Assembly (NCBI RefSeq): GCF_000160115.1
Contig: NZ_GG665867.1
Location: 424,053 to 488,052 of the forward strand
From: Shuttleworthella satelles DSM 14600
GTDB taxonomy: Bacteria; Bacillota; Clostridia; Lachnospirales; Lachnospiraceae
Reading direction: 5' to 3'
DNA: 64,000 bases
Part shown: positions 1-64,000 of the stretch, in pieces
Layout of the letters: each line of letters opens with the position of its first letter
Position numbering within the stretch: the stretch's first letter is position 1
Notes under the pieces: model-generated
The model's input: only the letters and a program-made list of their open reading frames with translations
What the model was told of the DNA's origin: nothing
The model's database searches: none
Program-made: the position numbers and the translations under genes

Positions 1-1
1 A

Positions 2-3000
2 ATGGTCACTACGATATTCAGTAATACCATGTCAGTACACGCAGAAGACACGACCGGCCTGAAATTCACGAAAATTGAAGTGACAGACACGGCAGGAAAT
101 GTCAAGGCAGATCTTTTGGCTGGCGGGAAGCCCAGTCTGGAGGCGGGAAAGGACTACTATCTGAATGTAGCCTACTCCGTACCGGCTGGTCTGCAGTTCT
201 CCCATACCTATATGGATCTGACCCTGGGCAATGGACTCTACTATATGTCTCTGCCCGGTTCAACCTGGAAGACAGGACCGATCAGCAGTACGGGATTTGA
301 GGAGCTGACTCTGTCGCCGACGGGCAACGCGGACTCACCCTATGGGTATCCAGCGTCCACAGCAGATCCGTCCGCGACTCCTCCGACGGTGGGCAAATCC
401 AAGACAGGAAAGATTTCATTTAAGAGCAAGTACTCCCTGACCAATGTTGCCTCTACCAAGGAGATTCAGTTCCGCCTGGATGACGCCTATGAGAATATGG
501 ACGCCAACCAGATTCTCGCCAATGTCATCAAGCTGAACCTGCGGACAGACAGCAGCAGCTCTGTCGACGCCAAGTCCTATCCGGTCAACGCGAAGGACGC
601 ACCGACACTCGGCTTCTGGCCCGATGTCAGCTCAGAGGTTGTCACCAAAGGCGGACAGACCAGCCAGTTGTCTGTAGGGACAACCGGGGCCGGAACAGGA
701 TTTCTGACCAAGGCCGGAAGCAGCACTACAATTGATGTCGTCTATCCCAGCGACATACAGTTCGATGGACTGAGAGAGGACAGCATCTATCACATGGACG
801 GCGTCATTGGCGCCACCACAGATGATGGGACCAACAAGACGACGAGGGTGACCTTCCCGGAGAGCGGGCGTCTTATGGGCAATTTGAGTCTGAAACCCAG
901 ATTCACAGTTCCGAGCACAACGACCCGTCCCAATGGTTCAACCTTCCCCGTCAAGCTCAAGAATTTGAGCCAGACAGTCTGGAACGAGAATATCGGCCGG
1001 ACTTCTACGACGAAGGAGCAGGATCTGTCGATCACCATTCTGGACGGTTCCACTCCGGAGCTTCTCACCAAGGTCAATGTGCGCGATACCATGCCTAACT
1101 GGGCCAAGAAAAAGTATGACACCTATAACGTGCGCTTTGGCGGTCTGATGATTCGCAATGAGATGGGTACCGCCTCTCGTCCCAAAACTCTGGAGATGAA
1201 TCTGGATGAAGCTAATACGGCGATTATCCGTGGCGTCACGATCCCTTATGCGGCCGGGATGCATTACGGAATGCTGACCTGGACTTCCGCAGACGGCAGG
1301 AGCGGGACGATTGATCCGAACTCACTCCAGCACGATGGGGTTTCGACTCTAATTAAGAATACCGACCTGGGTCTGGGGATCAACGACTCCATCAAGACCA
1401 TCAAGGTTGATCTCGGGACGATCCCCGGAAGCTGGAACGGGATAAGGTATGAGGACAATACCAACTACGACTATAATCCCGAGACAAAGGCTTACAATGT
1501 CAAGCCCGGCGGCCGCAATTCAGCTTTCATTGATGAGAGCGCCTATTACGGCTGGTCATATATGCCCGGCGGCGTCTTCGGAAGCTGGAAGAAGGGGACT
1601 GATGCCGACGTCAAGAGTACCATTAAGTTCTATAACACGGGAACCACGCCTCAGGCTGCGAATACCTATGAAGTGCTGGGCAAATCAGGACCTCCCAAGG
1701 TTGTCAACGGGATCGGAACCATTGACAAGTCCCAGATCAACGGAGGAGATAAGTTCCACATCTCCGGTAAGACCAGCGACGCGAACTGGGACTGGAATCC
1801 CCTGCAGGAGCCTGTCTTCTATGTGACGATGCCCGAGGGATTCAGTTACTCCAACCTCAAGGTAACCAATGGAAAACTGTCCAAGCCCGTCTATGTAGGT
1901 GAGTTCATGCATGGTACCGAGAAGGTCAAGGTATGGAAGTATACCCTTGATATCGGGCAGGAGACCAGGGGCCAGTATCAGCCTGATTTCACCTGGAAGA
2001 CATCTGAGATCAGCATGGATGTGACGACCAACACGGACGCCAAAGTCGGTACCTACCATATCAATGATTTTCTCGGGATGACCACCAAGGATTTCAAGGA
2101 TATCGGAGCCAAGCTTAAGGGCATGCGTTGGGACAGCGCCAATTCGACAACGGAAAAGTATACGGCTGATTTCGGTAACGCCGTCAACGGCGGAGAGACC
2201 ATGTCTTCTCTGTCAGAGAAACGCGGGATTAAGGTCAACCAGGCCTATGAGGTCAGAGCGGATTCCAAACTGATTGTGCCGGACGGAGACCAGGGGCCCA
2301 AGACCTATATCTATGATCCGAGCTCAGAGAGCACGAAGAAAGCAACGACACCGGTTCTTGACAGAGGCGGCAAGGTGACGCAGAGGATTGTTGTGCGCAA
2401 TAATACGACCAAGACAGTCAAGCACACAACGCTCTATGTCCCGCTCTTCTCAGAGAACAAGAACAACGGCTTGGGATACCATCCGGAAGGCAAGACCCAG
2501 TGGCCGTTGAAACTGACCGACACGAGTATGACCTCCAATTTCACGGTCAAGTATATCAAGCTCCACCCGGGTAAGACCTACTCCATGAATCAGGCACCTC
2601 AGCCCGGCGATTATGATGTGGTGACAGATCCCGCACAGGCAGATATGGCTGTCTTTGAATCGACAAAGGCTCTGGCGATTGGGGATGGAGGCACCATTGA
2701 CCTGAACTATGAGGTCAGTCCGACTCTTTCACCGACCTATAATGGGAAGATCAATGTCATCTCTCCTGTCCTGGACTACGATATCGACGGGAATACATCC
2801 ACACTGACCAGACAGTCCGCTGCCGTCAGCTTCAAGACGACCGCGGTGGATATCCCGGTCGAGAAGGTCTGGAAGGATCTGGGCAGCGCTGCTGTAGATC
2901 ACAGCGCGGACTCAGTACAGGTTCGTCTCTACCGGAACGGACAGGCGACCAATGAAGTGCTTACCCTGGACGCTGCCAAGAACTGGAAGGGTAGCTTCAG

Positions 3001-4924
3001 CAACATCGCCTCAGAGGATCCGGCGACCCATCAGGCATATAACTATACGGTCAAGGAGGAAGGCCTGGATGCCAACGATCAGATTCAGATCGGTGGCAGG
3101 CAGTACCGGTCCGCGGTGAGCGGAGACGCGAACACGGGCTTTAAGGTTACCAATACCGGCTCAGAGAAGATCTCTATTGATGTGACCAAGGCCTGGGTTG
3201 GCAAGGCCGCCGATTCCGCGACCGTCAAGCTCTTGGCCGACGGCGCTGTCAAGGACACCGCTGTTCTGACCGCGGGAACGAACTGGAAGCATACTTTTGC
3301 GGACCTTCCCAAGTATGATATCAATGACGGCCATGAGATCGCCTACAAGCTGGACGAGGTCAAGGTTGAGGGCTATAAGACCGAAATCACCGGGAACGCC
3401 AAGGATGGCTTTAAGGTGACCAACACCATCACCGGTCAGGTCTCTGTCTCCGTAACCAAGACCTGGGTCGGCAAGGCAGCTGATTCCGCGAAGATTCATC
3501 TGTACGCTGACGGGACGGAGAAGGAAGCTGTCACCTTAAACGCAGGCAACCAGTGGAAGCATACCTTCGCTAATCTTGACAAGTACAAGAATGGCGTTGA
3601 GATCAAGTACACGATCAAGGAAGACCCGATCGCCAACTACAAGTCCGAGATCAGTGGCGATATGACCTCCGGCTACACGGTTAAGAACACCAATACGGAG
3701 AAGATCTCCATTCCGGTGACCAAGGCCTGGGTCGGCAAGGCAGCCGATTCCGCGACCGTCAAGCTTCTGGCAGACGGCACCGTCAAGGACACCGCTGTTC
3801 TGACCAAGGATACGGGCTGGAAGCACACTTTTGCTGATCTTCCCAAGTATGACGCTAACAACGGCCATGAGATCGCCTACACCTTAGACGAGGTTAAGGT
3901 AGAGGGTTATGTGACTGGCATTTCCGGAACGGCAGAGAATGGCTTTACGGTGACCAACACCATCACCGGTAAGGTCTCTGTTCCGGTAACCAAGATCTGG
4001 GTCGGCAAGGGAGCTGATTCCGCGAAGATTCATCTGTACGCGGATGGGGTCGAGAAGGAGTCTGTAACCTTAAACGCAGACAACCAGTGGCAGCATACCT
4101 TCGCTAATCTTGACAAGTACAAGAATGGCGTTGAGATCAAGTACACGATCAAGGAAGACCCGATCGCCAACTACAAGTCTGAGATCAGTGGCGATATGAC
4201 CTCCGGCTACACGGTTAAGAACACCAATACGGAGAAGATCTCCATTCCGGTGACCAAGACCTGGGTCGGCAAGGCGGCCGATTCGGCAACCGTGAAGCTC
4301 CTGGCAGACGGCACCGTCAAGGACACCGCTGTTCTGACCAAGGATACGGGCTGGAAGCACACTTTTGCTGATCTGCCCAAGTATGACGCCAACGATGGTC
4401 ATGAGATCGCCTACACCTTAGACGAGGTTAAGGTCGAGGGTTATGTGACTGGCATTTCCGGAACGGCAGAGAATGGCTTTACGGTGACCAATACCATTAC
4501 CGGTAAGGTCTCTGTTCCAGTGACTAAGAAGTGGATCGGAGATCCTGCAGAGTTCGTCACGGTAAACCTCTACGCGGACGGACAGAAGGTGGATAGCCAG
4601 AAGTTGTCCAGGGACAATCAATGGCAGTACACCTTCGCCAACCTGGACCAGTACAAGGATGGTCAGGAGATCAAGTACACCATTGAGGAGGAGGCGATTG
4701 CCGGTTATACGACAAGCATTAGTGGAGATGCTGCCAATGGCTTTGTGATCACCAATACCCAGGATCAGCCCAAGCCTTCACCCAAGCCCAATGTCGTTCC
4801 CAGGAACCCCAAGGCTCCGAAGACAGGAGATCTGGGCAACCTTCCTCTCTATGGATCGCTCCTGCTTCTTGCGGCAGTAGCTGCCAGCCTTCTGGCCGGA
4901 AAGAGAAGAAGACAGACCAGGTAA
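2..4924 (+). CDS. Cna_B-repeat cell-wall-anchored surface protein (5' truncated by window edge)
   Basis: A giant secreted adhesin-like protein of which 1640 residues are visible. The first residues end in SVHAED, which reads like the end of a signal peptide, so the true start lies before base 1. Residues about 15-945 are a large beta-rich region I cannot assign. From about 950 there are seven Cna_B-like modules, each opening with a VTKxW-type motif whose Lys is the usual isopeptide-forming residue and carrying a YTxxE-type Glu near its end. Five inner modules alternate between two types (ATVKLLADG and AKIHLYADG), giving a 534-bp (178-residue) higher-order repeat at 3181, 3715 and 4249. The C terminus has a Pro/Lys linker, APKTGD at about 1605-1610, a hydrophobic segment and KRRRQTR, which fits a sortase substrate with a non-canonical LPXTG motif. 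No sortase gene is visible. A surface stalk or adhesin role is inferred from the modules. Confidence 0.88.
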   Translation: MVTTIFSNTMSVHAEDTTGLKFTKIEVTDTAGNVKADLLAGGKPSLEAGKDYYLNVAYSVPAGLQFSHTYMDLTLGNGLYYMSLPGSTWKTGPISSTGFEELTLSPTGNADSPYGYPASTADPSATPPTVGKSKTGKISFKSKYSLTNVASTKEIQFRLDDAYENMDANQILANVIKLNLRTDSSSSVDAKSYPVNAKDAPTLGFWPDVSSEVVTKGGQTSQLSVGTTGAGTGFLTKAGSSTTIDVVYPSDIQFDGLREDSIYHMDGVIGATTDDGTNKTTRVTFPESGRLMGNLSLKPRFTVPSTTTRPNGSTFPVKLKNLSQTVWNENIGRTSTTKEQDLSITILDGSTPELLTKVNVRDTMPNWAKKKYDTYNVRFGGLMIRNEMGTASRPKTLEMNLDEANTAIIRGVTIPYAAGMHYGMLTWTSADGRSGTIDPNSLQHDGVSTLIKNTDLGLGINDSIKTIKVDLGTIPGSWNGIRYEDNTNYDYNPETKAYNVKPGGRNSAFIDESAYYGWSYMPGGVFGSWKKGTDADVKSTIKFYNTGTTPQAANTYEVLGKSGPPKVVNGIGTIDKSQINGGDKFHISGKTSDANWDWNPLQEPVFYVTMPEGFSYSNLKVTNGKLSKPVYVGEFMHGTEKVKVWKYTLDIGQETRGQYQPDFTWKTSEISMDVTTNTDAKVGTYHINDFLGMTTKDFKDIGAKLKGMRWDSANSTTEKYTADFGNAVNGGETMSSLSEKRGIKVNQAYEVRADSKLIVPDGDQGPKTYIYDPSSESTKKATTPVLDRGGKVTQRIVVRNNTTKTVKHTTLYVPLFSENKNNGLGYHPEGKTQWPLKLTDTSMTSNFTVKYIKLHPGKTYSMNQAPQPGDYDVVTDPAQADMAVFESTKALAIGDGGTIDLNYEVSPTLSPTYNGKINVISPVLDYDIDGNTSTLTRQSAAVSFKTTAVDIPVEKVWKDLGSAAVDHSADSVQVRLYRNGQATNEVLTLDAAKNWKGSFSNIASEDPATHQAYNYTVKEEGLDANDQIQIGGRQYRSAVSGDANTGFKVTNTGSEKISIDVTKAWVGKAADSATVKLLADGAVKDTAVLTAGTNWKHTFADLPKYDINDGHEIAYKLDEVKVEGYKTEITGNAKDGFKVTNTITGQVSVSVTKTWVGKAADSAKIHLYADGTEKEAVTLNAGNQWKHTFANLDKYKNGVEIKYTIKEDPIANYKSEISGDMTSGYTVKNTNTEKISIPVTKAWVGKAADSATVKLLADGTVKDTAVLTKDTGWKHTFADLPKYDANNGHEIAYTLDEVKVEGYVTGISGTAENGFTVTNTITGKVSVPVTKIWVGKGADSAKIHLYADGVEKESVTLNADNQWQHTFANLDKYKNGVEIKYTIKEDPIANYKSEISGDMTSGYTVKNTNTEKISIPVTKTWVGKAADSATVKLLADGTVKDTAVLTKDTGWKHTFADLPKYDANDGHEIAYTLDEVKVEGYVTGISGTAENGFTVTNTITGKVSVPVTKKWIGDPAEFVTVNLYADGQKVDSQKLSRDNQWQYTFANLDQYKDGQEIKYTIEEEAIAGYTTSISGDAANGFVITNTQDQPKPSPKPNVVPRNPKAPKTGDLGNLPLYGSLLLLAAVAASLLAGKRRRQTR
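3161..4505 (+). repeat. 534-bp higher-order repeat inside the Cna_B stalk
   Basis: The pair of alternating Cna_B modules recurs with an exact spacing of 534 bp (module A starts near 3181, 3715 and 4249), with near-identical DNA between copies. This suggests recent unequal recombination that lengthens or shortens the stalk in whole 178-residue steps. Confidence 0.85.
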
Positions 4925-4950
4925 CCACAGACGAAAACAGTTGATTGAGA

Positions 4951-4988
4951 GAAAGGGCGCGCGAGTCTGATGACTTGCGCGCTCTTTC
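4951..4988 (+). terminator. Hairpin terminator after surface protein gene
   Basis: A 17-bp stem with two G-U wobbles (GAAAGGGCGCGCGAGTC against GACTTGCGCGCTCTTTC) and a TGAT loop starts 26 bases after the stop codon. There is no long T tract, but the descending arm is T-rich. Confidence 0.6.
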
Positions 4989-5196
4989 CTGTGCGCTTTG
5001 TCTCTGTGCGGTTTATTGCCAGTGTTCATGGCGCTGAGACGTACGCAGTTTCTGACATGTATGTGCAATGCGGTCCTCATCATATGGATATTTTCAAATG
5101 GGCGGAAATAGGTCATAATCTAAACAAGCGTTAGCTTCGCATAACAGATGATGAACAGCAGACGCGCAAGAAAAAGATCAGATAATCGGCTTTTTT

Positions 5197-5220
5197 GTGA
5201 CCTTTAGAGGTCACCTCTTT
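5197..5220 (+). terminator. Short GTGACCT hairpin before methyltransferase gene
   Basis: GTGACCT and AGGTCAC pair around a TTAG loop and are followed by CTCTTTT. It lies between the surface protein and the methyltransferase genes and could end upstream transcription. The T tract is weak. Otherwise 4990-5290 shows no gene. Confidence 0.5.
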
Positions 5221-5291
5221 TCGTACTCTTTCGTTAAAAGAGACGCAGAGGGGAAAGGTGCAAAAAAGAGAGCAGGAAGAAGGAGGGAAAG

Positions 5292-5915
5292 ATGGGACTG
5301 TTGAGAGATTTCTTTAATCAGACCAGGAAGCCGGCAGGCTTTTTGGGGAAAGTTATGATTTCCGGTATGAACCGCAGTCACGCGAAGATGGCGGACTGGG
5401 GCATGCGGCATTTGCCGCGGATCGAGGCGGAGCAGATTGCAGATCTGGGCTGCGGAGGGGGAAGAAACGCGGGAGAGCTGCTGCGGCGATACCCTGCGGC
5501 TCAGCTGACGGCTGTCGATTATTCTCCTCTTTCTGTACAGAAGGCCAGAGAATATAACCAAAAGCAGATTGAGGAGGGAAGATGTCGGGTTATTCGGGGA
5601 GACGTCTCGGAGCTGAGTCTCGATCCAGAAACATTTGATCTGGCCACGGCTTTTGAGACCATCTACTTCTGGCCCGGACTGGAAAGATGTTTTGAACAGG
5701 TGGCCCGCGTCCTGCGCCCGGGCGGGTTTTTCCTGATTGTCAATGAGTGCGACGGGATGGACGCGGCAGGCAGGCATTTTGAGAAGATCATCGATGGCAT
5801 GCGCTGCTATACATCGGAAGAAATTCAGGCGGATCTTATGAGGGCCGGATTCTCCAAGATCAAGGCGATCCACCACCCCTCAAAGCCCTGGATTGTCCTT
5901 ATCGCGAAAAAATAG
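5292..5915 (+). CDS. Class I SAM-dependent methyltransferase
   Basis: A 207-residue soluble methyltransferase of the UbiE/Methyltransf_11 type; the acceptor substrate is unknown. Motif I (DLGCGGG, residues 51-57) is the SAM-binding loop, VDYS at 75-78 supplies the acidic residue that binds the SAM ribose, and a post-motif region (ARVLRPGGFFLIV) matches the usual motif III. The ATG follows AGAAGGAGGGAAAG, a good ribosome binding site. Length is typical of a stand-alone small-molecule methyltransferase. It is followed by a repeat tract and a glycosidase remnant, so the context gives no clue to its substrate. Confidence 0.85.
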   Translation: MGLLRDFFNQTRKPAGFLGKVMISGMNRSHAKMADWGMRHLPRIEAEQIADLGCGGGRNAGELLRRYPAAQLTAVDYSPLSVQKAREYNQKQIEEGRCRVIRGDVSELSLDPETFDLATAFETIYFWPGLERCFEQVARVLRPGGFFLIVNECDGMDAAGRHFEKIIDGMRCYTSEEIQADLMRAGFSKIKAIHHPSKPWIVLIAKK

Positions 5916-5995
5916 GAGAGGAGCAGGCGGAGAATTCGGAGAAGAATCTGGCGCGGAATCCGGAAAAGAATCTGAAGGAAAAGCCGGCGGAGAAG
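5916..5995 (+). repeat. Degenerate G/A-rich short repeat after methyltransferase stop codon
   Basis: Directly after the TAG, imperfect copies of a GGAGAAGAATCTG-like unit (15-25 bp) fill the space to the GH28 remnant. In the remnant's frame they read as a Gly/Glu/Ser-rich stretch (GEESGAESGKESEG), unlike any part of a GH28 enzyme. Confidence 0.5.
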
Positions 5996-6276
5996 ATGAT
6001 AGAATACAGGATGTCTATCTTCGTAATGTGCAGGTGCGCATGTCGAGCAAGTCCAGGTGGCCCAAGGGGATGTATGACCTGCGGCCGGGCTATGGTAAGG
6101 GAATCGAAGCGCGCCCCAGCAGCGGCTTTTTGTTCCGTCATGTGGATGGATTGGCGATGGAGAATTGTTCCGTCCGTTTCGCGGACAAGGCAGGGGGTGC
6201 GTTCGGCGAGGCGGTGAAATTTGAGTCCTGCCGCCGTGTGAGAAATGACTGCTTTTCTGAGCTGTCGGAAGAATGA
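5996..6276 (+). pseudogene. C-terminal remnant of a GH28 (polygalacturonase-like) enzyme
   Basis: About 90 residues resemble the end of a right-handed beta-helix GH28 protein: IQDVYLRNVQVRMSSKSRWP, then YDLRPGYGKGIEARPSSGF, then LFRHVDGLAMENCSVRF and FGEAVKFESC. In GH28 proteins this stretch follows the catalytic helix. The N-terminal catalytic part is absent and the open frame upstream consists of a low-complexity repeat fused to the methyltransferase stop region. This is read as a deletion relic. Family assignment is from motif memory, not a search. Confidence 0.6.
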
Positions 6277-6288
6277 GAGAAAGAGATC

Positions 6289-7692
6289 GTGAAATCAAAA
6301 TTTGAGAGCCGGACGATAGCCTATTATCTGATCCTGGGACTCCTGATGTTGGGGCTGGGCAGCAGCGACGCCTTGCGGGGCGTCTTTGCCCCTGTGTTCA
6401 GAGAGCATTTTGCCCTCAACACCTCGCAGCTGTCCCTGATTATTACCGTCAGCTACATGGGGAATTTCGTCTTCATGCTCCTGGGAGGGAGGCTTTCCGA
6501 TCATTTCGGCCTTCGGAGGGCGTTTTGCGGCTCCCTTTGCTGCTGGATAGGCGCGGAGGCACTTTATCTTCTGACCGATCACTACCCGGCTCTTCTGGTC
6601 GGCGTTTTCTTCGCCATGGGGACCTCGACCCTTTTGAATATGCTGATGAATGTCATGAGTCCGCGTCTTTTTACAGTGCCGGGGGCCGCAATCAATATTC
6701 TCTTCTTTATCCAGGCGATTGGGACAACGCTTACCCAGGGCGGAATCGGACGCCTTGCGACCTCCTTTTTGGCCTGGAAGCTGGTCAGCCTGGGCCTCCT
6801 CTTGATCGGGGTCATCGCTCTGCTCGCTTTCGCAAGGCTGTCATCCGGGGATGCCGGTCTCTCATACGACAGGAGGATCCGCAAGGAGGTGATCGGAGAG
6901 ATCAGTAGGGAAGTCGGCGAGGAGACGGCCGGAGAGATCAGTAGGGAAGTCGGCGAGAAGACAGTCGGAGAACTCAGTAGGAAGGTCAGCGAGGAGGCGG
7001 CCGGGAACATCCATAAGAAGGACAGGGCGGAGGCAAGAGAGGGAATTCCTCAGAAAGCCGCCGGGAGGGCCTCAGAGAGAAAGAAGCCTCCCTATCCGGA
7101 AGAAAAAGAAGCTCCCTATATCATAATTCTGCACAGACCGGCCTTCTGGCTCTTTATTCTTATTTTCGGCACCTACTTTATCGGCGAGCACGGGGTGATG
7201 AACTGGATGAATATCTACTGCCGTGACGGACTGGGAATGAGCGCCCGGGACGCGGTCCTCATCCCCAGTCTTTTCTACGGGGGTATGATGCTGGGACGCC
7301 TTCTCTTCGCCCCTGTGATCGCCAAATTGAAAATTCGAAAGGCGCTTCTGATTTTTCTTGGATCCGGTACGGCAGTTTACATCCTGTCCTTTGTTCTGGG
7401 ACAGCGGGCCTTCTTTCTCCTGTTCGCGGCAGGGCTGGGTCTGTCTGTCATTTACCCGACCATGACAATGTGCATTCAGCTCTACTTTCACAGGGAATTG
7501 ACAACAACTGCGACGGGGGCGATTATGAGTGCAGGAACCCTGTTTGATATTGCGTTCAATGCTATTTTCGGACTTGTGATTGCCCGGGTCGGATACGGGA
7601 TGGGCATGATGATTCTGCCCCTGGCCATGTGCCTGAGCCTGGGAACCTATCTGGCCCTCCTCCGCTGGGGAGAGCAGATAAGAGAGCTATAA
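6289..7692 (+). CDS. Major facilitator superfamily transporter with a repeat-expanded central loop
   Basis: A 467-residue MFS permease with 12 probable membrane segments in two six-helix halves. The first half (about 10-190) has the conserved loop GGRLSDHFGLRRA after helix 2. The second half begins at about 285 (FWLFILIFGTYFIGEHG). The substrate is not evident; the N-terminal half resembles sugar-type MFS members. The start is GTG, preceded by GAGAGAAAGAG. The central cytoplasmic loop (about 195-280) is unusually long and charged and contains three copies of a 36-bp repeat that reads GEISREVGEETA-like. The helices themselves look intact, so the gene is probably functional. Confidence 0.85.
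   Translation: MKSKFESRTIAYYLILGLLMLGLGSSDALRGVFAPVFREHFALNTSQLSLIITVSYMGNFVFMLLGGRLSDHFGLRRAFCGSLCCWIGAEALYLLTDHYPALLVGVFFAMGTSTLLNMLMNVMSPRLFTVPGAAINILFFIQAIGTTLTQGGIGRLATSFLAWKLVSLGLLLIGVIALLAFARLSSGDAGLSYDRRIRKEVIGEISREVGEETAGEISREVGEKTVGELSRKVSEEAAGNIHKKDRAEAREGIPQKAAGRASERKKPPYPEEKEAPYIIILHRPAFWLFILIFGTYFIGEHGVMNWMNIYCRDGLGMSARDAVLIPSLFYGGMMLGRLLFAPVIAKLKIRKALLIFLGSGTAVYILSFVLGQRAFFLLFAAGLGLSVIYPTMTMCIQLYFHRELTTTATGAIMSAGTLFDIAFNAIFGLVIARVGYGMGMMILPLAMCLSLGTYLALLRWGEQIREL
6895..7002 (+). repeat. Three 36-bp tandem repeats within the MFS central loop
   Basis: Copies start at 6895, 6931 and 6967; each opens GGAGAxxTCAGTAGGxAxGTC and encodes a 12-residue unit (GEISREVGEETA, GEISREVGEKTV, GELSRKVSEEAA). 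The frame is kept, so the loop simply lengthens. Confidence 0.9.
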
Positions 7693-7768
7693 GAGGGGAA
7701 TTCGGAGGACGTTCGTCATCATCTTCTGCAGGCAGAGGACGGACGGTCAAGGGAGATAAGGAGGGGAA

Positions 7769-8557
7769 ATGGGCTTTGATATCAGTTATCATCCTATTCG
7801 AGAGGATGAGATGGAAGCGTGGTTTTTCGCGCCGATGAAGGCGCTGAGAGAGGGCGATGACAGCCTTATCCGGAGGGTCGCTGAGGAACGCAGCAAGCAG
7901 CAGGAGAAGTTCTTCGCGGAGAAGTACATTGATATCATGAAGACTCTGGCCAGCTGGGATCCCAATCAGCCGACCGAAAAGGGACTGCTCTATGGAATGG
8001 CTGTCATCAGTGGTTTCTTTACCAGATACCAGTATGTTCGCGGCGCGGCTTACTCTTTCCTTCTAGACAGGCAGCCGCAGATGGGGGAGTACTGCAGTTC
8101 CTGGAGGAGTTTCCTGCCGGATTGGATTCCATCACCAAAGCATGAGAAGCTGACGGAGAATTACGCTGCCGGCGTCTACATGAGCCCAGATCAGGTTAAG
8201 GCACTTCTGGCAGATTATGAGAAGAGTGCAAAAGTCCATCAGATCCTGACAGACTTTTTTGAAGGGAATCTGGAGGTTTTTCTGACAGCGCTGCAGGATG
8301 CAAAGAGAACAGGGAGCGGTCTTATGGAAGCGGCTGAAGTAATCGAGGTAGAGCCTCTGGATCTGAACCGCACGGTCTGCTATTCGGATCTCTTCCTCTG
8401 TGATCCCAAGGGAGCTTATATCTATCAGGATGTTGCCATTGCGCAGATTAAGGCGGCGACCGGTATGAGCGAGGAAGAAATCGCGAAGAAAGTGCAGGAG
8501 GGGAAGTTCACCAGTCAGAAGACCTATGTGGAACTGGATGATACCGAACAAGAATAA
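7769..8557 (+). CDS. Conserved-looking hypothetical protein
   Basis: A 262-residue soluble, acidic protein I do not recognise. It starts at ATG after GATAAGGAGGGGAA, a strong ribosome binding site. It is rich in helices with no signal peptide or membrane segment. Aromatic-rich stretches (FFTRYQYVRGAAYSFLLD, about 90-107) and a C-terminal Glu/Lys-rich helix (EEEIAKKVQEGKF) stand out. Codon use and spacing look like a real gene. It lies 76 bases after the MFS gene in the same direction and may be co-transcribed, but no function is inferred. Confidence 0.75.
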   Translation: MGFDISYHPIREDEMEAWFFAPMKALREGDDSLIRRVAEERSKQQEKFFAEKYIDIMKTLASWDPNQPTEKGLLYGMAVISGFFTRYQYVRGAAYSFLLDRQPQMGEYCSSWRSFLPDWIPSPKHEKLTENYAAGVYMSPDQVKALLADYEKSAKVHQILTDFFEGNLEVFLTALQDAKRTGSGLMEAAEVIEVEPLDLNRTVCYSDLFLCDPKGAYIYQDVAIAQIKAATGMSEEEIAKKVQEGKFTSQKTYVELDDTEQE

Positions 8558-8683
8558 GAGGTTGTAGAGGCAGGTGAGGAGCCGGTTAGGTAACAGTAGC
8601 TTTTCCGCTCCCGACCGATTAAACTAAGGAGGTAAAAAAGGGACAAAAAGATTTACTAAAAAACATATGAAGGAAACGAATTC

Positions 8684-9376
8684 ATGAAATTCCTCGAAAA
8701 AAAATTGCTGGGTTGCCCACTGTATGGATATCTGACGGCTGTTTTGCTCTATGCCCTGCAGAACCTGCTCTATGAGCAGATCCGTATGTATCAGGAGCGG
8801 GTGGGGGTGGTCTGGCATACGACCAAGATCCCCCTGCTGGACGATCTGATCCCCCTGCAGCCGGAGTTCTGGATTATCATCTATCTCTTCAGCCATATCT
8901 TTTGGATTATAGGACCGATCGCGGCCTCGAAGGTGGACAAGGCGCACTATCGTGACTTCATTGCGGGGGTCGTGATTGCGGAGCTGATCGGAGCAGCCGT
9001 CTTCGTTCTCTATCCCACAGGGATGAATCGGGCTGCGGAGGGACTGCTCAACAATAACCCGGGCTTCTTCAACGGAATCTTACAGTGGACCTATGCCGCG
9101 GATGGGCTGACCTATGGGACCAATCTTCTTCCCAGCTTTCACTGTCTGATTTCGACCTCCTATTTTCTGGTGGTCTATAAGAGGCCTGAGATCTCCAGGG
9201 AATACCAGATTTTTACCGGCATATTCTGCATCCTGATCTTCATCAGTACGGTGACGACCAAACAGCATTTTATCATCGACATTCCGGCGGGAATTGCTCT
9301 GGCCGTTTTTTCGTATGCCCTTGCCTGTCACTTCCACCTGGGAAATCTGGGGAGAGGGGAAAAAGCCTCATCATGA
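8684..9376 (+). CDS. PAP2-superfamily membrane phosphatase/transferase
   Basis: A 230-residue integral membrane protein with about six helices. It carries the last two parts of the phosphatidic acid phosphatase signature: PSFHC (150-154, His153 the likely acid) and TKQHFIIDIPAG (192-203, His195 the likely nucleophile, with Asp199). This spacing is typical of the inositolphosphotransferase/AUR1-like PAP2 branch, which acts on lipid phosphates at the membrane. The start ATG follows GAAGGAAACGAATTC. A tandem duplication begins at its stop codon. The exact lipid substrate is unknown. Confidence 0.78.
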   Translation: MKFLEKKLLGCPLYGYLTAVLLYALQNLLYEQIRMYQERVGVVWHTTKIPLLDDLIPLQPEFWIIIYLFSHIFWIIGPIAASKVDKAHYRDFIAGVVIAELIGAAVFVLYPTGMNRAAEGLLNNNPGFFNGILQWTYAADGLTYGTNLLPSFHCLISTSYFLVVYKRPEISREYQIFTGIFCILIFISTVTTKQHFIIDIPAGIALAVFSYALACHFHLGNLGRGEKASS

Positions 9377-9438
9377 GCCGAAGGATGAAAATGCCCGATA
9401 CGTATCATGGGCTAAAGGATGAAAGAAGCCAAAGGCCG
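9371..9438 (+). repeat. Two-copy 34-bp repeat starting at the PAP2 stop codon
   Basis: TCATGAGCCGAAGGATGAAA (9371) and TCATGGGCTAAAGGATGAAA (9405) open two imperfect 34-bp copies; the stop codon TGA lies inside the first. One of several repeats in this window that begin at a stop codon. Confidence 0.6.
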
Positions 9439-9490
9439 CGACGGGACCGGGCTGCTTTCTAAGTAAAATCTGTCAGAAGAAGAGGCAACC

Positions 9491-10684
9491 ATGAAGAATT
9501 TCAACGATAACTTTCTCAATAAAATCATGCGCTATGTTCTCCTGACCTTTCTGATCATGCTGATTATGGTCTGGGCTTATCGGCACATGGATACGATCCT
9601 CTGGCAGGCGGGCACCTTCATCGGGTGGATTACAGGAATCCTAAAGCCCCTGGTCTTCGGGATCATGGTGGCCCTTTTGCTCTCGCCCGTGGTGCACAGG
9701 CTGGAGAGGGGGTTCTCGCACGTCCCCATTCTGCGCAAGCATAGGACGCGCGGTCTTTCCGTGGCAATTACGGTTTTGGCCGCGCTTTTGGTCTTCTTCC
9801 TTGTGGCCTCCCTGCTTCTGTCCTCTCTGACCAATAGTCTGCAGGCGGTCAGTGTGGAGAACCTGAAGATTATCGCCAACAATTTCCAGGAGTCGATTTC
9901 CGGGATCTGGAGTCTGGTGACGGAGGTGATGGACCGTTTTCATATCGACCGGTCCTTCCTCCAGGAGGCGGTCAATAACGCCTCCAACTGGGCGAGAAAT
10001 TCCGCCACCAGCGCGGCTAAAGGGGTCACGGGATTCATGACCACCGCCTTTTTCAGCTTGATCTTCTCCATCTATTTCATGGCGGATCATGAGGGCTTTA
10101 TCGCCTATTGGACCAAGGCGGCCAAGTCTATCCTGCCTGAGCGGGAGTACAGCTACTTCATGGAGTTTCTGGGAAATGCCGGGCACGCCTTCATCGGCTA
10201 TGTCCGGGGTCAGCTGCTGGACGCCGTCTTCGTCGGTGTGACCATGTCCATTATCCTGTCTCTGATCGAGGTCCCCTATGCCCTCTTGATCGGTATGATG
10301 ATGGGAATCGGAAACCTGATCCCATATGTAGGGCCGGCCGTGGGTTACGTCTCCGTGACCTTCGTCTGCGTTTTCGCCCAGGATCACAGCAAGCTGTTGA
10401 TCGCCCTGATCGCGGTCTTCGTCGTCACAACGATTGACGGCAATGTGATCAATCCCCGTATTCTCTCCAATGCCGTATCGGTTCACCCGGTTCTCGTGAT
10501 CGCGGCTCTTTTGGTCGGATCCGCGGTGGGCGGGGTGACCGGCATGTTTCTGGCCGTTCCTGTGGCTTCTCTGATTCGCATCTATTTTGATAAGCTGGTC
10601 GATTGGCGGTGCGAGGAGACGGATGAGAAACTGGGCAAGAAGATTGACAGGGCGACAGACGGGGAGAAAGAGACGCGTGAGTGA
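9491..10684 (+). CDS. AI-2E family (PerM/YdiK-like) membrane permease
   Basis: A 397-residue membrane protein of the AI-2E transporter family. Members are linked to autoinducer export, sodium/proton antiport or unknown small-molecule efflux; the substrate here is undetermined. It has paired N-terminal helices (15-85), a periplasm-side helical region (about 95-180), and the conserved C-terminal block ALLIGMMMGIGNLIPYVGP (about 269-287) followed by GNVINPRILSNAVSVHP (about 317-333), which is characteristic of the family. Start ATG follows GAAGAGGCAACC. It stands alone, with an extended -10 promoter for the next operon downstream. Confidence 0.85.
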   Translation: MKNFNDNFLNKIMRYVLLTFLIMLIMVWAYRHMDTILWQAGTFIGWITGILKPLVFGIMVALLLSPVVHRLERGFSHVPILRKHRTRGLSVAITVLAALLVFFLVASLLLSSLTNSLQAVSVENLKIIANNFQESISGIWSLVTEVMDRFHIDRSFLQEAVNNASNWARNSATSAAKGVTGFMTTAFFSLIFSIYFMADHEGFIAYWTKAAKSILPEREYSYFMEFLGNAGHAFIGYVRGQLLDAVFVGVTMSIILSLIEVPYALLIGMMMGIGNLIPYVGPAVGYVSVTFVCVFAQDHSKLLIALIAVFVVTTIDGNVINPRILSNAVSVHPVLVIAALLVGSAVGGVTGMFLAVPVASLIRIYFDKLVDWRCEETDEKLGKKIDRATDGEKETRE

Positions 10685-10914
10685 TTGCGCGATTGATTTT
10701 GAAGAATTCAGAATTTTACCGAATCCTATGGGCAGAAAAGGAGCAATCTCAGGGGAATACTGACAAAATGACCATTTTTTGAAGAAAAGTAGGGCTATAA
10801 ACGATATTGGAAAGGTTTTCAATTGGCAAAATGCACAAAAGTCAGAGGAGAAATCTGTGAGCCTAACCAAATTAACCGGGAGAGGGCAATATTTCGTGGA
10901 AGACCTTAGCAAAG

Positions 10915-10923
10915 TGCTATAAT
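10915..10923 (+). promoter_or_regulatory. Extended -10 promoter of the alpha-glucoside operon
   Basis: TGCTATAAT is a perfect extended -10 element (TGN plus TATAAT). No clear -35 is seen, which is normal for this class. It lies 78 bases before the binding-protein start codon. Confidence 0.65.
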
Positions 10924-10953
10924 ACCTCTTGTAAACATTGAACCCGGTTGTTT

Positions 10954-10967
10954 TTGAAACGTTGGAA
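10954..10967 (+). promoter_or_regulatory. Possible LacI-family operator downstream of the promoter
   Basis: TTGAAACGTTGGAA has the AACGTT core and 5 of 7 symmetric arm positions typical of LacI/MalR-type operators. It lies about 30 bases after the -10 element, a position suited to repression. No regulator gene is adjacent, so the cognate protein is unknown. Confidence 0.4.
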
Positions 10968-11000
10968 TCGTTTTTTCACTGGGTCATAGTAGGAGGGAAT

Positions 11001-12305
11001 ATGAAGAAAAAAACGCTAGCTCTTGTAATGGCAGCCTGCATGGTTGCCTCCGTGTTCGCCGGCTGCGGCGGGAACGGCGGCGGGTCCTCATCCGGTGATA
11101 ACAATTCTTCCGGCAAGTCGCTTCGCCTGGTAAACGGTAAGATCGAGGTTGATGCTCAGCTCAAGGAGCTGGCCGAGGCCTATGAGAAGGAGACCGGGAC
11201 TAAGGTCACCATCGAGTCCATGGGCGGCGGAGTCGATATCCAGGGCCAGCTGAAGAATTACAACCAGGCCGGGAATATGCCCGACATCTTTGTGTGCGGC
11301 GGCTCCAGTGATTTCAAGAACTGGACGGACAACATCGTTGACCTGAGTGACCAGGAGTGGACCAAGGACACGGAGCTGGCCTACAAGGAGGACGGCAAGG
11401 TATACGGTTTCCCCTATACCCAGGAGGCGATCGGCCTTTGCTACAACGCTGACATTCTGCAGAAGGCGGGCATTGACCCCAAGTCCATTACCGGACCTGA
11501 GAGCATGAAGAAGGCTTTCGAGACCCTGGACGCCAAGAAGAGCGAGCTGGGACTGACCGCAGTGCTGGGCTATTCCGCTGAGCCGGTCAACCTCTACTGG
11601 TCTACCGGAAACCACATCTTCTCCGCATACCAGGACGGGGGCTTACAGAGAGGGGATACCAAGTACTTTGATATGCTCTCCAAGGGAGAGATCGACAAGA
11701 CCCGTTTCAACGACTTCTCCAAGATGGTCGCCCTCTTTAACAAGTACTCTGATCCCAATCTCCTGGTTTCAGGTACCTATGATCAGCAGATCTTGAACTT
11801 CGCCTCCGGCAAGTACGCCTTTGTTACCCAGGGCTCCTGGATCGGCGCGACGATGACCGGCAAGGATGACAAGGACGCTTATAAGGCGGCCGGCAACTTC
11901 AAGTGCGGTATTCTCCCATACGCTTTCCAGGAAGGTATGGATCGTCTGGAGTCTGACTCTCCATCTTACTGGGCTGTCACCAAGAACGACAACAGCGATG
12001 CCGCCAAGAAGTTCCTCCAGTGGTGCGCGGGTGATGCGGGACAGCAGATTCTGGTTGAAAAAGCTGGATTTGTAAGCCCCTTCAAGTCTTCCAAGTACGT
12101 TGCGTCTGATCCCTTCGCTCAGACCTTGACCGATTATCAGAAGGCTGGCAAGACCTCCGGCTGGACCTGGCCCGGAAACAAGGAGGGTCTGGCTCAGAAC
12201 GCGCTTGGTCAGGTCTTCAACGACTTCGCACAGGGCAAGATCGCGACTCCTGAGGACTTCACCAATAAGATGGCGACAACGATCAAGGATTATTACAGCA
12301 AGTAA
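11001..12305 (+). CDS. ABC sugar transporter substrate-binding lipoprotein (alpha-glucoside type)
   Basis: A 434-residue extracellular solute-binding protein family 1 member. The ATG at 11001 follows AGGAGGGA directly; an earlier in-frame TTG at 10938 lacks a ribosome binding site. The signal peptide ends in a lipobox (VFAGC, Cys at about 22) followed by a Gly/Ser-rich tether. The mature part has the usual two-lobe pattern, with IEVDAQLKELAEAYEKETG near the N terminus and the hinge-region PYTQEAIGLCYN. Two MalF/MalG-like permeases and two GH13 alpha-glucosidases follow, so uptake of maltose/isomaltose-type oligosaccharides is inferred. No ATPase gene is present; a shared MsmK-like ATPase encoded elsewhere is probable. 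Confidence 0.9.
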   Translation: MKKKTLALVMAACMVASVFAGCGGNGGGSSSGDNNSSGKSLRLVNGKIEVDAQLKELAEAYEKETGTKVTIESMGGGVDIQGQLKNYNQAGNMPDIFVCGGSSDFKNWTDNIVDLSDQEWTKDTELAYKEDGKVYGFPYTQEAIGLCYNADILQKAGIDPKSITGPESMKKAFETLDAKKSELGLTAVLGYSAEPVNLYWSTGNHIFSAYQDGGLQRGDTKYFDMLSKGEIDKTRFNDFSKMVALFNKYSDPNLLVSGTYDQQILNFASGKYAFVTQGSWIGATMTGKDDKDAYKAAGNFKCGILPYAFQEGMDRLESDSPSYWAVTKNDNSDAAKKFLQWCAGDAGQQILVEKAGFVSPFKSSKYVASDPFAQTLTDYQKAGKTSGWTWPGNKEGLAQNALGQVFNDFAQGKIATPEDFTNKMATTIKDYYSK

Positions 12306-12320
12306 GCGCTGCTTGGAATA

Positions 12321-12344
12321 GGGGGGCCTGGCCCCCCTTTTTTT
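12321..12344 (+). terminator. Terminator/attenuator between binding protein and permease genes
   Basis: GGGGGGCC and GGCCCCCC are separated by one T and followed by seven Ts. Its place right after the binding-protein gene fits partial termination, a common way to express the binding protein above the permeases. Confidence 0.88.
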
Positions 12345-12409
12345 CCAGTTTCAGAACTGACAATCAATCCGGCAGAATACGCACCGGAATAGAGTTAGGA
12401 GGAAGAGGG

Positions 12410-13459
12410 ATGAATAAGACTTCCGCGATACGAAAACCTATTTCCATCGGCGTGCTCACCACGGGAATTGTTCTTATGGTAGGCGCGCTGATCATTGATA
12501 TTACAGGGATAAAATTTGGCGCAAGAGGAGCAATGCTGATTATCGGTCTTCTGGCTGCTCTCTATGGCCTCTACCATTTCCCCAGCCAGAAGTACCACAG
12601 GGGAATTGTCTATTTTATTTTTCTCTTTCCCCTGGTCTTTGCCTTTGCCGTGACGGTGATTATCCCTCTGGTTCTCGGCGTGGGATATTCCTTTACGGAC
12701 TGGACGGGGATTAAGATCACTAAGTTCGTGGGGCTGGCGAATTATTCCAGTATGTTCCACGATCCGGCCTTCCTCTGGTCCGTACTGATCACATTCCTCT
12801 TCGTGATTCTGAATATTATCATGGTCAACCTGATCGGCTTCGCGCTGGCTCTGCTCTGCACTTCCGCGATCAAGGGAACGGGCTTCTTTCGGGCTGCCTA
12901 CTTCCTTCCCAACCTGATTGGAGGGATCGTACTCGGCTATATCTGGCAGTTCGTCTTCAACAATGTCCTGATTCAGATGACCAAGACCTCCTTCCTGGCC
13001 AATACAGAGACGGCCATGCTGGGAATTATCATCGTCTATATCTGGCAGTATGCCGGTTATATTATGCTGATTTACATCACCGGTCTGACCCAGGTGCCCA
13101 AGGATGTGATCGAGGCGGCTTCGATCGACGGAGCCAATTCCAAACAGGTTCTGTTCCATGTGCGAATTCCCCTGATCATGCCCACCATTACCATCTGCAC
13201 CTTCCTGACCTTAACCTCCGCCTTCAAGCAGTTCGACGTCAACATGGCTCTGACCAACGGAACCGGATCCGTCGATGGCTTCCTGGGCGGATACCTGGCC
13301 AACGGAACCCAGATGCTGGCCCTGAACATCTATAATACGGCCATTTCCAAGAACAGCTACGCGGTCGGCCAGGCCAAGGCAGTCCTCTTCTTTATTATCC
13401 TGGCGGCGGTATCGCTCATCCAGGTGAGAACGATGAACAGTAAGGAGGTAGAGCTGTAA
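12410..13459 (+). CDS. ABC sugar transporter permease, MalF-like
   Basis: A 349-residue inner-membrane permease with about eight helices: two extra N-terminal helices (17-55) precede the six-helix core. The EAA loop that docks the ATPase is EAASIDGANSKQVLFHVRIP (about 228-247). The ATG follows AGGAGGAAGAGGG. The stop overlaps the next start by one base (TAATG), so the two permeases are translationally coupled. Confidence 0.9.
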   Translation: MNKTSAIRKPISIGVLTTGIVLMVGALIIDITGIKFGARGAMLIIGLLAALYGLYHFPSQKYHRGIVYFIFLFPLVFAFAVTVIIPLVLGVGYSFTDWTGIKITKFVGLANYSSMFHDPAFLWSVLITFLFVILNIIMVNLIGFALALLCTSAIKGTGFFRAAYFLPNLIGGIVLGYIWQFVFNNVLIQMTKTSFLANTETAMLGIIIVYIWQYAGYIMLIYITGLTQVPKDVIEAASIDGANSKQVLFHVRIPLIMPTITICTFLTLTSAFKQFDVNMALTNGTGSVDGFLGGYLANGTQMLALNIYNTAISKNSYAVGQAKAVLFFIILAAVSLIQVRTMNSKEVEL

Positions 13460-14328
13460 TGAGTACGTCAAGCAAGATCAAGAAAATCCTCTTAACCCTT
13501 CTGGGAATCGTGATTGCGGTCTATATTCTCTTTCCCTTCTATCTGGTTGTCTTAAACGCCTTCAAGAAGCAGAGCGCCATTGTGGCCAACCCGATCTCCT
13601 TTGCGGGGGCTTCCTTCAGTCAGCTGATCAGCAACCTGCACAGTGTCGTCAATAATTCGAACTTCCGCTTCTGGTCCGCCTTCGGGAGCTCCGTTGTGAT
13701 CACAGTCTGCTCTCTGGTGCTTCTGGCAGTCTTAGGATCCATGGCGGCCTGGGTTATCTCCAGAAACAATCGCAAGAAGTGGGCCGCGGCCATTTACATG
13801 GTCTTTATCGCGTCCATGATCATTCCCTTCCAGGTTGTTATGCTTCCTCTGATCTCGACCTTCCGGGACGCGGGGAAATTCGTGGGTATCAGCCTTTTGC
13901 AGTCGATTCCCGGCATTATTTTCGCTTATCTGGGCTTCGGAGGAGCGATGACAGTCTTCATCCTGACCGGTTTCATCAAGGGAGTTCCCTATGATCTGGA
14001 AGAGGCGGCGGCCATTGACGGCTGTTCTCCCGAGGGGACCTTCTTTCGGATTATCCTCCCGCTCTTAAAGCCGGTCATTACGACGGTCACCATCTTAAAC
14101 GGAATGTGGATCTGGAACGACTTCCTCCTCCCCTCTCTGATGCTGGGACTCAACGGTAAGATTAAGACCCTGCCCGTCGCCGTGCAGGCCTTCGTCGGAT
14201 CCTATGTCAAGCAGTGGGACCTGATCCTGTCGGCGGCTCTTCTGGCAATCGTTCCCATGATCGTCGTCTTTTTGATCGGTCAGAAGCAGATCATGAAGGG
14301 CATGGTCGAGGGAGCCGTCAAGGGTTAA
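13459..14328 (+). CDS. ABC sugar transporter permease, MalG-like
   Basis: A 289-residue inner-membrane permease with six helices and the EAA loop EEAAAIDGCSPEGTFFRIIL (about 177-196). It pairs with the preceding permease to form the channel. Ribosome binding site AAGGAGG lies inside the end of the previous gene. It ends before a 430-base gap that holds a large hairpin. Confidence 0.9.
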   Translation: MSTSSKIKKILLTLLGIVIAVYILFPFYLVVLNAFKKQSAIVANPISFAGASFSQLISNLHSVVNNSNFRFWSAFGSSVVITVCSLVLLAVLGSMAAWVISRNNRKKWAAAIYMVFIASMIIPFQVVMLPLISTFRDAGKFVGISLLQSIPGIIFAYLGFGGAMTVFILTGFIKGVPYDLEEAAAIDGCSPEGTFFRIILPLLKPVITTVTILNGMWIWNDFLLPSLMLGLNGKIKTLPVAVQAFVGSYVKQWDLILSAALLAIVPMIVVFLIGQKQIMKGMVEGAVKG

Positions 14329-14455
14329 AGTCCCTTACAATGTTCTCTGAGGACGGAATGGTTGCGATCAGGCTGCCGTCAGTGCGCTGAGTGGCCATTG
14401 CAATGCTCTACGGCAGGCGGATTTGCTGGCCGAAATATAAGAGACAAAGTATAAG

Positions 14456-14554
14456 AGACTGTGAAGAAATCAAAGACAGAAGTCGGCTGCCGCATCCATG
14501 TCAAAAGTGGTGCGGTACAGGACGGATTGCCTGGCGTTTTTTCACAGTCTTTTT
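14456..14554 (+). terminator. Long-loop hairpin, likely terminator of the transporter operon
   Basis: AGACTGTGAAGAAA (14456-14469) pairs with TTTTTTCACAGTCT (14537-14550) at 13 of 14 positions and is followed by Ts. The 67-base loop itself has a CCGCA/TGCGG pairing. The same stem sequence recurs in the terminator near 30010. The remainder of 14329-14757 holds only this element, a short repeat and the ribosome binding site of the next gene. Confidence 0.6.
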
Positions 14555-14664
14555 ATGCTTTTTTGCGGGCTTTTTCTCTTGTGAAGACCCTTTCGTGTGT
14601 GGTAATGTGCTTATGCAGGAAATCTTGGAAACAGGCTCGGACGGAAGGAAAAACAGTCAATCGG

Positions 14665-14706
14665 GATTCGTCAGAAGAGATTCATCAGAAGAGATTCAGA
14701 AGAAGC
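14665..14706 (+). repeat. Three 14-bp tandem repeats upstream of the first alpha-glucosidase
   Basis: GATTCGTCAGAAGA, GATTCATCAGAAGA and GATTCAGAAGAAGC follow each other at 14665, 14679 and 14693, ending about 50 bases before the start codon. Confidence 0.75.
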
Positions 14707-14757
14707 CAAAAGAAGCATGACCTCCCGCGAAAGGAGCGGAGAGAGAAAGGAAAAATC

Positions 14758-16425
14758 ATGAAGAAAGCCTGGTGGAAGGAAAGCGTCGTCTATCAGATTT
14801 ACCCTCGCAGCTTTTGCGACAGCAATGGAGACGGGATCGGTGATTTAAAGGGAATCACATCCAAACTCGATTATCTGAAGGAATTGGGGATCGACGTCAT
14901 CTGGCTCTCCCCGGTTTACAAGTCCCCCAATGATGACAACGGCTATGATATCAGTGACTACGAGGATATCATGGATGAGTTTGGGACGATGGAGGATTTC
15001 GATGAGCTCCTGGAGCAGGCTCATGCTCGCGGAATCCGGCTGGTCATGGATCTGGTGGTCAATCACACCTCAGACGAGCATCCGTGGTTTTTGGAGTCCC
15101 GAAAGAGCCGCGATAATCCAAAGAGAGACTACTATATCTGGAGAGATCCGGTGGACGGACATGAGCCGACCAACTGGGGCAGCGCCTTCTCCGGTTCCGC
15201 CTGGCAGTGGGATCAGAAGACGGGCCAGTACTATCTCCATCTCTTCTCTAAAAAGCAGCCGGATCTCAACTGGGACAATCAGAAGGTCCGCCGCGATATT
15301 TTCGATATGATGACCCGCTGGTGTCAGAAGGGGATCGACGGCTTTCGCATGGACGTCATCTCTTTAATCTCCAAGCCAGAGGTCTTCGCGGATGCCCCCA
15401 CGAACGGCGGAATCTACGGAGCCTTTGACGCCGTGGCCAATGGCCCTCATGTACATGATTACCTGCAGGAAATGAACCGGGAGGTTCTCTCCAGATTTGA
15501 CATCATGACTGTGGGAGAAACGGCAGGCGTCACCCTGGATGAAGCGAAGAAATACGCGAACAGTCAGGGGACGGAGCTGGGCATGGTCTTCCAGTTCGAG
15601 CACGTGGGGCTGGACGAGGATCCGCATGTTCCCTACAAGTGGTCAACCAGGAAGATGCCTCTGGTGCCCCTGAAGGAGAATCTGACCAAGTGGCAGCTGG
15701 GACTGGACGGCTGCGCCTGGAATTCCCTCTACTTCTGCAATCACGACCAGCCCAGAATTGTCTCCCGCCTGGGGGACGACTCAGACCAGTATCGGGAGAG
15801 AAGTGCCAAGGCCATCGCGACGGTGCTGCACATGATGCAGGGGACACCCTATGTCTATCAGGGGGAAGAGCTGGGAATGACCAATGTGGGATTTACTTCC
15901 GTAGACCAGTTCCGCGACCTGGAGTCCATCAACGCTTACCATGAACTGACTGAGAAGGCAGGAATGGACCCGGCTGACCTGCTTCCAAAGATCGCTCACA
16001 AGAGCAGGGATAATGCCCGGACACCGATGCAGTGGTCCGATGCTCCCCAGGCCGGTTTTACCTCCGGCAGGCCCTGGATCGACGTCAATCCCAATTATGT
16101 CAGGGTCAATGCCGAAGAGCAGATGGACCGAAAGGACTCCGTCTTCCACTACTATCAGAAGCTGATAGCCCTTCGGCACAGCTCAGACCTGATTGTCTAC
16201 GGGCACTATCAGCTGCTTTTGGCGGAGGATCCGGACCTCTTTGTCTATCGCAGAGAGCTGGATCAGAGGAGAATGCTTGTCGTGGCGAATCTGTCCGGAC
16301 ACGAGAGGGAGTACGAAATTCCGTCGGATTTCGCGAAGGGCAGAGTCCTGATTCAGAATATATCTGAGCACGATATCCATGACGGGAAGCTGGCGCCCTA
16401 TGAGGCCTATGTCCTTGAGGTATAA
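14758..16425 (+). CDS. GH13 alpha-glucosidase, predicted alpha-1,6 (isomaltase/oligo-1,6-glucosidase) type
   Basis: A 555-residue cytoplasmic exo-alpha-glucosidase that releases glucose from imported oligosaccharides. Start at 14758 follows AGAGAAAGGAAAAATC and gives the usual family length; the open frame extends 297 bases upstream without a ribosome binding site. GH13 regions are all present: DLVVNH (98-103), GFRMDV with nucleophile Asp199, acid/base Glu254 in VGETAG, and NHDQP with Asp330. The residue after the nucleophile is Val200. In this subfamily Val there is associated with alpha-1,6 activity, whereas Ala or Thr goes with alpha-1,4. That specificity is inference. It follows the sugar ABC genes and precedes a second GH13 gene. 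Confidence 0.9.
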   Translation: MKKAWWKESVVYQIYPRSFCDSNGDGIGDLKGITSKLDYLKELGIDVIWLSPVYKSPNDDNGYDISDYEDIMDEFGTMEDFDELLEQAHARGIRLVMDLVVNHTSDEHPWFLESRKSRDNPKRDYYIWRDPVDGHEPTNWGSAFSGSAWQWDQKTGQYYLHLFSKKQPDLNWDNQKVRRDIFDMMTRWCQKGIDGFRMDVISLISKPEVFADAPTNGGIYGAFDAVANGPHVHDYLQEMNREVLSRFDIMTVGETAGVTLDEAKKYANSQGTELGMVFQFEHVGLDEDPHVPYKWSTRKMPLVPLKENLTKWQLGLDGCAWNSLYFCNHDQPRIVSRLGDDSDQYRERSAKAIATVLHMMQGTPYVYQGEELGMTNVGFTSVDQFRDLESINAYHELTEKAGMDPADLLPKIAHKSRDNARTPMQWSDAPQAGFTSGRPWIDVNPNYVRVNAEEQMDRKDSVFHYYQKLIALRHSSDLIVYGHYQLLLAEDPDLFVYRRELDQRRMLVVANLSGHEREYEIPSDFAKGRVLIQNISEHDIHDGKLAPYEAYVLEV

Positions 16426-16529
16426 GAGGGGCAGTGCGCCGGGGGAGTCCGATGCGCGGATTCTCCGGGGAATGAGCTTTTGACAAATGGTTTTTAGCAG
16501 AGAAGGTCTCTTTGCGTGAGGTGAAAAGA

Positions 16530-18230
16530 ATGAAAAAAACATGGTGGCAGGGTAAGATTGCCTACCAGATCTACCCCAAGTCCTTTTTGGACACGACAGG
16601 AAATGGAATCGGCGATATTCGGGGGATCATCTCCAAGCTTGACTATCTTAAGAAGCTGCATGTGGGAATCCTCTGGCTCTCCCCCTGCTTCCTCTCTCCC
16701 CTGGCGGATGAGGGCTATGATATCGCGGACTACTACCGGATTGATCCCAGATTTGGCAGCAATGAGGACCTCTTTACCCTGGTAGAGGAGGGGAAGAAGC
16801 GGGGAATCTCTGTCATCTTAGACCTGGTGGTCAACCACTGCTCGGATGAGCACGAGTGGTTTCAGGCGGCCCTGGCCGATCCGGAGGGTCCTTATGGCAA
16901 GTACTTCTACATCGAAGAGGGGGTTGACGGGCACGCGCCCAATAACTGGCGATCCTATTTCGGGGGCTCCGTCTGGGAGCCCATCCCCGGAACAAATAAG
17001 TACTATCTGCACCTCTTCCATAAGAAGCAGCCGGATCTCAACTGGGAGAACCCCAGACTGCGCGAGGAGATCTACAAGATGATCAACTGGTGGCTGGACC
17101 GGGGAATTGCCGGTTTTCGCATCGACGCCATCATGAATATCAAGAAGGTCTTTCCCTTGGCGGGGCACGATTATCCAGTCGACCGGGAGGACGGTCTCTC
17201 CTCCTGCGCGCAGATGATTCAGGAGGCCAGGGGGATCGGGGACTTCTTCAGAGAAATGAGGGATCGCTGCTTTGTTCCCCACGATGCCTTTGCTGTCGCT
17301 GAGGTTTTTGATGAGAGGCCAGAGCAGGCCTCTGTACTGATCGGGTCAGAGGATGGATATTTCTCAAGCATGTTTGATTTTCAGGCTAATTGCGTCGGAA
17401 GATCTGATAAGGGCTGGTATGACGGGAAGCCCGTCGGGCCGGACCAGTATCGGGACGCCTGCTATCAGACGCAGAAGATAATCGGAAAACGGGGATTTAT
17501 CTCTACCATCATTGAAAATCACGATGAGCCGAGAGGCGTCAGCCGCTATATTCCTGCGGAAGAGCTCTCTGACAGGAGTAAGAAGTTCCTGGGAACCATG
17601 CAGCTGATGCTAAGAGGACTGCCTTTTATCTATCAAGGGCAGGAGATCGGGATGGAGAACACCCATGTGGATACGCCCGATCAGATCAGTGATATCTCAG
17701 CCAGGGATGAGTACAGGGTTGCTCGCGAGGCCGGTTTGAGTCAGGATGAGGCCATGGCGGTGGTCAACCGCATGAGCAGAGACAATGCCAGGACACCGGT
17801 TCAGTGGTCCGACGCGCCCCAGGCCGGTTTTACTTCCGGTAAGCCCTGGCTGGCGGTCAATCCCAATTATAAGAAGATTAATGTGGCTGCCCAGGAGAAA
17901 GATCCGGATTCTGTTCTCAACTATTACCGCAGGCTGACCGCTCTTCGCTCGGATCCAGTCTATGGCGACAGCATTGTCCACGGCGACTTCGATCCCTTTA
18001 TGCCGGAGGAGCCCCGTTTCATGTCCTTTTACCGGAGGGGAGACAAGAAGCTTCTGGTTCTCGGCAATTTCTCAATGAATGAAAAGAAGGTCAGGATCTC
18101 AGATCAGGTTAAGAAGGTAATCCTGTCCAATGTTAATTCTGATCCCGGTCAGATCCGGCCTGGTCAGGGGGGTGAGGGAACAGAGATCAGCCTGGCCCCC
18201 TATCAGGCGCTGATTCTGGAGCTTGCCTGA
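16530..18230 (+). CDS. GH13 alpha-glucosidase, predicted alpha-1,4 type
   Basis: A 566-residue paralogue of the preceding gene. ATG at 16530 is six bases after GAGGTGA; an in-frame TTG at 16512 is not supported. Catalytic residues are Asp199 (GFRIDA), Glu258 (AVAEVF) and an Asp in ENHDEP. The residue after the nucleophile is Ala200, which in this subfamily goes with alpha-1,4 specificity. The QPDLNWENP motif near 168 is shared with the paralogue. Together the two enzymes could cleave both linkages of mixed glucooligosaccharides such as panose. It ends the catabolic cluster; the next gene (LarC) is unrelated. Confidence 0.88.
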   Translation: MKKTWWQGKIAYQIYPKSFLDTTGNGIGDIRGIISKLDYLKKLHVGILWLSPCFLSPLADEGYDIADYYRIDPRFGSNEDLFTLVEEGKKRGISVILDLVVNHCSDEHEWFQAALADPEGPYGKYFYIEEGVDGHAPNNWRSYFGGSVWEPIPGTNKYYLHLFHKKQPDLNWENPRLREEIYKMINWWLDRGIAGFRIDAIMNIKKVFPLAGHDYPVDREDGLSSCAQMIQEARGIGDFFREMRDRCFVPHDAFAVAEVFDERPEQASVLIGSEDGYFSSMFDFQANCVGRSDKGWYDGKPVGPDQYRDACYQTQKIIGKRGFISTIIENHDEPRGVSRYIPAEELSDRSKKFLGTMQLMLRGLPFIYQGQEIGMENTHVDTPDQISDISARDEYRVAREAGLSQDEAMAVVNRMSRDNARTPVQWSDAPQAGFTSGKPWLAVNPNYKKINVAAQEKDPDSVLNYYRRLTALRSDPVYGDSIVHGDFDPFMPEEPRFMSFYRRGDKKLLVLGNFSMNEKKVRISDQVKKVILSNVNSDPGQIRPGQGGEGTEISLAPYQALILELA

Positions 18231-18356
18231 AGACAGCCAGAGCCTTTTCATGTGCTTTTGCATGTTAATGCGTGTTGTTGGCGCTGGAATGTACCTTGAA
18301 AATATGCTAGGGTAGAGAACGGGAGTATCAGTGAACGGGGACAGAAGGCAGGACGC

Positions 18357-19709
18357 ATGCGCGCACTCTATTTAGATCTGGGAATGGGAATTGCCGGAGA
18401 TATGTTTTCGGCGGCTCTTTTTGATCTTTTAAATGAGGATCAAAAGCAGGAGTATCTGAAGACAGTCAACAGCCTGGGTTTGGACGGCGTCCGGGTCAGC
18501 GCCGAGACAGTCAGCAGCTCGGGGATCTGCGGAGTACATATGCGAGTCCTTGTACATGGTCAGGAAGAGGTCGGACAGGACTTGCATGAGAAAGATCAGG
18601 AGGCGCAGGCGGCCGATTCGCAGGAGAAATGTCAGCCAGACCCGGAGACTGACCAGCATGAGGGTCATCAGCTGGCACAGGGAACGGATCAGCATGAGGA
18701 TTGTCAGCCGGAGACCGACCGGAAGGGTGAGCGTCTGTTAGAGCATAGAACCCATGAATCAGAGCACAGCCACACGCACCATGGAATAGGAGAAATCCAT
18801 CATATTGTTGCGGGCTTTGATATCTCGGAAGAGGTAAAGAGCCATATTCTGGCGATATATGGGGAGATTGCCAAAGCGGAATCGGCGGTGCACGGCATGC
18901 CTGTCGAGGAGATTCATTTCCACGAGGTAGGGTCTCTCGATGCGATTGTCGATGTGACCTCCGCCTGTCTGCTGATGGATATGCTGGCGGCGGATCGGGT
19001 GACAGCCTCCCCTGTCAGGGTGGGTTATGGCCAGGTTCGAGCCGCCCACGGTCTGCTTCCGGTGCCTGCCCCGGCCACGGCTCTGCTTTTGCGCGGTCTG
19101 CCTGTCTACGCGGGCCAGATCGAGGGAGAGCTCTGCACACCGACAGGGGCCGCGATCATTCGTCATTTTGTCCAAGACTTCGGTCCGATGCCTGCCATGC
19201 GCCTGTCTGAGATCGGTTATGGGATCGGAGGCAAGAAATACACAAGTCTCAATGCCGTTCGCGCTTTCTTAGGTGAGACAGACCGGGAGGGAGACCGCAT
19301 TTGCGAGCTGACCTGCAATCTGGATGATATGACAGCGGAGCGACTGGGCTTTGCCATGGACCGTCTCTATGCGGCTGGCGCCGCGGAAGTATATATGGTC
19401 CCGGCCACAATGAAGAAATCCAGGCCCGGAGTGGTGCTTGTCGTGCTCTGTCAGGAGGAGCAGAGACAGGCCCTTGTCGAGAGTATTTTTAAGTATACGA
19501 CGACTCTGGGGATCCGGGAGAGCATTCGGCAGCGCTATATCCTGGACCGTCGGATCGAGACGGTGGATACGGATTTGGGACCGATCCGGAAAAAGCTTGC
19601 CTCAGGTTATGGGGTCAACCGCGCCAAGTACGAGTATGACGACCTGGCGAGAATTGCGAGAGAGAGATCCTGCTCCATTGAAGATGTGATTGCAGGGATA
19701 AAGGAGTAA
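18357..19709 (+). CDS. larC: LarC nickel-insertion protein for nickel-pincer nucleotide cofactor
   Basis: A 450-residue LarC/DUF111 family protein. LarC is a CTP-dependent cyclometallase that puts nickel into the pincer nucleotide cofactor of lactate racemase and related LarA enzymes. Visible features are the N-terminal YLDLGMGIAGDMFSAAL motif, a His/Glu/Asp-rich low-complexity insert (about 65-145, ending SEHSHTHHG) typical of nickel-binding variants, VEEIHFHEVGSLDAIVDV (about 183-200) and the C-terminal ELTCNLDDMTAE part. Both halves are in one frame, unlike lactobacilli where a programmed frameshift joins them. No larA, larB or larE lies in the window, so its client enzyme is encoded elsewhere. 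The insert contains an internal TDQHE repeat. Confidence 0.9.
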   Translation: MRALYLDLGMGIAGDMFSAALFDLLNEDQKQEYLKTVNSLGLDGVRVSAETVSSSGICGVHMRVLVHGQEEVGQDLHEKDQEAQAADSQEKCQPDPETDQHEGHQLAQGTDQHEDCQPETDRKGERLLEHRTHESEHSHTHHGIGEIHHIVAGFDISEEVKSHILAIYGEIAKAESAVHGMPVEEIHFHEVGSLDAIVDVTSACLLMDMLAADRVTASPVRVGYGQVRAAHGLLPVPAPATALLLRGLPVYAGQIEGELCTPTGAAIIRHFVQDFGPMPAMRLSEIGYGIGGKKYTSLNAVRAFLGETDREGDRICELTCNLDDMTAERLGFAMDRLYAAGAAEVYMVPATMKKSRPGVVLVVLCQEEQRQALVESIFKYTTTLGIRESIRQRYILDRRIETVDTDLGPIRKKLASGYGVNRAKYEYDDLARIARERSCSIEDVIAGIKE

Positions 19710-19768
19710 AGAGGACGTTGTCCGCGTCAGGGAGTTGAGGCGGGAGAGATGAAAAAGGAAGAAAGAAG

Positions 19769-21079
19769 ATGAGAAGATTATTCCAAAATCTCGCTTTCGA
19801 CCTGATTGCCGTGTTAGTCGTGGGAGTTCTGGCAGCTGTGATCGGATGGGGGATAAGTAAGCATTCCATCCCTATGCCGCCGCCGTTGCCGCAGGATCGG
19901 AGAACCGCGCAGACGGCGACAGTGACGATTCACAATAATGCGGCCAGTGCCGATAAGGACGGCAAGGTAAATGGCCTGCGCGTCTATGATCCGGATTCGG
20001 ACAATCTGGCGGAGTATACGGATGGAAGCCAGCAGCCTCTGGGCAGTCATGTTGCCATCTATGTGTACAATCTGGCCAGTGACGTACATCTGACCATCCG
20101 GCACAAGGGGGAGATCTTCGCGGATGACGATTTTCCCCGCCTGGAGGATGAGAAGAAGGTCAAGTTCTTTGACTTGATCTTAGACGGCGACCTGGAGGTT
20201 GAGACCAAAGAGATCAATCTCAAGAACCAGCAGGGAATTGCGACGGTACATATCAATGACAGCAGCCTGGCTCTTGTGACCAGCGACGGGCAGGAGTGGA
20301 GTGATGGTCAGGATATTGCCTTCGGCCAGAGAAGCGTTTCCATTGCGGCAAAAGACAGGGATCTGAAGGCGCAGATCAAAATCGGAGACCGCATAGCCGC
20401 GACAAAGGTGATCCTTAAGGGGCGAGCCGCTTTTGTGGATGATCTGAACATTGATGGAGATATCTTCTTCCAGCTGGATATTGCAAGTGACGAGGAGGTG
20501 AAGGCGGAGCAGGAAGCCGAGCAGGAGGCCGAGCAGAAGGAGGCCCAGGCACGCGTCAGTGAAGAGAAGTCCTCATCGGAAGAGAAGGCAAAATCCAGAG
20601 CCGACAGGAAGAGTCAGTCGGGAAGCCAGACCAGGCCCGATCCTAAAAAGCAGGATCAGTCGGGCGGTCAGACCAAGCCGGACACCGGGAAGAAAGACCA
20701 GTCGTCTGACCAGAAACCGAATGACAATCCGGAGGAAAAATACGCGACAGTGACCATAGAGGATGAGAGCGGCAGCGTCTTTGTCGGAGTTGTGACAGAT
20801 GATGACAAGGAATCGCATGATCTGAACCCGAACAATGTGAAGAAGATTTCCTCCGGCGCCAGACTGCCCATCGGGACACGGATTGCGATTTTTAAGTATT
20901 ATGATCCCAAGTATTCCTCCTTTAAGGTGATCCACAATGGCAAATACATTGTGAACAGGGAAAATGACCTGGGCGGGGAAGGAAGTTATTCTACGATTGA
21001 GTTGACCCTGGAGGGAGACTTGGTCGTAACATGCTCTCCCGTCGACGGGGGAAGACATACAAACGAGGAAGGGCGCTAA
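19769..21079 (+). CDS. Membrane-anchored protein with three related beta modules
   Basis: A 436-residue protein with one N-terminal membrane segment (about 10-30) and a large outside part; not a family I recognise. Three modules of about 80-100 residues share an opening (ATVTIHN at 50, ATVHIND at 158, ATVTIED at 326) and a closing pattern (LDGDLEVE at 138, IDGDIFFQ at 228, LEGDLVVT at 414). Modules 1 and 3 also share LGSHVAIYVYN / IGTRIAIFKYY followed by a (R/I)H(K/N)GxxI strand. A charged Gln/Lys/Ser-rich linker (about 242-324) separates modules 2 and 3. A cell-surface binding or sensing role is possible but unproven. Start ATG follows GAAAAAGGAAGAAAG. Confidence 0.75.
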   Translation: MRRLFQNLAFDLIAVLVVGVLAAVIGWGISKHSIPMPPPLPQDRRTAQTATVTIHNNAASADKDGKVNGLRVYDPDSDNLAEYTDGSQQPLGSHVAIYVYNLASDVHLTIRHKGEIFADDDFPRLEDEKKVKFFDLILDGDLEVETKEINLKNQQGIATVHINDSSLALVTSDGQEWSDGQDIAFGQRSVSIAAKDRDLKAQIKIGDRIAATKVILKGRAAFVDDLNIDGDIFFQLDIASDEEVKAEQEAEQEAEQKEAQARVSEEKSSSEEKAKSRADRKSQSGSQTRPDPKKQDQSGGQTKPDTGKKDQSSDQKPNDNPEEKYATVTIEDESGSVFVGVVTDDDKESHDLNPNNVKKISSGARLPIGTRIAIFKYYDPKYSSFKVIHNGKYIVNRENDLGGEGSYSTIELTLEGDLVVTCSPVDGGRHTNEEGR

Positions 21080-21092
21080 GCCTTCCCGGACC

Positions 21093-21118
21093 GTGGCAAT
21101 CGATTGTGGCAATCGATT
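21093..21118 (+). repeat. 13-bp direct duplication
   Basis: GTGGCAATCGATT occurs twice in tandem, 13 bases after the preceding stop codon. Confidence 0.7.
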
Positions 21119-21173
21119 GCGGAAACAGATCACAGAAAGGTCAGATCGCGAATCGTTCAAGAGAAAAGGAGAA

Positions 21174-21545
21174 ATGATGAAACTGCTCACGGATATTCTG
21201 GTGCTTCTTGTGGCCCTGGAATTTTGCTTTATTTTCTATCTGGAGAGCGTAAGAACCTCGTCCGCCAGGACGGCGTCTGTCTTTGGCATGGAAGAGGGGG
21301 AACTGAAGCGCCCCTCGGTCGACCTGCTCTTTAAGAATCAGGGAGTCTACAATTTAGTCATTGCGCTGATGCTGATTCTGGGAGCTTTCGTCTTCCACTC
21401 GCCGCTGGTCGTTGCGCTCTTTCTGGCCAATATCATTGTGGTCGCCGCCTATGGAGCCATCAGCTCCAGTCCCAGGATTTTTCCCATGCAGGCGGGTCTT
21501 GCTGTCATTGCGGCCATTTGCCTGGCCATCGGGAAGGCAGTCTGA
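21174..21545 (+). CDS. DUF1304 family membrane protein
   Basis: A 123-residue protein with four predicted helices. The stretch RTASVFGM followed by LLFKNQGVYN (about 60-69) matches the DUF1304 family, whose function is not established. ATG at 21174 follows AGAAAAGGAG; an in-frame ATG three bases later is also possible, and the longer frame from 21093 overlaps a repeat and lacks a ribosome binding site. It may be co-transcribed with the preceding anchored protein. Confidence 0.82.
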   Translation: MMKLLTDILVLLVALEFCFIFYLESVRTSSARTASVFGMEEGELKRPSVDLLFKNQGVYNLVIALMLILGAFVFHSPLVVALFLANIIVVAAYGAISSSPRIFPMQAGLAVIAAICLAIGKAV

Positions 21546-21650
21546 GCGTATTTGAACGCGGGGCGGAGATTTCGTTTGTTTTCAGGAAGGTTCCGCAACT
21601 TTTTTGGAGACGGGCTGTGTATATTCATGGCGGAGAGCCGTGAATGCAGG

Positions 21651-21686
21651 GGAGAAAGTGTCTGACAACTAGGCATTTTCTCCTTT
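21651..21686 (+). terminator. Terminator-like hairpin after the DUF1304 gene
   Basis: GGAGAAAGTG (21651-21660) pairs with CATTTTCTCC (21674-21683), with one mismatch, followed by TTT. A second hairpin (CATTCATGGC / GCCGTGAATG) lies just before it. Confidence 0.5.
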
Positions 21687-21711
21687 CTGTGTTACTCTTA
21701 GAGGGAAAAAG

Positions 21712-22458
21712 ATGCTTGTTATCCAGGGAGACTGTATGGGGAAGGAGAACTGGTACAGTATGGAATTCAGACAGGCAAAGGTAACGAAAATCGTCAAGGA
21801 GACGAGTGACATCTACAGCATTCAGATGGAGATCCCTGAGGGCTATACCTGGAGGGCCGGACAGTATGCGATCTGGCAGCTGCAGGACTATGTGGCTCCG
21901 GAGGGAGAGAAGGAGGATCGGGTCTTTACAATTGCCTCAGCTATGGAGGATCATTTCCTCATGTTCTCTACACGGATTGCGGACCAGCACAGCTGGTTCA
22001 AAGATATCCTGCTCAGGCAGCTGGAGGCCGGGGACACGATGCTTGTGTCCGCGCCTTTAGGAGAGATGGATATTGATATGGAGGGAAAGGAGCGGAGCCT
22101 CTTGATCGCCGGGGGGATCGGCGTGACGCCCATCCGCTCGCTTCTGCGCCATTACAGCAGTAATAATGTGCCCACGCATAAGATACAATTGCTCTATGCG
22201 GACAATCGGGGGGAGTTTGCGTATGGTGACTTCTGGAAGCAGATTGAGGGGAAGATGCCGAATGTCAAGCTGCAGCTTCTGACTGACTCCAATGTATTCG
22301 CAGAGAAAGCAAGGAATTACGCTGTCAGCCATGGAAATGAGGCTGAATATCTGATCGCCGGGTCCCCCGGTATGAATCAGGCCTTTAAGAAGAGTCTGAC
22401 AGAGGCCGGCGTCAGCGGAGGCAACATGAAAACGGACGAGTTCTTCGGCTATGAGTAG
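21712..22458 (+). CDS. Ferredoxin-NADP+ reductase-like FAD/NAD(P)-binding oxidoreductase
   Basis: A 248-residue reductase of the FNR superfamily that transfers electrons between NAD(P)H and a one-electron carrier or haem domain. The FAD part (about 15-115) holds RAGQYAIWQL and DRVFTIAS, equivalent to the RxYS flavin motif. The NAD(P) part starts at LLIAGGIGVTPIRSLLRHY (about 128-146) and ends with the C-terminal motif MKTDEFFGYE. No [2Fe-2S] cysteines are present, so it is a stand-alone reductase. ATG at 21712 follows TTAGAGGGAAAAAG; an in-frame ATG at 21736 is an alternative. The partner is unknown. Confidence 0.82.
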   Translation: MLVIQGDCMGKENWYSMEFRQAKVTKIVKETSDIYSIQMEIPEGYTWRAGQYAIWQLQDYVAPEGEKEDRVFTIASAMEDHFLMFSTRIADQHSWFKDILLRQLEAGDTMLVSAPLGEMDIDMEGKERSLLIAGGIGVTPIRSLLRHYSSNNVPTHKIQLLYADNRGEFAYGDFWKQIEGKMPNVKLQLLTDSNVFAEKARNYAVSHGNEAEYLIAGSPGMNQAFKKSLTEAGVSGGNMKTDEFFGYE

Positions 22459-22508
22459 AGGAATTCGGAAGCAGACATAGAAGCAGAAGCACAACCGGCT
22501 TTCGGATC

Positions 22509-22656
22509 AAATCAAAGGCGTGAAAAGGCAATGTGTTGAAATTCACGGTGCCGCAAGGGCTTTGTGTTAAATCAAGGGCGTGATAAGGTACGGTGGCAAA
22601 ATTAATGGTGCAGCAAAGCTCTGTGTCAAATTGAAGCTGAGACAGGTACTATGCAA
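22509..22656 (+). repeat. Degenerate 30-bp tandem repeat
   Basis: About five units of 29-30 bp, each starting AAATCAAxGGCGTG or AAATTxAxGGTG and ending near TGTG, run from 22509; alternating units are more alike, giving a 60-bp higher order. It sits 50 bases after the flavin reductase stop and ends at the conserved hairpin at 22663. Confidence 0.65.
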
Positions 22657-22662
22657 AATGTC

Positions 22663-22688
22663 GGGCGGGATCCTGCGGGAACCCGCCC
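22663..22688 (+). other. Conserved intergenic hairpin element, copy A
   Basis: GGGCGGG pairs with CCCGCCC; an A-A mismatch, a TCC/GGA pairing and a TGCG loop lie inside. The same 26-nt structure with similar flanks (AAATGT before, CTGT then TTG after) occurs at 45474. It has no T tract, so it is not a typical terminator. It could be a small RNA, a mobile palindromic element or a processing site. Confidence 0.55.
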
Positions 22689-22830
22689 CATTTCTGTACT
22701 TGCGCCGATTCAGCCGCTCCATGAGGTGCTGATATGTTCTATCGCCCGGGAAACAGAGGCTTATGAATTAATGCCTGTTCGGACAGAGGGAATCGCGACA
22801 GGAGTGATTTTGGGAAATATGTTAGAATAA

Positions 22831-23016
22831 TGGCGTTGGCCTGGGGTCAATGAGCTTGTACTTTTTATCAGTATTGACGGCATTTACCATCACTGGGCCT
22901 GGCTGTCCTCCTGGCTTGCCATCGGTTGGGCCAATGCCATCGCCAAGCTGGGCACCACCGCCATTGTCATGGTCTACAATTTCATCACCAGGAAGATTTT
23001 CCTCGAAAAGCACTGA
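22831..23016 (+). pseudogene. C-terminal remnant of a GtrA-family membrane protein
   Basis: The frame opening after the TAA at 22828 reads about 60 residues ending GTTAIVMVYNFITRKIFLEK and a TGA. This matches the last helix and terminal KxxFxFxxRKxxLF-type motif of GtrA/DPMS flippase-like proteins that move polyprenyl-linked sugars. No start codon, ribosome binding site or N-terminal helices remain. The rest of the 22459-23058 gap holds the 30-bp repeat, the hairpin and unassigned sequence. Confidence 0.6.
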
Positions 23017-23058
23017 TTTTCGGGCAGAGATAAAAGCTGACGCAAAGGAGAGAGCCTT

Positions 23059-24261
23059 ATGTTAGAGGGGAAGACAGTCGTATTAGGAGTCAGCGGCTCC
23101 ATTGCCGCCTATAAGATCGCGGGTCTGGCCAGTATGCTGGTCAAGCAGAAGGCGGACGTCCATGTCATTATGACGAGGAATGCGACCAATTTTATCAATC
23201 CCATCAGCTTTGAGACGCTCACCTCCAACAAATGCCTGATTGATACCTTTGACCGGAATTTTCAGTTCCATGTGGAGCATGTGGCTCTGGCCAAAAAGGC
23301 GGATCTCTTTTTAGTGGCCCCCGCTTCCGCGGATATCATCGGGAAAATTGCCGGCGGAATCGCGGACGATATGCTGACAACGACCATCATGGCGACCCAG
23401 GCTCCCAGACTGATCGCCCCCGCCATGAACACCCACATGTATTTAAACCCGATTGTTCAGGACAACCTGAAGAAGCTGGAGAGTTATGGATACCGGGTGA
23501 TTCGTCCCGCTGAAGGTTACCTGGCCTGCGGGGATGTCGGCGCCGGGAAAATGCCTGAGCCAGACCTCCTCTTCGACTACATCCAACAGGAGATTGGGGC
23601 CAGACATGATCTGGTCGGCAAGAAGATTCTGGTGACCGCCGGTCCGACCAGGGAGGCCATTGATCCTGTTCGCTTCATCTCCAACCACTCCACCGGCAAG
23701 ATGGGCTATGCCGTCGCCAGGGCGGCCATGCTGCGGGGGGCGCAGGTGACCCTGGTCTCCGGGCCGGTAGAGATCGCTCCGCCGCCATTTGTCAATCTGA
23801 TCTCTGTCATTTCAGCAGAGCAAATGGCCGAGGAGGTCATCCGCCTGGCCCCTAAGATGGACGCGATTGTCAAGGCGGCGGCAGTGGCGGATTACCGTCC
23901 GATCAAGGTTGAAAATGAGAAAATCAAGAAGCAGGAGGGCGGCGCTACAATTGAGCTGGAGCGGACTCAGGACATCTTAAGATACCTGGGAGAGCACAAG
24001 AGGGAGGGACAGTTCCTCTGCGGATTTGCCATGGAGACCAGAGATCTGCTGGAGAACGCCAAGAGCAAGCTGGAGAGCAAGCACGCCGATCTGATCGTGG
24101 CCAACAGCCTGCGAACCGCCGGGGCCGGCTTTGGCACCGACACCAATGTGGTGACTCTGATCGACCACAGGGGACAGAGGGAACTGCCCCTTATGACCAA
24201 GGCTCAGGTGGCGGACGCGATCTTAGACTACATGAAGGAGTGCGGCGTTTGGATCCTCTGA
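23059..24261 (+). CDS. coaBC: Bifunctional phosphopantothenoylcysteine decarboxylase / phosphopantothenate-cysteine ligase
   Basis: A 400-residue CoaBC, which makes 4'-phosphopantetheine from 4'-phosphopantothenate and cysteine in coenzyme A synthesis. The N-terminal CoaC flavoprotein domain has GSIAAYK (13-19), a catalytic-type His in FHVEHVAL (about 70-77), PAMNTHM (121-127) and ACGDVGAGKM (about 157-166) with the reactive Cys. The C-terminal CoaB domain starts near 190 with ILVTAGPTREAIDPVRFISN, followed by the nucleotide-binding STGKMGYA. ATG follows AAAGGAGAGAGCC. Length is normal. It stands alone and converges on the rRNA methyltransferase gene. Confidence 0.95.
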   Translation: MLEGKTVVLGVSGSIAAYKIAGLASMLVKQKADVHVIMTRNATNFINPISFETLTSNKCLIDTFDRNFQFHVEHVALAKKADLFLVAPASADIIGKIAGGIADDMLTTTIMATQAPRLIAPAMNTHMYLNPIVQDNLKKLESYGYRVIRPAEGYLACGDVGAGKMPEPDLLFDYIQQEIGARHDLVGKKILVTAGPTREAIDPVRFISNHSTGKMGYAVARAAMLRGAQVTLVSGPVEIAPPPFVNLISVISAEQMAEEVIRLAPKMDAIVKAAAVADYRPIKVENEKIKKQEGGATIELERTQDILRYLGEHKREGQFLCGFAMETRDLLENAKSKLESKHADLIVANSLRTAGAGFGTDTNVVTLIDHRGQRELPLMTKAQVADAILDYMKECGVWIL

Positions 24262-24309
24262 GAGCTGCACAGGAATAGCGGGCGCTCTACGGGTACGGAA
24301 ATCCGGTAA

Positions 24310-25941
24310 TTACAGATTTCGCCGAAGTCCCTTGGGATAGTGATTCTTCATAGATCCCCCGGCCAGCTTACCCCAGCCCAGGTGGATTCCATCGACGGTG
24401 ATCAGGTACCAGCCCTTATCCCCCTCCATGCGGAAGGTCTCTCCGGCAATCCAGCGCCTGGCGGAGAATCCAGGAACATCTGTGATGACTGCCGGAATCT
24501 TCTGTTTCCTATCCCCGATGAACTGTCGAATCTGATCTGCGCCGAAAAGAGCTCTTTCATTGGAGCCCTGGCCGACATTGCCAGCTGACAGATTTGCGAT
24601 CCGCAGCGCCTGATCGGGCTCAAGAGCGTGCGAGAGGGCGTGAGAAGGCTCAAAGCGATTCTTCTTCACGGTGCCCAGATGAAGACCGGCCCGCGTGAGC
24701 TTCAGCCCTCTCAGCGTGGGAAGGCCCCGGGGAATGCGATAGAAGTCGTCTCTGAATCGGAGAAGCTCGCCGTCACCAAGGATCCAATCGGCGGTCTCGC
24801 TCTTGACAATTTCTCTCAGAGACCTGGAGAGAAAGTCGAAATCACTTCCCCTTACTGCGCTCTCACGCTTGGCTGAGACGGCGCGAAGGGAGGAGGAACC
24901 TGCCGCGGACAAGGCTCTGTCCGACGTTTTCTTGCAGAGGACTGCGATATAGTGTCCCTCGCCCCGCAGTTTATGGGGCCAGAGGCGGATGGTTCCCTCC
25001 AGATCAGCCGGGGTCATGCCCGGATAGAGAGGAACGCGCTCAATCTGGTAGTTGGGGTGACGGTCCAGGAAACGCTCGATGCTTCCCTCATCCTCGGCCG
25101 GCGCGAAGGTGCAGGTAGAGAAGACCAGGCGGCCACCCTCTTTTAACATGCGGTCGGCGGCATCCAGGATCAGATCGTCTCGATCTGCACAGACCTGCAC
25201 ATTCTCCGGGGACCACTCTAAGAGAGCGATGGCATTTTTGCGGAACATCCCCTCGCCGGAGCAGGGAGCGTCGACCATGATCTTGTCAAAGAAAAGGGGG
25301 AAGTGATCCGCCAGGCCGTCGGGATCTTCATTCGTCACGATGGCATTGACCACACCCAGGCGCTCCATATTCTCAGAGAGAACGGCTGCCCGGTTGGGGA
25401 CAATCTCATTGGAGATCAGAAGGCCCTGCCCCTGCATACAAGCGGCAATCTGGCTGCTCTTGCCGCCGGGAGCCGCGCAGAGATCAAGGACATATTCGCC
25501 GGGCCTGGCGTCCAGATAGACAGCGGGTGCCATGGCAGAGGGCTCCTGGATATAGTAGAGGCCTGCCTCGTGATAGGGGTGCTTTCCGGGCCGGTCTTCC
25601 TCGCCGTAGTAGTAGGCGTCTTTTGCCCAGGGGATGGGGTCAGAGAGGTCAGAAATGACAGAGGCGAGGAGGGCCTTGACGGAGGAAGGATGACGGGCAG
25701 GCTGGCTGTCGGAGAGATGGGAAATGTCTGTGGGAGGAGTTTCCCCCTGCACAGGCCAAAAAGCAGAGATTGCCAGAGGATTCAGGCGCAGGCCGTGATA
25801 GCGATCCTGTCTCTGATAGCTCTTCATGAAGGCGTCAAAGTCAGAGCCCATTTGCTCTTTCATGCGCTCGATAAAGGCGGGAGGGAGAAGCAGGGACTCA
25901 ACCGTTTCCGGAGTGGGGGTTTGGACAGGGGATACAGACAT
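24310..25941 (-). CDS. RsmB/NOP-family RNA m5C methyltransferase (RsmF-like)
   Basis: A 543-residue SAM-dependent RNA cytosine-C5 methyltransferase. The N-terminal half has the Rossmann domain with motif I VLDLCAAPGGKSSQIAA (about 131-147), motif IV DAPCSGEGMFRK (about 207-218) and the catalytic TC motif in LVFSTCTFAPAEDEG (about 257-271). The C-terminal part, ending LGWGKLAGGSMKNHYPKGLR, is the extra domain of the RsmF/YebU-like Firmicutes group, which modifies 16S rRNA. ATG at 25941 is preceded by GTGAGG; an in-frame GTG at 25953 is less likely. The gene is read convergently with coaBC. Confidence 0.92.
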   Translation of the reverse strand: MSVSPVQTPTPETVESLLLPPAFIERMKEQMGSDFDAFMKSYQRQDRYHGLRLNPLAISAFWPVQGETPPTDISHLSDSQPARHPSSVKALLASVISDLSDPIPWAKDAYYYGEEDRPGKHPYHEAGLYYIQEPSAMAPAVYLDARPGEYVLDLCAAPGGKSSQIAACMQGQGLLISNEIVPNRAAVLSENMERLGVVNAIVTNEDPDGLADHFPLFFDKIMVDAPCSGEGMFRKNAIALLEWSPENVQVCADRDDLILDAADRMLKEGGRLVFSTCTFAPAEDEGSIERFLDRHPNYQIERVPLYPGMTPADLEGTIRLWPHKLRGEGHYIAVLCKKTSDRALSAAGSSSLRAVSAKRESAVRGSDFDFLSRSLREIVKSETADWILGDGELLRFRDDFYRIPRGLPTLRGLKLTRAGLHLGTVKKNRFEPSHALSHALEPDQALRIANLSAGNVGQGSNERALFGADQIRQFIGDRKQKIPAVITDVPGFSARRWIAGETFRMEGDKGWYLITVDGIHLGWGKLAGGSMKNHYPKGLRRNL

Positions 25942-26335
25942 AGAGGACCTCACAGGATTTTTTTATTATGGGAAACAGGTCCGAACCGGTACAGGATCAT
26001 CCCAGGACCAGTTCAGAACAAGCACAGGGAAGAAAGTTATGTTGTAACTATACCACGAGATCACAGGGTCGGCAGCTGCTGTATTCATAACGATGGAGTG
26101 CCTGCGAAATCCTGTGAGGGAGAGCGGAATATTCTTGCATGTATCAGACTCTGTCCAGAAGATTCTGCAGGGAGGAGACGGAAGACAGGAGCGCGAAAGA
26201 GAGATTAGGTGTAACATGTAAAAGAGATGTCAGATGGAGTGTGTCGTCGCTTGCCTTCGACCGGCAATGGCTGAGCAGGATGCGCCCGACTCCCGTGAGT
26301 TCTTGTATCTGGCAGAAGGGATCAAGGAGGCCTCT

Positions 26336-27535
26336 ATGATTAATCAGCGCTATCAGTCCATGCTGGCTGCAAAATCTGTCATCAGGGAATTAGCCGAGTA
26401 TGCCACGGCGAGAGGCCGGGAGATCGGCTACGAGAATGTCTTCGATTTCTCCCTGGGAAATCCCAGCGTGGAGGTTCCGGCAGAGTACAATCAGTCTGTG
26501 ATCCACCGCTATCAGACCATGAGCTCGATGGATCTGCACGGCTATTCCCCCTCCCTGGGCAATACGCAGGTGCGGGGAATTGTGGCGGACAGTCTGCGAA
26601 GACGCTTTGGCATTCCCTACGAGACCAGGCATATTTTCATGACATCCGGGGCGGCCGGAGCCATTGCCCATGCGGTGCGCGCCGTGACCAGTCCGGGAGA
26701 CACCGTACTGACCTTTGCCCCCTTCTTTCCCGAGTATGTGCCCTACGTGGAGGGGGCGGGGGCCAGACTGGAGATCGTTCCCGCCAGGAGGGAGAATTTT
26801 CAGGCCGACACAGACGCCTTCCTGCAAATGCTGACGCCTGATGTGCAGGCGGTATTGATTAATACGCCCAATAATCCCTCGGGTGCGCTCTGGTCAGAAG
26901 AGACGCTTGGGCAAATCGCGGAAATCCTGCGCCAAAAGGAGGAGGAATACGGACATGATATTTTCCTGATTTCCGACGAGCCCTACCGGGAGATCGTCTT
27001 CGACGGGAAGAAAACGCCCTATCCGGCCGCCTTCTACAGCAATACGCTGACCTGCTATTCCTTTTCCAAGTCCCTGTCTGTACCCGGGGAGCGGATCGGA
27101 TATGTGGCGGTTCATCCAAAGGCGACAGAGGCGGATGATCTGGCGCTCATCTTCGGACAGATCAGCCGCGGGATCGGGCACAACTGTCCCGCGTCCACGG
27201 CTCAGTATGGGATTGCGGACTGTATCGACCAGACCAGCGACCTGTCGGTCTATGAGACCAATATGAATTTGCTCTATGATACCCTGATTGATTTAGGATT
27301 TACGGTGACCCGACCCGGCGGCAGCTTCTATATTTTCCCCAAGTGTCTGGAGGAGGATGCGATTGCCTTCTGCAACAGGGCGAAGAAGTATGACCTGATC
27401 CTGGTGCCCTCGGATCATTTTGGTCTGCCCGGTTATTTTCGTATGGCCTATTGCCTGGATACGGACAAGGTCCGGCGGTCTCTGCCGGTGCTGCGCAGAT
27501 TCGTGGAGACGGAGTATCCCGGGCGCTTCTTGTGA
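26336..27535 (+). CDS. Class I/II PLP-dependent aminotransferase
   Basis: A 399-residue fold-type I aminotransferase of the aspartate aminotransferase group. Visible motifs are TSGAAGAIAHAVRAV (cofactor loop), NTPNNPSGALWSEE with the substrate-side Asn, the PLP-binding Asp in ISDEPYREIVFDG, and the Schiff-base lysine in YSFSKSLSVPGERIGY. Arg of GYFRMAYC near the C terminus would bind the substrate carboxylate. ATG at 26336 follows AAGGAGG; an upstream in-frame start at 26234 lacks one. The amino-acid substrate cannot be told from motifs. A 43-bp repeat begins at its stop codon. The 380 bases before it show no other gene. Confidence 0.9.
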   Translation: MINQRYQSMLAAKSVIRELAEYATARGREIGYENVFDFSLGNPSVEVPAEYNQSVIHRYQTMSSMDLHGYSPSLGNTQVRGIVADSLRRRFGIPYETRHIFMTSGAAGAIAHAVRAVTSPGDTVLTFAPFFPEYVPYVEGAGARLEIVPARRENFQADTDAFLQMLTPDVQAVLINTPNNPSGALWSEETLGQIAEILRQKEEEYGHDIFLISDEPYREIVFDGKKTPYPAAFYSNTLTCYSFSKSLSVPGERIGYVAVHPKATEADDLALIFGQISRGIGHNCPASTAQYGIADCIDQTSDLSVYETNMNLLYDTLIDLGFTVTRPGGSFYIFPKCLEEDAIAFCNRAKKYDLILVPSDHFGLPGYFRMAYCLDTDKVRRSLPVLRRFVETEYPGRFL

Positions 27536-27641
27536 TTTCAGAAAGGCTTTGGCCTGGTTGTAAAAAGCCCGGATACGATTTCAGGGGAGTCTTGGACTGA
27601 GCGCAGACGAGTCCCGGCGTGATTTCAGGCGGAGAGATCTT
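27534..27641 (+). repeat. 43-44-bp tandem repeat beginning at the aminotransferase stop codon
   Basis: GATTTCAG starts units at 27534, 27577 and 27621; units share an internal CTTGG and CCCGG and differ elsewhere. The stop TGA (27533-27535) is part of the first copy. About 2.5 copies are visible. Confidence 0.65.
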
Positions 27642-27738
27642 GTCTTTTTACCCTAAGAGGGTTAAGGTTTTAACATACGAGTGCGGATCGGGAAATGATC
27701 CGCAAGCCGCAGGTTTCGACAGAAAGAAGGGTGGTAAA

Positions 27739-28665
27739 GTGAAGAAGAATTTCGAAGATATCGTCTCTAAGGTCAAAGAATTTGAGACCAAGACGGTCGC
27801 TGTGGCCAATGCCCAGGATGACGCTGTTCTGGAGGCTGTCCATGAGGCCAAAAAGCGCGGTATTGCCAATGCGGTTTTGGTTGGGGATGAGGAGAAGATC
27901 CGCGCCATCGCCGAAAAACTCGGCATGGATCCGGCCGGATTTGAGGTTATTGATGAAAAAGACCCCATTCAGGCCTGCAGGAGGGCAGTTCAGCTGGCCC
28001 ATGACGGCAAGGTCGACATGTACATGAAGGGACTGATCGATTCCAAGGACTTCCTTCGCTCTGTGCTGGATAAGGAGGTGGGACTTCGGACCGGCAAGCC
28101 CCTCTCTCATGTCTGCGTCTTTGATCTCCCCTTTGCAGACCAGCTGCTCTTTCTGACGGACGTGGCCTTTATGACCTATCCGACCCTGGAGGACAAGGTT
28201 CATATCATCAATAATACCGTTCCCGTCTGCCGGGCCTGCGGCATTGAGGTTCCCAAGGTGGCAGTACTGGCCGCGGTCGAGGTAGTCAATCCCAAGATGC
28301 CTGTCACGGTGGAGGCTGCTGAGCTGACCAGGATGAATGATGAGGGCAAGATCACAGGCTGTATCGTGGACGGCCCCCTCTCTCTTGACCTGGCAATTGA
28401 TCCCGAGGCGGCCAGGCACAAGGGGGCGACGAACCGCAAGATTCAGGGAGATGCGGATATTCTTCTCTTCCCCGATATCCATGCCGGCAATCTCTGCTAT
28501 AAGGCGGTTGTCCGCATTGACGGCATGAAGAACGGCTGTATCCTGACCGGGACCAAGGTTCCTGTTATCCTGACCAGCCGGTCGGATACCTTCGAGACCA
28601 AGGTCAACTCGATTGCTCTGGCGGCGGTTGTGGCTGAGCAGATGAAGAGAGAGGGTACACTCTGA
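27739..28665 (+). CDS. ptb: Phosphate butyryltransferase
   Basis: A 308-residue phosphotransbutyrylase that converts butyryl-CoA and phosphate to butyryl phosphate. It belongs to the PTA_PTB family: YMKGLIDSKDFLRSVLDKE (about 94-112) and DGPLSLDLAIDPEAARHKG (about 212-230) are typical of the butyryl-specific branch. The start is a GTG at 27739 after AAGAAGGGTGG, giving the usual length of about 300; the frame stays open 120 bases upstream without a ribosome binding site. Butyrate kinase follows after 132 bases in the same direction, forming the terminal butyrate pathway with ATP gain. Confidence 0.95.
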   Translation: MKKNFEDIVSKVKEFETKTVAVANAQDDAVLEAVHEAKKRGIANAVLVGDEEKIRAIAEKLGMDPAGFEVIDEKDPIQACRRAVQLAHDGKVDMYMKGLIDSKDFLRSVLDKEVGLRTGKPLSHVCVFDLPFADQLLFLTDVAFMTYPTLEDKVHIINNTVPVCRACGIEVPKVAVLAAVEVVNPKMPVTVEAAELTRMNDEGKITGCIVDGPLSLDLAIDPEAARHKGATNRKIQGDADILLFPDIHAGNLCYKAVVRIDGMKNGCILTGTKVPVILTSRSDTFETKVNSIALAAVVAEQMKREGTL

Positions 28666-28797
28666 CAAAGGGACTTCGGAATGGGAGTCTGTTCGCCAGG
28701 AGATGGATTTGCTGAGCTAAGCGAGCGCAAAGGCAGAGATCTTTTCACGCCTGACAAAGGCAAGAGAAAACACAATATCATGAGGGGGTAAATAACC

Positions 28798-29865
28798 ATG
28801 GCAATCAAAAGTTTAATCATCAACCCGGGTTCCACATCAACCAAGCTGGCTGTCTTTGAGGACGAAACCCTGGTTTTTGATGAGACCCTGCGCCACTCCA
28901 CCCAGGAGCTGGCAGGCTTCGAGCACATTTTTGACCAGAAGGACTTCCGCAAGAAGATGATCCTGGATTTCCTTTCCGAGAAGAAGGTGGATATCCACTC
29001 CTTCGATGTGGTCGTTGGCCGCGGCGGTCTCTTAAAGCCCATTCCGGGAGGGACCTACGCCGTGACGGATGCGCTGCTGGCGGATCTCAAGATCGGCGTA
29101 CAGGGGGAGCACGCCTCCAATCTGGGAGGGGCGATCGCAAGGGAGATCGGGGATGAGATCGGAGTTCCCTCCTATATTGTCGATCCGGTTGTTGTCGATG
29201 AACTGACGGATATTGCCAGACTCTCCGGCGTGCCGGAGTGCCCCAGAGTCTCCATTTTCCACCCCTTGAATCAGAAGGCTGTCGCCCGCAGGTATGCCAA
29301 GGAGCAGGGGAAGAAGTATGAGGACCTGAATCTGATCGTCTGCCACCTGGGCGGGGGTGTCTCCTGCGGAATTCATGACCACGGAAGGATTGTAGATGTC
29401 TACGGCGCTTTCAATGGCGACGGATGCTTCTCTCCGGAGCGAGCCAATGGCCTGCCTCCACTCTCTCTGATCAAGCTCTGCTTCTGCGGCAAGTACAGTC
29501 AGCAGGAGGTGACAAAGAAGATCATCGGCGGCGGCGGATTCAACGCTTATCTGGGCACCAATGATGCCCGTGAGATCTTCCAGAGAATAGAGAATGGGGA
29601 TGACTATGCCAAGACGGTCATGGATGCCTTTATCTATCAGCTCTGCAAGAACATTGCCGCCAATGCCTCTGTCGTCAAGGGGCGTGTAGACCAGATCCTG
29701 GTGACGGGAGGCATCGCCTATCAGCCCAAGGTCATTGAGGCTATCCGCGATCGCGTCGGCTGGATCGCTCCTGTCACCGCCTATCCGGGCGAAGAGGAGA
29801 TGCTGGCTCTGGCACAGGGCGCCTTGCGTGTCATGAGAGGCGAGGAGAAGGTGCAGGAGTACTGA
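28798..29865 (+). CDS. buk: Butyrate kinase
   Basis: A 355-residue acetokinase-family kinase that makes butyrate and ATP from butyryl phosphate in the cytoplasm. Motifs are NPGSTSTKLAVFEDE (9-23, phosphate loop), VGRGGLLKPIPGGTYAV (about 73-89), VCHLGGGVSCGIHDHGRIVD (about 181-200) and ILVTGGIAYQPKVIEAIRDR near 300-320. The ATG follows GAGGGGGTAAATAACC. It completes the ptb-buk pair; a GAGACTGTGA-stem terminator lies downstream. Confidence 0.95.
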   Translation: MAIKSLIINPGSTSTKLAVFEDETLVFDETLRHSTQELAGFEHIFDQKDFRKKMILDFLSEKKVDIHSFDVVVGRGGLLKPIPGGTYAVTDALLADLKIGVQGEHASNLGGAIAREIGDEIGVPSYIVDPVVVDELTDIARLSGVPECPRVSIFHPLNQKAVARRYAKEQGKKYEDLNLIVCHLGGGVSCGIHDHGRIVDVYGAFNGDGCFSPERANGLPPLSLIKLCFCGKYSQQEVTKKIIGGGGFNAYLGTNDAREIFQRIENGDDYAKTVMDAFIYQLCKNIAANASVVKGRVDQILVTGGIAYQPKVIEAIRDRVGWIAPVTAYPGEEEMLALAQGALRVMRGEEKVQEY

Positions 29866-29999
29866 TACGTGCGAAATGGCTCTCGAACCCCTATATGCCC
29901 GTATAGAGAAGCTCAGTGGGATGAATGAGGACGCAGGGGGAACATATTTTCCCAGGCATGCTCCCTTGCAGGTCAGAAGTCAGATAAAGAAATGATACG

Positions 30000-30050
30000 A
30001 AAAGAGACTGTGAAGAAAGGATCTGTCCATTTTCTCACAGTCTCTTTTTT
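30000..30050. terminator. Bidirectional terminator between buk and the DUF1667 gene
   Basis: AAAAGAGACTGTGAAGAAA pairs with TTTCTCACAGTCTCTTTT (one bulge) around a short loop, with T tracts on both strands. It sits between converging genes. The AGACTGTGAAGAAA arm is the same as in the hairpin at 14456. Confidence 0.85.
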
Positions 30051-30080
30051 GTCAGTCGGCAGCAGGTGCGCGTATATATT

Positions 30081-30461
30081 TTATCGATTCCCGGAGGAGA
30101 GGTTAATCTCCCTGGTAGCCACCAGATTGACGCCGGTGCCGCAGACATCGGGGAGGATGACGTCTCCGATGTGAACCGGGGCGGCCACCTGAACATCTCT
30201 CATGGCCCGGCAGATGTCGAAAATCTTCTCCTTGGGAACATCGTTGGCTGTCTTGACGGAGACCATATCCATATCGCCGCCCGTCACCCTGACGGAGGAG
30301 CAGACAATGCGGGTGGGATGGGTCACCTCCTTGCGTCCGTAGTCGTCGCCGCGGGGGCAGGTGTTGCCGGATACGGAAGTGACCCGGCCGTCCTCTAAGG
30401 AAACGGTCAGCTGACAGCCCAGAGGGCAGTTGATACAGGTTAAGTGCTTTTCTTCGATCAT
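30081..30461 (-). CDS. DUF1667 cysteine-motif protein of the glycerol-3-phosphate dehydrogenase operon
   Basis: A 126-residue protein with CINCPLGC (9-16) and a further Cys in NTCPRGDDY (about 33-41), a pattern that could bind an iron-sulfur cluster or zinc, plus two cysteines in ICRAM and DVCGTG further on. DUF1667 proteins are usually the last gene of operons coding for a GlpA-like dehydrogenase and an NAD/FAD oxidoreductase, as here. It may be an electron-transfer subunit; this is inferred from the association. ATG lies downstream of GGAAAGGAGAAACC. Confidence 0.88.
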   Translation of the reverse strand: MIEEKHLTCINCPLGCQLTVSLEDGRVTSVSGNTCPRGDDYGRKEVTHPTRIVCSSVRVTGGDMDMVSVKTANDVPKEKIFDICRAMRDVQVAAPVHIGDVILPDVCGTGVNLVATREINLSSGNR

Positions 30462-30534
30462 GGTTTCTCCTTTCCCGTGGCAGAGAGCCTGGTTGATTTA
30501 TGGCGGGAAAATTTGTCTTTTATTTACACTGGGG

Positions 30535-31890
30535 TTACTCAATGGCCAGCCGGATGGACTTGAGGTCGGGAAAGTCAGCCAGCTGGCTCTTCTTCAGCTT
30601 GATTTCCTCCATCTCTCCGGGGGCCATGACCCGCTTTTTGCGGGAGGAGATTTTCTGGTCATTGAAGTAGAGGGCAATGGCTCTGTCCTTGAACTCGGCG
30701 CCGACGCGGAAGCGGAGGGTCAGCAGGTCCGCCATGGAAGCGGGGCGGATGAACTGGGGGACGGTGTAGCGGACGCCGTCTGTCGCCAAGACGGGGATCA
30801 TCTCCGGTGAAGGGGAAGTCTCTGATGCCAGGGGATGGGCTTTCGGACCGCAGGCAGAAGAAGAGGCGGGAGCCTCTGCCCGGTCGGAGACGGCTTGCCT
30901 GTCTATATTGCCTGCATCAAGGGAGAGAATGTATTCCGCCGCATGGCGTCCCGCGTCCGCGGCTTCCTGGGAGGCATAGTCCGCCAGATCATGGACGTGG
31001 AGGACATTGCCGGCGGCGAAGATGCCGGGGACATTGGTCTCCAAAGCGTCGTTGACGACGGGCCCTCTGGTGACGGGGGAGAGGGTGACGCCGGAGGACT
31101 TGGACAGCTCATTCTCGGGGATCAGCCCGCAGGAGAGAAGGAGGGTGTCGCACTCGTAGCGCTCCTTGGTGCCCGGGATAGGGCGGGCCTTCTCGTCAAC
31201 CTGGGCGATCGTGACCGCCTGCACCCGGTCCCTTCCCTCGATGTCAACCACGGTGTGGCTCAGCTTGAGGGGAATGTCGAAGTCATTGAGACACTGAACA
31301 ATATTGCGCTTGAGACCGCCGGAATAAGGCATGAGCTCAGCGACGACCTGAACCTTCGCCCCCTCTAAGGTCATGCGGCGGGCCATGATCAGGCCGATAT
31401 CTCCGGAACCAAGGATCACCACCTTGCGGCCGGGCATCTGCCCCTCCATATTGACAAGCCGCTGGGCCGTCCCGGCAGAAAAAATGCCGGCGGGCCGATA
31501 GCCCGGAATATTGAGGGCGCCGCGGCTTCGCTCACGGCAGCCCATGGCGAGAATGACAGCCCTGGCCTGAATCTGGAACATGCCGTCTGCAGGGTTCATA
31601 GCGGTGACGACCTTGTCCGGGGAGATATCCATAACCATGGTGCCCTGTCTGCACTCGATGCCCCGTTTTGCCACCTGGTCAATGAAGCGCTGGGCGTACT
31701 CGGGCCCGGTCAGCTCCTCCTTGAACATATGCAGGCCGAAGCCGTTGTGGATGCACTGATTTAAGATGCCGCCCAGGCGGTCGTCGCGCTCGATGACCAG
31801 GATGCTTCTGATTCCAGCGTCGTAGGCGGAGACAGCGGCGGAGAGGCCGGCTGGGCCGGCACCGATGATAACCAAATCGTAAGATAACAT
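30535..31890 (-). CDS. NAD(P)/FAD-dependent oxidoreductase (GlpB-position flavoprotein)
   Basis: A 451-residue pyridine nucleotide-disulfide type flavoprotein without the redox disulfide. It has an N-terminal FAD motif DLVIIGAGPAGLSAAVSAYD (5-24), an NAD-binding motif KVVILGSGDIGLIMARRM (about 155-172) and the second FAD motif TNVPGIFAAGNVLHVHDL (about 288-305). The ATG at 31890 follows AAGGGGGG; the longer frame overlaps the upstream gene. An acidic, Ser/Ala-rich stretch at about 345-380 is an insert. It probably passes electrons between the GlpA-like subunit and NAD, with DUF1667 as third partner. Confidence 0.88.
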   Translation of the reverse strand: MLSYDLVIIGAGPAGLSAAVSAYDAGIRSILVIERDDRLGGILNQCIHNGFGLHMFKEELTGPEYAQRFIDQVAKRGIECRQGTMVMDISPDKVVTAMNPADGMFQIQARAVILAMGCRERSRGALNIPGYRPAGIFSAGTAQRLVNMEGQMPGRKVVILGSGDIGLIMARRMTLEGAKVQVVAELMPYSGGLKRNIVQCLNDFDIPLKLSHTVVDIEGRDRVQAVTIAQVDEKARPIPGTKERYECDTLLLSCGLIPENELSKSSGVTLSPVTRGPVVNDALETNVPGIFAAGNVLHVHDLADYASQEAADAGRHAAEYILSLDAGNIDRQAVSDRAEAPASSSACGPKAHPLASETSPSPEMIPVLATDGVRYTVPQFIRPASMADLLTLRFRVGAEFKDRAIALYFNDQKISSRKKRVMAPGEMEEIKLKKSQLADFPDLKSIRLAIE

Positions 31891-31903
31891 TTCAATACCC
31901 CCC

Positions 31904-33478
31904 TTAAATCTTCTTATTCTCGCCGCAGACAATCTCGGAGCCGGGACCGTGCTTGGTCACCCGGTCCGGAGCCAAAGCCAGCTCCCGCTCCAGAATTTCC
32001 ATGACCTTGGGCGAGCAGAAGCCCGCCTGGCAGCGGCCCATACCGGCCCTGGTGCGACGCTTGACGGCATCCAGTGATCTGGCGCCTAAAGGCCTGTGGA
32101 TCGCCTCCAGGATCTGGCCCTCGCTGACAGACTCACAGCGGCAGATGATCCTCCCGTAGGCGGGATTTTCCGCTATCTTCATATTGCGGTCGGCCAGATC
32201 CATCTGTCCCATATCAGTAACTCTGCGGCGGACAGGACAAAAGTCGGATTTTATCTGTGCCTTGCAAGCCTCTGCGATCTGGTCCGCGATCATGCGGCCG
32301 ATGGCGGGAGCGGAGGAGAGCCCCGGGGACTCAATGCCGGAGGCATTGTAGAGACCGGGGACATCCTCACAGGGGCCCAAGACGAAGTCGCCGCCATCCT
32401 CGTGGGCGCGAAGACCGGCGAAGGAGGTGATCACCTCGCGGAAGGGAATTTCGGCCACGGATCTGGAAGCTGTTTCAGCCAGATAAGACAGACCTTCCCC
32501 GGTGGTATTTACGCCCTCTTTGTTGTCGATATCCTCCGCCGTGGGGCCGACCAGGAGATTGCCGTGGACCGTCGGGGCAACCAGGACTCCCTTGCCCATT
32601 TTAGAAGGGGCCTGAAAGATGGTCTTATCCACGTGCCCTCCCGCGCTCTTGTCTAAAAGCTGATACTGGCCCCGGCGGGGGACGATATGCAGCCTGCGGG
32701 AGGAGAGCTGGTTGTTGATGAGGTCGGCGTAGAGACCGGCGGCATTGACCAGAAGCCTGGCATGGATCGAGAAGCTGCCATCGGAATCCAGACGAAGGTC
32801 GGGATCAGATGCGGTCTGAGAATTGCTGGAATTCGCGCTGCCAGAGGGCTCAAAGCGAAGAGAGGGAGCCTTGCCTTTGATAAGGAAGAAGGGGGCGGCA
32901 ATATGGTTTTCATTTTGGCTGCTCTGTGAGGAAGAAGGGAAAGAGACCCTTTCCACCGAAGCTACCGGCGCGTTGAAGAAGAAATCCACGCCGTTGGCGG
33001 AGGCATTTTCCGCGAGTCCCATAGTCAGCTCAAAGGGGCAGATGATCCCGCCGGTCGGGGCGTAGAGAGCAGCGATCACATCCTCTGACAGCTTGGGCTC
33101 CATCTGGCGCGCTTCCTCCTGGTCTAAGATGCGAAGTCCGGGAACCCCGTTGGCCTGGCCCTGCTCGTAGAGTCTGTGCAGGACGTCAGGATCATTATCC
33201 CGCGTCATAACGACGAGGGAGCCGTTGCGGCGAAAGGGAATGTCCAGGTCCTGGGCCAGGCCGTCCATCAGCCGGTTGCCCTCCACATTGAGCTTGGCTT
33301 TGAGACTGCCCGGATGGGCGTCGTAGCCGGCGTGGATGATAGCGGAATTTGCCTTGGACGTACCGCAGCAGACATCTTCTTCCCGCTCGATAACGCAGGT
33401 GGAGAGCCTGTATTTGGCCAGTTCCCTGGCGATAGCGCAACCGGTGACTCCCGCGCCGATGATTGCTACATCATACAT
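31904..33478 (-). CDS. GlpA-like FAD-dependent glycerol-3-phosphate dehydrogenase with BFD-like Fe-S domain
   Basis: A 524-residue flavoprotein that likely oxidises sn-glycerol 3-phosphate to dihydroxyacetone phosphate. The DAO fold starts with VAIIGAGVTGCAIARELAKY (4-23); GTSKANSAIIHAGYD (about 43-57) is the substrate-side loop of the family. At the C terminus a BFD-like [2Fe-2S] domain has CRC at about 445 and CQAGFC at about 480. A Ser-rich insert near 215-250 is unusual. ATG at 33478 follows AAGGGAGG; the open frame runs 135 bases upstream into the leader hairpin. It is first gene of the operon with the NAD/FAD oxidoreductase and DUF1667. Other DAO-fold substrates remain possible. Confidence 0.86.
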   Translation of the reverse strand: MYDVAIIGAGVTGCAIARELAKYRLSTCVIEREEDVCCGTSKANSAIIHAGYDAHPGSLKAKLNVEGNRLMDGLAQDLDIPFRRNGSLVVMTRDNDPDVLHRLYEQGQANGVPGLRILDQEEARQMEPKLSEDVIAALYAPTGGIICPFELTMGLAENASANGVDFFFNAPVASVERVSFPSSSQSSQNENHIAAPFFLIKGKAPSLRFEPSGSANSSNSQTASDPDLRLDSDGSFSIHARLLVNAAGLYADLINNQLSSRRLHIVPRRGQYQLLDKSAGGHVDKTIFQAPSKMGKGVLVAPTVHGNLLVGPTAEDIDNKEGVNTTGEGLSYLAETASRSVAEIPFREVITSFAGLRAHEDGGDFVLGPCEDVPGLYNASGIESPGLSSAPAIGRMIADQIAEACKAQIKSDFCPVRRRVTDMGQMDLADRNMKIAENPAYGRIICRCESVSEGQILEAIHRPLGARSLDAVKRRTRAGMGRCQAGFCSPKVMEILERELALAPDRVTKHGPGSEIVCGENKKI

Positions 33479-33573
33479 TTGAAAACCTCCCTTGTAAGCG
33501 ATCGCGCCGGAGACTGAGTCACTGTGACCTACAGCTGAAGAAAAGACAGTACTTCCGCAGACACTGGGAACAC

Positions 33574-33631
33574 AAAAAGAGCAGGGAGAACAAGACGGAC
33601 AGCGCCGCCTCATTCATACCCTGCTCTTTTT
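33574..33631 (-). terminator. Leader terminator (attenuator) upstream of the GlpA-like operon
   Basis: Read on the minus strand, AAAAAGAGCAGGG pairs perfectly with CCCTGCTCTTTTT (13 bp, 32-base loop); the 3' arm ends in a T tract. It lies between a good promoter (33662-33690) and the start codon, and the neighbouring gene is divergent, so it cannot be an ordinary end-of-gene terminator. Control by antitermination is likely; in Bacillus, GlpP acts this way on glpD and glpFK leaders. Confidence 0.7.
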
Positions 33632-33661
33632 CTCCCGGTACGACCTGATTGAATTGATCTC

Positions 33662-33690
33662 ATTGTAGTTCTGTTTTGCCCCAAGCGCAA
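33662..33690 (-). promoter_or_regulatory. Sigma-A type promoter for the GlpA-like operon
   Basis: On the minus strand TTGCGC, a 17-base spacer and TACAAT. It predicts a leader of about 175 bases that contains the attenuator hairpin. Confidence 0.6.
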
Positions 33691-33933
33691 GATAAAACGG
33701 GAAAGTATGTCAGGAGGGCAGGAGGGGACAAGATAGAAAAAAGCGAAAACAGATTCCCAAAGGCAGCAAAAGGAGATGGTCAGAGCAGAGCGAGGAGAGT
33801 GGGAAAAGAGGGCAGGGAGAGAAAATCTAAAACAGGGAAGCGAGAAGATTCAAAAACAGGGAAGATTTTGGGCGGAAGAGATCATTCTCCGATACAATAT
33901 AGGGGATATGAACCGGCAAGAGGAGGGGATCAT

Positions 33934-34944
33934 ATGGCTAACACCAGGAATAACAAGCGAAAAATCCTTGCGCTCAAAGAGATCCTTGAGCGGGAGACCA
34001 ACGAGAGCCATAGCTTAACGATCGCAGACCTTGTGGAGAAGCTGGAGGCAGCAGGCTTTCCGGCGGAGAAGAAGTCAGTCACCAGAGACCTTCACGAGCT
34101 GGAGGACGCCGGCATGGACATTGAGAGGACGAGAGATCGGGCCCCGGGTTACTACCTGGCGGACCGGACCTTTGAACTCCCGGAGCTGAAGATGCTGGCG
34201 GATGCCGTGGCAGCCTCCCGCTTCATTACGGAGAAGAAGTCCAGGACCCTGCTCTCCAAGATCGGGACTCTGACCAATCGCTACGACGCCCTGCAGCTGC
34301 ACCGCCAGGTGACGGTTTCCGACCGGGTCAAGGCGGAGCGGGAGGCGGGCTTTTATGGGATAGACACCATTTTCTCCTGTATTGACCACAACCACCAGAT
34401 GAGCTTTCACTACAGCGACTGGAAGCTTATGGGCAACCGCAAGGAGCTGGTGGCCCGTCACGGGGGCGCCCTCTACCGGGTCAGTCCCTGCGAGCTGCTC
34501 TGGGACAGCGAGCGCTACTATCTGATCGCCTACGCAGAGAGGGAGGCCGCGATCCGCTTCTACCGGGTGGATAAGATCACGGACGCCCTGGAGCTGGATC
34601 AGCCCCGTGACCGCCAGGGGATGGCTGCCTGGAATCAGATGGACCCGTCCACCTATACCAAGCGGACCTTCTCCATGTTCGCGGGTCAGGAGGAGTGGGT
34701 GACCCTTCGGGCAAATGCCCGTCTGACCGGTGTTCTCATCGACCGGTTCGGGACAGACCTTGCCATGCGGCAGCTGGAGGACGGGAGAGTCCAGGCCAGG
34801 GCTCTGGTGGAGGTCAGCCCGCAATTCTTTGGCTGGTTGACGGGATTGGGGCCGGAGATTGAGATCGCGGGCCCCGAGGAGGTCCGTGAGGAGTATCGGT
34901 CTTATATGGAGGAAATTCTGGATCAGTATTTGGGCAAGGTTTGA
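33934..34944 (+). CDS. WYL-domain transcriptional regulator
   Basis: A 336-residue DeoR-like/WYL protein. The N-terminal winged helix (about 1-65) has SLTIADLVEKLEAAGFPAEK and the recognition segment SVTRDLHELEDAG. The WYL part (about 135-215) has the ligand-type pattern RVSPCELLWDSERYYLIAY, with the W-Y-L core residues in the YLIAY strand, followed by a C-terminal WCX-like region. ATG at 33934 follows AGAGGAGGGGATC; the frame is open upstream but without a start signal. It is divergent from the GlpA-like operon and upstream of an amino acid transporter; either could be its target. A repeat begins at its stop codon. Confidence 0.88.
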   Translation: MANTRNNKRKILALKEILERETNESHSLTIADLVEKLEAAGFPAEKKSVTRDLHELEDAGMDIERTRDRAPGYYLADRTFELPELKMLADAVAASRFITEKKSRTLLSKIGTLTNRYDALQLHRQVTVSDRVKAEREAGFYGIDTIFSCIDHNHQMSFHYSDWKLMGNRKELVARHGGALYRVSPCELLWDSERYYLIAYAEREAAIRFYRVDKITDALELDQPRDRQGMAAWNQMDPSTYTKRTFSMFAGQEEWVTLRANARLTGVLIDRFGTDLAMRQLEDGRVQARALVEVSPQFFGWLTGLGPEIEIAGPEEVREEYRSYMEEILDQYLGKV

Positions 34945-35095
34945 CGTATCCATTGGAATTCGTTTTGATTTATCGCTTTGAATAAGGCCTGACTCATCCC
35001 CTTGAACAGGGGCAGGCATCATCTCATCAGTGGCCTGCTGGCTAAAGGTCTGACTTATCCCCCCTGAATAGGGCCTGGCCTGTCCCCTGGAATAA
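34940..35095 (+). repeat. 24-25-bp degenerate tandem repeat at the WYL-gene stop codon
   Basis: Units open TTTGACGTATCC, TTTGATTTATCG, CTGACTCATCCC, then CTGACTTATCCC and CTGGCCTGTCCC, and each ends GAAxAxGGC-like. The gene's TGA is inside the first unit and TGA recurs at the same place in most copies. About six copies, one longer. Confidence 0.7.
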
Positions 35096-35099
35096 GTTC

Positions 35100-35128
35100 T
35101 TTACAAGAGCTGGCGGCCGTGTTATCCT
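35100..35128 (+). promoter_or_regulatory. Promoter of the amino acid ABC transporter operon
   Basis: TTTACA, a 17-base spacer and TATCCT. It would start transcription near 35135, about 180 bases before the first gene. Confidence 0.5.
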
Positions 35129-35138
35129 CTTTATCGTG

Positions 35139-35150
35139 TTAGCATGCTAA
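35139..35150. promoter_or_regulatory. Perfect 12-bp palindrome, possible operator
   Basis: TTAGCATGCTAA lies just downstream of the predicted transcription start of the amino acid transporter operon. A repressor site is plausible; the regulator is unknown. Confidence 0.4.
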
Positions 35151-35160
35151 AGTGAATTTG

Positions 35161-35196
35161 CTCTTATCCTGTCCTTGTCTGGATAAGACAAGAGCG
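35161..35196 (+). promoter_or_regulatory. Structured leader hairpins of the amino acid transporter operon
   Basis: GCTCTTATCC can pair with GGATAAGA, or TTGTCT with AGACAA inside the same segment, so two foldings compete. No known riboswitch core (T-box, SAM, lysine, glycine) is recognised. Confidence 0.35.
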
Positions 35197-35314
35197 CATT
35201 CAGACTCACTTTTGGAAAAGAGAATTGCAATCGCTCATCTGACGAGGGAATGAGATTCCGGTCGGGAGAGATGACAGGTCAAAAGGGAACTGAGGAGAGT
35301 GAGAGGAGAGTAAA

Positions 35315-36199
35315 ATGAGAGGAATGAAAAAGATCATGGCTTTTGGTTTGATCGCTGTGATGGCGCTTGCCGTAACAGCCTGCGGGACCAAGTCCGGAGA
35401 TCAGAAAAATGCGAATTCCGGGGACGGAAGTAAGGCCGAGAGTAAAACCGCCAAAAAGGGGGACGTCAAGAACACCGACCAGAATTTAATCGTCGGCTTC
35501 GATCAGAACTTCCCTCCCTTCGGTTATCTGGACAGCAATGGAAATTTTACCGGTTTTGACCTTGAACTGGCGCAGGAGGCCGCCAATCGGATGAAGGTAG
35601 AGCTGGTCCTTCAGCCCATCGACTGGGAGACCAAGGATATGGAGCTGTCGGCCGGAACCATCGACTGCATCTGGAACGGTTTCTCCGTCAACGGCCGGGA
35701 GAAGAATTACACCTTTTCAGATTCCTACATGAATAATGCCCAGGTCTTTGTGGTGCGCAAGAATTCCGGCATAGAGGACGAACAGGGTCTGGCGGGCAAG
35801 GTGGTCGATGTTCAGAAGGAGTCCTCGGCGGAGACTGCCTTAAACTCCAAGGAAGAGGAGACCTTAAAGAACAGCTTCGCCCAGCTCAATCAGGTCGCTG
35901 ATTACAATACGGCCATGATGGATCTGGAGTCCGGAGCGGTTGACGCTGTCGCCATGGATAAGTTCGTCGCCCTGGATCAGATGAAGAATAAGCCGGACAA
36001 GTTTCAGATTTTAAACGAACAGATCTCCTCCGAGCAATATGCGGTCGCCTTCCTCAAGGGCAACACGCAGCTGCGGGATCAGGTCAACAGCGTCCTGCAT
36101 GAGATGGATACCGACGGGACATTTGCCAAAATCTCCCAGAAGTATTTCGGCGAGAATGTCAGCATCCTGTCCCAGAAAACGAACGCGGGACAGGATTGA
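35315..36199 (+). CDS. Polar amino acid ABC transporter substrate-binding lipoprotein
   Basis: A 294-residue family 3 solute-binding protein anchored outside the membrane. Signal peptide with lipobox AVTAC (Cys about 24), then a charged linker. The mature domain begins LIVGFDQNFPPFGYLDSNGN (about 59-78) and includes GFDLELAQEAANRM, with the usual ligand-binding pattern of glutamine, cystine or arginine binders. ATG at 35315 follows GAGGAGAG. Permease and ATPase genes follow, forming a complete importer. The exact amino acid is not decidable by eye. Confidence 0.92.
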   Translation: MRGMKKIMAFGLIAVMALAVTACGTKSGDQKNANSGDGSKAESKTAKKGDVKNTDQNLIVGFDQNFPPFGYLDSNGNFTGFDLELAQEAANRMKVELVLQPIDWETKDMELSAGTIDCIWNGFSVNGREKNYTFSDSYMNNAQVFVVRKNSGIEDEQGLAGKVVDVQKESSAETALNSKEEETLKNSFAQLNQVADYNTAMMDLESGAVDAVAMDKFVALDQMKNKPDKFQILNEQISSEQYAVAFLKGNTQLRDQVNSVLHEMDTDGTFAKISQKYFGENVSILSQKTNAGQD

Positions 36200-36282
36200 G
36201 TGAAAAGCGGGCCGGTGGAAATTTGGGCGTCCGATCGGGGACGGCCCATCCCTGTCCCGCCAGGAAAGATGGTAAATAAAAG

Positions 36283-36933
36283 ATGGATATTTCCGTATTG
36301 ATCGGTCAGCTGGCCGGAGGAATGCTGACCACGGTGGAGATCTTCCTCCTGACTCTGGTATTCTCCCTGCCCCTGGGCATGCTGGTGGCCTTCGGCTATA
36401 TGTCGAAGAACCCCATCCTCCACTGGATTTTAAAAATCTATATCTCCATTATGCGGGGAACCCCCCTCATGCTGCAGTTGATCGTGGTCTACTTCGGGCC
36501 CTACTATATCTTTGGAATACAGATCTCCTCCGCCTACCGGGGGACGGCTGTCATCATCGCCTTTGCCCTCAACTACGCGGCCTATTTCGCAGAGATTTAC
36601 CGGAGCGGGATCGAGTCTATGCCGGCAGGCCAGTATGAGGCCGCCCGGGTGCTGGGTTACTCCGGAAGCCAGACCTTCTTCAAGATCATTCTGCCCCAGG
36701 TGATCAAGCGCATTCTGCCCTCTGTCACCAACGAGGTCATTACCCTGGTCAAGGACACATCCCTGGCATTCTCCATCGCCTATGCAGAGATGTTCACACA
36801 GGCCAAGGCGCTCGCCGCCTCTGCCCACAATGTGCTGCCCCTGATTGCCGCTGGCATTTTCTACTATGTGTTCAATTTCATCGTCGCGGAGATCATGGCG
36901 CTCATCGAGAAGAGCATGCGCTACTACGACTAG
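36283..36933 (+). CDS. Polar amino acid ABC transporter permease (HisM/GlnP type)
   Basis: A 216-residue inner-membrane permease with five helices. The docking loop reads ESMPAGQYEAARVLGYSGSQ (about 108-127), the form typical of amino acid permeases. The early MRGTPLMLQLIVVYFG motif (about 53-68) is also family-specific. A single permease suggests a homodimer. Ribosome binding site GAAAGATGG is weak. The ATPase gene follows nine bases downstream. Confidence 0.92.
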   Translation: MDISVLIGQLAGGMLTTVEIFLLTLVFSLPLGMLVAFGYMSKNPILHWILKIYISIMRGTPLMLQLIVVYFGPYYIFGIQISSAYRGTAVIIAFALNYAAYFAEIYRSGIESMPAGQYEAARVLGYSGSQTFFKIILPQVIKRILPSVTNEVITLVKDTSLAFSIAYAEMFTQAKALAASAHNVLPLIAAGIFYYVFNFIVAEIMALIEKSMRYYD

Positions 36934-36942
36934 GAGGCAAGG

Positions 36943-37704
36943 ATGAATTTACTCGAAATGAGCCATGTCAAAAAGACCTTCGGCGACAACCAGGTGCTGA
37001 AGGATATCAGCTTCGCGGTCGCCCCCGGGGAAGTGGTCTCCATCATCGGCCCGTCCGGGAGCGGCAAATCCACCCTGCTCCGCTGTGCAACCCTCTTAGA
37101 GACCATGGATGACGGGTCCATGGCTTATCTGGGAAAGCCGATTGTGACGAGCCGGGACGGCAGGGCAGTCTATGTGGACAAGAAGAGCCAGAGAAAGGCC
37201 ATGCAGATCTTCGGCCTGGTCTTTCAGAATTTCAACCTCTTCCCCCACTATTCTGTTCTGAAAAATGTCATCGACGCCCCCATCCATGTGCAGGGAAGAA
37301 ATAAGGAGGAGGTCTGCTCTGAGGCCAGAGTCCTCCTGGCTAAGATGGGGCTAAAGGATAAGGAAAACGCCTATCCCTGCCAGCTCTCAGGAGGGCAGCA
37401 GCAGCGGGTCTCCATTGCCAGAGCCCTGGCCATGAAGCCGAAGATCCTCTTCTTCGACGAGCCGACATCAGCGCTCGACCCGGAGCTGACGCTGGAGATC
37501 CTCAAGGTGATCAAGAGCCTGGCGGAGGAGAAGATGACCATGGTGATTGTCACGCATGAGATGACCTTTGCCAGGGATGTCTCTGACCGGATGATTTTCA
37601 TGGAGCATGGGCTGATCGTGGAGGAGGCGACGCCGGAAGCTATGTTCTCCTCCGAAAATGAGAGAACCAGGGAGTTTTTGGGGAAATATTACGGGCAGAG
37701 TTAA
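36943..37704 (+). CDS. Polar amino acid ABC transporter ATP-binding protein
   Basis: A 253-residue ABC ATPase of the GlnQ/HisP class that powers the preceding importer. Walker A is GPSGSGKST (about 34-42), Q-loop FQNFNLF, signature LSGGQQQR, Walker [14 protein letters not shown], and H-loop VTHEM. A stretch [13 protein letters not shown] before the Q-loop is an insert seen in some members. Ribosome binding site AGGAGGCAAGG overlaps the end of the permease gene. A 42-bp repeat array starts at its stop codon. Confidence 0.95.
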
Positions 37705-38030
37705 AGGGAAAATTAACCGGGTCAGGAGTGGAAGTCTGGAGCAGAAAGGAAAAAGCAGCCGAGTCAGGGGTGGAAGTCAGAAGTAGAAAGAGAAAAGCAG
37801 CCGAGTCAGGGGTGGAAGTCAGGAGTAGAAAGGGAAAAGCAGCCGAGTCCAGGAGTGGAAGCCCGGAATAGAAAGCCAGGAGCAGAAAGGAAAAAGCAGC
37901 CGAGTCAGGAGTGGAAGTCAGAAATAGAAGACGGGAGTAGATATAGAAGGAAAGATTTACCGGAGGAAAGTCAAAGTATCAATTTACCGGATCAGGGGTA
38001 AAGCCAAAGCATAAGTTTACCGGACCGCTG
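37703..38030 (+). repeat. 42-bp tandem repeat array at the ATPase stop codon
   Basis: Units at 37703, 37745, 37787, 37829 and 37886 follow AAAGGxAAAAGCAGCCGAGT then CAGGxGTGGAAGTCxGxAxTAG (42-43 bp), with an extra 14-bp partial unit at 37872, showing a 14-bp sub-period. From about 37950 a related, looser set with TTTACCGGA (37955, 37982, 38017) continues. The TAA stop overlaps the first unit. No gene is seen between 37705 and 38118. Confidence 0.85.
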
Positions 38031-38118
38031 TAGAGCGCAGGCGCACATGGGGTGCAAAAGCGAAATACAGGGGTCCGGTTTATGTGTGACTAAATATGAT
38101 ATCCAGCGGTGGCAGCCA

Positions 38119-38589
38119 TCAGCAGGGGTTGGCGGAGGGACGAATCCGATCCATGACTGTCTCCTGGGCCGAGGCGATTTTGTCGGCGATTGTGAGGAGC
38201 CAACCGCCCCGGGAAAGGGGGATGGAAAAGAGATTGAGTGGCCACATATGGCTTCGGATCATGGCCTGCTCTGCCGGGGAGATGGCGAAATCCCGGAGGG
38301 CGTTGTCGGCGGCAATGCGGGCATGGTGGTAGCCGTGGAGACGATCGCCCCGCTGATGCCAGTCATAGAGATAGTAGTCGTGAAGGATGGAAGCGCGGAT
38401 CAGAGAGTGGTCATCGGCCTTCAGATGGAGAATGTGGTTGAGCCGGTAGGCGGTGCGCGCCACCCGCAGGACATGGTCATAGGTCGTGGTGGATCCGTGC
38501 TGGATGTATTGGCTCATGCGGCGAACCCGGATATCTTCTGCCAGGTCTCTTGAGAGCTCCCGAAAGTGCGCCTCTTCATGTTCTTTCAT
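38119..38589 (-). CDS. HD-domain phosphohydrolase
   Basis: A 156-residue HD superfamily protein. Metal ligands are visible: His in YDHVLRVAR (about 38-46), the HD pair in SILHDYYLYDW (about 67-77), and further His residues in LHGYHHARIA (about 84-93), with Asp in IADKIASAQE near the C terminus. Such proteins hydrolyse nucleotides or other phosphate esters; the substrate is unknown. Length is normal for single-domain members. It is transcribed toward the 42-bp repeat array. Confidence 0.85.
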   Translation of the reverse strand: MKEHEEAHFRELSRDLAEDIRVRRMSQYIQHGSTTTYDHVLRVARTAYRLNHILHLKADDHSLIRASILHDYYLYDWHQRGDRLHGYHHARIAADNALRDFAISPAEQAMIRSHMWPLNLFSIPLSRGGWLLTIADKIASAQETVMDRIRPSANPC

Positions 38590-38783
38590 CGCCTGAATTG
38601 CTCCTCATTGTGAAATGGATCTGTCAAGATGATTATGTATGCTTTTTGTCAGCCTGGCAAGAGTTTTCTAAAGCTTAAAACCATGGCTTTCACTATTTGC
38701 CATCAGGCCGATTGCCACAGGTTAACCCTTTCCTCTTTCTCCCGGGTCAGGGAAGGAGGAAGGGCCAAATCAGGGAACCGGAC

Positions 38784-39713
38784 TTATTGCCTTGCCCTGC
38801 GGTTAATGCGGTCCTGCAGGCGGCGAAAGGCGTTGCCTGCCCGTTTGGCGGAGTCCGGGTCCGGCCTGCGGCCGCGGTAGCTGCGAATGGCGTGCAGATG
38901 ATAGCGCTCCCGCCGGGTCATGCGGGGACCGATCTCAGACAGATTGTTTTTCAGGGGAAGGGCCTGTCTGGCAGCGGATTCCCGTATCATGGCGGCAGCT
39001 TCAGACAGGTTTTCCCTGGCGTTTAAGGCCGCTTCTCTGGCCGCGGAGCCGGCGGCGACAGCAATAGCCCCGGGTCCCAAAGAGGCGATCTGTACCGTGG
39101 ATTCCATGCGGTTGTCAAAGGACTCCTGGAGGAGGTCCAGACGATGGGTCAGCTGAATCAGCGATTCGATGGTCAGGCCGGAATCCATCCCCAGATAAAA
39201 GGCCAGGAGCAGGGCCAGGACGATGGTCGTCAGGGGGTGTTCCCGATCCGGCACTTCCATGGCCAGGGGGATGACCCATTTGCTGATTACGACGCCGGCC
39301 AGGCCGAAGCCGATGGAGGCAGGAAGGCAGATGCGGCCGTGAAGATTCAGGGGGACATGGCTGTAATCCCACCAGACCGCGTGAAAGAGCTTTTCCAGGA
39401 GATAGGAGGTCAGATATTCCATGATGGCGGAGCCGACCATGCAGATCAGGAAGATCTGCCAGAGGGGAATCTGGGCCAGGCCGTTGTCAGCGAGCGGCAG
39501 CTGCAGGCGATTGGTCTGAATCAGATAAAGGGGAAGGTCCCCGAAGAGGAAGAGGCAGAGGATTGCGCCAAAGCCATAGATGGGGCAGATGGGGCCGTAG
39601 AGGAAGCCCCGGTTGTCCCAGTGGCGGTTTCGGATGGTGCAGTAGCTGCACTCATAGAGCCAGCCGATGAAGGAAAAGAACATGAACTTGTTAAAGTAAG
39701 AAGCCAGGATCAT
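38784..39713 (-). CDS. CmpB-type putative ABC transporter membrane protein (PF06541-like)
   Basis: A 309-residue membrane protein. The N-terminal half has about six helices with the family motifs FSFIGWLYECSYC (about 13-25) and RGFLYGPICPIYGFGA (about 35-50). From about 190 the protein is soluble, helical and Ala/Arg-rich (AAGSAAREAALNARENLSEA), ending with a basic tail. PF06541 proteins are called putative ABC-transporter type IV but their function is not established. ATG lies after AAATGAGGTAGACTTT. It follows the LysR gene on the same strand, with a repeat array filling the gap. Confidence 0.8.
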   Translation of the reverse strand: MILASYFNKFMFFSFIGWLYECSYCTIRNRHWDNRGFLYGPICPIYGFGAILCLFLFGDLPLYLIQTNRLQLPLADNGLAQIPLWQIFLICMVGSAIMEYLTSYLLEKLFHAVWWDYSHVPLNLHGRICLPASIGFGLAGVVISKWVIPLAMEVPDREHPLTTIVLALLLAFYLGMDSGLTIESLIQLTHRLDLLQESFDNRMESTVQIASLGPGAIAVAAGSAAREAALNARENLSEAAAMIRESAARQALPLKNNLSEIGPRMTRRERYHLHAIRSYRGRRPDPDSAKRAGNAFRRLQDRINRRARQ

Positions 39714-39729
39714 AAAGTCTACCTCATTT

Positions 39730-39898
39730 GAATCACATGGATATTATATTCTGAATTTCAATCGCTCGGATATTTATTTTGAATTTCAATCGGATGGATG
39801 GTTCATTCGGAGTTCAAATCGCACGGATTTGCATTCTGAGCTTCAATCGCATGGATAGCTTATTCTGAGTTTAAACTACTTCGATGTTTGATTCTGAT
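39730..39898 (-). repeat. 28-29-bp tandem repeat spanning the LysR stop codon
   Basis: On the minus strand, six units of TCAGAATxAAxxATCCATGCG then ATTGAAAT run from inside the end of the LysR gene to the ribosome binding site of the next gene (starts on the plus strand at 39731, 39760, 39788, 39817, 39845). The first unit encodes the last residues SESNIEVV and the stop. There are no unique spacers, so it is not a CRISPR. Confidence 0.8.
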
Positions 39899-40815
39899 TG
39901 ATCCGAATCTTTTGGCTCAGGCATGGGCTGACGCAGGAAATCAAGAAATATCCGGGCCGCCGGGGTCAGATGACGGTCCTTCAGACAGGTGTACTGGATA
40001 TTCCTCTCGATTTCAAATTCATCAAAGGACAGGGTCGCGAGTCTCTGATGGAGGACCTCCTGGGTCACGGAGCGCGTGGATAGAATCGAGACTCCGATGT
40101 TATTGATCACGCATTCCTTCACTGCTTCCTGGTTGCTGATAACCATGCGGTTTTTAAAGTCAAAGGAATGCCTTTGAAAGATTTCCTCCAGGAATTGATT
40201 CTGTGAGGAATACTTTGTCTTTGAGATGTAGAGCTCATTTTCCACATCCTTCAGGGAACAGTGACCCCGGGAGAAGAGTGGATGAGCATTGCCCACGACT
40301 AGCTTGAGGCGGTCCTTCACAAAGGGACAGCTGAGATATTGGTCTCTGGAAGTCTTATCCCGGAGAATATAATCAGAGATCGCGGCAAACTCAAGCTGGT
40401 TCTTATGGAGCATATCCAGGATCGTTCTGGAATTGTTGATAATCATGTTGATATGAATTTTGGGATATTTCTTGTGAAAGCGGGAAATAAAGGAGGGCAT
40501 GATATAGACGCCGATAAAATTGGTCGCTCCGAAATTCAGGGTGCCGGTCTCCAGTCCGTTGATCTGACGCAAATCCTCAACGGCGAGGTTATATGTCGAG
40601 ACCATCTGCTGGGCATAGCGAAGGAAGTTCTGCCCTTCCACCGTGAGATAGCTCCTGGAACCGATTCGGTTGAAGAGGGGAACGCCAAGCTCTTCTTCAA
40701 GGGACTGAATCCGCTTGCTCAGAGCCGGCTGGGAAATGTAAAGTAACTCTGATGCTCTGGCAAAATTCCCCTTTTTTGCGAGAACGATGAATGAATTCAG
40801 CTTGGTTATATCCAT
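39871..40815 (-). CDS. LysR-family transcriptional regulator
   Basis: A 314-residue LysR regulator. Winged helix-turn-helix at 1-60: FIVLAKKGNFARASELLYIS then QPALSKRIQSLEEELG. The effector domain runs from about 90 (LNFGATNFIGVYIMPSFISR). The C terminus after about 300 (PEPKDSDQSESNIEVV) is polar and partly encoded by a tandem repeat unit, so it is probably not part of the fold. It is divergent from a dicarboxylate-type transporter gene, its most likely target. Confidence 0.9.
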   Translation of the reverse strand: MDITKLNSFIVLAKKGNFARASELLYISQPALSKRIQSLEEELGVPLFNRIGSRSYLTVEGQNFLRYAQQMVSTYNLAVEDLRQINGLETGTLNFGATNFIGVYIMPSFISRFHKKYPKIHINMIINNSRTILDMLHKNQLEFAAISDYILRDKTSRDQYLSCPFVKDRLKLVVGNAHPLFSRGHCSLKDVENELYISKTKYSSQNQFLEEIFQRHSFDFKNRMVISNQEAVKECVINNIGVSILSTRSVTQEVLHQRLATLSFDEFEIERNIQYTCLKDRHLTPAARIFLDFLRQPMPEPKDSDQSESNIEVV

Positions 40816-40877
40816 TTTACGTCACCAGATGCGCCTTCCTGATTTGTCGGGAGCCATTTGAGTCGATATCCGGAATT

Positions 40878-40996
40878 TATTATTCAGGATTTGATCTTTG
40901 GAATTTGATGCCCAGAAATCAATATCCAGGATTTAATATTCGTAATTTAATACTTGGAAATCAATATCCGGGATTCAATATCCAGAATTTGATGCT
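40878..40996. repeat. 14-bp tandem repeat with 42-bp higher order between LysR and transporter genes
   Basis: Units such as AATTTGATGCCCAG, AAATCAATATCCAG, GATTTAATATTCGT, AATTTAATACTTGG, AAATCAATATCCGG, GATTCAATATCCAG and AATTTGATGCTCAG are adjacent. Every third unit is most alike. It occupies the divergent regulatory region, unlike the stop-codon repeats. Confidence 0.8.
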
Positions 40997-41172
40997 CAGA
41001 CCGACATTTCAAATTAGATTGCTTACAAAATTATAACAGATCGTTATTGATCGACAAATATAATTTAATTTGATTCACCTTATCTCATCCCATAGAATCA
41101 ATCATAAGAAATGCATGCATGAACTTTTTCAGGAGCTCCTCAAGAGGGAAAACAATATTTCAGGAGAAGTTT

Positions 41173-42618
41173 ATGAGTAAAGAAAAATCTAATAAGATAA
41201 GCCGGGGCCAGGTGATCGGGGCCTGCCTGGCCGTTGCCGCGCTGCTTGCGCTGATGCTCATGCCCTGTCCGCAGGGGATGACTGTGGTCGGACAAAAGGC
41301 ACTGGCCCTGTTCACATTTGCGCTGATCATGTGGATTGCCCGCCCGATTCCGATCTATCTGACATCGATTGCCGTTGTCCTGCTCCTTCCCCTGCTGGGC
41401 GTTGTGGAGAAGCAGTCCTACGCGTTCGGAATGCTTGGGAAAGACATCATCTGGCTGATGGTCGCCGCCTTCGTGCTGACTTCCGCCATGAGCGCATCCA
41501 ATCTGGGGAAACGGATCGCCCTGTTTTTGATCACAAGATTTGCCAAGACGCCGACACAGACCCTGCTAGTCTTTGTCCTGGTGAATTATATTCTGGCCTT
41601 CTTCGTGCCGTCCACGACAGCGAGAGCCTCTCTGATCATTCCGATCGCCCTGGTAATTCTGGAGGTGTACAAGGCGACGCCCGGAAAGAGCAGGTTCGGA
41701 AAGCTCCTGGCCTTACAGGGAGTTCAAAACAATGCCTTCGCAACATCCGTCGTTATGACGGCGACCAGCGCCCAGGTACTTGCCGTCGGTTTTATCAATG
41801 AGCAGACCGGCGCGCACATCGGATATATGCAGTGGCTGATCGGTTCTCTCCCACAGGCGATCATCACGACAGTCATTGTCTTTTTGATCGGGATCCGCCT
41901 CTATCGCTACAGGGATGAGTTCTCTGGAAATATGTCCGACGCGGTTGCCTCGCTGAAACAACAGCTTGCGGATCTCGGGCCGATGAGCGCAAAAGAAAAG
42001 CGGGCCGCGGTTATTTTCCTGATCACCCTGCTTCTGTGGGCGACCGGAGATTATCAGAAGAGCTGGTTCGGATTTGCGATCAGCACAGAGCAGACCGCCG
42101 TACTCAGTATGCTCCTCTGTTTGATGCCGGGAATCGGCGTCATTAAATGGAAGGAGGCGAATATCAAGTGGGATCTGATGATTTTCTCCGCCGGGGCATA
42201 TGCCGTCGGCAGCGCGCTGGACGATTCCAAGGCCGCGAGCTGGATGATTGACCGCCTGATCAATGCGACAGGCCTGAATCACCTGGCCCCGTCGATGGTC
42301 GCGATCGCCCTTATTTTCATCACGGTATTCAGCCATCTGATTTTCACCAGTAAGACCGTTCGCACCACTATCCTGATTCCCGCGATCATCACTCTGGCCA
42401 AGGGATTGGGGATGGACGCGGCAGCTCTTGCCCTGGTTTGTTCCTTCGGCATTTCCTGTACCATAACGCTGCCGCCCCATTCCAAGGTGAACGCGCTCTA
42501 TTTCGGGACCGGTTACTTTGAAGTCAAGGACGAGCTGCTCTACGGAGTCATCGCCTGCTTCATTGAGGCATGCGCCCTGTGTCTGGTATATTTTGCCTGG
42601 ATTCGATTTGTCCTGTAA
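41173..42618 (+). CDS. SLC13/DASS-family anion:sodium symporter
   Basis: A 481-residue transporter with about 11-12 helices, of the divalent anion:sodium symporter family (CitT/TtdT-like), carrying di- or tricarboxylates. FVPSTTARASLIIPIALVIL (about 138-157) and VCSFGISCTITLPPHSKVNA (about 419-438) are the two pseudo-symmetric anion/sodium-binding regions. ATG at 41173 follows CAGGAGAAGTTT; an in-frame ATG at 41119 is less supported. The divergent LysR gene may sense the substrate. A phosphoglycerate mutase-like gene follows after a repeat. Confidence 0.88.
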   Translation: MSKEKSNKISRGQVIGACLAVAALLALMLMPCPQGMTVVGQKALALFTFALIMWIARPIPIYLTSIAVVLLLPLLGVVEKQSYAFGMLGKDIIWLMVAAFVLTSAMSASNLGKRIALFLITRFAKTPTQTLLVFVLVNYILAFFVPSTTARASLIIPIALVILEVYKATPGKSRFGKLLALQGVQNNAFATSVVMTATSAQVLAVGFINEQTGAHIGYMQWLIGSLPQAIITTVIVFLIGIRLYRYRDEFSGNMSDAVASLKQQLADLGPMSAKEKRAAVIFLITLLLWATGDYQKSWFGFAISTEQTAVLSMLLCLMPGIGVIKWKEANIKWDLMIFSAGAYAVGSALDDSKAASWMIDRLINATGLNHLAPSMVAIALIFITVFSHLIFTSKTVRTTILIPAIITLAKGLGMDAAALALVCSFGISCTITLPPHSKVNALYFGTGYFEVKDELLYGVIACFIEACALCLVYFAWIRFVL

Positions 42619-42724
42619 AAGGGTCTGTGAAAAAGGGCTTGTGTCCGTGGAATTAAATCATAGACTTCATAGGGCAAGAGAGTATTTTGAGGGCTGAGGT
42701 CAGATCGCATTATGGAGGCTGGGG

Positions 42725-42940
42725 TTTGGAATGATTGCCCGGTCAAAGTTTAGAATGATGATTTTACTGAAGCTTTGGATGATCGTACGTCTGAAGTATG
42801 AAACGATTGCTCAACCGAAATATGAAATGATGATTTGGCCGAGGTTTGGGGTGATGATTCGGCTGAGGCCTGGAAAGATTACCCGACTGAGTCTTTGGAT
42901 AATTGTTCGGCTGAAATCTGGAATGATTGGAATGCAGAAT
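42725..42940 (+). repeat. Nine-copy 24-bp tandem repeat readable as octapeptides
   Basis: Copies start near 42725, 42749, 42774, 42797, 42821, 42845, 42869, 42894 and 42917. In the frame of the next gene they read W-N-D-D-S-A-E-V-like octapeptides, for example WGDDSAEA, WKDYPTES and LDNCSAEI; in three upstream copies the Trp codon TGG is TAG or TGA. The array ends about 30 bases before the start codon of the phosphoglycerate mutase-like gene. Confidence 0.82.
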
Positions 42941-42966
42941 GCTTGACAGGAAAGGAACTTTTTATT

Positions 42967-44214
42967 ATGAAGAATAAAATTCTTCTGGCGATTGCAGACG
43001 GTCTGGGAGATCGGCCCTGTCCGAGCCTTGACGGGAAAACGCCGCTGCAATATGCCAACACGCCGCACCTGGACCGGCTGGCTGAGAAGGGATCCTGCGG
43101 AATCGTAGACCTTTACCGGGCGGGCGTGCCGGTGGGGACGGATTTCGGGCATATGATTCTCCTGGGGGGATATGACCTGAAGGACTACCCGGGGCGAGGT
43201 CCGATCGAAGCCTTTGGAGAGGGGGTAGAGCTCCTGCCTGGAGATGTCGCGCTCCGCTGTAATTTCGCCAGCGTCGACGGGGATTTCCTCGTCAAAGACC
43301 GGCGGGCGGGACGGATTCGCGAGGGGACCGGGGAGCTGGCGCGGGCCTTGAACGGACTGGAGATCGATGGGGTTCAGATCCTTTTTAAAGAGGCTACAGA
43401 GCACCGCGCGGTTCTGGTCCTCCGCGGAGAGGGCCTGTCAGACCGCATTTCTGATACGGATCCCAAGGTCGAGGATCATAGGATCAACTTTGCCCGGGCT
43501 CTCGACGGGTCCAAGGAGGCGGCATTTACAGCGGAGGTCTTGAATCAGTTTCTCATAAGAGCGCACGAGATTTTGGGCGGGCACGCTCTGAATCAAAAGC
43601 GCCTTGCCGCCGGACAGCTGGCAGCCAACGCAATCCTGACCAGAGGAGCGGGTAAGATGCCCGCGATCCAGAAGGTCACAGAAGCTCTTCACTATACCGC
43701 GGCCTGTGTCGCGGCGGAGAGCACGGTTTTAGGTGTCGCCAGACTCGCGGGTTTTGATGTCATGACCGACAGCAGCTTCACGGGGAACCTGGACACAGAT
43801 GTGGAAAAGAAGGCCGGCATGGCAGTGGGGGCGCTGAAAGACCATGACTTTGTCGCGCTTCACTATAAGGCGACAGATCTGATGGGACATGACAATCGTC
43901 CGTCAGGGAAGGTGCAGGCAATCGAGAAATATGACCACATGCTCGCCTGTGTCGAGCAATTGATCGCCGCCAGGGAGGATCTGGGAAATGTCATCATTGC
44001 GCTCGCCGCGGATCATTCGACGCCCTGCGAGCGAAGAGAGCACAGCGGAGATCCTGTACCCGTCGTTATTTCTGGAGTGAATATCAGGCGGGACGCGGTT
44101 TTGAAATATGACGAGATCTCCTGCGCCGCGGGCGCTCTTTGCCGCATGAAGGGGGCAGATTTTCAGGCGACGCTTCTTGACTATCTGGAGGTCTCTCCCA
44201 AGCAGGGGAACTGA
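42967..44214 (+). CDS. Archaeal-type 2,3-bisphosphoglycerate-independent phosphoglycerate mutase-like enzyme (ApgM family)
   Basis: A 415-residue alkaline phosphatase-superfamily enzyme, which in this family interconverts 3- and 2-phosphoglycerate with metal ions. The N terminus ILLAIADGLGDRP (5-17) holds the first metal-binding Asp11; ATDLMGHDNRPSGK and IALAADHSTPCERREHSGDP carry further ligands. ATG at 42967 follows GACAGGAAAGGAAC; a longer frame from 42835 runs into the 24-bp repeat as a possible N-terminal extension and is rejected. Other phosphomutase or phosphonate roles within the superfamily are possible. It may be co-expressed with the upstream anion transporter. Confidence 0.85.
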   Translation: MKNKILLAIADGLGDRPCPSLDGKTPLQYANTPHLDRLAEKGSCGIVDLYRAGVPVGTDFGHMILLGGYDLKDYPGRGPIEAFGEGVELLPGDVALRCNFASVDGDFLVKDRRAGRIREGTGELARALNGLEIDGVQILFKEATEHRAVLVLRGEGLSDRISDTDPKVEDHRINFARALDGSKEAAFTAEVLNQFLIRAHEILGGHALNQKRLAAGQLAANAILTRGAGKMPAIQKVTEALHYTAACVAAESTVLGVARLAGFDVMTDSSFTGNLDTDVEKKAGMAVGALKDHDFVALHYKATDLMGHDNRPSGKVQAIEKYDHMLACVEQLIAAREDLGNVIIALAADHSTPCERREHSGDPVPVVISGVNIRRDAVLKYDEISCAAGALCRMKGADFQATLLDYLEVSPKQGN

Positions 44215-44332
44215 AGGAAGGGAATGGGGAAATTGAAACCGGAGGATCCGCCTTGCGGTTCATGGAGGGGATAGGAGGGAGTGTGCGCATAAGCGCCTTC
44301 ACTAAGTCTTCACAAAAATGTTTCAGACAGAC

Positions 44333-44360
44333 TTGACATTTGTAACATTTATGTAATAAT
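44333..44360 (+). promoter_or_regulatory. Promoter placing the transcript start at the start codon of the next gene
   Basis: TTGACA (44333-44338) and AATAAT (44355-44360) with 16-base spacing. Transcription would start near 44367, next to the ATG at 44368. Confidence 0.6.
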
Positions 44361-44367
44361 AAGATCC

Positions 44368-45258
44368 ATGGATAACAAAAATGTAAAAAACAAAGTCAAG
44401 GACCTGCGCCAGTCACTGGCCAATCACAGACTGCAGAATCGTCTGGCAATCGGCCTGCTGGTTGCGACAACAGTATTCTCCGGCGCCATGTCCCTGCAGA
44501 CAATGGGAAGTACCGGCGATTCGGCGTCTGAGGCAATGGTTTCTGCCCAGGCTACGACAGCCAGTGTCAGCCAGGAGCAGGTAGACCTGGTGGGTGTTTC
44601 CGAGAATGAAGCACAGACAGATGCAGCGAGTCTTTCGGGCCAGCTGACGGCCAAGGCGGCAGAGTCCCTGGCACAGACCGGCGACAAGACGATTGCCGAG
44701 GCTAAGCAGAAGGCCGACGAGGCCAATGCGAAGGCGGCCGAGGAAGAAGCCAAGGCAAAGGCAGCTGAGGAGACCAAGACAAAAGCGGCCAAGAGCAGGG
44801 CGATGAAGAAGGCTCAGGCAGCTGCAGCCGAGCAGACTGTAAGTACACAGACGGAAGAGGCTGCAAGCGAGAGCACATCTCAGGAAACGGACTCAGTGGA
44901 AGTCAGCACGGTCAGCCCCTACTTCGGTTCTGACGGACTTCTCGTCATGACGGGAAGCGCCAATGCCCGCGAGGTGGCAAGACTGCTTCTGGCCATTCCG
45001 GGACATAGAAGGGGATCCGCCTACCACAAGTCAACCGGACTGGACAGCCTGATTGATTCTCTCTCTGTCGAGGAGGCCACCTGGGTCATTCACACCATTG
45101 AGGGCAAGGGCTTCGGGCAGACGAGCTCCGGTTATGCGGGAGTCGACAGCCATGCCAGCCACCAGGCTTTTCTGACCAAGCAGGTCAATCGCAGATTCGG
45201 CGGCAATATCAGAACGCTGCTGAAGAAGTGGGGAACCTACTCCTACGGCGGATATTAA
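44368..45258 (+). CDS. Secreted or membrane-anchored protein with Ala/Glu/Lys coiled coil and unknown C-terminal domain
   Basis: A 296-residue exported protein I do not recognise. A basic N terminus precedes a hydrophobic segment (about 25-45, LAIGLLVATTVFSGAMS). Residues about 85-170 form an Ala/Glu/Lys-rich coiled coil (ADEANAKAAEEEAKAKAAEE). The last 100 residues are a compact domain: SANAREVARLLLAIPGHRRG, DSLIDSLSVEEATWVIHTIE and a Tyr/Gly-rich end. The fold suggests a small extracellular helical domain, possibly cell-wall linked. No Shine-Dalgarno is present and the promoter predicts a leaderless transcript. A strong terminator follows. Confidence 0.8.
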   Translation: MDNKNVKNKVKDLRQSLANHRLQNRLAIGLLVATTVFSGAMSLQTMGSTGDSASEAMVSAQATTASVSQEQVDLVGVSENEAQTDAASLSGQLTAKAAESLAQTGDKTIAEAKQKADEANAKAAEEEAKAKAAEETKTKAAKSRAMKKAQAAAAEQTVSTQTEEAASESTSQETDSVEVSTVSPYFGSDGLLVMTGSANAREVARLLLAIPGHRRGSAYHKSTGLDSLIDSLSVEEATWVIHTIEGKGFGQTSSGYAGVDSHASHQAFLTKQVNRRFGGNIRTLLKKWGTYSYGGY

Positions 45259-45355
45259 GAAAATCATCCTGTATCTTGTCAGGCTACAGATGGACAATGG
45301 AATATATGTTTTTTGAGCATTCTCTATTGTCATGAATCAACGCTGAATGATATAC

Positions 45356-45386
45356 CCCCTCCCACCAGACGGTGGGAGGGGTTTTT
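45356..45386 (+). terminator. Strong intrinsic terminator
   Basis: CCCCTCCCACC and GGTGGGAGGGG form a perfect 11-bp stem with an AGAC loop, followed by five Ts, about 100 bases after the secreted protein gene. Confidence 0.92.
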
Positions 45387-45473
45387 AAGTTTTTCTGGTA
45401 GAATGTCCGGTCAAGTATCGTCTTTCCTTTATTGTCAACGTAGGTTGGTGTTTTTGTTTTATATCAAATGTTG

Positions 45474-45499
45474 GGGCGGGGTCCTTTGGGAACCCGCTC
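45474..45499 (+). other. Conserved intergenic hairpin element, copy B
   Basis: GGGCGGG pairs with CCCGCTC (one G-U), with a G-A mismatch, TCC/GGA and a TTTG loop. It matches the element at 22663 in length, mismatch position and flanks, with base changes that keep the pairing. The rest of 45387-45574 shows no gene. Confidence 0.55.
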
Positions 45500-45574
45500 T
45501 AATACTGTGTTTGGCCGGAGCTCACTTCCTTATATCGGGCCGCTGTCAAAATCTGTAAAGTTGCGAGAGGGGAA

Positions 45575-45604
45575 TTGACAAGGACCGGGGTAAACGATTA
45601 CTAT
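45575..45604 (+). promoter_or_regulatory. Promoter of the second surface protein gene
   Basis: TTGACA, an 18-base spacer and TACTAT, about 110 bases before the GTG start codon. Confidence 0.6.
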
Positions 45605-45616
45605 TTTCGATGAAAA

Positions 45617-45632
45617 GTTAGTTTTTACTAAC
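45617..45632. promoter_or_regulatory. Palindrome GTTAGT-TTTT-ACTAAC, possible operator
   Basis: A perfect 6-bp inverted repeat with a TTTT centre lies just after the predicted transcription start of the surface protein gene, a position suited to a repressor. Regulator unknown. Confidence 0.45.
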
Positions 45633-45715
45633 AACACATTGATTCAGTGAATGCTTCAAACGCGAGGAAATGAGTCGTCAGAAGACGAATCGGAAACGGA
45701 AGAAGGGAGAAAAAC

Positions 45716-48619
45716 GTGAAAAAAGCCATGATCACAAGGGGAGGAAGCTTGCTGGCGTCCGCTCTGCTTGTCATGACAAGCTGCTTTTTGCCTGTGTCGG
45801 CGGCAGAGAAGCAAGAGGGACCGAGTGAGGTCAAGAGCGCTACCGTCAGCGGGTTTATGCCGGAGACTTTGAATCTGGAATTTACAGATCAGAACTGGAT
45901 GAATCAGATCGAGGAGTTGACGGTTGACGGCAGTAAATATGTGAAGGGAACGATCAGCTGGGGGACGTCTGAGAAGGTCTGGCAGGTGACGGAGGTCACA
46001 GGAGCCTATGGGAGTTACCAGGCGCTGAAGCTGGTCAACCCGGATTATCCGGCCCAAATCACGATCAAGGCAAAGGGCTACCAGACAATAAAGGTCAAGG
46101 TAGAGAAGAATGCCGCCGTTTACCCTTATGAATATAAGGCGACGGTAGAAAAGGAGAGTGGGAGCCAGTCGGGAAGCGGGAGCCAGTCGGGTGGCGGAGG
46201 CCAGTCCGGAAGTGGAAATCAGTCCGGAAGCGGGAGCCAGTCCGGAAGTGGGAACCAGTCTGGAAGCGGGAACCAGTCTGGCGGCGGAAACACGGCAGGC
46301 AAGATCAATCTGAGTCAGCTGAAGCTCAGCCTGGGTCTCTGGGGCAGCACCTGGAAGATCACGGTCTCGGACGCGGATGCTTATGTTGCCAAGGTAAAGG
46401 AGGTCTCTGTCAACGGAAAAGTATGGACGGAGAATCCATACAGTCCCAATATGGGAGGAAGATACCAGAAAAAGGCTGAGACAAATCAGCTGATTTTCGC
46501 CGCCCAGGATTTCAGCGCCGCGCAGACCATTCCTATTTTAAAAAGCGGAGACAGCGTCCGCGTTAAGGCGGAGGGCTATGAGGATCTGAGCTTCAAGTTC
46601 CTTATCGATGCTGATGGGAATGCCAGCCTGGCTGAGGACGATCAGCAGGGCGATCCCTATGAACTCAGGGTTAAGCTGCAGGGCTCTTTCGAGGCAGCCA
46701 TCAAGGGGCAGAAGAACTATGACGGTGTGACAAGCGCCAGTCTCAGCGGAGCATCCCAGAACAAGAACAGCAATGTCAAGGTCTATGGAGCCCTGGTCAA
46801 GAAGGGGCAGGAGCCGAAAGACCAGGACTGGGAAGAACTGGATCATACTTCGAAAATCCAGCTGGATCCCGGCCAGTGCAGGGTAAATCTTGTGCCGGAT
46901 ACGGCCAGCGGTACTGCGGCGGGAAGCCAGAGCGGGATGGAGGGACGTTACCTGACCCTGTCCAGCAGTCTGACCCTGAGTGGAACGCCGAAGGATCCGG
47001 GTCGCTATCTGATTTCTGTCTCGGTAGCAGACCGGCAGGGGCGGGTGGCAGTCAGCAACAGCCTCCCCTTCACAGTATATTCGGGACAGGAGAAGCTGGC
47101 GGATCAGCTGAAGGAGGAAAATCTCAAAAAATATGCCAACGGCCTGATGGCCTGGGATATCATGGAGCCCTGGGCGATCCGGGAGTTCGGAAGCAATGTG
47201 TCCGGACAGGACAATGCGGTTCGAGTACCGGCTAAGCTTGAGGTCTGGTTCGGTTCCCATGAGAGTGGAACCTATGGGGTGCTCGGCTATGATATCGCCT
47301 GGGAAGATGTGGAGCAGGGAAGGATTCCGCAGACCCTCTATATTCCCGCCGGCTGCGATCTGACCCTGAAAAATATGAAGATCTTGAGCAGTGTCCGCAT
47401 CGTCGTTGAGAAGGGGGGCAAACTGACCCTGTCAGACTCCACGGTTCAGGGAATCATCGATGTGCAGGACGGGGGAAAATTCTCCATGAATTATGATTCC
47501 TTCGCGGGGAAATTCACGACAGGGGCATCCATCTGCGGACAGCTTCGCCTGGCAGACGGAGCGATCCTCGAGAACGCGGCTATTTATTCTAATGCGAATT
47601 ACCTGGCCAATGGAAGCCGGACGGATCGCACGACCGCGGAGCCGGTCGTGACGACGAGTGGAAATGTCACAGTAAAGGGACAGGTATTTATCAGGGGAGA
47701 TGAAGCGGGAAGTGACCGAGGACAGACTGCTCTGCGTGTGAAGGGCAGGCTCCATCTGGAGGACGGGGCACAGCTGGCCGCTTACGGCGGAGCCGGAAAG
47801 GTTCTTCTGAACGCAAAGGGAGGAAACGCCATTGAATTAGAGGAAGGAAGCAAGATCGACGGCAAGGGGAAAGTGATAGCGATCGGCGGCGATGTCCTCT
47901 GGGGCGATGGCGGGAACGCCATTAGCGGAAAGGGGAGCATTGAGACAGCTGAGGCTTTCCTGCAGGGAGCAAATGCCAGCAAGCTGAGAAATTCCAATCC
48001 GGGCAAGGCAATCGCCGGAGAGGTGAAGGTGACCAGTCCCAGACAGCACATAAGGAACGGGATTCAGAGCGAGGCGATTGGTGCAGACGATCCTCTGCTG
48101 AAGCTTTACTGGAGGACAGGAATCGACCCGACGCCGGCAATGGATCTGTATCAGACGCGGGAGGTAAAGCCACAGGATTCCGAGGAAGAGGATCCGAATC
48201 CAAAGAAGCCGGGTCCGGAAAAGCCTGAGACGGACGAGCAAAAGAAGCCGGGGGCGGATGACTCCGGGAGAGAGAATCAGGGAAAAGAGAAGCCCAAGAC
48301 AGACGACTCCGGGAGAGAGAATCTGAGAAGGCCGGAGACAGAAGATTCAGGGATTAAGAAGCAGGATCAGGCAAGCGCGCGGATTAGAGCAAATGGTAAG
48401 TCTGTATCAGATCAGAAGACGGCGCTTGGCAGTCAAAAGACGGACAAGTCTCGGAAGTCTGCCCAGAACCGGCAGAATTCAATGAGGCAGGAGGTGACGG
48501 CCGCAAAGACAGGCGACGAACAGTCGCTTCTGATCGGAATCGCTGTCGCCCTGCTTGCAGGCAGTCTTCTGACGTGGGTTCGTCTTGCGATTATCAAGCG
48601 CAGAAGGAATGAGAAGTAA
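45716..48619 (+). CDS. KTGD-anchored surface protein with DUF1533-like domains and beta-helix region
   Basis: A 967-residue exported protein starting at GTG after AGAAGGGAGAAAAAC. Signal peptide (1-30, ending PVSAAEK). Two domains (about 37-125 and 197-290) share the DUF1533/HID pattern (LTVDGSKYVKG, ITIKAKGYQTIKVKVEKN), a module of Firmicutes surface proteins. A Ser/Gly/Gln repeat linker (147-196) joins them. Residues about 560-780 have the regular short-strand pattern of a beta-helix (GGKLTLSDSTVQGIIDVQDG). A charged Lys/Asp/Glu linker leads to AAKTGD (about 929-934), a hydrophobic segment and KRRRNEK, a sortase-type signal like that of the protein at the window start. Ligand unknown. Confidence 0.85.
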   Translation: MKKAMITRGGSLLASALLVMTSCFLPVSAAEKQEGPSEVKSATVSGFMPETLNLEFTDQNWMNQIEELTVDGSKYVKGTISWGTSEKVWQVTEVTGAYGSYQALKLVNPDYPAQITIKAKGYQTIKVKVEKNAAVYPYEYKATVEKESGSQSGSGSQSGGGGQSGSGNQSGSGSQSGSGNQSGSGNQSGGGNTAGKINLSQLKLSLGLWGSTWKITVSDADAYVAKVKEVSVNGKVWTENPYSPNMGGRYQKKAETNQLIFAAQDFSAAQTIPILKSGDSVRVKAEGYEDLSFKFLIDADGNASLAEDDQQGDPYELRVKLQGSFEAAIKGQKNYDGVTSASLSGASQNKNSNVKVYGALVKKGQEPKDQDWEELDHTSKIQLDPGQCRVNLVPDTASGTAAGSQSGMEGRYLTLSSSLTLSGTPKDPGRYLISVSVADRQGRVAVSNSLPFTVYSGQEKLADQLKEENLKKYANGLMAWDIMEPWAIREFGSNVSGQDNAVRVPAKLEVWFGSHESGTYGVLGYDIAWEDVEQGRIPQTLYIPAGCDLTLKNMKILSSVRIVVEKGGKLTLSDSTVQGIIDVQDGGKFSMNYDSFAGKFTTGASICGQLRLADGAILENAAIYSNANYLANGSRTDRTTAEPVVTTSGNVTVKGQVFIRGDEAGSDRGQTALRVKGRLHLEDGAQLAAYGGAGKVLLNAKGGNAIELEEGSKIDGKGKVIAIGGDVLWGDGGNAISGKGSIETAEAFLQGANASKLRNSNPGKAIAGEVKVTSPRQHIRNGIQSEAIGADDPLLKLYWRTGIDPTPAMDLYQTREVKPQDSEEEDPNPKKPGPEKPETDEQKKPGADDSGRENQGKEKPKTDDSGRENLRRPETEDSGIKKQDQASARIRANGKSVSDQKTALGSQKTDKSRKSAQNRQNSMRQEVTAAKTGDEQSLLIGIAVALLAGSLLTWVRLAIIKRRRNEK

Positions 48620-48795
48620 AGAAGCCAAGAGTATAAGGGATTAAGATATCAAGAGGGCGAGAGGCCAAGAAATCAAGAGCATAAGAGTGTAAGCGCATAA
48701 GGGATCAAGAGAACCAAGCGATCAAGAGAACCAAGGGATCAAGAGAACTAAGAGATCAAGGGAATAAGAGCTCAAGGCTCCAAGGCCCCAAGAGC
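48619..48795 (+). repeat. 8-bp tandem repeat at the surface-protein stop codon
   Basis: About 22 units of AAGxGATC/AAGAGxxx (8 bp, a few 7 or 9) begin at the last base of the TAA stop. Some pairs form a 17-bp higher order (AAGGGATCAAGAGAACC). Confidence 0.8.
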
Positions 48796-48861
48796 TGCCG
48801 TATAAGGGTAAAACGCGGGCATGGTTTTTAATGAGATCCGCGGTTTGGAAGAGGAAGTAAG

Positions 48862-48900
48862 GAGCGAGGATTTGTCTGTATGACAGGTCCTCGCTCTTTT
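48862..48900. terminator. Terminator between surface protein and LacI genes
   Basis: GAGCGAGGA pairs with TCCTCGCTC, with an inner TTGTC/GACAG pairing, followed by TTTT. It separates converging genes. Confidence 0.82.
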
Positions 48901-48909
48901 ATGGTCATT

Positions 48910-48981
48910 GAAGGCTTGCGGGATATTTATTCTGAAGGTTTGCGGGGCATATATTCTGACGGCAGGCGGAGCATATATCCT
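48910..48981 (-). repeat. Three 24-bp tandem repeats at the LacI-gene stop codon
   Basis: On the minus strand, AGGATATATGCTCCGCCTGC-, AGAATATATGCCCCGCAAAC- and AGAATAAATATCCCGCAAGC-type units of exactly 24 bp follow each other; the first overlaps the TAG stop. The array reads as octapeptides in several frames. Confidence 0.82.
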
Positions 48982-50014
48982 ACTTTGATCCATCCATCAG
49001 CTGACGGACGCTCTGCCTGCGAAGAAGCTGGTAGGGCGTCTTGAAGGCAGTGCCCGCAAAGTCAGGATTGGCAATATATTCGAGCAGGAGCTGCGCGGCC
49101 TTGACGCCGCTATCGTTGGTCGCGTGGCGGATGGTTGTCAGCGAGGGACGAATGCAGGCTGCCAAACTGGAGTCATCGACCCCGGTTACAGAGACCTGCC
49201 GGGGGACCTGGATGGAATTGTCATACATGAAGTCAATGGCGCCGACTGCCATGTTGTCGCAGGCGCATAGGACAGAAGTCGGAAGAAGCATGGCGTGTTC
49301 ATAGATCTCATGCATGCCCTGGTATCCGTCATGGATGCCGAAGGCCTCCTGAAAGCTGATGATGTCCTGGCGGATTTGCAGGCGGCATTCCTTCATCCCC
49401 TTCATGTAACCGTCATAGCGGCATTTTCCCGCGGATGGGTCGCTGAGCGGGCCGCCGATGAAGGCGATATCGTGGTGGCCCATGTGATAGAGAAAATGTA
49501 CCATATCACAAATGGCCTGCTTGTTATCCATATTGACAGAACTGGCGGGAACCTTTAGGTCAAATTTGGGGAGATCCTGGCAGACATAGACCAGGGGACG
49601 GCGGTTTTTGTGGATCCACATGAGATGATCCTGGGGGATCGTGACGCTGGCCATGATATAACCTTCCACCTGTTTTTCCTTCAGGATGTTGAGAAAATGA
49701 ATCTCCTTATCCAGTTCACCGTTGGTCTCACAGATGATGATGTTGTAGCCGAGAGGAGCTAAGACGCTGTTGATTCCCTGAAGAATTCGTCCGAAGACCT
49801 GGTTGGAGATGTCGGGGAAGAGGACGCCGATATATTTATTGTGTTTGTGAGCGGCCTTGCTGGCGGCGGCATTGGGGACATAGCCAAGCTTTCGGATGAC
49901 TTCAAGAACGCGTTTTTGAGTTTTTTTAGAGACGGAAGGACTCTGATTCATGACTCTTGAGACTGTGGAGATAGAGACACCGGCGGCATCCGCCACATCG
50001 TGAATGGTAACCAT
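48980..50014 (-). CDS. LacI-family regulator of the fructan locus
   Basis: A 344-residue LacI/GalR repressor. Helix-turn-helix TIHDVADAAGVSISTVSRVM (3-22), hinge KVIRKLGYVPNAAASKAA-type (about 38-60), then a periplasmic-binding-like effector domain with YIGVLFPDISNQVFGRILQG and the conserved FIGG and VTGVDDSSLA elements. ATG at 50014 follows GGAAGGAG; a longer frame enters the promoter region. It is divergent from the GH32/ABC/fructokinase genes and very likely controls them in response to a fructose oligosaccharide or phosphate. Confidence 0.93.
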   Translation of the reverse strand: MVTIHDVADAAGVSISTVSRVMNQSPSVSKKTQKRVLEVIRKLGYVPNAAASKAAHKHNKYIGVLFPDISNQVFGRILQGINSVLAPLGYNIIICETNGELDKEIHFLNILKEKQVEGYIMASVTIPQDHLMWIHKNRRPLVYVCQDLPKFDLKVPASSVNMDNKQAICDMVHFLYHMGHHDIAFIGGPLSDPSAGKCRYDGYMKGMKECRLQIRQDIISFQEAFGIHDGYQGMHEIYEHAMLLPTSVLCACDNMAVGAIDFMYDNSIQVPRQVSVTGVDDSSLAACIRPSLTTIRHATNDSGVKAAQLLLEYIANPDFAGTAFKTPYQLLRRQSVRQLMDGSK

Positions 50015-50130
50015 AGGACTCCTTCCAAAAACAATGAAATGAAAACGGGAGCGGAAATAATGAAAACCATGAAAATCATCGTATATTTCCAATGAAAATG
50101 CAAGAAAACGACAGAGTGCAACATCATTTT

Positions 50131-50158
50131 TTGAAAATCTATTCGATTTGCGCATATT
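50131..50158 (+). promoter_or_regulatory. Promoter of the fructan operon
   Basis: TTGAAA, a 16-base spacer and CATATT, about 55 bases before the first GH32 start codon. Confidence 0.5.
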
Positions 50159-50167
50159 CAAAGGGAA

Positions 50168-50181
50168 TGGAAGCGGTTAGG
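50168..50181 (+). promoter_or_regulatory. LacI/CcpA-type operator
   Basis: TGGAAGCGGTTAGG matches the cre-like TGNAANCGNWNNCA pattern with one mismatch. It lies at the expected transcription start, so binding by the divergent LacI protein or CcpA would block the operon. Confidence 0.5.
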
Positions 50182-50214
50182 ATAAAGTCAGTCCAAAGAG
50201 AAAGAGAGATTTTT

Positions 50215-51738
50215 ATGAGCGGAGTTTTCTACCAGCCTGAGGGCGGATGGGTCGGAGATACCATTCCCTTTGCTCACGATGGGAAGTTCTATATTTTTTA
50301 TCTGCACGATGAGCGAAAAGGGCACAGCGAAGATGAGTACGGCTACAGAACCAGTTGGAATCTTCTGATCACGGAGGACGGGGTTCACTTTGAGGACAAG
50401 GGAATTGTCCTCCCGGTTGGAGGATATGAGGATGCGGATTACGCCTGTTATACAGGTTCCGTAATTGCGGGAAAGGATGGCCGCTTTCATCTCTTTTATA
50501 CGGCGCAGAATAATTACAATCCGATCTACCACAGAGACGGCAGACCCCTTCAATTCGTGGCCCATGCGATAAGCGAGGATTTGATTCACTGGGAGAAGGA
50601 TCCGTCGGCGATCTTCGGGGCGGATGAGAGTATTTATGAACCCTTTGATTGGCGAGACCCATTCGTCTTCTACAACGGGGAGGAAGACTGCTATAACATG
50701 CTGCTAGCGGCACGGCTGAAGGGAGCGGGGGATAAGAACGGAGGCTGCGTGGGGCTCTGCCACTCAAAAGACCTGATTCACTGGCAGGCGGCAGAGCCCT
50801 TCTATCACCCTGAGTCTTATATGACCCATGAATGTCCGGACCTCTTTCGGATGGGGGGCAAGTGGTATCTGGTTTACTCCACTTTTTCGGAGAAATTTGT
50901 CACACATTATCGGGTGGCGGATTCGCTTGGAGGTCCCTGGACGGCTCCGGTGGAAGATACTTTCGATGGTCGGGCCTTCTACGCGGCGAAAACGGCGGAG
51001 ACAAAGGGAAGGCGATGGGCATTTGCCTGGGTGCCGACCAGGCGGGGGGGAAGTGATTTCGGTCAGTACGAGTGGGGTGGAACCCTTCTGATGCATCAGC
51101 TGAAACAGGAGGCGGACGGAAGATTATCGGTTTCACCGCCGAGAGCGGTGCGGGAAGCATTCGAGGCGAGACTGATTCTCTGCGGGCCAGAACCTGAGGA
51201 AGGAGGAAAAGAGACAGAGGATAAAGGAGAGTATCGGAGAGGCGGCTCAAAGCTGGAGCTTCGTAATATCCAGGGAAAGAAGAATTTGATCTTTGACGGT
51301 ATGGAAGAGGACTGCATGATCGAAGCGGACCTGATTTATGAAGAGGGAACGAGGGCATTTGGCCTGGCGGTCCGGCAAGATGAGAAAATGGAAAAGGGCT
51401 ATTACTTCCGCCTGGAGCCTTTTTATAACCGGCTTGTTGCAGACATGTGGCCCCGGCGGATCGCCGGCGTCAACCAGTGGTACATCGATGGGGACAAGGC
51501 CTTTCTGGTTGAGCTGGAACGGCCTTTGGATTTCAGTAAGCTACAAAATCGGCGGCTGCACCTGTGTCTGATCGCAGAGGGAAGTATTCTCTGTCTCTAT
51601 GTCAATGACTCATTGGCGCTGACCATGCGCGCTTATGAGAGCGGGCGAAGCCATTGGGGTTTCTTTGTAGATGACGGAGGAATTCAGATTGAGAATGTGC
51701 GCTTAACGGCAAGAGAAATCCATAGAGATACATTCTGA
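50215..51738 (+). CDS. GH32-family beta-fructosidase, divergent nucleophile motif
   Basis: A 507-residue GH32 clan-J enzyme expected to remove terminal fructose from inulin- or levan-type oligosaccharides. The N-terminal five-blade propeller has GGWVGDTIPF (10-19) at the place of the usual WMNDPNG, with Asp15 as nucleophile; the transition-state stabiliser is Asp148 in DWRDPFVF, and the acid/base Glu206 is in HECPDLF. From about 345 there is a C-terminal beta-sandwich (RAFGLAVRQDEKMEKGYYFR). No signal peptide, so cytoplasmic. The ATG at 50215 has only GAGAGA nearby. The altered first motif marks a subgroup different from the second GH32 gene. First gene of the operon. Confidence 0.85.
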   Translation: MSGVFYQPEGGWVGDTIPFAHDGKFYIFYLHDERKGHSEDEYGYRTSWNLLITEDGVHFEDKGIVLPVGGYEDADYACYTGSVIAGKDGRFHLFYTAQNNYNPIYHRDGRPLQFVAHAISEDLIHWEKDPSAIFGADESIYEPFDWRDPFVFYNGEEDCYNMLLAARLKGAGDKNGGCVGLCHSKDLIHWQAAEPFYHPESYMTHECPDLFRMGGKWYLVYSTFSEKFVTHYRVADSLGGPWTAPVEDTFDGRAFYAAKTAETKGRRWAFAWVPTRRGGSDFGQYEWGGTLLMHQLKQEADGRLSVSPPRAVREAFEARLILCGPEPEEGGKETEDKGEYRRGGSKLELRNIQGKKNLIFDGMEEDCMIEADLIYEEGTRAFGLAVRQDEKMEKGYYFRLEPFYNRLVADMWPRRIAGVNQWYIDGDKAFLVELERPLDFSKLQNRRLHLCLIAEGSILCLYVNDSLALTMRAYESGRSHWGFFVDDGGIQIENVRLTAREIHRDTF

Positions 51739-51760
51739 GACAATGAAAAAGGAGGAGAGA

Positions 51761-53071
51761 ATGTTAAGAAGAAAACTGAGAAAAATCGGAGCGATGGGGC
51801 TTGCCGCAACAATGCTGTTGAGCGGTTGCGGCGGCTCAAAGGGAGGCAACAGTCAGAAGAAGACCGACGAATCCGGCATGAGAGAAATTCACTATTTCGC
51901 ATCCCGAGCCGCTTCGGATGACACCATGGTTGCCCTGCAGGAGGTGACAGAGGCATATAACAAGCAGGGAGGCAAGATTAAGCTGGTGGTCGACAGCAAC
52001 GCGGATCGCTCCTCATATGACCAGAAGCTGCACACCATGATTGCGGGCGGGCAGATGCCGGATATGTTTGATCTGGACGCAACGCCATACGCAAAGGAGC
52101 TGGGGGAACAGGGCAAACTGACCGACATGGATGCCTTCCTGGACGAGATCAAGGAGAAGGACAGTTATATTCCTCTGGCTCTGAATTACGGGAGAACGAC
52201 AGATGGAAAGCTCTATACTCTGCCGTTGGAGTTCTCCACAGAAATGATCTGGTACAATACCGATATGTTCAAGGAAGCAGGTGTGACCCCGCCAAAAACC
52301 CTGGACGAAATGCTTGAGGCCTGTAAGACTCTGAAAGCCAAAGGGTATACGCCTTTTGGAATCGGCGGCGGTGATGGATGGCCCCTGCTTCGCCTTCTGG
52401 CCACCTACCCCTTCCGTATGAGCGGGAATGATTATTTGCAGAAGCTGGCAGCTGGCCAGGCTAAGATGAGCGACCCGGAGGGAAAGGCGGCAAGTGAGTT
52501 TATGGCACAGATAGGCCAGTATTTCCAGCCCGGTTTTTCAACAACAGATGTGGCAACAGGCCTGAATCTCTTTTTGAGCGGGAAATGCGCCATGTATCCG
52601 ACCGGAACCTGGGAACTCAACTATTTTACAGATGCCAAGAGACCAAAGGATCTGAATGTCGATTATTTCTACATGCCGACGATCAAGGATGCCAAGACGC
52701 AGAGCAATGAATACTGGGCCTTCGGAGGAATCGGGCTCTCTGTGAATCCCAATGCCTTTGACCAGGAGTATAAAGACTATCTGACCTATGTGGTCAAGAA
52801 TTACAGTTCCGCTTATTTCGCCCATCAGCATTTAGCGCCGCAGAAGGTGAATGCGGACGATAAGAGCAAGTTTGACCCCCTTTTCCTCAAGGTGATGGAG
52901 GATACGCAGAAGATCGGGGAGACGTCTGCCCGTCCCTGGGATGTCGTCCTGAAAGAGGATGTGGTAGCGACAATTAACAGTAATCTTCCCGGGCTTTGTA
53001 TGGGAGAAGAGACCCCGGAGGCGTTTGAGAAGGCAGTGGATGAGTCCCTGGCGGAAAACACCGGGAAATAG
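51761..53071 (+). CDS. ABC sugar transporter substrate-binding lipoprotein (fructooligosaccharide)
   Basis: A 436-residue family 1 solute-binding lipoprotein. Lipobox LLSGC (Cys about 24) after a twin-basic N terminus, then a Gly/Ser/Lys linker. Typical binding-protein elements include DSNADRSSYDQKLHTMIAGG and PLEFSTEMIWYNTDMFKEAG. ATG at 51761 follows AAAGGAGGAGAGA; an ATG at 51743 precedes that site and is rejected. Placed between two GH32 genes, it probably binds short fructans. Confidence 0.92.
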   Translation: MLRRKLRKIGAMGLAATMLLSGCGGSKGGNSQKKTDESGMREIHYFASRAASDDTMVALQEVTEAYNKQGGKIKLVVDSNADRSSYDQKLHTMIAGGQMPDMFDLDATPYAKELGEQGKLTDMDAFLDEIKEKDSYIPLALNYGRTTDGKLYTLPLEFSTEMIWYNTDMFKEAGVTPPKTLDEMLEACKTLKAKGYTPFGIGGGDGWPLLRLLATYPFRMSGNDYLQKLAAGQAKMSDPEGKAASEFMAQIGQYFQPGFSTTDVATGLNLFLSGKCAMYPTGTWELNYFTDAKRPKDLNVDYFYMPTIKDAKTQSNEYWAFGGIGLSVNPNAFDQEYKDYLTYVVKNYSSAYFAHQHLAPQKVNADDKSKFDPLFLKVMEDTQKIGETSARPWDVVLKEDVVATINSNLPGLCMGEETPEAFEKAVDESLAENTGK

Positions 53072-53238
53072 CAATCGCGTTATGCAGGGCAATTTTTTTT
53101 GTGGATGCAAGATTGTGATCAATCGCAAGATAGATGACTTGTAAAGATTCGATTCTTGCGGACAATAGAATGACTGAGATCAGCCGCCTGCGAGGATAGG
53201 ATCAGAGGCGGCTGATCTGTTATGAGAGTTGGTAATTT

Positions 53239-54111
53239 ATGAAGGTTTTACGAGATAAAAAGGCAATCGCGCTCTTTCTGGTTCCGGCCCTGGTTCTCTA
53301 TACTGTGATGGTGATGGTCCCGATCTTAGGATCAGCTTACTACAGCCTCCTGCACTGGGATGGGCTCGGTGACAAGGTCTTTGTCGGTCTGGAGAATTTC
53401 AGAAAGCTCTTTGGGGATGAAATCTTTCGCAGGGCATTTTTCAACAACATGATCTATGTGGTGATCGTCATGGTCATGCAGCTTGGCATTGGCTTTACGA
53501 TCGCAGTTCTTCTGACCTATTTGAAGAAGGGCAGAGGATTTATTCAAACGGTCTACTATATTCCCTCTGTCATCACGGTGATTGCCATCGCCCAACTCTT
53601 CACCAGCTTTTATTCTTATGAGCCCATGGGTCTGTTCAATCTTTTCCGCAGGGCTCTGGGGATGGCGCCAATTGCCTTTTTGAGCGATTACAAGTCGGTT
53701 CTTCCGGCAGTCGCCGCGGTGGAAGGATGGCAGTATATCGGCATTTATATGATTATCTTCTATTCCGCCCTGGTGTCTGTCTCGCCTGATATTTTAGAGG
53801 CGGCTCGCATCGATGGGGCGACGGAGCTGCAGATCCTCTTTAAAATACGGATTCCATCGATCGCCAATGTCATTATGCTCTCCTGCATCTTAAGCCTGGT
53901 GGGCGCTCTGCGGGGATTTGCGGCGCCGATGAATATGACAAAGGGAGGCCCCAATCACAGATCGGAGATTCTTGCAACCTACATGTATAAGAAGGCATTT
54001 ACCAGCAGAGACTATGGATATGGAAGCGCGATCGCAGTGGTGATTGTCATTTTAAGTATCGTCGGAGTGCTTCTGATCAGCCGCTACATGGACCGGGAAG
54101 AAGAGGATTAA
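53239..54111 (+). CDS. ABC sugar transporter permease (MsmF-like)
   Basis: A 290-residue six-helix permease of the fructooligosaccharide importer. The EAA docking loop is EAARIDGATELQILFKIRIP (about 192-211). The start ATG has a weak upstream GAGAGTTGG. A 167-base gap without gene separates it from the binding protein, which often allows lower permease expression. Confidence 0.92.
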   Translation: MKVLRDKKAIALFLVPALVLYTVMVMVPILGSAYYSLLHWDGLGDKVFVGLENFRKLFGDEIFRRAFFNNMIYVVIVMVMQLGIGFTIAVLLTYLKKGRGFIQTVYYIPSVITVIAIAQLFTSFYSYEPMGLFNLFRRALGMAPIAFLSDYKSVLPAVAAVEGWQYIGIYMIIFYSALVSVSPDILEAARIDGATELQILFKIRIPSIANVIMLSCILSLVGALRGFAAPMNMTKGGPNHRSEILATYMYKKAFTSRDYGYGSAIAVVIVILSIVGVLLISRYMDREEED

Positions 54112-54123
54112 GGAGGAGAGAGC

Positions 54124-54963
54124 ATGCACTATTTATTTCGGAAAAGAGCGAAGAAGAGCCTTTACTGGATTGTTATGATCGCCTTCCTGGTCATTCAGGC
54201 TTATCCGATTCTCTGGCTTCTGCTGGCAGCCTTTCGCTCCAACCGGGAGCTTCTGACAGAACCCTTCTCCTGGCCCCATGAATTGACCCTGGAGAACTTT
54301 ATAAAGATTTTTGAGGGCAGTCATGTCCTGACCTATATCAAGAACAGCGCTATCATCTCCGTAATCTCTCTTGTATTCATTGTTTTTTTGAGCTCTATGG
54401 CGTCATTTGCCATTGCCAAGATGAAGTTCATGGGGAGAAAAAAGATCTACCGCTATTTTCTGATCGGTCTGACCATTCCCTATGCGGTAACCCTGATTCC
54501 GCTCTTTACCATGTTCTCGCGGGTTGGTCTGATCGATCACCGACTCAGTGTGATCCTGCCTCTTCTGGCCTTTCAGCTGCCGGTTTCGATCATGCTTTTC
54601 ACGAATTTCTATCGTTTTATTCCAGATGAGGTGATTGAGGCGGCCATCATCGACGGATCAAGCATTTATGGGGTTTATACGAAGATTATTATGCCCCTTT
54701 CTCTGAATACGATTCTCACCGTGGTCGCCATGAATTTTATCACGGTGTGGAATGACTATACCTTCAGCCTGGTATTCATTAACAGCACAGCATTGAAGAC
54801 CGTATCACTCGGACTGACGGATTTTATCGGCCCCCGTGGACTCAAGGACTGGGGCGCTACCTATGCGGCGATAGCGACTTCTATCTTGCCGACGCTGCTC
54901 CTCTATTTCGGACTCAATAAGAAGATCACGTCAGGCATGACATTGGGGGCAGTGAAGTCATGA
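54124..54963 (+). CDS. ABC sugar transporter permease (MsmG-like)
   Basis: A 279-residue six-helix permease with EAA loop EAAIIDGSSIYGVYTKIIMP (about 179-198). It forms the channel with the preceding permease. Ribosome binding site AAGGAGGAGAG. Its stop codon overlaps the next start (ATGA), so translation of the second GH32 enzyme is coupled to it. Confidence 0.92.
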   Translation: MHYLFRKRAKKSLYWIVMIAFLVIQAYPILWLLLAAFRSNRELLTEPFSWPHELTLENFIKIFEGSHVLTYIKNSAIISVISLVFIVFLSSMASFAIAKMKFMGRKKIYRYFLIGLTIPYAVTLIPLFTMFSRVGLIDHRLSVILPLLAFQLPVSIMLFTNFYRFIPDEVIEAAIIDGSSIYGVYTKIIMPLSLNTILTVVAMNFITVWNDYTFSLVFINSTALKTVSLGLTDFIGPRGLKDWGATYAAIATSILPTLLLYFGLNKKITSGMTLGAVKS

Positions 54964-56414
54964 GAGAACAAGCCTGTATTACCCGTCCCCGATGGCATTT
55001 TGCCCTCCAAAAGGGATGGATCAATGATCCAAATGGCCTGGTATGGTTTCACGGGAAATACCACCTCTATTTTCAATGCAATCCTCATAGTAATCAGTGG
55101 GATAAAATGCACTGGGGGCATGCAGTGAGTCAGGATCTGATTCACTGGGAGGAGTATCAGCCGGTCCTGTTTCCGGAGGAGATCTATGAGAATGATCAGA
55201 GGGGAGGCTGTTTCTCAGGCTCAGTCATTGAGCACGAGGGAAGACTGTATGCATTTTATACGGCCGTGGCCAGAGACGCGGAAAGCGGGCTGATCCGTTC
55301 TCAGCAATGTCTGGCCTGGTCAGACGACGGGTATCAATTCAAGAAATACCAGAAAAATCCCATTATCCCGGAGAGTCCGTCCGGCAGCAGTGATTTTCGA
55401 GATCCCAAGGTTATTTTCCACAAGGATCGCTGGCAGATGCTGGTGGGGGGGACGAGCGGCAGCGCCTCTGACATGACGAGCCATGGCCGCATATATCTCT
55501 ATCATTCCAAAGATCTGACGCACTGGGAATATGACGGGATCCTCTATGAGGGGGAAGATGGAGAGGGGACGATGTTTGAGTGCCCGGATCTCTTTGAATT
55601 GAATGGGAAATGGATCATCACTGCATCTCCGATGAATCGGACGGATTTTCTGCCTACGGTATACATGGTCGGGGCCTTGAGCTTTAAAAACTGCCTGTTC
55701 TGTAAAGAGGGGAGCGGAACACTAGACTTTGGTCCCCACTACTACGCGTCACAGACCTATCATGATCGCTATGGCCATCTTCTTTCCATCGCCTGGCTGG
55801 GGGGCTGGGAGTGGATGCCCTGGATTGAGGATCATGGTCCGTCAGAGACAGAGGGGTATCGGGGACTCATGTCCTGCCCCCGCCTCTTGTCGATAAGAAA
55901 GGACGGGCGGTTGGAGATGAAGCCAATTCGTCCGATAGAGATGACCGGGGACCTGTGTGTGAGAAAGATACCGATGAATGGGTCTTTGGAGATCGCGAGC
56001 GCGAACACGGGGAAACAATCTCTATACCTGCACGGTCAGATCTCACGAAAAAAATCGGTTCGTTCGATTTCCTTTACATTTCGTGATGATGGCGGTCACA
56101 TGATATCTCTGACACTTGATTTTCTCTTTGGAAATATTATTCGGGACTATCACAGGGCAGATCCATGGAGCCGAAGTGGAGTGAAGATTTACCAGGCCGA
56201 AATCGAGGGCAAAGAGGAGATTCCATTTGACATAATTTATGATGGGAATGCCCTGGAAATTTGTCTTTTCGAGGGAGACTATCATGTTACTTCAATGCTG
56301 TATCCGACAAAGAGCAACCTGCGGATTTCGCTTGAAAGCAAGGGGGGAGGATGCAGTCTGTCCTGGGAGGAAGCACGAGAGCCCGGGAGGGAAGTACAAA
56401 ATCTGGGTGAATGA
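54960..56414 (+). CDS. GH32 beta-fructofuranosidase (sucrose-6-phosphate hydrolase/fructosidase type)
   Basis: A 484-residue cytoplasmic GH32 enzyme with the classical motifs: WINDPNG (20-26, nucleophile Asp23), FRDPKV (146-151, Asp148) and FECPDLF with acid/base Glu207. A C-terminal beta-sandwich domain follows from about 345. It cleaves terminal beta-fructosyl bonds of sucrose or short fructans; because uptake is by an ABC system, unphosphorylated oligosaccharides are the more likely substrate. Overlaps the permease gene by four bases. Fructokinase follows. Confidence 0.93.
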   Translation: MREQACITRPRWHFALQKGWINDPNGLVWFHGKYHLYFQCNPHSNQWDKMHWGHAVSQDLIHWEEYQPVLFPEEIYENDQRGGCFSGSVIEHEGRLYAFYTAVARDAESGLIRSQQCLAWSDDGYQFKKYQKNPIIPESPSGSSDFRDPKVIFHKDRWQMLVGGTSGSASDMTSHGRIYLYHSKDLTHWEYDGILYEGEDGEGTMFECPDLFELNGKWIITASPMNRTDFLPTVYMVGALSFKNCLFCKEGSGTLDFGPHYYASQTYHDRYGHLLSIAWLGGWEWMPWIEDHGPSETEGYRGLMSCPRLLSIRKDGRLEMKPIRPIEMTGDLCVRKIPMNGSLEIASANTGKQSLYLHGQISRKKSVRSISFTFRDDGGHMISLTLDFLFGNIIRDYHRADPWSRSGVKIYQAEIEGKEEIPFDIIYDGNALEICLFEGDYHVTSMLYPTKSNLRISLESKGGGCSLSWEEAREPGREVQNLGE

Positions 56415-56531
56415 TGCGCAACAGATGTTCGGAGATTCCTTAGAAGGGGTACAATAAGATTATGAGAGAGGAGGGAAAGGCTGTTGTTATGAAAGAGAAG
56501 GGGAAGGCTGTCTGGAAGAGGAGATTCTGTC

Positions 56532-57548
56532 ATGAAACAGTATGATGTAACAGCCCTGGGTGAATTGCTGATTGATTTCACAGAGAACGGGCTTTCCGAG
56601 CAGGGGAATCCCCTTCTGGAGGCCAACCCCGGAGGGGCTCCCTGCAACGTGCTGGCCATGCTGGCCAAGTATGGGCGCAGGACGGCGTTTATCGGCAAGG
56701 TGGGCGAGGACGCCTTCGGCCGGAAGCTGGCAGGGATTCTCGCGGAGTGCGGGATTGATACCGAGGGGCTCTGCTTTGATCCTCAGGTTCATACCACGCT
56801 GGCTTTTGTGCACAAGTTGGCCGACGGGGACCGGGACTTTTCCTTTTATCGCAATCCGGGGGCGGACATGATGCTGTCAGTCGCGGATGTCAGGAAAGAC
56901 CTGATCCGGCAGAGTCGGATCTTTCACTTCGGGACCCTTTCCATGACAGACCCGGGCTGCAGGCAGGCGACGGAGGCGGCCATTGGGCTGGCGAAAGAGT
57001 CGGAGGCTCTGATTTCCTTTGATCCCAACCTGCGGCCGCCCCTCTGGAGGGACCTGGCAGAGGCTAAGGAAGCCATCTTATATGGAATCAGCCAGTGCCA
57101 TGTTCTGAAAATTTCCGATAATGAAATCGAATTTATCACAGGAATGCAGGACTATGACCGTGCGGCCAGGTCTCTGCAGGATCAGTTTTATACGAAGCTG
57201 ATCTGCGTCACCTTAGGAGAGGAGGGCAGCAGGGCCTATTACGGAGATCAGGTAGTCTGCGCCGATCCCTATCCGGCGGATCAGGTCGTTGACACAACCG
57301 GAGCGGGGGACACCTTTACAGGTTCTATGCTGAACTTTCTTCTGGAGAGGGCAGATCAAAAGAATACTGGAGCGGACGGATTGCAGGAGGAAGGAACAGG
57401 AGTTCTTCTAGAGGATCTTGAGGCTGATGAATTAGAGCGGATGCTTAAGAGAGCCAATGCGGGAGCATCTTTGATTGTCAGGAGAAGAGGGGCTCTGCGC
57501 ATGATGCCGGAGCCGGAGGAAATTACGGCTCTCTGTGGGGAAAAGTAG
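56532..57548 (+). CDS. scrK: PfkB-family fructokinase
   Basis: A 338-residue ribokinase-like sugar kinase, which phosphorylates the fructose released by the two GH32 enzymes. Features are the N-terminal LGELLIDFTENG (8-19), the GG pair in NPGGAPCNVLAMLAKYGR, and the catalytic DTTGAGDTF (254-262, Asp260 the base). An extra hydrophilic insert (about 275-300, DQKNTGADGLQEEGTGVLLE) is longer than usual. ATG lies after AAGAGGAGATTCTGTC. Last gene of the fructan locus. Confidence 0.92.
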   Translation: MKQYDVTALGELLIDFTENGLSEQGNPLLEANPGGAPCNVLAMLAKYGRRTAFIGKVGEDAFGRKLAGILAECGIDTEGLCFDPQVHTTLAFVHKLADGDRDFSFYRNPGADMMLSVADVRKDLIRQSRIFHFGTLSMTDPGCRQATEAAIGLAKESEALISFDPNLRPPLWRDLAEAKEAILYGISQCHVLKISDNEIEFITGMQDYDRAARSLQDQFYTKLICVTLGEEGSRAYYGDQVVCADPYPADQVVDTTGAGDTFTGSMLNFLLERADQKNTGADGLQEEGTGVLLEDLEADELERMLKRANAGASLIVRRRGALRMMPEPEEITALCGEK

Positions 57549-57615
57549 GAATCGGGTGTCCGGTGCCAGCTCTTTTTTATGCTTATGCCTTGGTCGCGTA
57601 AAAACCATAAAGTAG

Positions 57616-57905
57616 GGCAGTCTTTGGTTGACGAACCAGTCAAACCCGGTTCCCTTGTCGCCCGTTCATATAGAAAATATCGCCGCCGCCCTCGAGACTG
57701 TCCGGGCCAAGCTCTGGCAGATAAGTGCTGATTTGCCCGGCTTTTATATTACGGCATCGGTCAGCTTCATCTTACGTAGGATGAGTTCTGGCTGATGCCT
57801 TTCGGTCTGTTTATGGATTTGTGGGAGTGCCACAGACAGTATAACGTCATCTCCAAACCGAAACAGAATTTGACCATTGATGAAATTATCCCCTATGGAA
57901 TCTGA
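57616..57905 (+). pseudogene. Phage tail-module protein remnant (frameshifted)
   Basis: Two overlapping frames join into one protein end: IENIAAALETVRAKLWQISA then FYITASVSFILRRM, and after a one-base shift at about 57783 EFWLMPFGLFMDLWECHRQ and NLTIDEIIPYGI. The last part resembles small proteins coded just before the tape measure protein in clostridial siphophages. No ribosome binding site or start remains. The function is by recollection of phage gene order, not by search. Nothing else is seen in 57549-57615. Confidence 0.5.
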
Positions 57906-57924
57906 AACGTATCGGAGATTTTAA

Positions 57925-58045
57925 CCTCGCACTTAGTCCGTTTCCGGCGAAACTTCTTTGTGAATTTGTCTTGTGACCTTGATGTTTTTCAAAAATCGTG
58001 ATATACCAACATAGAAGTTTGGACGGTTTCGTCATAAGTGCGAGG
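57925..58045. repeat. Inverted repeat upstream of the DUF4143 ATPase gene
   Basis: CCTCGCACTTA (57925-57935) is repeated inverted as TAAGTGCGAGG (58035-58045); inside these, AAACTTCT and AGAAGTTT are also symmetric, so the arms are about 33 nt with a divergent centre. A third, weaker relative (AGAAGTTCGGACG) lies at 59420 beyond the ATPase gene. It could be an insertion boundary or a promoter structure. Confidence 0.55.
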
Positions 58046-58053
58046 TGAAACGC

Positions 58054-59340
58054 ATGGTTAAACGCATGGTTAAACGAGATTCCTATATAAACCGACTGAT
58101 CCACAGTATGTGGAACAGTGAGATAAAAGTCATCACAGGTATACGCAGGTGCGGCAAGTCCGTACTGCTTTTCGATCTGTTTTTCGAGTATCTTCTTTCG
58201 CAGAACGTTTCGGAAGATCATATTTTGAAAATCGAACTGGATCAGCGGCGGTATTATAAGTTCAGAAATCCAATTACTCTGTGCGAATATGTAGAAAGCA
58301 CCGTCCGGGACAGAAAGGATGAAAAATTTTATCTGTTCATTGATGAGGTGCAACTCACCACGAAAGTGGCGGACAAGGAAAATGGCGGCATCGAGGTTAC
58401 CATCTACGATATGCTGAACGAACTCAAGGCATATAAAAACCTTGACGTTTATGTCACAGGCAGCAATTCCAAAGGGTTGTCGAAAGACATTGCCACTGAG
58501 TTCCGCGGGCGCGCTACGCAGATTCATGTGTTCCCGCTGTCATTTGCAGAGTTCTATTCTGCCGTGGGCGGTGACGAGCGAAAAGCACTGGATACCTATA
58601 TGCTTTACGGCGGTATGCCGAGACTTTTAGCACTGGAGGATGACAAGGACAAGAAGGATTATCTGACCTCCCTCTATAGCGAACTGTACGTCAAGGATAT
58701 CGTGGAGCGAAACGGCATCGAGCGCGAGGATGTTCTGAATGACATTCTGGATTTCCTTGCTTCGCAGATCAGTTCGCTGACAAATCCGACCAATATTGCA
58801 AACGCCATTTCGTCCATGAAAAATGAGAAAGTCAATCCTGCAATGGTTTCAAATTATGTGCAGTATATGATCGACTCTTTCCTCGTTTTAATGGCAAAGC
58901 GGTATGATGTCAAGGGAAAGACCTACTTTAAGTATCCGAACAAGTACTACTATACAGATATCGGGCTTCGGAATGCACGGATGAATTACCGCCAGTATGA
59001 TCCCGGTCATATCATGGAAAACATGATTTACAATGAACTTTTGCGGTGCGGATATTCCGTTGATGTCGGTGTGGTTTGTGACCGCACAGGAGACAGTAAG
59101 GTTCAGAAGGAGATCGACTTTGTGGTAAACGACGCGGACAAGAAAATCTATATTCAGTCCGCTTTCCGCATGGATACCGATAAAAAAGAGTCCTCAGAGC
59201 TGTCATCGCTGATGCTTACCAAGGACTTTTTCAAAAAGATCATTGTCCGTATGGATGTGCCACACAATTTTTATGACGACAACGGCATCTTCCACTGTAA
59301 CCTGATCGATCTGCTGCTTGGTCGTGTAGAATTGTTCTGA
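58054..59340 (+). CDS. AAA_14 / DUF4143 ATP-binding protein
   Basis: A 428-residue ATPase of the AAA_14 plus DUF4143 type. Walker A ITGIRRCGKSVL (about 26-37), Walker B FYLFIDEVQ (about 91-99), sensor-like VTGSNS (about 133-138); the C-terminal part has a nuclease-like pattern with KEIDFVV (about 350-356). Members are widespread and mostly without known function. ATG at 58054 is eight bases after GAGG; a GTG nine bases earlier and an ATG at 58066 are alternatives, in a 12-bp duplication. It is lodged between phage-tail remnants, so it was probably acquired by transfer. Confidence 0.88.
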   Translation: MVKRMVKRDSYINRLIHSMWNSEIKVITGIRRCGKSVLLFDLFFEYLLSQNVSEDHILKIELDQRRYYKFRNPITLCEYVESTVRDRKDEKFYLFIDEVQLTTKVADKENGGIEVTIYDMLNELKAYKNLDVYVTGSNSKGLSKDIATEFRGRATQIHVFPLSFAEFYSAVGGDERKALDTYMLYGGMPRLLALEDDKDKKDYLTSLYSELYVKDIVERNGIEREDVLNDILDFLASQISSLTNPTNIANAISSMKNEKVNPAMVSNYVQYMIDSFLVLMAKRYDVKGKTYFKYPNKYYYTDIGLRNARMNYRQYDPGHIMENMIYNELLRCGYSVDVGVVCDRTGDSKVQKEIDFVVNDADKKIYIQSAFRMDTDKKESSELSSLMLTKDFFKKIIVRMDVPHNFYDDNGIFHCNLIDLLLGRVELF

Positions 59341-59361
59341 CAAAATAACTCATATATTTAC

Positions 59362-59392
59362 AAGGAGTGACCTTTCGGGGCCGCTCCTTTTT
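59362..59392 (+). terminator. Terminator after the first DUF4143 gene
   Basis: AAGGAG pairs with CTCCTT around an imperfect inner stem and is followed by TTTTT. Confidence 0.65.
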
Positions 59393-59399
59393 CATATCA

Positions 59400-59550
59400 T
59401 CAGGCACACTCTCTTACCGAGAAGTTCGGACGTTTTTGCACCAAATTCTCGATGAAAGGGCGCTTTTTCATGCCAACTACAAGGAGGTGACGGTGCATGG
59501 TTGACAATTTCGGTCTGAAGATCGGCTTGGGGGCGAGAAGGAATTCAAAA
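59400..59550 (+). pseudogene. Remnant of phage tape measure protein start and preceding small gene
   Basis: ATG at 59497 after AAGGAGGTGACGGTGC reads MVDNFGLKIGL and, after a small deletion at about 59530, GEKEFKK. This matches the common N terminus of clostridial phage tape measure proteins. The preceding frame ends YKEVTVHG, overlapping the ATG as in phage tails. The rest of the tape measure gene is lost. Confidence 0.55.
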
Positions 59551-59651
59551 AACCACGAGGCAATCATCAGCCATTGCTGAAATTTTGAGGATAAATAGGG
59601 AAAGAGTTATCATAAAGTAAGGAATATTTGAATTTGAAGGAGGTAATCATA

Positions 59652-59966
59652 GTGAATGAATTTAACGAATTTATTCGTGAGGTTTTTTCTGCAGCAGGTG
59701 ATATTGTCATAAAATCCATGATGGGCGGATATCTTGTATACCTCAATGGCAGACTGATAGGTGATATTTGTGATAATGAACTGTTTTTAAAGAGAACGCC
59801 GACAACTGATAAACTTCTTGCAGACTCAGAATTGCGTTATCCCTATGAAGGTTCAAAGACATTGATGTATGTATTCGACAGATTTGAGGATACGGATTTG
59901 ATTACAGAACTTCTGGATGGTATGTATGCAGAACTGCCCGAAAAGAAACCCAAGAAAGCTAAATGA
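59652..59966 (+). CDS. TfoX N-terminal domain protein
   Basis: A 104-residue single-domain protein of the TfoX_N/YjhX-like family: VIKSMMGGYLVYLNGRLIGD and NELFLKRTPT match the core. In Haemophilus and Vibrio TfoX activates competence genes, but stand-alone TfoX_N proteins in Firmicutes have no proven role. The chosen start is GTG at 59652, nine bases after AAGGAGG. Its lysine-rich end (PEKKPKKAK) is notable. The region is AT-rich compared with the rest of the window. Confidence 0.8.
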   Translation: MNEFNEFIREVFSAAGDIVIKSMMGGYLVYLNGRLIGDICDNELFLKRTPTTDKLLADSELRYPYEGSKTLMYVFDRFEDTDLITELLDGMYAELPEKKPKKAK

Positions 59967-59969
59967 GAC

Positions 59970-60660
59970 AGGCAATCTGATGAAATCAACGAAAAGAAAG
60001 TAACTCAACTATCCGGATATTCGTATTCTATGTTCAGTGTCCTACTTGCAACCACATATAGGGATTTATTCAGTCAAAAAGACAGGATGAGGTAGTTAAG
60101 GACAATGAGCTTACAAGGGAGCTAATGGGAAAATACATTGACTTTGTTCTATGTGAGGGGAACATCGTTCAGAAAATCATATGGAAATAGACGCATGGGA
60201 GAGAGAAATCACTCTCTTTTAACCTGTTTCAAGTGTTTATACACATCTCCGGGTTTGAACGAAATTATAAAACTCGAAATAAAAAGGTGGAAATCCACCT
60301 GAATTATTCTTGAGAGGTAGCTATATGATAATTAAACGAGATTATTATCTATATTAAAAAGATTGTGATTGTAAGGAAGCACATTATTCCTAAACATGAT
60401 AATGATGGTATTTTATACATTGGAGCAGAGGATTTTTTGCTTAATGAGGCAATCATAGATTTATAAAAATATTTTGTGTCATTCGCTTGACACGAGAGGG
60501 GACTGACTGAAGAATAGCGGTAAAGTTTTTGCTGCCGTTGTAGTGGGGGCTTAAAAAGTACGTCCCTGAAATTGTCAAAGGGATCCGTAAGATTCGGAAA
60601 GGCTGAGGAGATAAAGCGCTCCTGCACAGTTTTTAATATCATGTGAGAATAAATACCTGG
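59970..60660. other. Intergenic, decayed stretch without intact gene
   Basis: Only short frames are present, several with protein-like ends (for example MGKYIDFVLCEGNIVQKIIW near 60126 and NDGILYIGAEDFLLNEAIID near 60402). I cannot name their families. AGGTGG/CCACCT at 60285-60300 gives a minus-strand terminator with Ts. Confidence 0.5.
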
Positions 60661-60663
60661 TTA

Positions 60664-60739
60664 AATTCGTCTAATTCAAAATTTTAGTTTGGATCAGACG
60701 AATTATTCTGTTGAAAAAATAAATCAGATCGACTATACT
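60664..60739 (+). promoter_or_regulatory. Strong promoter with upstream inverted repeat for the second DUF4143 gene
   Basis: TTGAAA (60711-60716), a 17-base spacer and TATACT (60734-60739). AATTCGTCT (60664-60672) and AGACGAATT (60696-60704) form an inverted repeat just upstream, and ATTAGAC recurs after the promoter; this may be a regulator site. Confidence 0.65.
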
Positions 60740-60773
60740 AAAATCAAAATTTAAATTAGACATAGGAGCTGGT

Positions 60774-62006
60774 ATGACATACATCAAGAGGGCAATCACA
60801 CCGATCTTAAAGGAGCGGGTCGCAACAAGCAAATGTGCCTTGATCACAGGTGCAAGGCAAGTTGGGAAATCAACGATGATCAGGCATGAGTTTCCCCAGT
60901 ATCAGCAGGCGAGCTTTGACGACCGCCTGACCCGCCTTCAGGCGCGGGAGGAGCCGGGGCTTTTCTTTATGAATCATCCCTGCCCGCTTTTTATTGATGA
61001 AGTACAAAAAGAGAGCTGTATTCTGGAGGACATTAAGCAGAGGGTAGATGCCTCCGAGGAGCGAGGCCTCTTTATTATGAGCGGATCACAGGGACTGGAG
61101 CTCATGAAAGGAATGAGTGAGTCCCTGGCGGGCAGAGTTTCCATTACGGAATTGGCAGGACTCTCTCTGCGTGAAATCCATGGGGTGGGATTTAACAGGC
61201 ATTTTATCCCAACAGATGATTATCTGAAGGAGAGAGAGAAAGAACTCTGTCTTTCCCCGGACCTCTGGGAAATCATCCACAAGGGCGCATATCCGGAGCT
61301 CTATGATATTGACAGGGATTGGCAGGAGTATTATTCCTCCTATGTGTCCACATATCTGGAGAGGGATATCAATGAACTGGTCTCCGGGGATGGAATTACC
61401 TTCACCAAGCTTCTCGTGGCGGTTGCCGCCAGAACAGGGGAGCTCTTGAATTATTCCAATATCGCCGGTGAGATAGGAGTCAGTGAACCGACGGTGCGCA
61501 AGTGGATCTCGGTTCTGGAGCGAACGGGGATCGTCTATCTCTTGCAGCCTTACAGCGCCAGCGCTCTGACACGCACCATCCGTTCCCCTAAGATTTATTT
61601 TCGAGATACAGGCCTGGCCTGCTATTTGACAAGATGGCTGACGGCAGATGCACTGAAGAACTCGGCTGTTGCGGGGAATATGTTTGAGACCTTCGTCGTC
61701 TCGGAAATTCTCAAATCATATAGTAATGAGGGGAAGGACTATCGTTTCAGCGTCTTTTATTATCGTGGTAAAGACAAGAGCAGCAGGCGGGAAAATGAGA
61801 TTGATTTGATCCTGGAGGAAAATGGTGTGCTCTATCCTATCGAAATCAAGATGACAGCAAATCCAAAGGCATCCATGGGGGCGACGAACCCGGTTCTGGA
61901 CAAGATTCCTGACAGAAAGCGGGGAATGGGAGTGATCCTGTGCCTGATTCCTGAGAAGATGTATCTGAGGGAGAATCTGCTTGCGCTTCCGATCGCCTAT
62001 ATCTGA
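60774..62006 (+). CDS. AAA_14 / DUF4143 ATP-binding protein, second type
   Basis: A 410-residue ATPase of the same superfamily as the protein at 58054 but only distantly similar. Walker A ITGARQVGKSTMIRHEFPQY (about 24-43), Walker B LFIDEVQKE (about 78-86), arginine-type SGSQ, a winged-helix-like part (IAGEIGVSEPTVRKWISVLE, about 236-255) and a C-terminal PD-(D/E)XK-like motif (ENEIDLILEENGVLYPIEIK, about 342-361). ATG follows CATAGGAGCTGGT. Function unknown; such genes often move with mobile DNA. Confidence 0.88.
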   Translation: MTYIKRAITPILKERVATSKCALITGARQVGKSTMIRHEFPQYQQASFDDRLTRLQAREEPGLFFMNHPCPLFIDEVQKESCILEDIKQRVDASEERGLFIMSGSQGLELMKGMSESLAGRVSITELAGLSLREIHGVGFNRHFIPTDDYLKEREKELCLSPDLWEIIHKGAYPELYDIDRDWQEYYSSYVSTYLERDINELVSGDGITFTKLLVAVAARTGELLNYSNIAGEIGVSEPTVRKWISVLERTGIVYLLQPYSASALTRTIRSPKIYFRDTGLACYLTRWLTADALKNSAVAGNMFETFVVSEILKSYSNEGKDYRFSVFYYRGKDKSSRRENEIDLILEENGVLYPIEIKMTANPKASMGATNPVLDKIPDRKRGMGVILCLIPEKMYLRENLLALPIAYI

Positions 62007-62109
62007 ATGCTCTGTTTATCAGTAAGAGAAGATTTGAGACTTGGCGTGGAGAATAGATAATGTGATCATGATGAGAAAGTGTTTCCCGTCTTAGAGAGAG
62101 GAGAAGGCA

Positions 62110-62358
62110 ATGATTACGGTATACGGCATGCCAAGCTGCCCGGATTGTGCGGCAGTTGAGGAACAGATCAGGGGCAGGGAGGATTTTCGCATGGTGGATA
62201 TTGGAGCTCATGTCGTGCATTTGAAGGCATTTCTGCACTTAAGAGATACGTGCCCGGAATTCGATGAGGCCAGGAGGATGGGCTATGCGGGGATTCCCTG
62301 CTTTGTCCTGGAAGATGGCAGTGTGACACTGGACCCTAAGGATGTGGGGTTAGAGTGA
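62110..62358 (+). CDS. Glutaredoxin-like small protein
   Basis: An 82-residue thioredoxin-fold protein with the redox motif CPDC (10-13) in VYGMPSCPDCAAVEE and the GIPCFVL strand with the cis-Pro loop (about 60-66). It probably reduces or glutathionylates small thiols or proteins. ATG follows AGAGAGGAGAAGGCA. It stands between the ATPase gene and a decayed region. Confidence 0.85.
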   Translation: MITVYGMPSCPDCAAVEEQIRGREDFRMVDIGAHVVHLKAFLHLRDTCPEFDEARRMGYAGIPCFVLEDGSVTLDPKDVGLE

Positions 62359-62700
62359 TTCATTCCGGCAGCTGATCAAAAACCCGGGATTGGTCAGCTG
62401 CCACAGATGACGAGTGAAAGATGGATATACCCGGTTGACACATATGCCAGGAATCCGAACGGCAAAGAGATCCGGGTATATGACTGGATCGACAACAGGC
62501 TTACCATCCATGATCTATTTGCAAAACTCTCTCTCTGCTATGGGAGGGGTGTATGAGAATACATATCAGTGACTTGGATATTTAATCCGGTTGGAGTGAT
62601 GATATCAAGAACAGGCGGAATCTCTTACTTGAAGAAACCGGTGAAAGTTGCCGTTTGCGTTTTGGGTATGACTGGACATCGGGTGGGAGATATGCTGGAG

Positions 62701-62872
62701 AGTTCTCTGACTTCCATGGAATTGCCAGGGATTGAGATCGGGGCGCGGGCGGCAGATCAGCTGATTGACCTGATCGAGAGGGATGAGAAGAAGAACAAGC
62801 ATAAAAGAACTTCGTTTTGAGGCGAAGCTGGTGGAAAGAGAGTCGACGGGGGAAGATACGAGGAATATGTAG
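62701..62872 (+). pseudogene. C-terminal remnant of a LacI-family regulator (frameshifted)
   Basis: SLTSMELPGIEIGARAADQL IDLIERD in one frame, then after a shift near 62815 EAKLVERESTGEDTRN. This is the characteristic LacI-family end (LTS-P-G-A-L, then LVxRxST). No DNA-binding or effector domain is left. The open frame upstream to about 62569 and the stretch 62402-62560 read as protein-like but cannot be assigned. Confidence 0.65.
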
Positions 62873-62985
62873 AAGGAATGGATTTGAATTATATCGTGCG
62901 GATCATATGCAAGCTGTATGCAAGAGCCTTGGTTGAATATTGATTGACGCAAAGGGGACGGACGCTGATAGGAAGGAAAGAGGAA

Positions 62986-63762
62986 ATGTCTACAAGAATA
63001 GAAATTGATCGCCTGCAAAAAGTTAGAGATATTTTTCATAAAAATCAATACGTGTTAGATGATCGCTTTGTGATTCGCGATGGGAAATATCATAAATGCG
63101 CAATCATCTGTCCCGGCGGGGGCTATCAGCTGGTCTGCAGTTTCGTCGAGGGCGTTCCATTTGCGAGGGCACTGAATAAGAAGGGGATATCAGCCTTTAT
63201 CGTCTACTACCGTGTGAGAGATAAGGCCCTTTACCCCAATCCACAGGATGATCTGGCGAGGGCTGTACAGGAGATCATATCACGCAAAGAGGAATACATG
63301 GTGGACATGGAGGACTACTCTGTGTGGGGATCATCCGCGGGAGGGCATTTGGCGGCATCCTTTGGAACGACGAAAATGGGCTATCCTCACTATGGTCTGC
63401 CGAAGCCGTCTGCCATCATCCTGGCATATCCGGTGATTACTCTGGAAGAGGAGAAGACGCACCTCGGAACTAGGGAAAATCTTCTTGGAAAGAAGGCGTC
63501 GGAGGAGAAGGCCCTCGCTTACAGTATTCAGACCAATGTCGATCAGAATTATCCGCGCACATTTGTCTGGTGCGGGGATGCGGATGAAGCAGTGCCGCCG
63601 GAAAACACAAAAAAATTAGCAGCAGCCTTAAAGGCTCAGGGGATTGCTTACGAGGCGCATATTTATCCGGGAGTGCCCCATGGTGTCGGAACAGCAAAAG
63701 GCTTGTCTGCAGAGGGCTGGATCGATCAGGCGGTAGAGTTCTGGATGAAGGATGGACAATAA
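62986..63762 (+). CDS. Alpha/beta hydrolase (esterase/acetyl-xylan esterase-like)
   Basis: A 258-residue serine hydrolase of the BD-FAE/Est-like group. ICPGGGYQLV (about 43-52) is the oxyanion-hole strand, WGSSAGGHLAASF (about 118-130) carries nucleophile Ser121, and the Asp in CGDADEAVPPE and His in GVPHGVG complete the triad. No signal peptide, so it acts in the cytoplasm, perhaps on acylated oligosaccharides. ATG at 62986 follows AGGAAAGAGGAA; an earlier in-frame ATG is not supported. A perfect terminator follows. Confidence 0.88.
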   Translation: MSTRIEIDRLQKVRDIFHKNQYVLDDRFVIRDGKYHKCAIICPGGGYQLVCSFVEGVPFARALNKKGISAFIVYYRVRDKALYPNPQDDLARAVQEIISRKEEYMVDMEDYSVWGSSAGGHLAASFGTTKMGYPHYGLPKPSAIILAYPVITLEEEKTHLGTRENLLGKKASEEKALAYSIQTNVDQNYPRTFVWCGDADEAVPPENTKKLAAALKAQGIAYEAHIYPGVPHGVGTAKGLSAEGWIDQAVEFWMKDGQ

Positions 63763-63821
63763 GATATAAGGAATATTGTCGGAAGCAAAGAGATCCACAG
63801 AAGGATTGCGATTGTTGAACG

Positions 63822-63869
63822 AACCTCCAATTGTTAGAGCAAAATTCTAATGATTGGAGGTTACTTTTT
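63822..63869 (+). terminator. Intrinsic terminator after the hydrolase gene
   Basis: AACCTCCAAT pairs perfectly with ATTGGAGGTT, with an inner TTAGA/TTCTAA pairing, followed by ACTTTTT. The last 130 bases of the window show no gene. Confidence 0.85.
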
Positions 63870-64000
63870 GTGGCAGAATTTCGGGAGTTACTTTGCGTGT
63901 CTTTCAGTCCATATTGTATGCGTGAGCTAAAGAATTGCTACATAGAGCCATAGGATTGTCATATTAATGATAAAAAACGTGTGATAGCATCAGATTATAA

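Follow-up and report, generated by a model that had tools for sequence, protein, structure and literature searches.

A DUF4143 ATPase gene between broken phage tail genes of Shuttleworthella satelles is probably a moron that outlived its phage

Introduction

Among the closest described counterparts of the locus studied here are two phage morons and one class of defence candidates. In phage HK97, gp15 is described as acting in exclusion, by blocking the injection of DNA (PMC10883804), and the annotation of the HK97 record places this moron between the tail chaperone genes gp13/14 and the tape measure gene gp16, with a putative terminator behind it. Tab of phage JBD26 is described as a defence moron of the late operon, located between two terminase genes and having its own promoter (PMC10884400). 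The third counterpart is PDC-S01, an ATPase joined to a domain of the PD-(D/E)XK superfamily, ranked as the fourth most common defence across all prokaryotes (PMC12988326) and whose abundance is also reported in PMC13356809. Most defence candidates of this kind are described as still awaiting validation (PMC12988326).

Here, we analysed a window of 64,000 nt from S. satelles DSM 14600 (NZ_GG665867.1, positions 424,053-488,052, + strand; assembly GCF_000160115.1), to which all coordinates without a locus prefix refer. An ATPase gene of the PDC-S01 class was found in the same position as HK97 gp15, followed likewise by a terminator-like hairpin; thus, it occupies a known moron site. The proteins, however, are unrelated: gp15 is a short predicted membrane protein encoded by a 189-bp gene, whereas the window encodes an ATPase of 424 aa with paired repeats of its own. 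Nor do we claim a relation of the ATPase to Tab, a protein of 83 residues without likeness to known domains. What was already known is therefore the moron position and the PDC-S01 class; what appears to be new is the recurrence of PDC-S01 ATPases in moron slots of late operons and the paired repeats around the promoter of many of their genes. Neither promoter repeats nor moron slots are mentioned in the available part of PMC12988326. In open-licence literature, searched by titles and abstract openings, we found no description of promoter repeats of DUF4143/PDC-S01 genes or of a clostridial chaperone/tape measure cargo slot, and PDC-S01 ATPases recurring as morons in late-operon slots were not found in the open-licence literature searched.

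Results

The ATPase gene lies between the remains of two phage tail genes

A first-pass annotation had placed the ATPase gene between phage tail genes, and both flanks were indeed recognised as such. On the left, positions 57731-57905 (+ strand) matched phrog_10988 in a PHROGs search run with an X at the in-frame stop (E 2.3e-22). This remnant contains that one stop, ends at its own stop codon, shows 89% DNA identity to the phage locus L061 and also aligns with L201, a fuller prophage described below. The family is annotated as of 'unknown function' in PHROGs, and a Pfam search of the frame gave nothing above cut-off; we take it to be a tail chaperone from its position behind the phrog_2115 'tail protein' frame of L201, and call it chaperone-type. 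On the right, positions 59481-59552 (+ strand) correspond to the ribosome-binding site and first ~18 codons of a tape measure gene (ATG at 59497), after which the frame is lost; this block is 89% identical to L061, with a 1-base gap, and aligns with L201 as well. Since the two matched blocks are only 4 bp apart in L061, the insert could be delimited as 57906-59480, that is, 1575 bp running from the stop codon of the tail gene to the ribosome-binding site of the tape measure gene. The left end, at 57905/57906, falls at the edge of the interval predicted in the first-pass annotation (57906-58045), whereas the right end, at 59480/59481, lies outside the predicted 59341-59420.

The window retains neither flanking tail gene in intact form. 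The flanks proved to be phage-derived, and a contrary finding would have spoken against an insertion into a phage, although the recognisable phage sequence amounts to only 175 and 72 bp. In the adjacent stretches 57545-57730 and 59553-59640, the phage loci tested gave just chance matches of 14-15 bases. Positions 57691-57768 weakly matched a frame that by eye looked like a head-tail connector (E 0.08-0.2); this match lacked PHROG support and was discarded. The next genes in the window are a fructokinase-like gene identified by eye (56532-57548) and a TfoX_N gene identified by domain search (59628-59966), the latter showing 84-86% DNA identity to pieces of the genomes G170, G005, and G009.

Judged by sequence, the insert carries a self-contained transcription unit, having a promoter and a terminator of its own. 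A putative promoter, TTGATG-17-TATACC (57979-58007, + strand), has similar counterparts in L201 and in the genomes G067 and G002. The ATPase frame is open from 58045 to 59340, and the conserved start is the ATG at 58066, which gives an intact gene at 58066-59340 (+ strand). It is followed at 59364-59392 (+ strand) by a hairpin and T run resembling an intrinsic terminator, paralleled in L201 and in the phage loci L097 and L086; in the window and in these last two, the hairpins that end the insert before the tape measure gene share the pattern GGAGT...CTCC-T. A frame ending in YKEVTVHG (59367-59504) had been noted as overlapping the tape measure start. The tape measure start was correctly recognised, but the frame itself has no PHROG match and differs from L201 by 1- and 2-base indels; it is no gene but the stretch from terminator to tape measure gene.

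A more complete prophage carries the same unit in the same slot

L201, a metagenome-assembled contig of a Eubacteriales bacterium, encodes in the same slot an ATPase 96% identical to that of the window. Apart from small gaps, the alignment of the two loci is continuous: it begins at the end of the left gene, covers promoter, ATPase gene, and terminator, and reaches the tape measure start. Between the two ATPase genes, dS was 0.355 and dN 0.017, a low ratio (dN/dS 0.047). Among 200 genomes of the family, only that of S. satelles DSM 14600 itself gave a whole-length match to the L201 unit.

The prophage in L201 is far more complete than the remnant in the window. Its terminase, tail-protein, and tape measure genes are in open frames; PHROGs recognised the tail protein (phrog_2115) and the tape measure protein, and the large terminase is 83% identical to that of L177. 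Portal-, distal-tail-, polymerase-, primase-, and helicase-like frames were noted by eye from their first residues. We also noticed a flavin-reductase-like gene (L201:11534-12145, by eye) between distal-tail-like and tail-tip-like genes, which is perhaps another moron. As the same ATPase occupies the same slot in a fuller prophage, the insertion preceded the decay of the phage, in the order that the first-pass annotation had proposed. Together, the empty junction of L061 and the filled junction of L201 bear out its view that the ATPase gene was inserted there, and we consider the ATPase gene of the window to be almost certainly a phage moron, or cargo gene.

The ATPase belongs to a class of defence candidates

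Pfam assigned the window ATPase to AAA_14 (E 3e-28) and DUF4143 (E 1.5e-15), while ATPase_2 scored 23.1 bits, under its cut-off of 33.2, and PADLOC assigned it to PDC-S01 (PDLC04787, E 1e-110). Sequence searches returned no relative of solved structure. An AlphaFold2 model (pLDDT 91.1, pTM 0.90) superposed on two archaeal ATPases, with residues 1-307 on 2qen (PABY2304; Z 18.9, rmsd 3.0, 265 aligned) and residues 1-306 on 2fna (SSO1545; Z 18.7, rmsd 3.2, 265 aligned); weaker matches were plant NLRs (Z about 15) and the bacterial Avs5 filament 9nc9 (Z 12.5). The C-terminal tail of the window protein lies beyond the part that matches the archaeal ATPases. Modelled alone (pLDDT 85.8), this C-terminal domain gave moderate matches to McrC (6hz4; E 2.6e-4, TM 0.59), VC1899 (1xmx; E 2.0e-4, TM 0.53), and Bax1, all three of which we take to be PD-(D/E)XK nucleases. 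As modelled, the protein appears to combine a STAND-like ATPase with a winged helix, ending in a PD-(D/E)XK-like domain. D351 is retained. In this clade, however, Q-x-A/S/T takes the place of the (D/E)xK catalytic motif: all of the 26 rows carry Q364, and the lysine two positions on is absent. This makes DNA cleavage by this ATPase clade doubtful.

Two further members of the family were seen in the window. A second intact DUF4143 ATPase gene, of another subfamily, lies at 60774-62006; it also falls into PDC-S01 (PDLC04790, E 7e-95) and, as read from its sequence, keeps an E-I-K in agreement with the E-x-K motif. Positions 60266-60470 are the scar of a third ATPase gene, of the same clade as the first, with the first codons and last ~35 codons retained and the interior missing. 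This scar has one copy of a repeat unit, versus two in its intact relative (L054:318-1592, G170).

Related ATPases recur in late operons of viral contigs

A scan of viral contigs with the single ATPase as query found no relative, whereas a profile scan found 61 ATPase loci, some of which may lie in host DNA contained in IMG/VR contigs. For 40 of these loci, neighbouring genes were read directly, and all 61 were searched with a wider set of queries. In eight loci (L135, L142, L143, L144, L145, L146, L193, and L140), no more than about 550 bp separates the ATPase from a tape measure gene, which it directly follows in L140; had we relied on one tape measure type, only L144 and L145 would have been recovered and the pattern understated. 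A small frame separates ATPase and tape measure gene in L142, L143, and L146, and L144 and L145 look alike. In L143 (2604-3950) and L146, an accessory gene matching phrog_12156 'DNA helicase' comes before the ATPase, on the upstream side of the tape measure gene; two cargo genes can thus share the slot. The ATPase adjoins the large terminase gene in 16 of the 61 loci, with the portal gene on its other side in 14 of these, precedes a small-terminase-like gene in 5, and is found near recombinase-like genes in 6; 27 loci, L140 among them, had none of the queried neighbour types. The large terminase/portal junction (L154, L157, L166, L177, L179, L194, and others) appears as a second moron slot for DUF4143 ATPases, close to the position of Tab in JBD26.

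Junctions like that of the window but with another type of tape measure also hold related ATPases, as in L135 and L142. The L135 ATPase is 79% identical to that of the window, and its tail module is different: the preceding gene belongs to phrog_709 (unknown function) and the tape measure best fits phrog_1272, versus phrog_58 for L201, each of the two also matching the other's family. On a tree of 70 rows, in which L193 sits on a very long branch and is of unsure placement, the tail-slot label required six changes, at least four of them forced by well supported branches. Besides these, 18 phage records contained a relative of the ATPase, every one below 60% identity.

Close relatives are also chromosomal. 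Those in G067 (88%) and G002 (85%) show DNA similarity to the window beginning at the promoter. By eye, no phage genes surround them, within contigs that end on one side at about 1.5 and 0.5 kb, respectively. This indicated that the ATPase family also exists outside phages. The genome of S. satelles itself (G000, 2.17 Mb) has seven matches to the family, one of them truncated, which would suit a selfish or addiction-type gene with no part in defence, one that decay happened to spare or whose loss carries a cost. Such a gene would keep fitting company, since its slot-mates in other phages include PIN/MazE pairs (L251), and its paired repeats resemble autoregulation. Yet no toxin-antitoxin partner was seen beside the ATPase in the window or in L201, and the scar at 60266-60470 demonstrates that genes of this clade can be lost. 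On balance, we regard an addiction-type gene as rather unlikely.

A repeat unit flanks the promoter of many ATPase genes

In the window, two 42-nt arms in inverted orientation and 76% complementary lie on either side of the promoter, the upstream copy at 57920-57961 (- strand) and the downstream copy at 58009-58050 (+ strand), between the -10 element and the start codon. Both are retained in L201. A unit of 30-46 bp is repeated in this way around the promoter of many ATPase genes. To score it, we compared the region from 63 bases ahead of the start codon to 12 beyond it with the sequence farther upstream, taking the best match in direct or inverted orientation and a threshold of 20. As controls we preferred other genes, taken irrespective of whether they had a promoter of their own, to mononucleotide shuffles. 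The threshold was reached by 27 of 49 ATPase genes. Of the controls, 2 of 133 neighbouring genes did so, and 0 of 528 genes from other loci (Fisher p 1.2e-16 for ATPase versus neighbouring genes, relatedness being ignored). When the first set was clustered at 70% identity, 11 of 21 clusters had paired repeats. The held-out set gave a weaker signal, with 11 of 29 genes (11 of 28 once L367, the same gene as that of L023, is dropped) and 4 of 14 in new clusters. Below the threshold were 22 of the 49 genes, including those of G067, G002, L135 (score 16), and the tail-slot locus L144. Among a further 40 genes, mostly of the terminase-associated clade, 38 scored below 20; L186 and L193 alone reached it, and L193 groups with the first clade on the tree.

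The arrangement was examined in the 29 genes scoring at least 18. The copies are direct in 23 and inverted in 6. Centre-to-centre distances are 68-81 bp for 21 of the 23 direct pairs and 94.5 bp for the other two, and 79-96 bp for inverted pairs. A promoter was called between the copies in 24 genes and elsewhere in 3; none was called in 2, one being the window gene, whose promoter falls under the threshold of the script. By eye, many units have a palindromic core that is common to close members and differs among distant ones. Because the upstream copy lies outside the transcript made from the ATPase gene's own promoter, a pair of operators acting at the DNA level is the simplest reading. From this sequence arrangement, we give even chances to the repeats being autoregulatory operators.

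We also considered that the repeats might act in RNA. During lytic growth, a hairpin in the late tail read-through transcript would hide the ATPase ribosome-binding site, while the transcript from the ATPase's own promoter, devoid of the left arm, would be translated. In the window and in L201, the promoter does lie between arms that pair along some 42 nt and span the GAGGTG site. However, the direct copies found in 23 of the 29 genes, mostly 68-81 bp apart, cannot form such a hairpin. An RNA switch therefore seems improbable to us, and operators remain the preferred reading of the repeats.

The chaperone/tape measure junction receives diverse cargo

We collected 239 loci with a chaperone-type frame from IMG/VR and bacterial genomes and left out 12 that had no tape measure gene in the available stretch. 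In the remaining 227, which include some contigs twice, the gap between the chaperone-type and tape measure genes was <60 bp in 177, 60-199 bp in 4, 200-499 bp in 1, and ≥500 bp in 45. The two genes are thus neighbours in most related phages, as the first-pass annotation had stated. Once 11 repeats were removed, the 45 long gaps corresponded to 34 distinct inserts, near-copies still being among them.

DUF4143 ATPases were found in L201, L111, and L102, the last of another subfamily. The other inserts included a PDC-S11 protein (L097; Pfam DUF4268 below cut-off), Fic proteins of PDC-S04 (L235, L242, L253, and L340), a PDC-S02 protein (L266), a TIR-domain protein (L273), PIN/MazE genes (L251, with L239, L258, L263, and L275 similar in appearance), an LRR protein (L118), and further unknowns. 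Beyond the window and L201, PADLOC was run on 17 hand-picked proteins out of the 34 distinct inserts, and 7 of the 17 matched at E 1e-3 or better (L111, L102, L097, L235, L266, and, weakly, L273 at 5e-6 and L251 at 2.5e-5); L340, L242, and L253, chosen for their likeness to L235, matched as well. Collectively, these data suggest that phages of Clostridia repeatedly use the HK97-type moron position as a slot for cargo. That DUF4143 ATPases move as cargo, as the first-pass annotation had supposed, is supported by the empty and filled junctions and by the ATPases at like junctions, and beside terminase genes, of other phages.

In L102 (2675-2842), the last codons of the chaperone-type gene are repeated behind the ATPase, as if insertion had copied the end of the target. 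IS110-like (L274) and reverse-transcriptase-like (L252) elements, both recognised by eye, also occupy the slot. The L102 repeat and the ability of such elements to enter would fit an ATPase that arrived as, or with, a transposable unit using the junction by chance, but we hold this to be very improbable, since the window insert has neither a recombinase gene nor, in our search, bounding terminal repeats, both repeat arms lie left of the ATPase gene and do not bound the insert, and many different genes fill the slot in other phages.

Discussion

The explanation that we favour, and consider probable, is that the ATPase is a moron that outlived its phage and that may be self-regulated and protect the lysogen. 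A temperate clostridial siphophage would have carried the unit of promoter, ATPase gene, and terminator between the chaperone-type tail gene and the tape measure gene. Of the rest of the prophage, some 250 bp of flanking tail-gene sequence would have survived, the ATPase gene itself remaining intact. Within a silent prophage, the unit could be expressed from its own promoter. The ATPase may bind its own paired sites and repress that promoter, possibly by looping. On infection, the ATPase switch would act against the invader, and the lysogen would be protected from other phages, by analogy with the way in which HK97 gp15 or Tab protect, the proteins themselves being unrelated. For the part of this scheme that concerns defence, the support is indirect: the role hinted at in the first-pass annotation is backed by the PADLOC class PDC-S01 and by the other defence candidates in the slot. 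We lean slightly towards a role in defence or superinfection exclusion, which is plausible and makes the ATPase a candidate.

A broader proposal, which is tentative and which we think may well prove wrong, concerns the clade as a whole. Its PDC-S01 members might be self-addressed immune switches, each protein recognising its own palindromic unit, present twice around the promoter at near-fixed spacing. Phages would spread these units via a few slots of the late operon (chaperone/tape measure and terminase/portal), and infection would release the ATPase and trigger defence.

The finding gives PDC-S01 a phage carrier, a prophage for testing, natural empty-site controls, and a specific candidate DNA target. 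Defence by PDC-S01 and its binding to DNA are thereby open to direct test.
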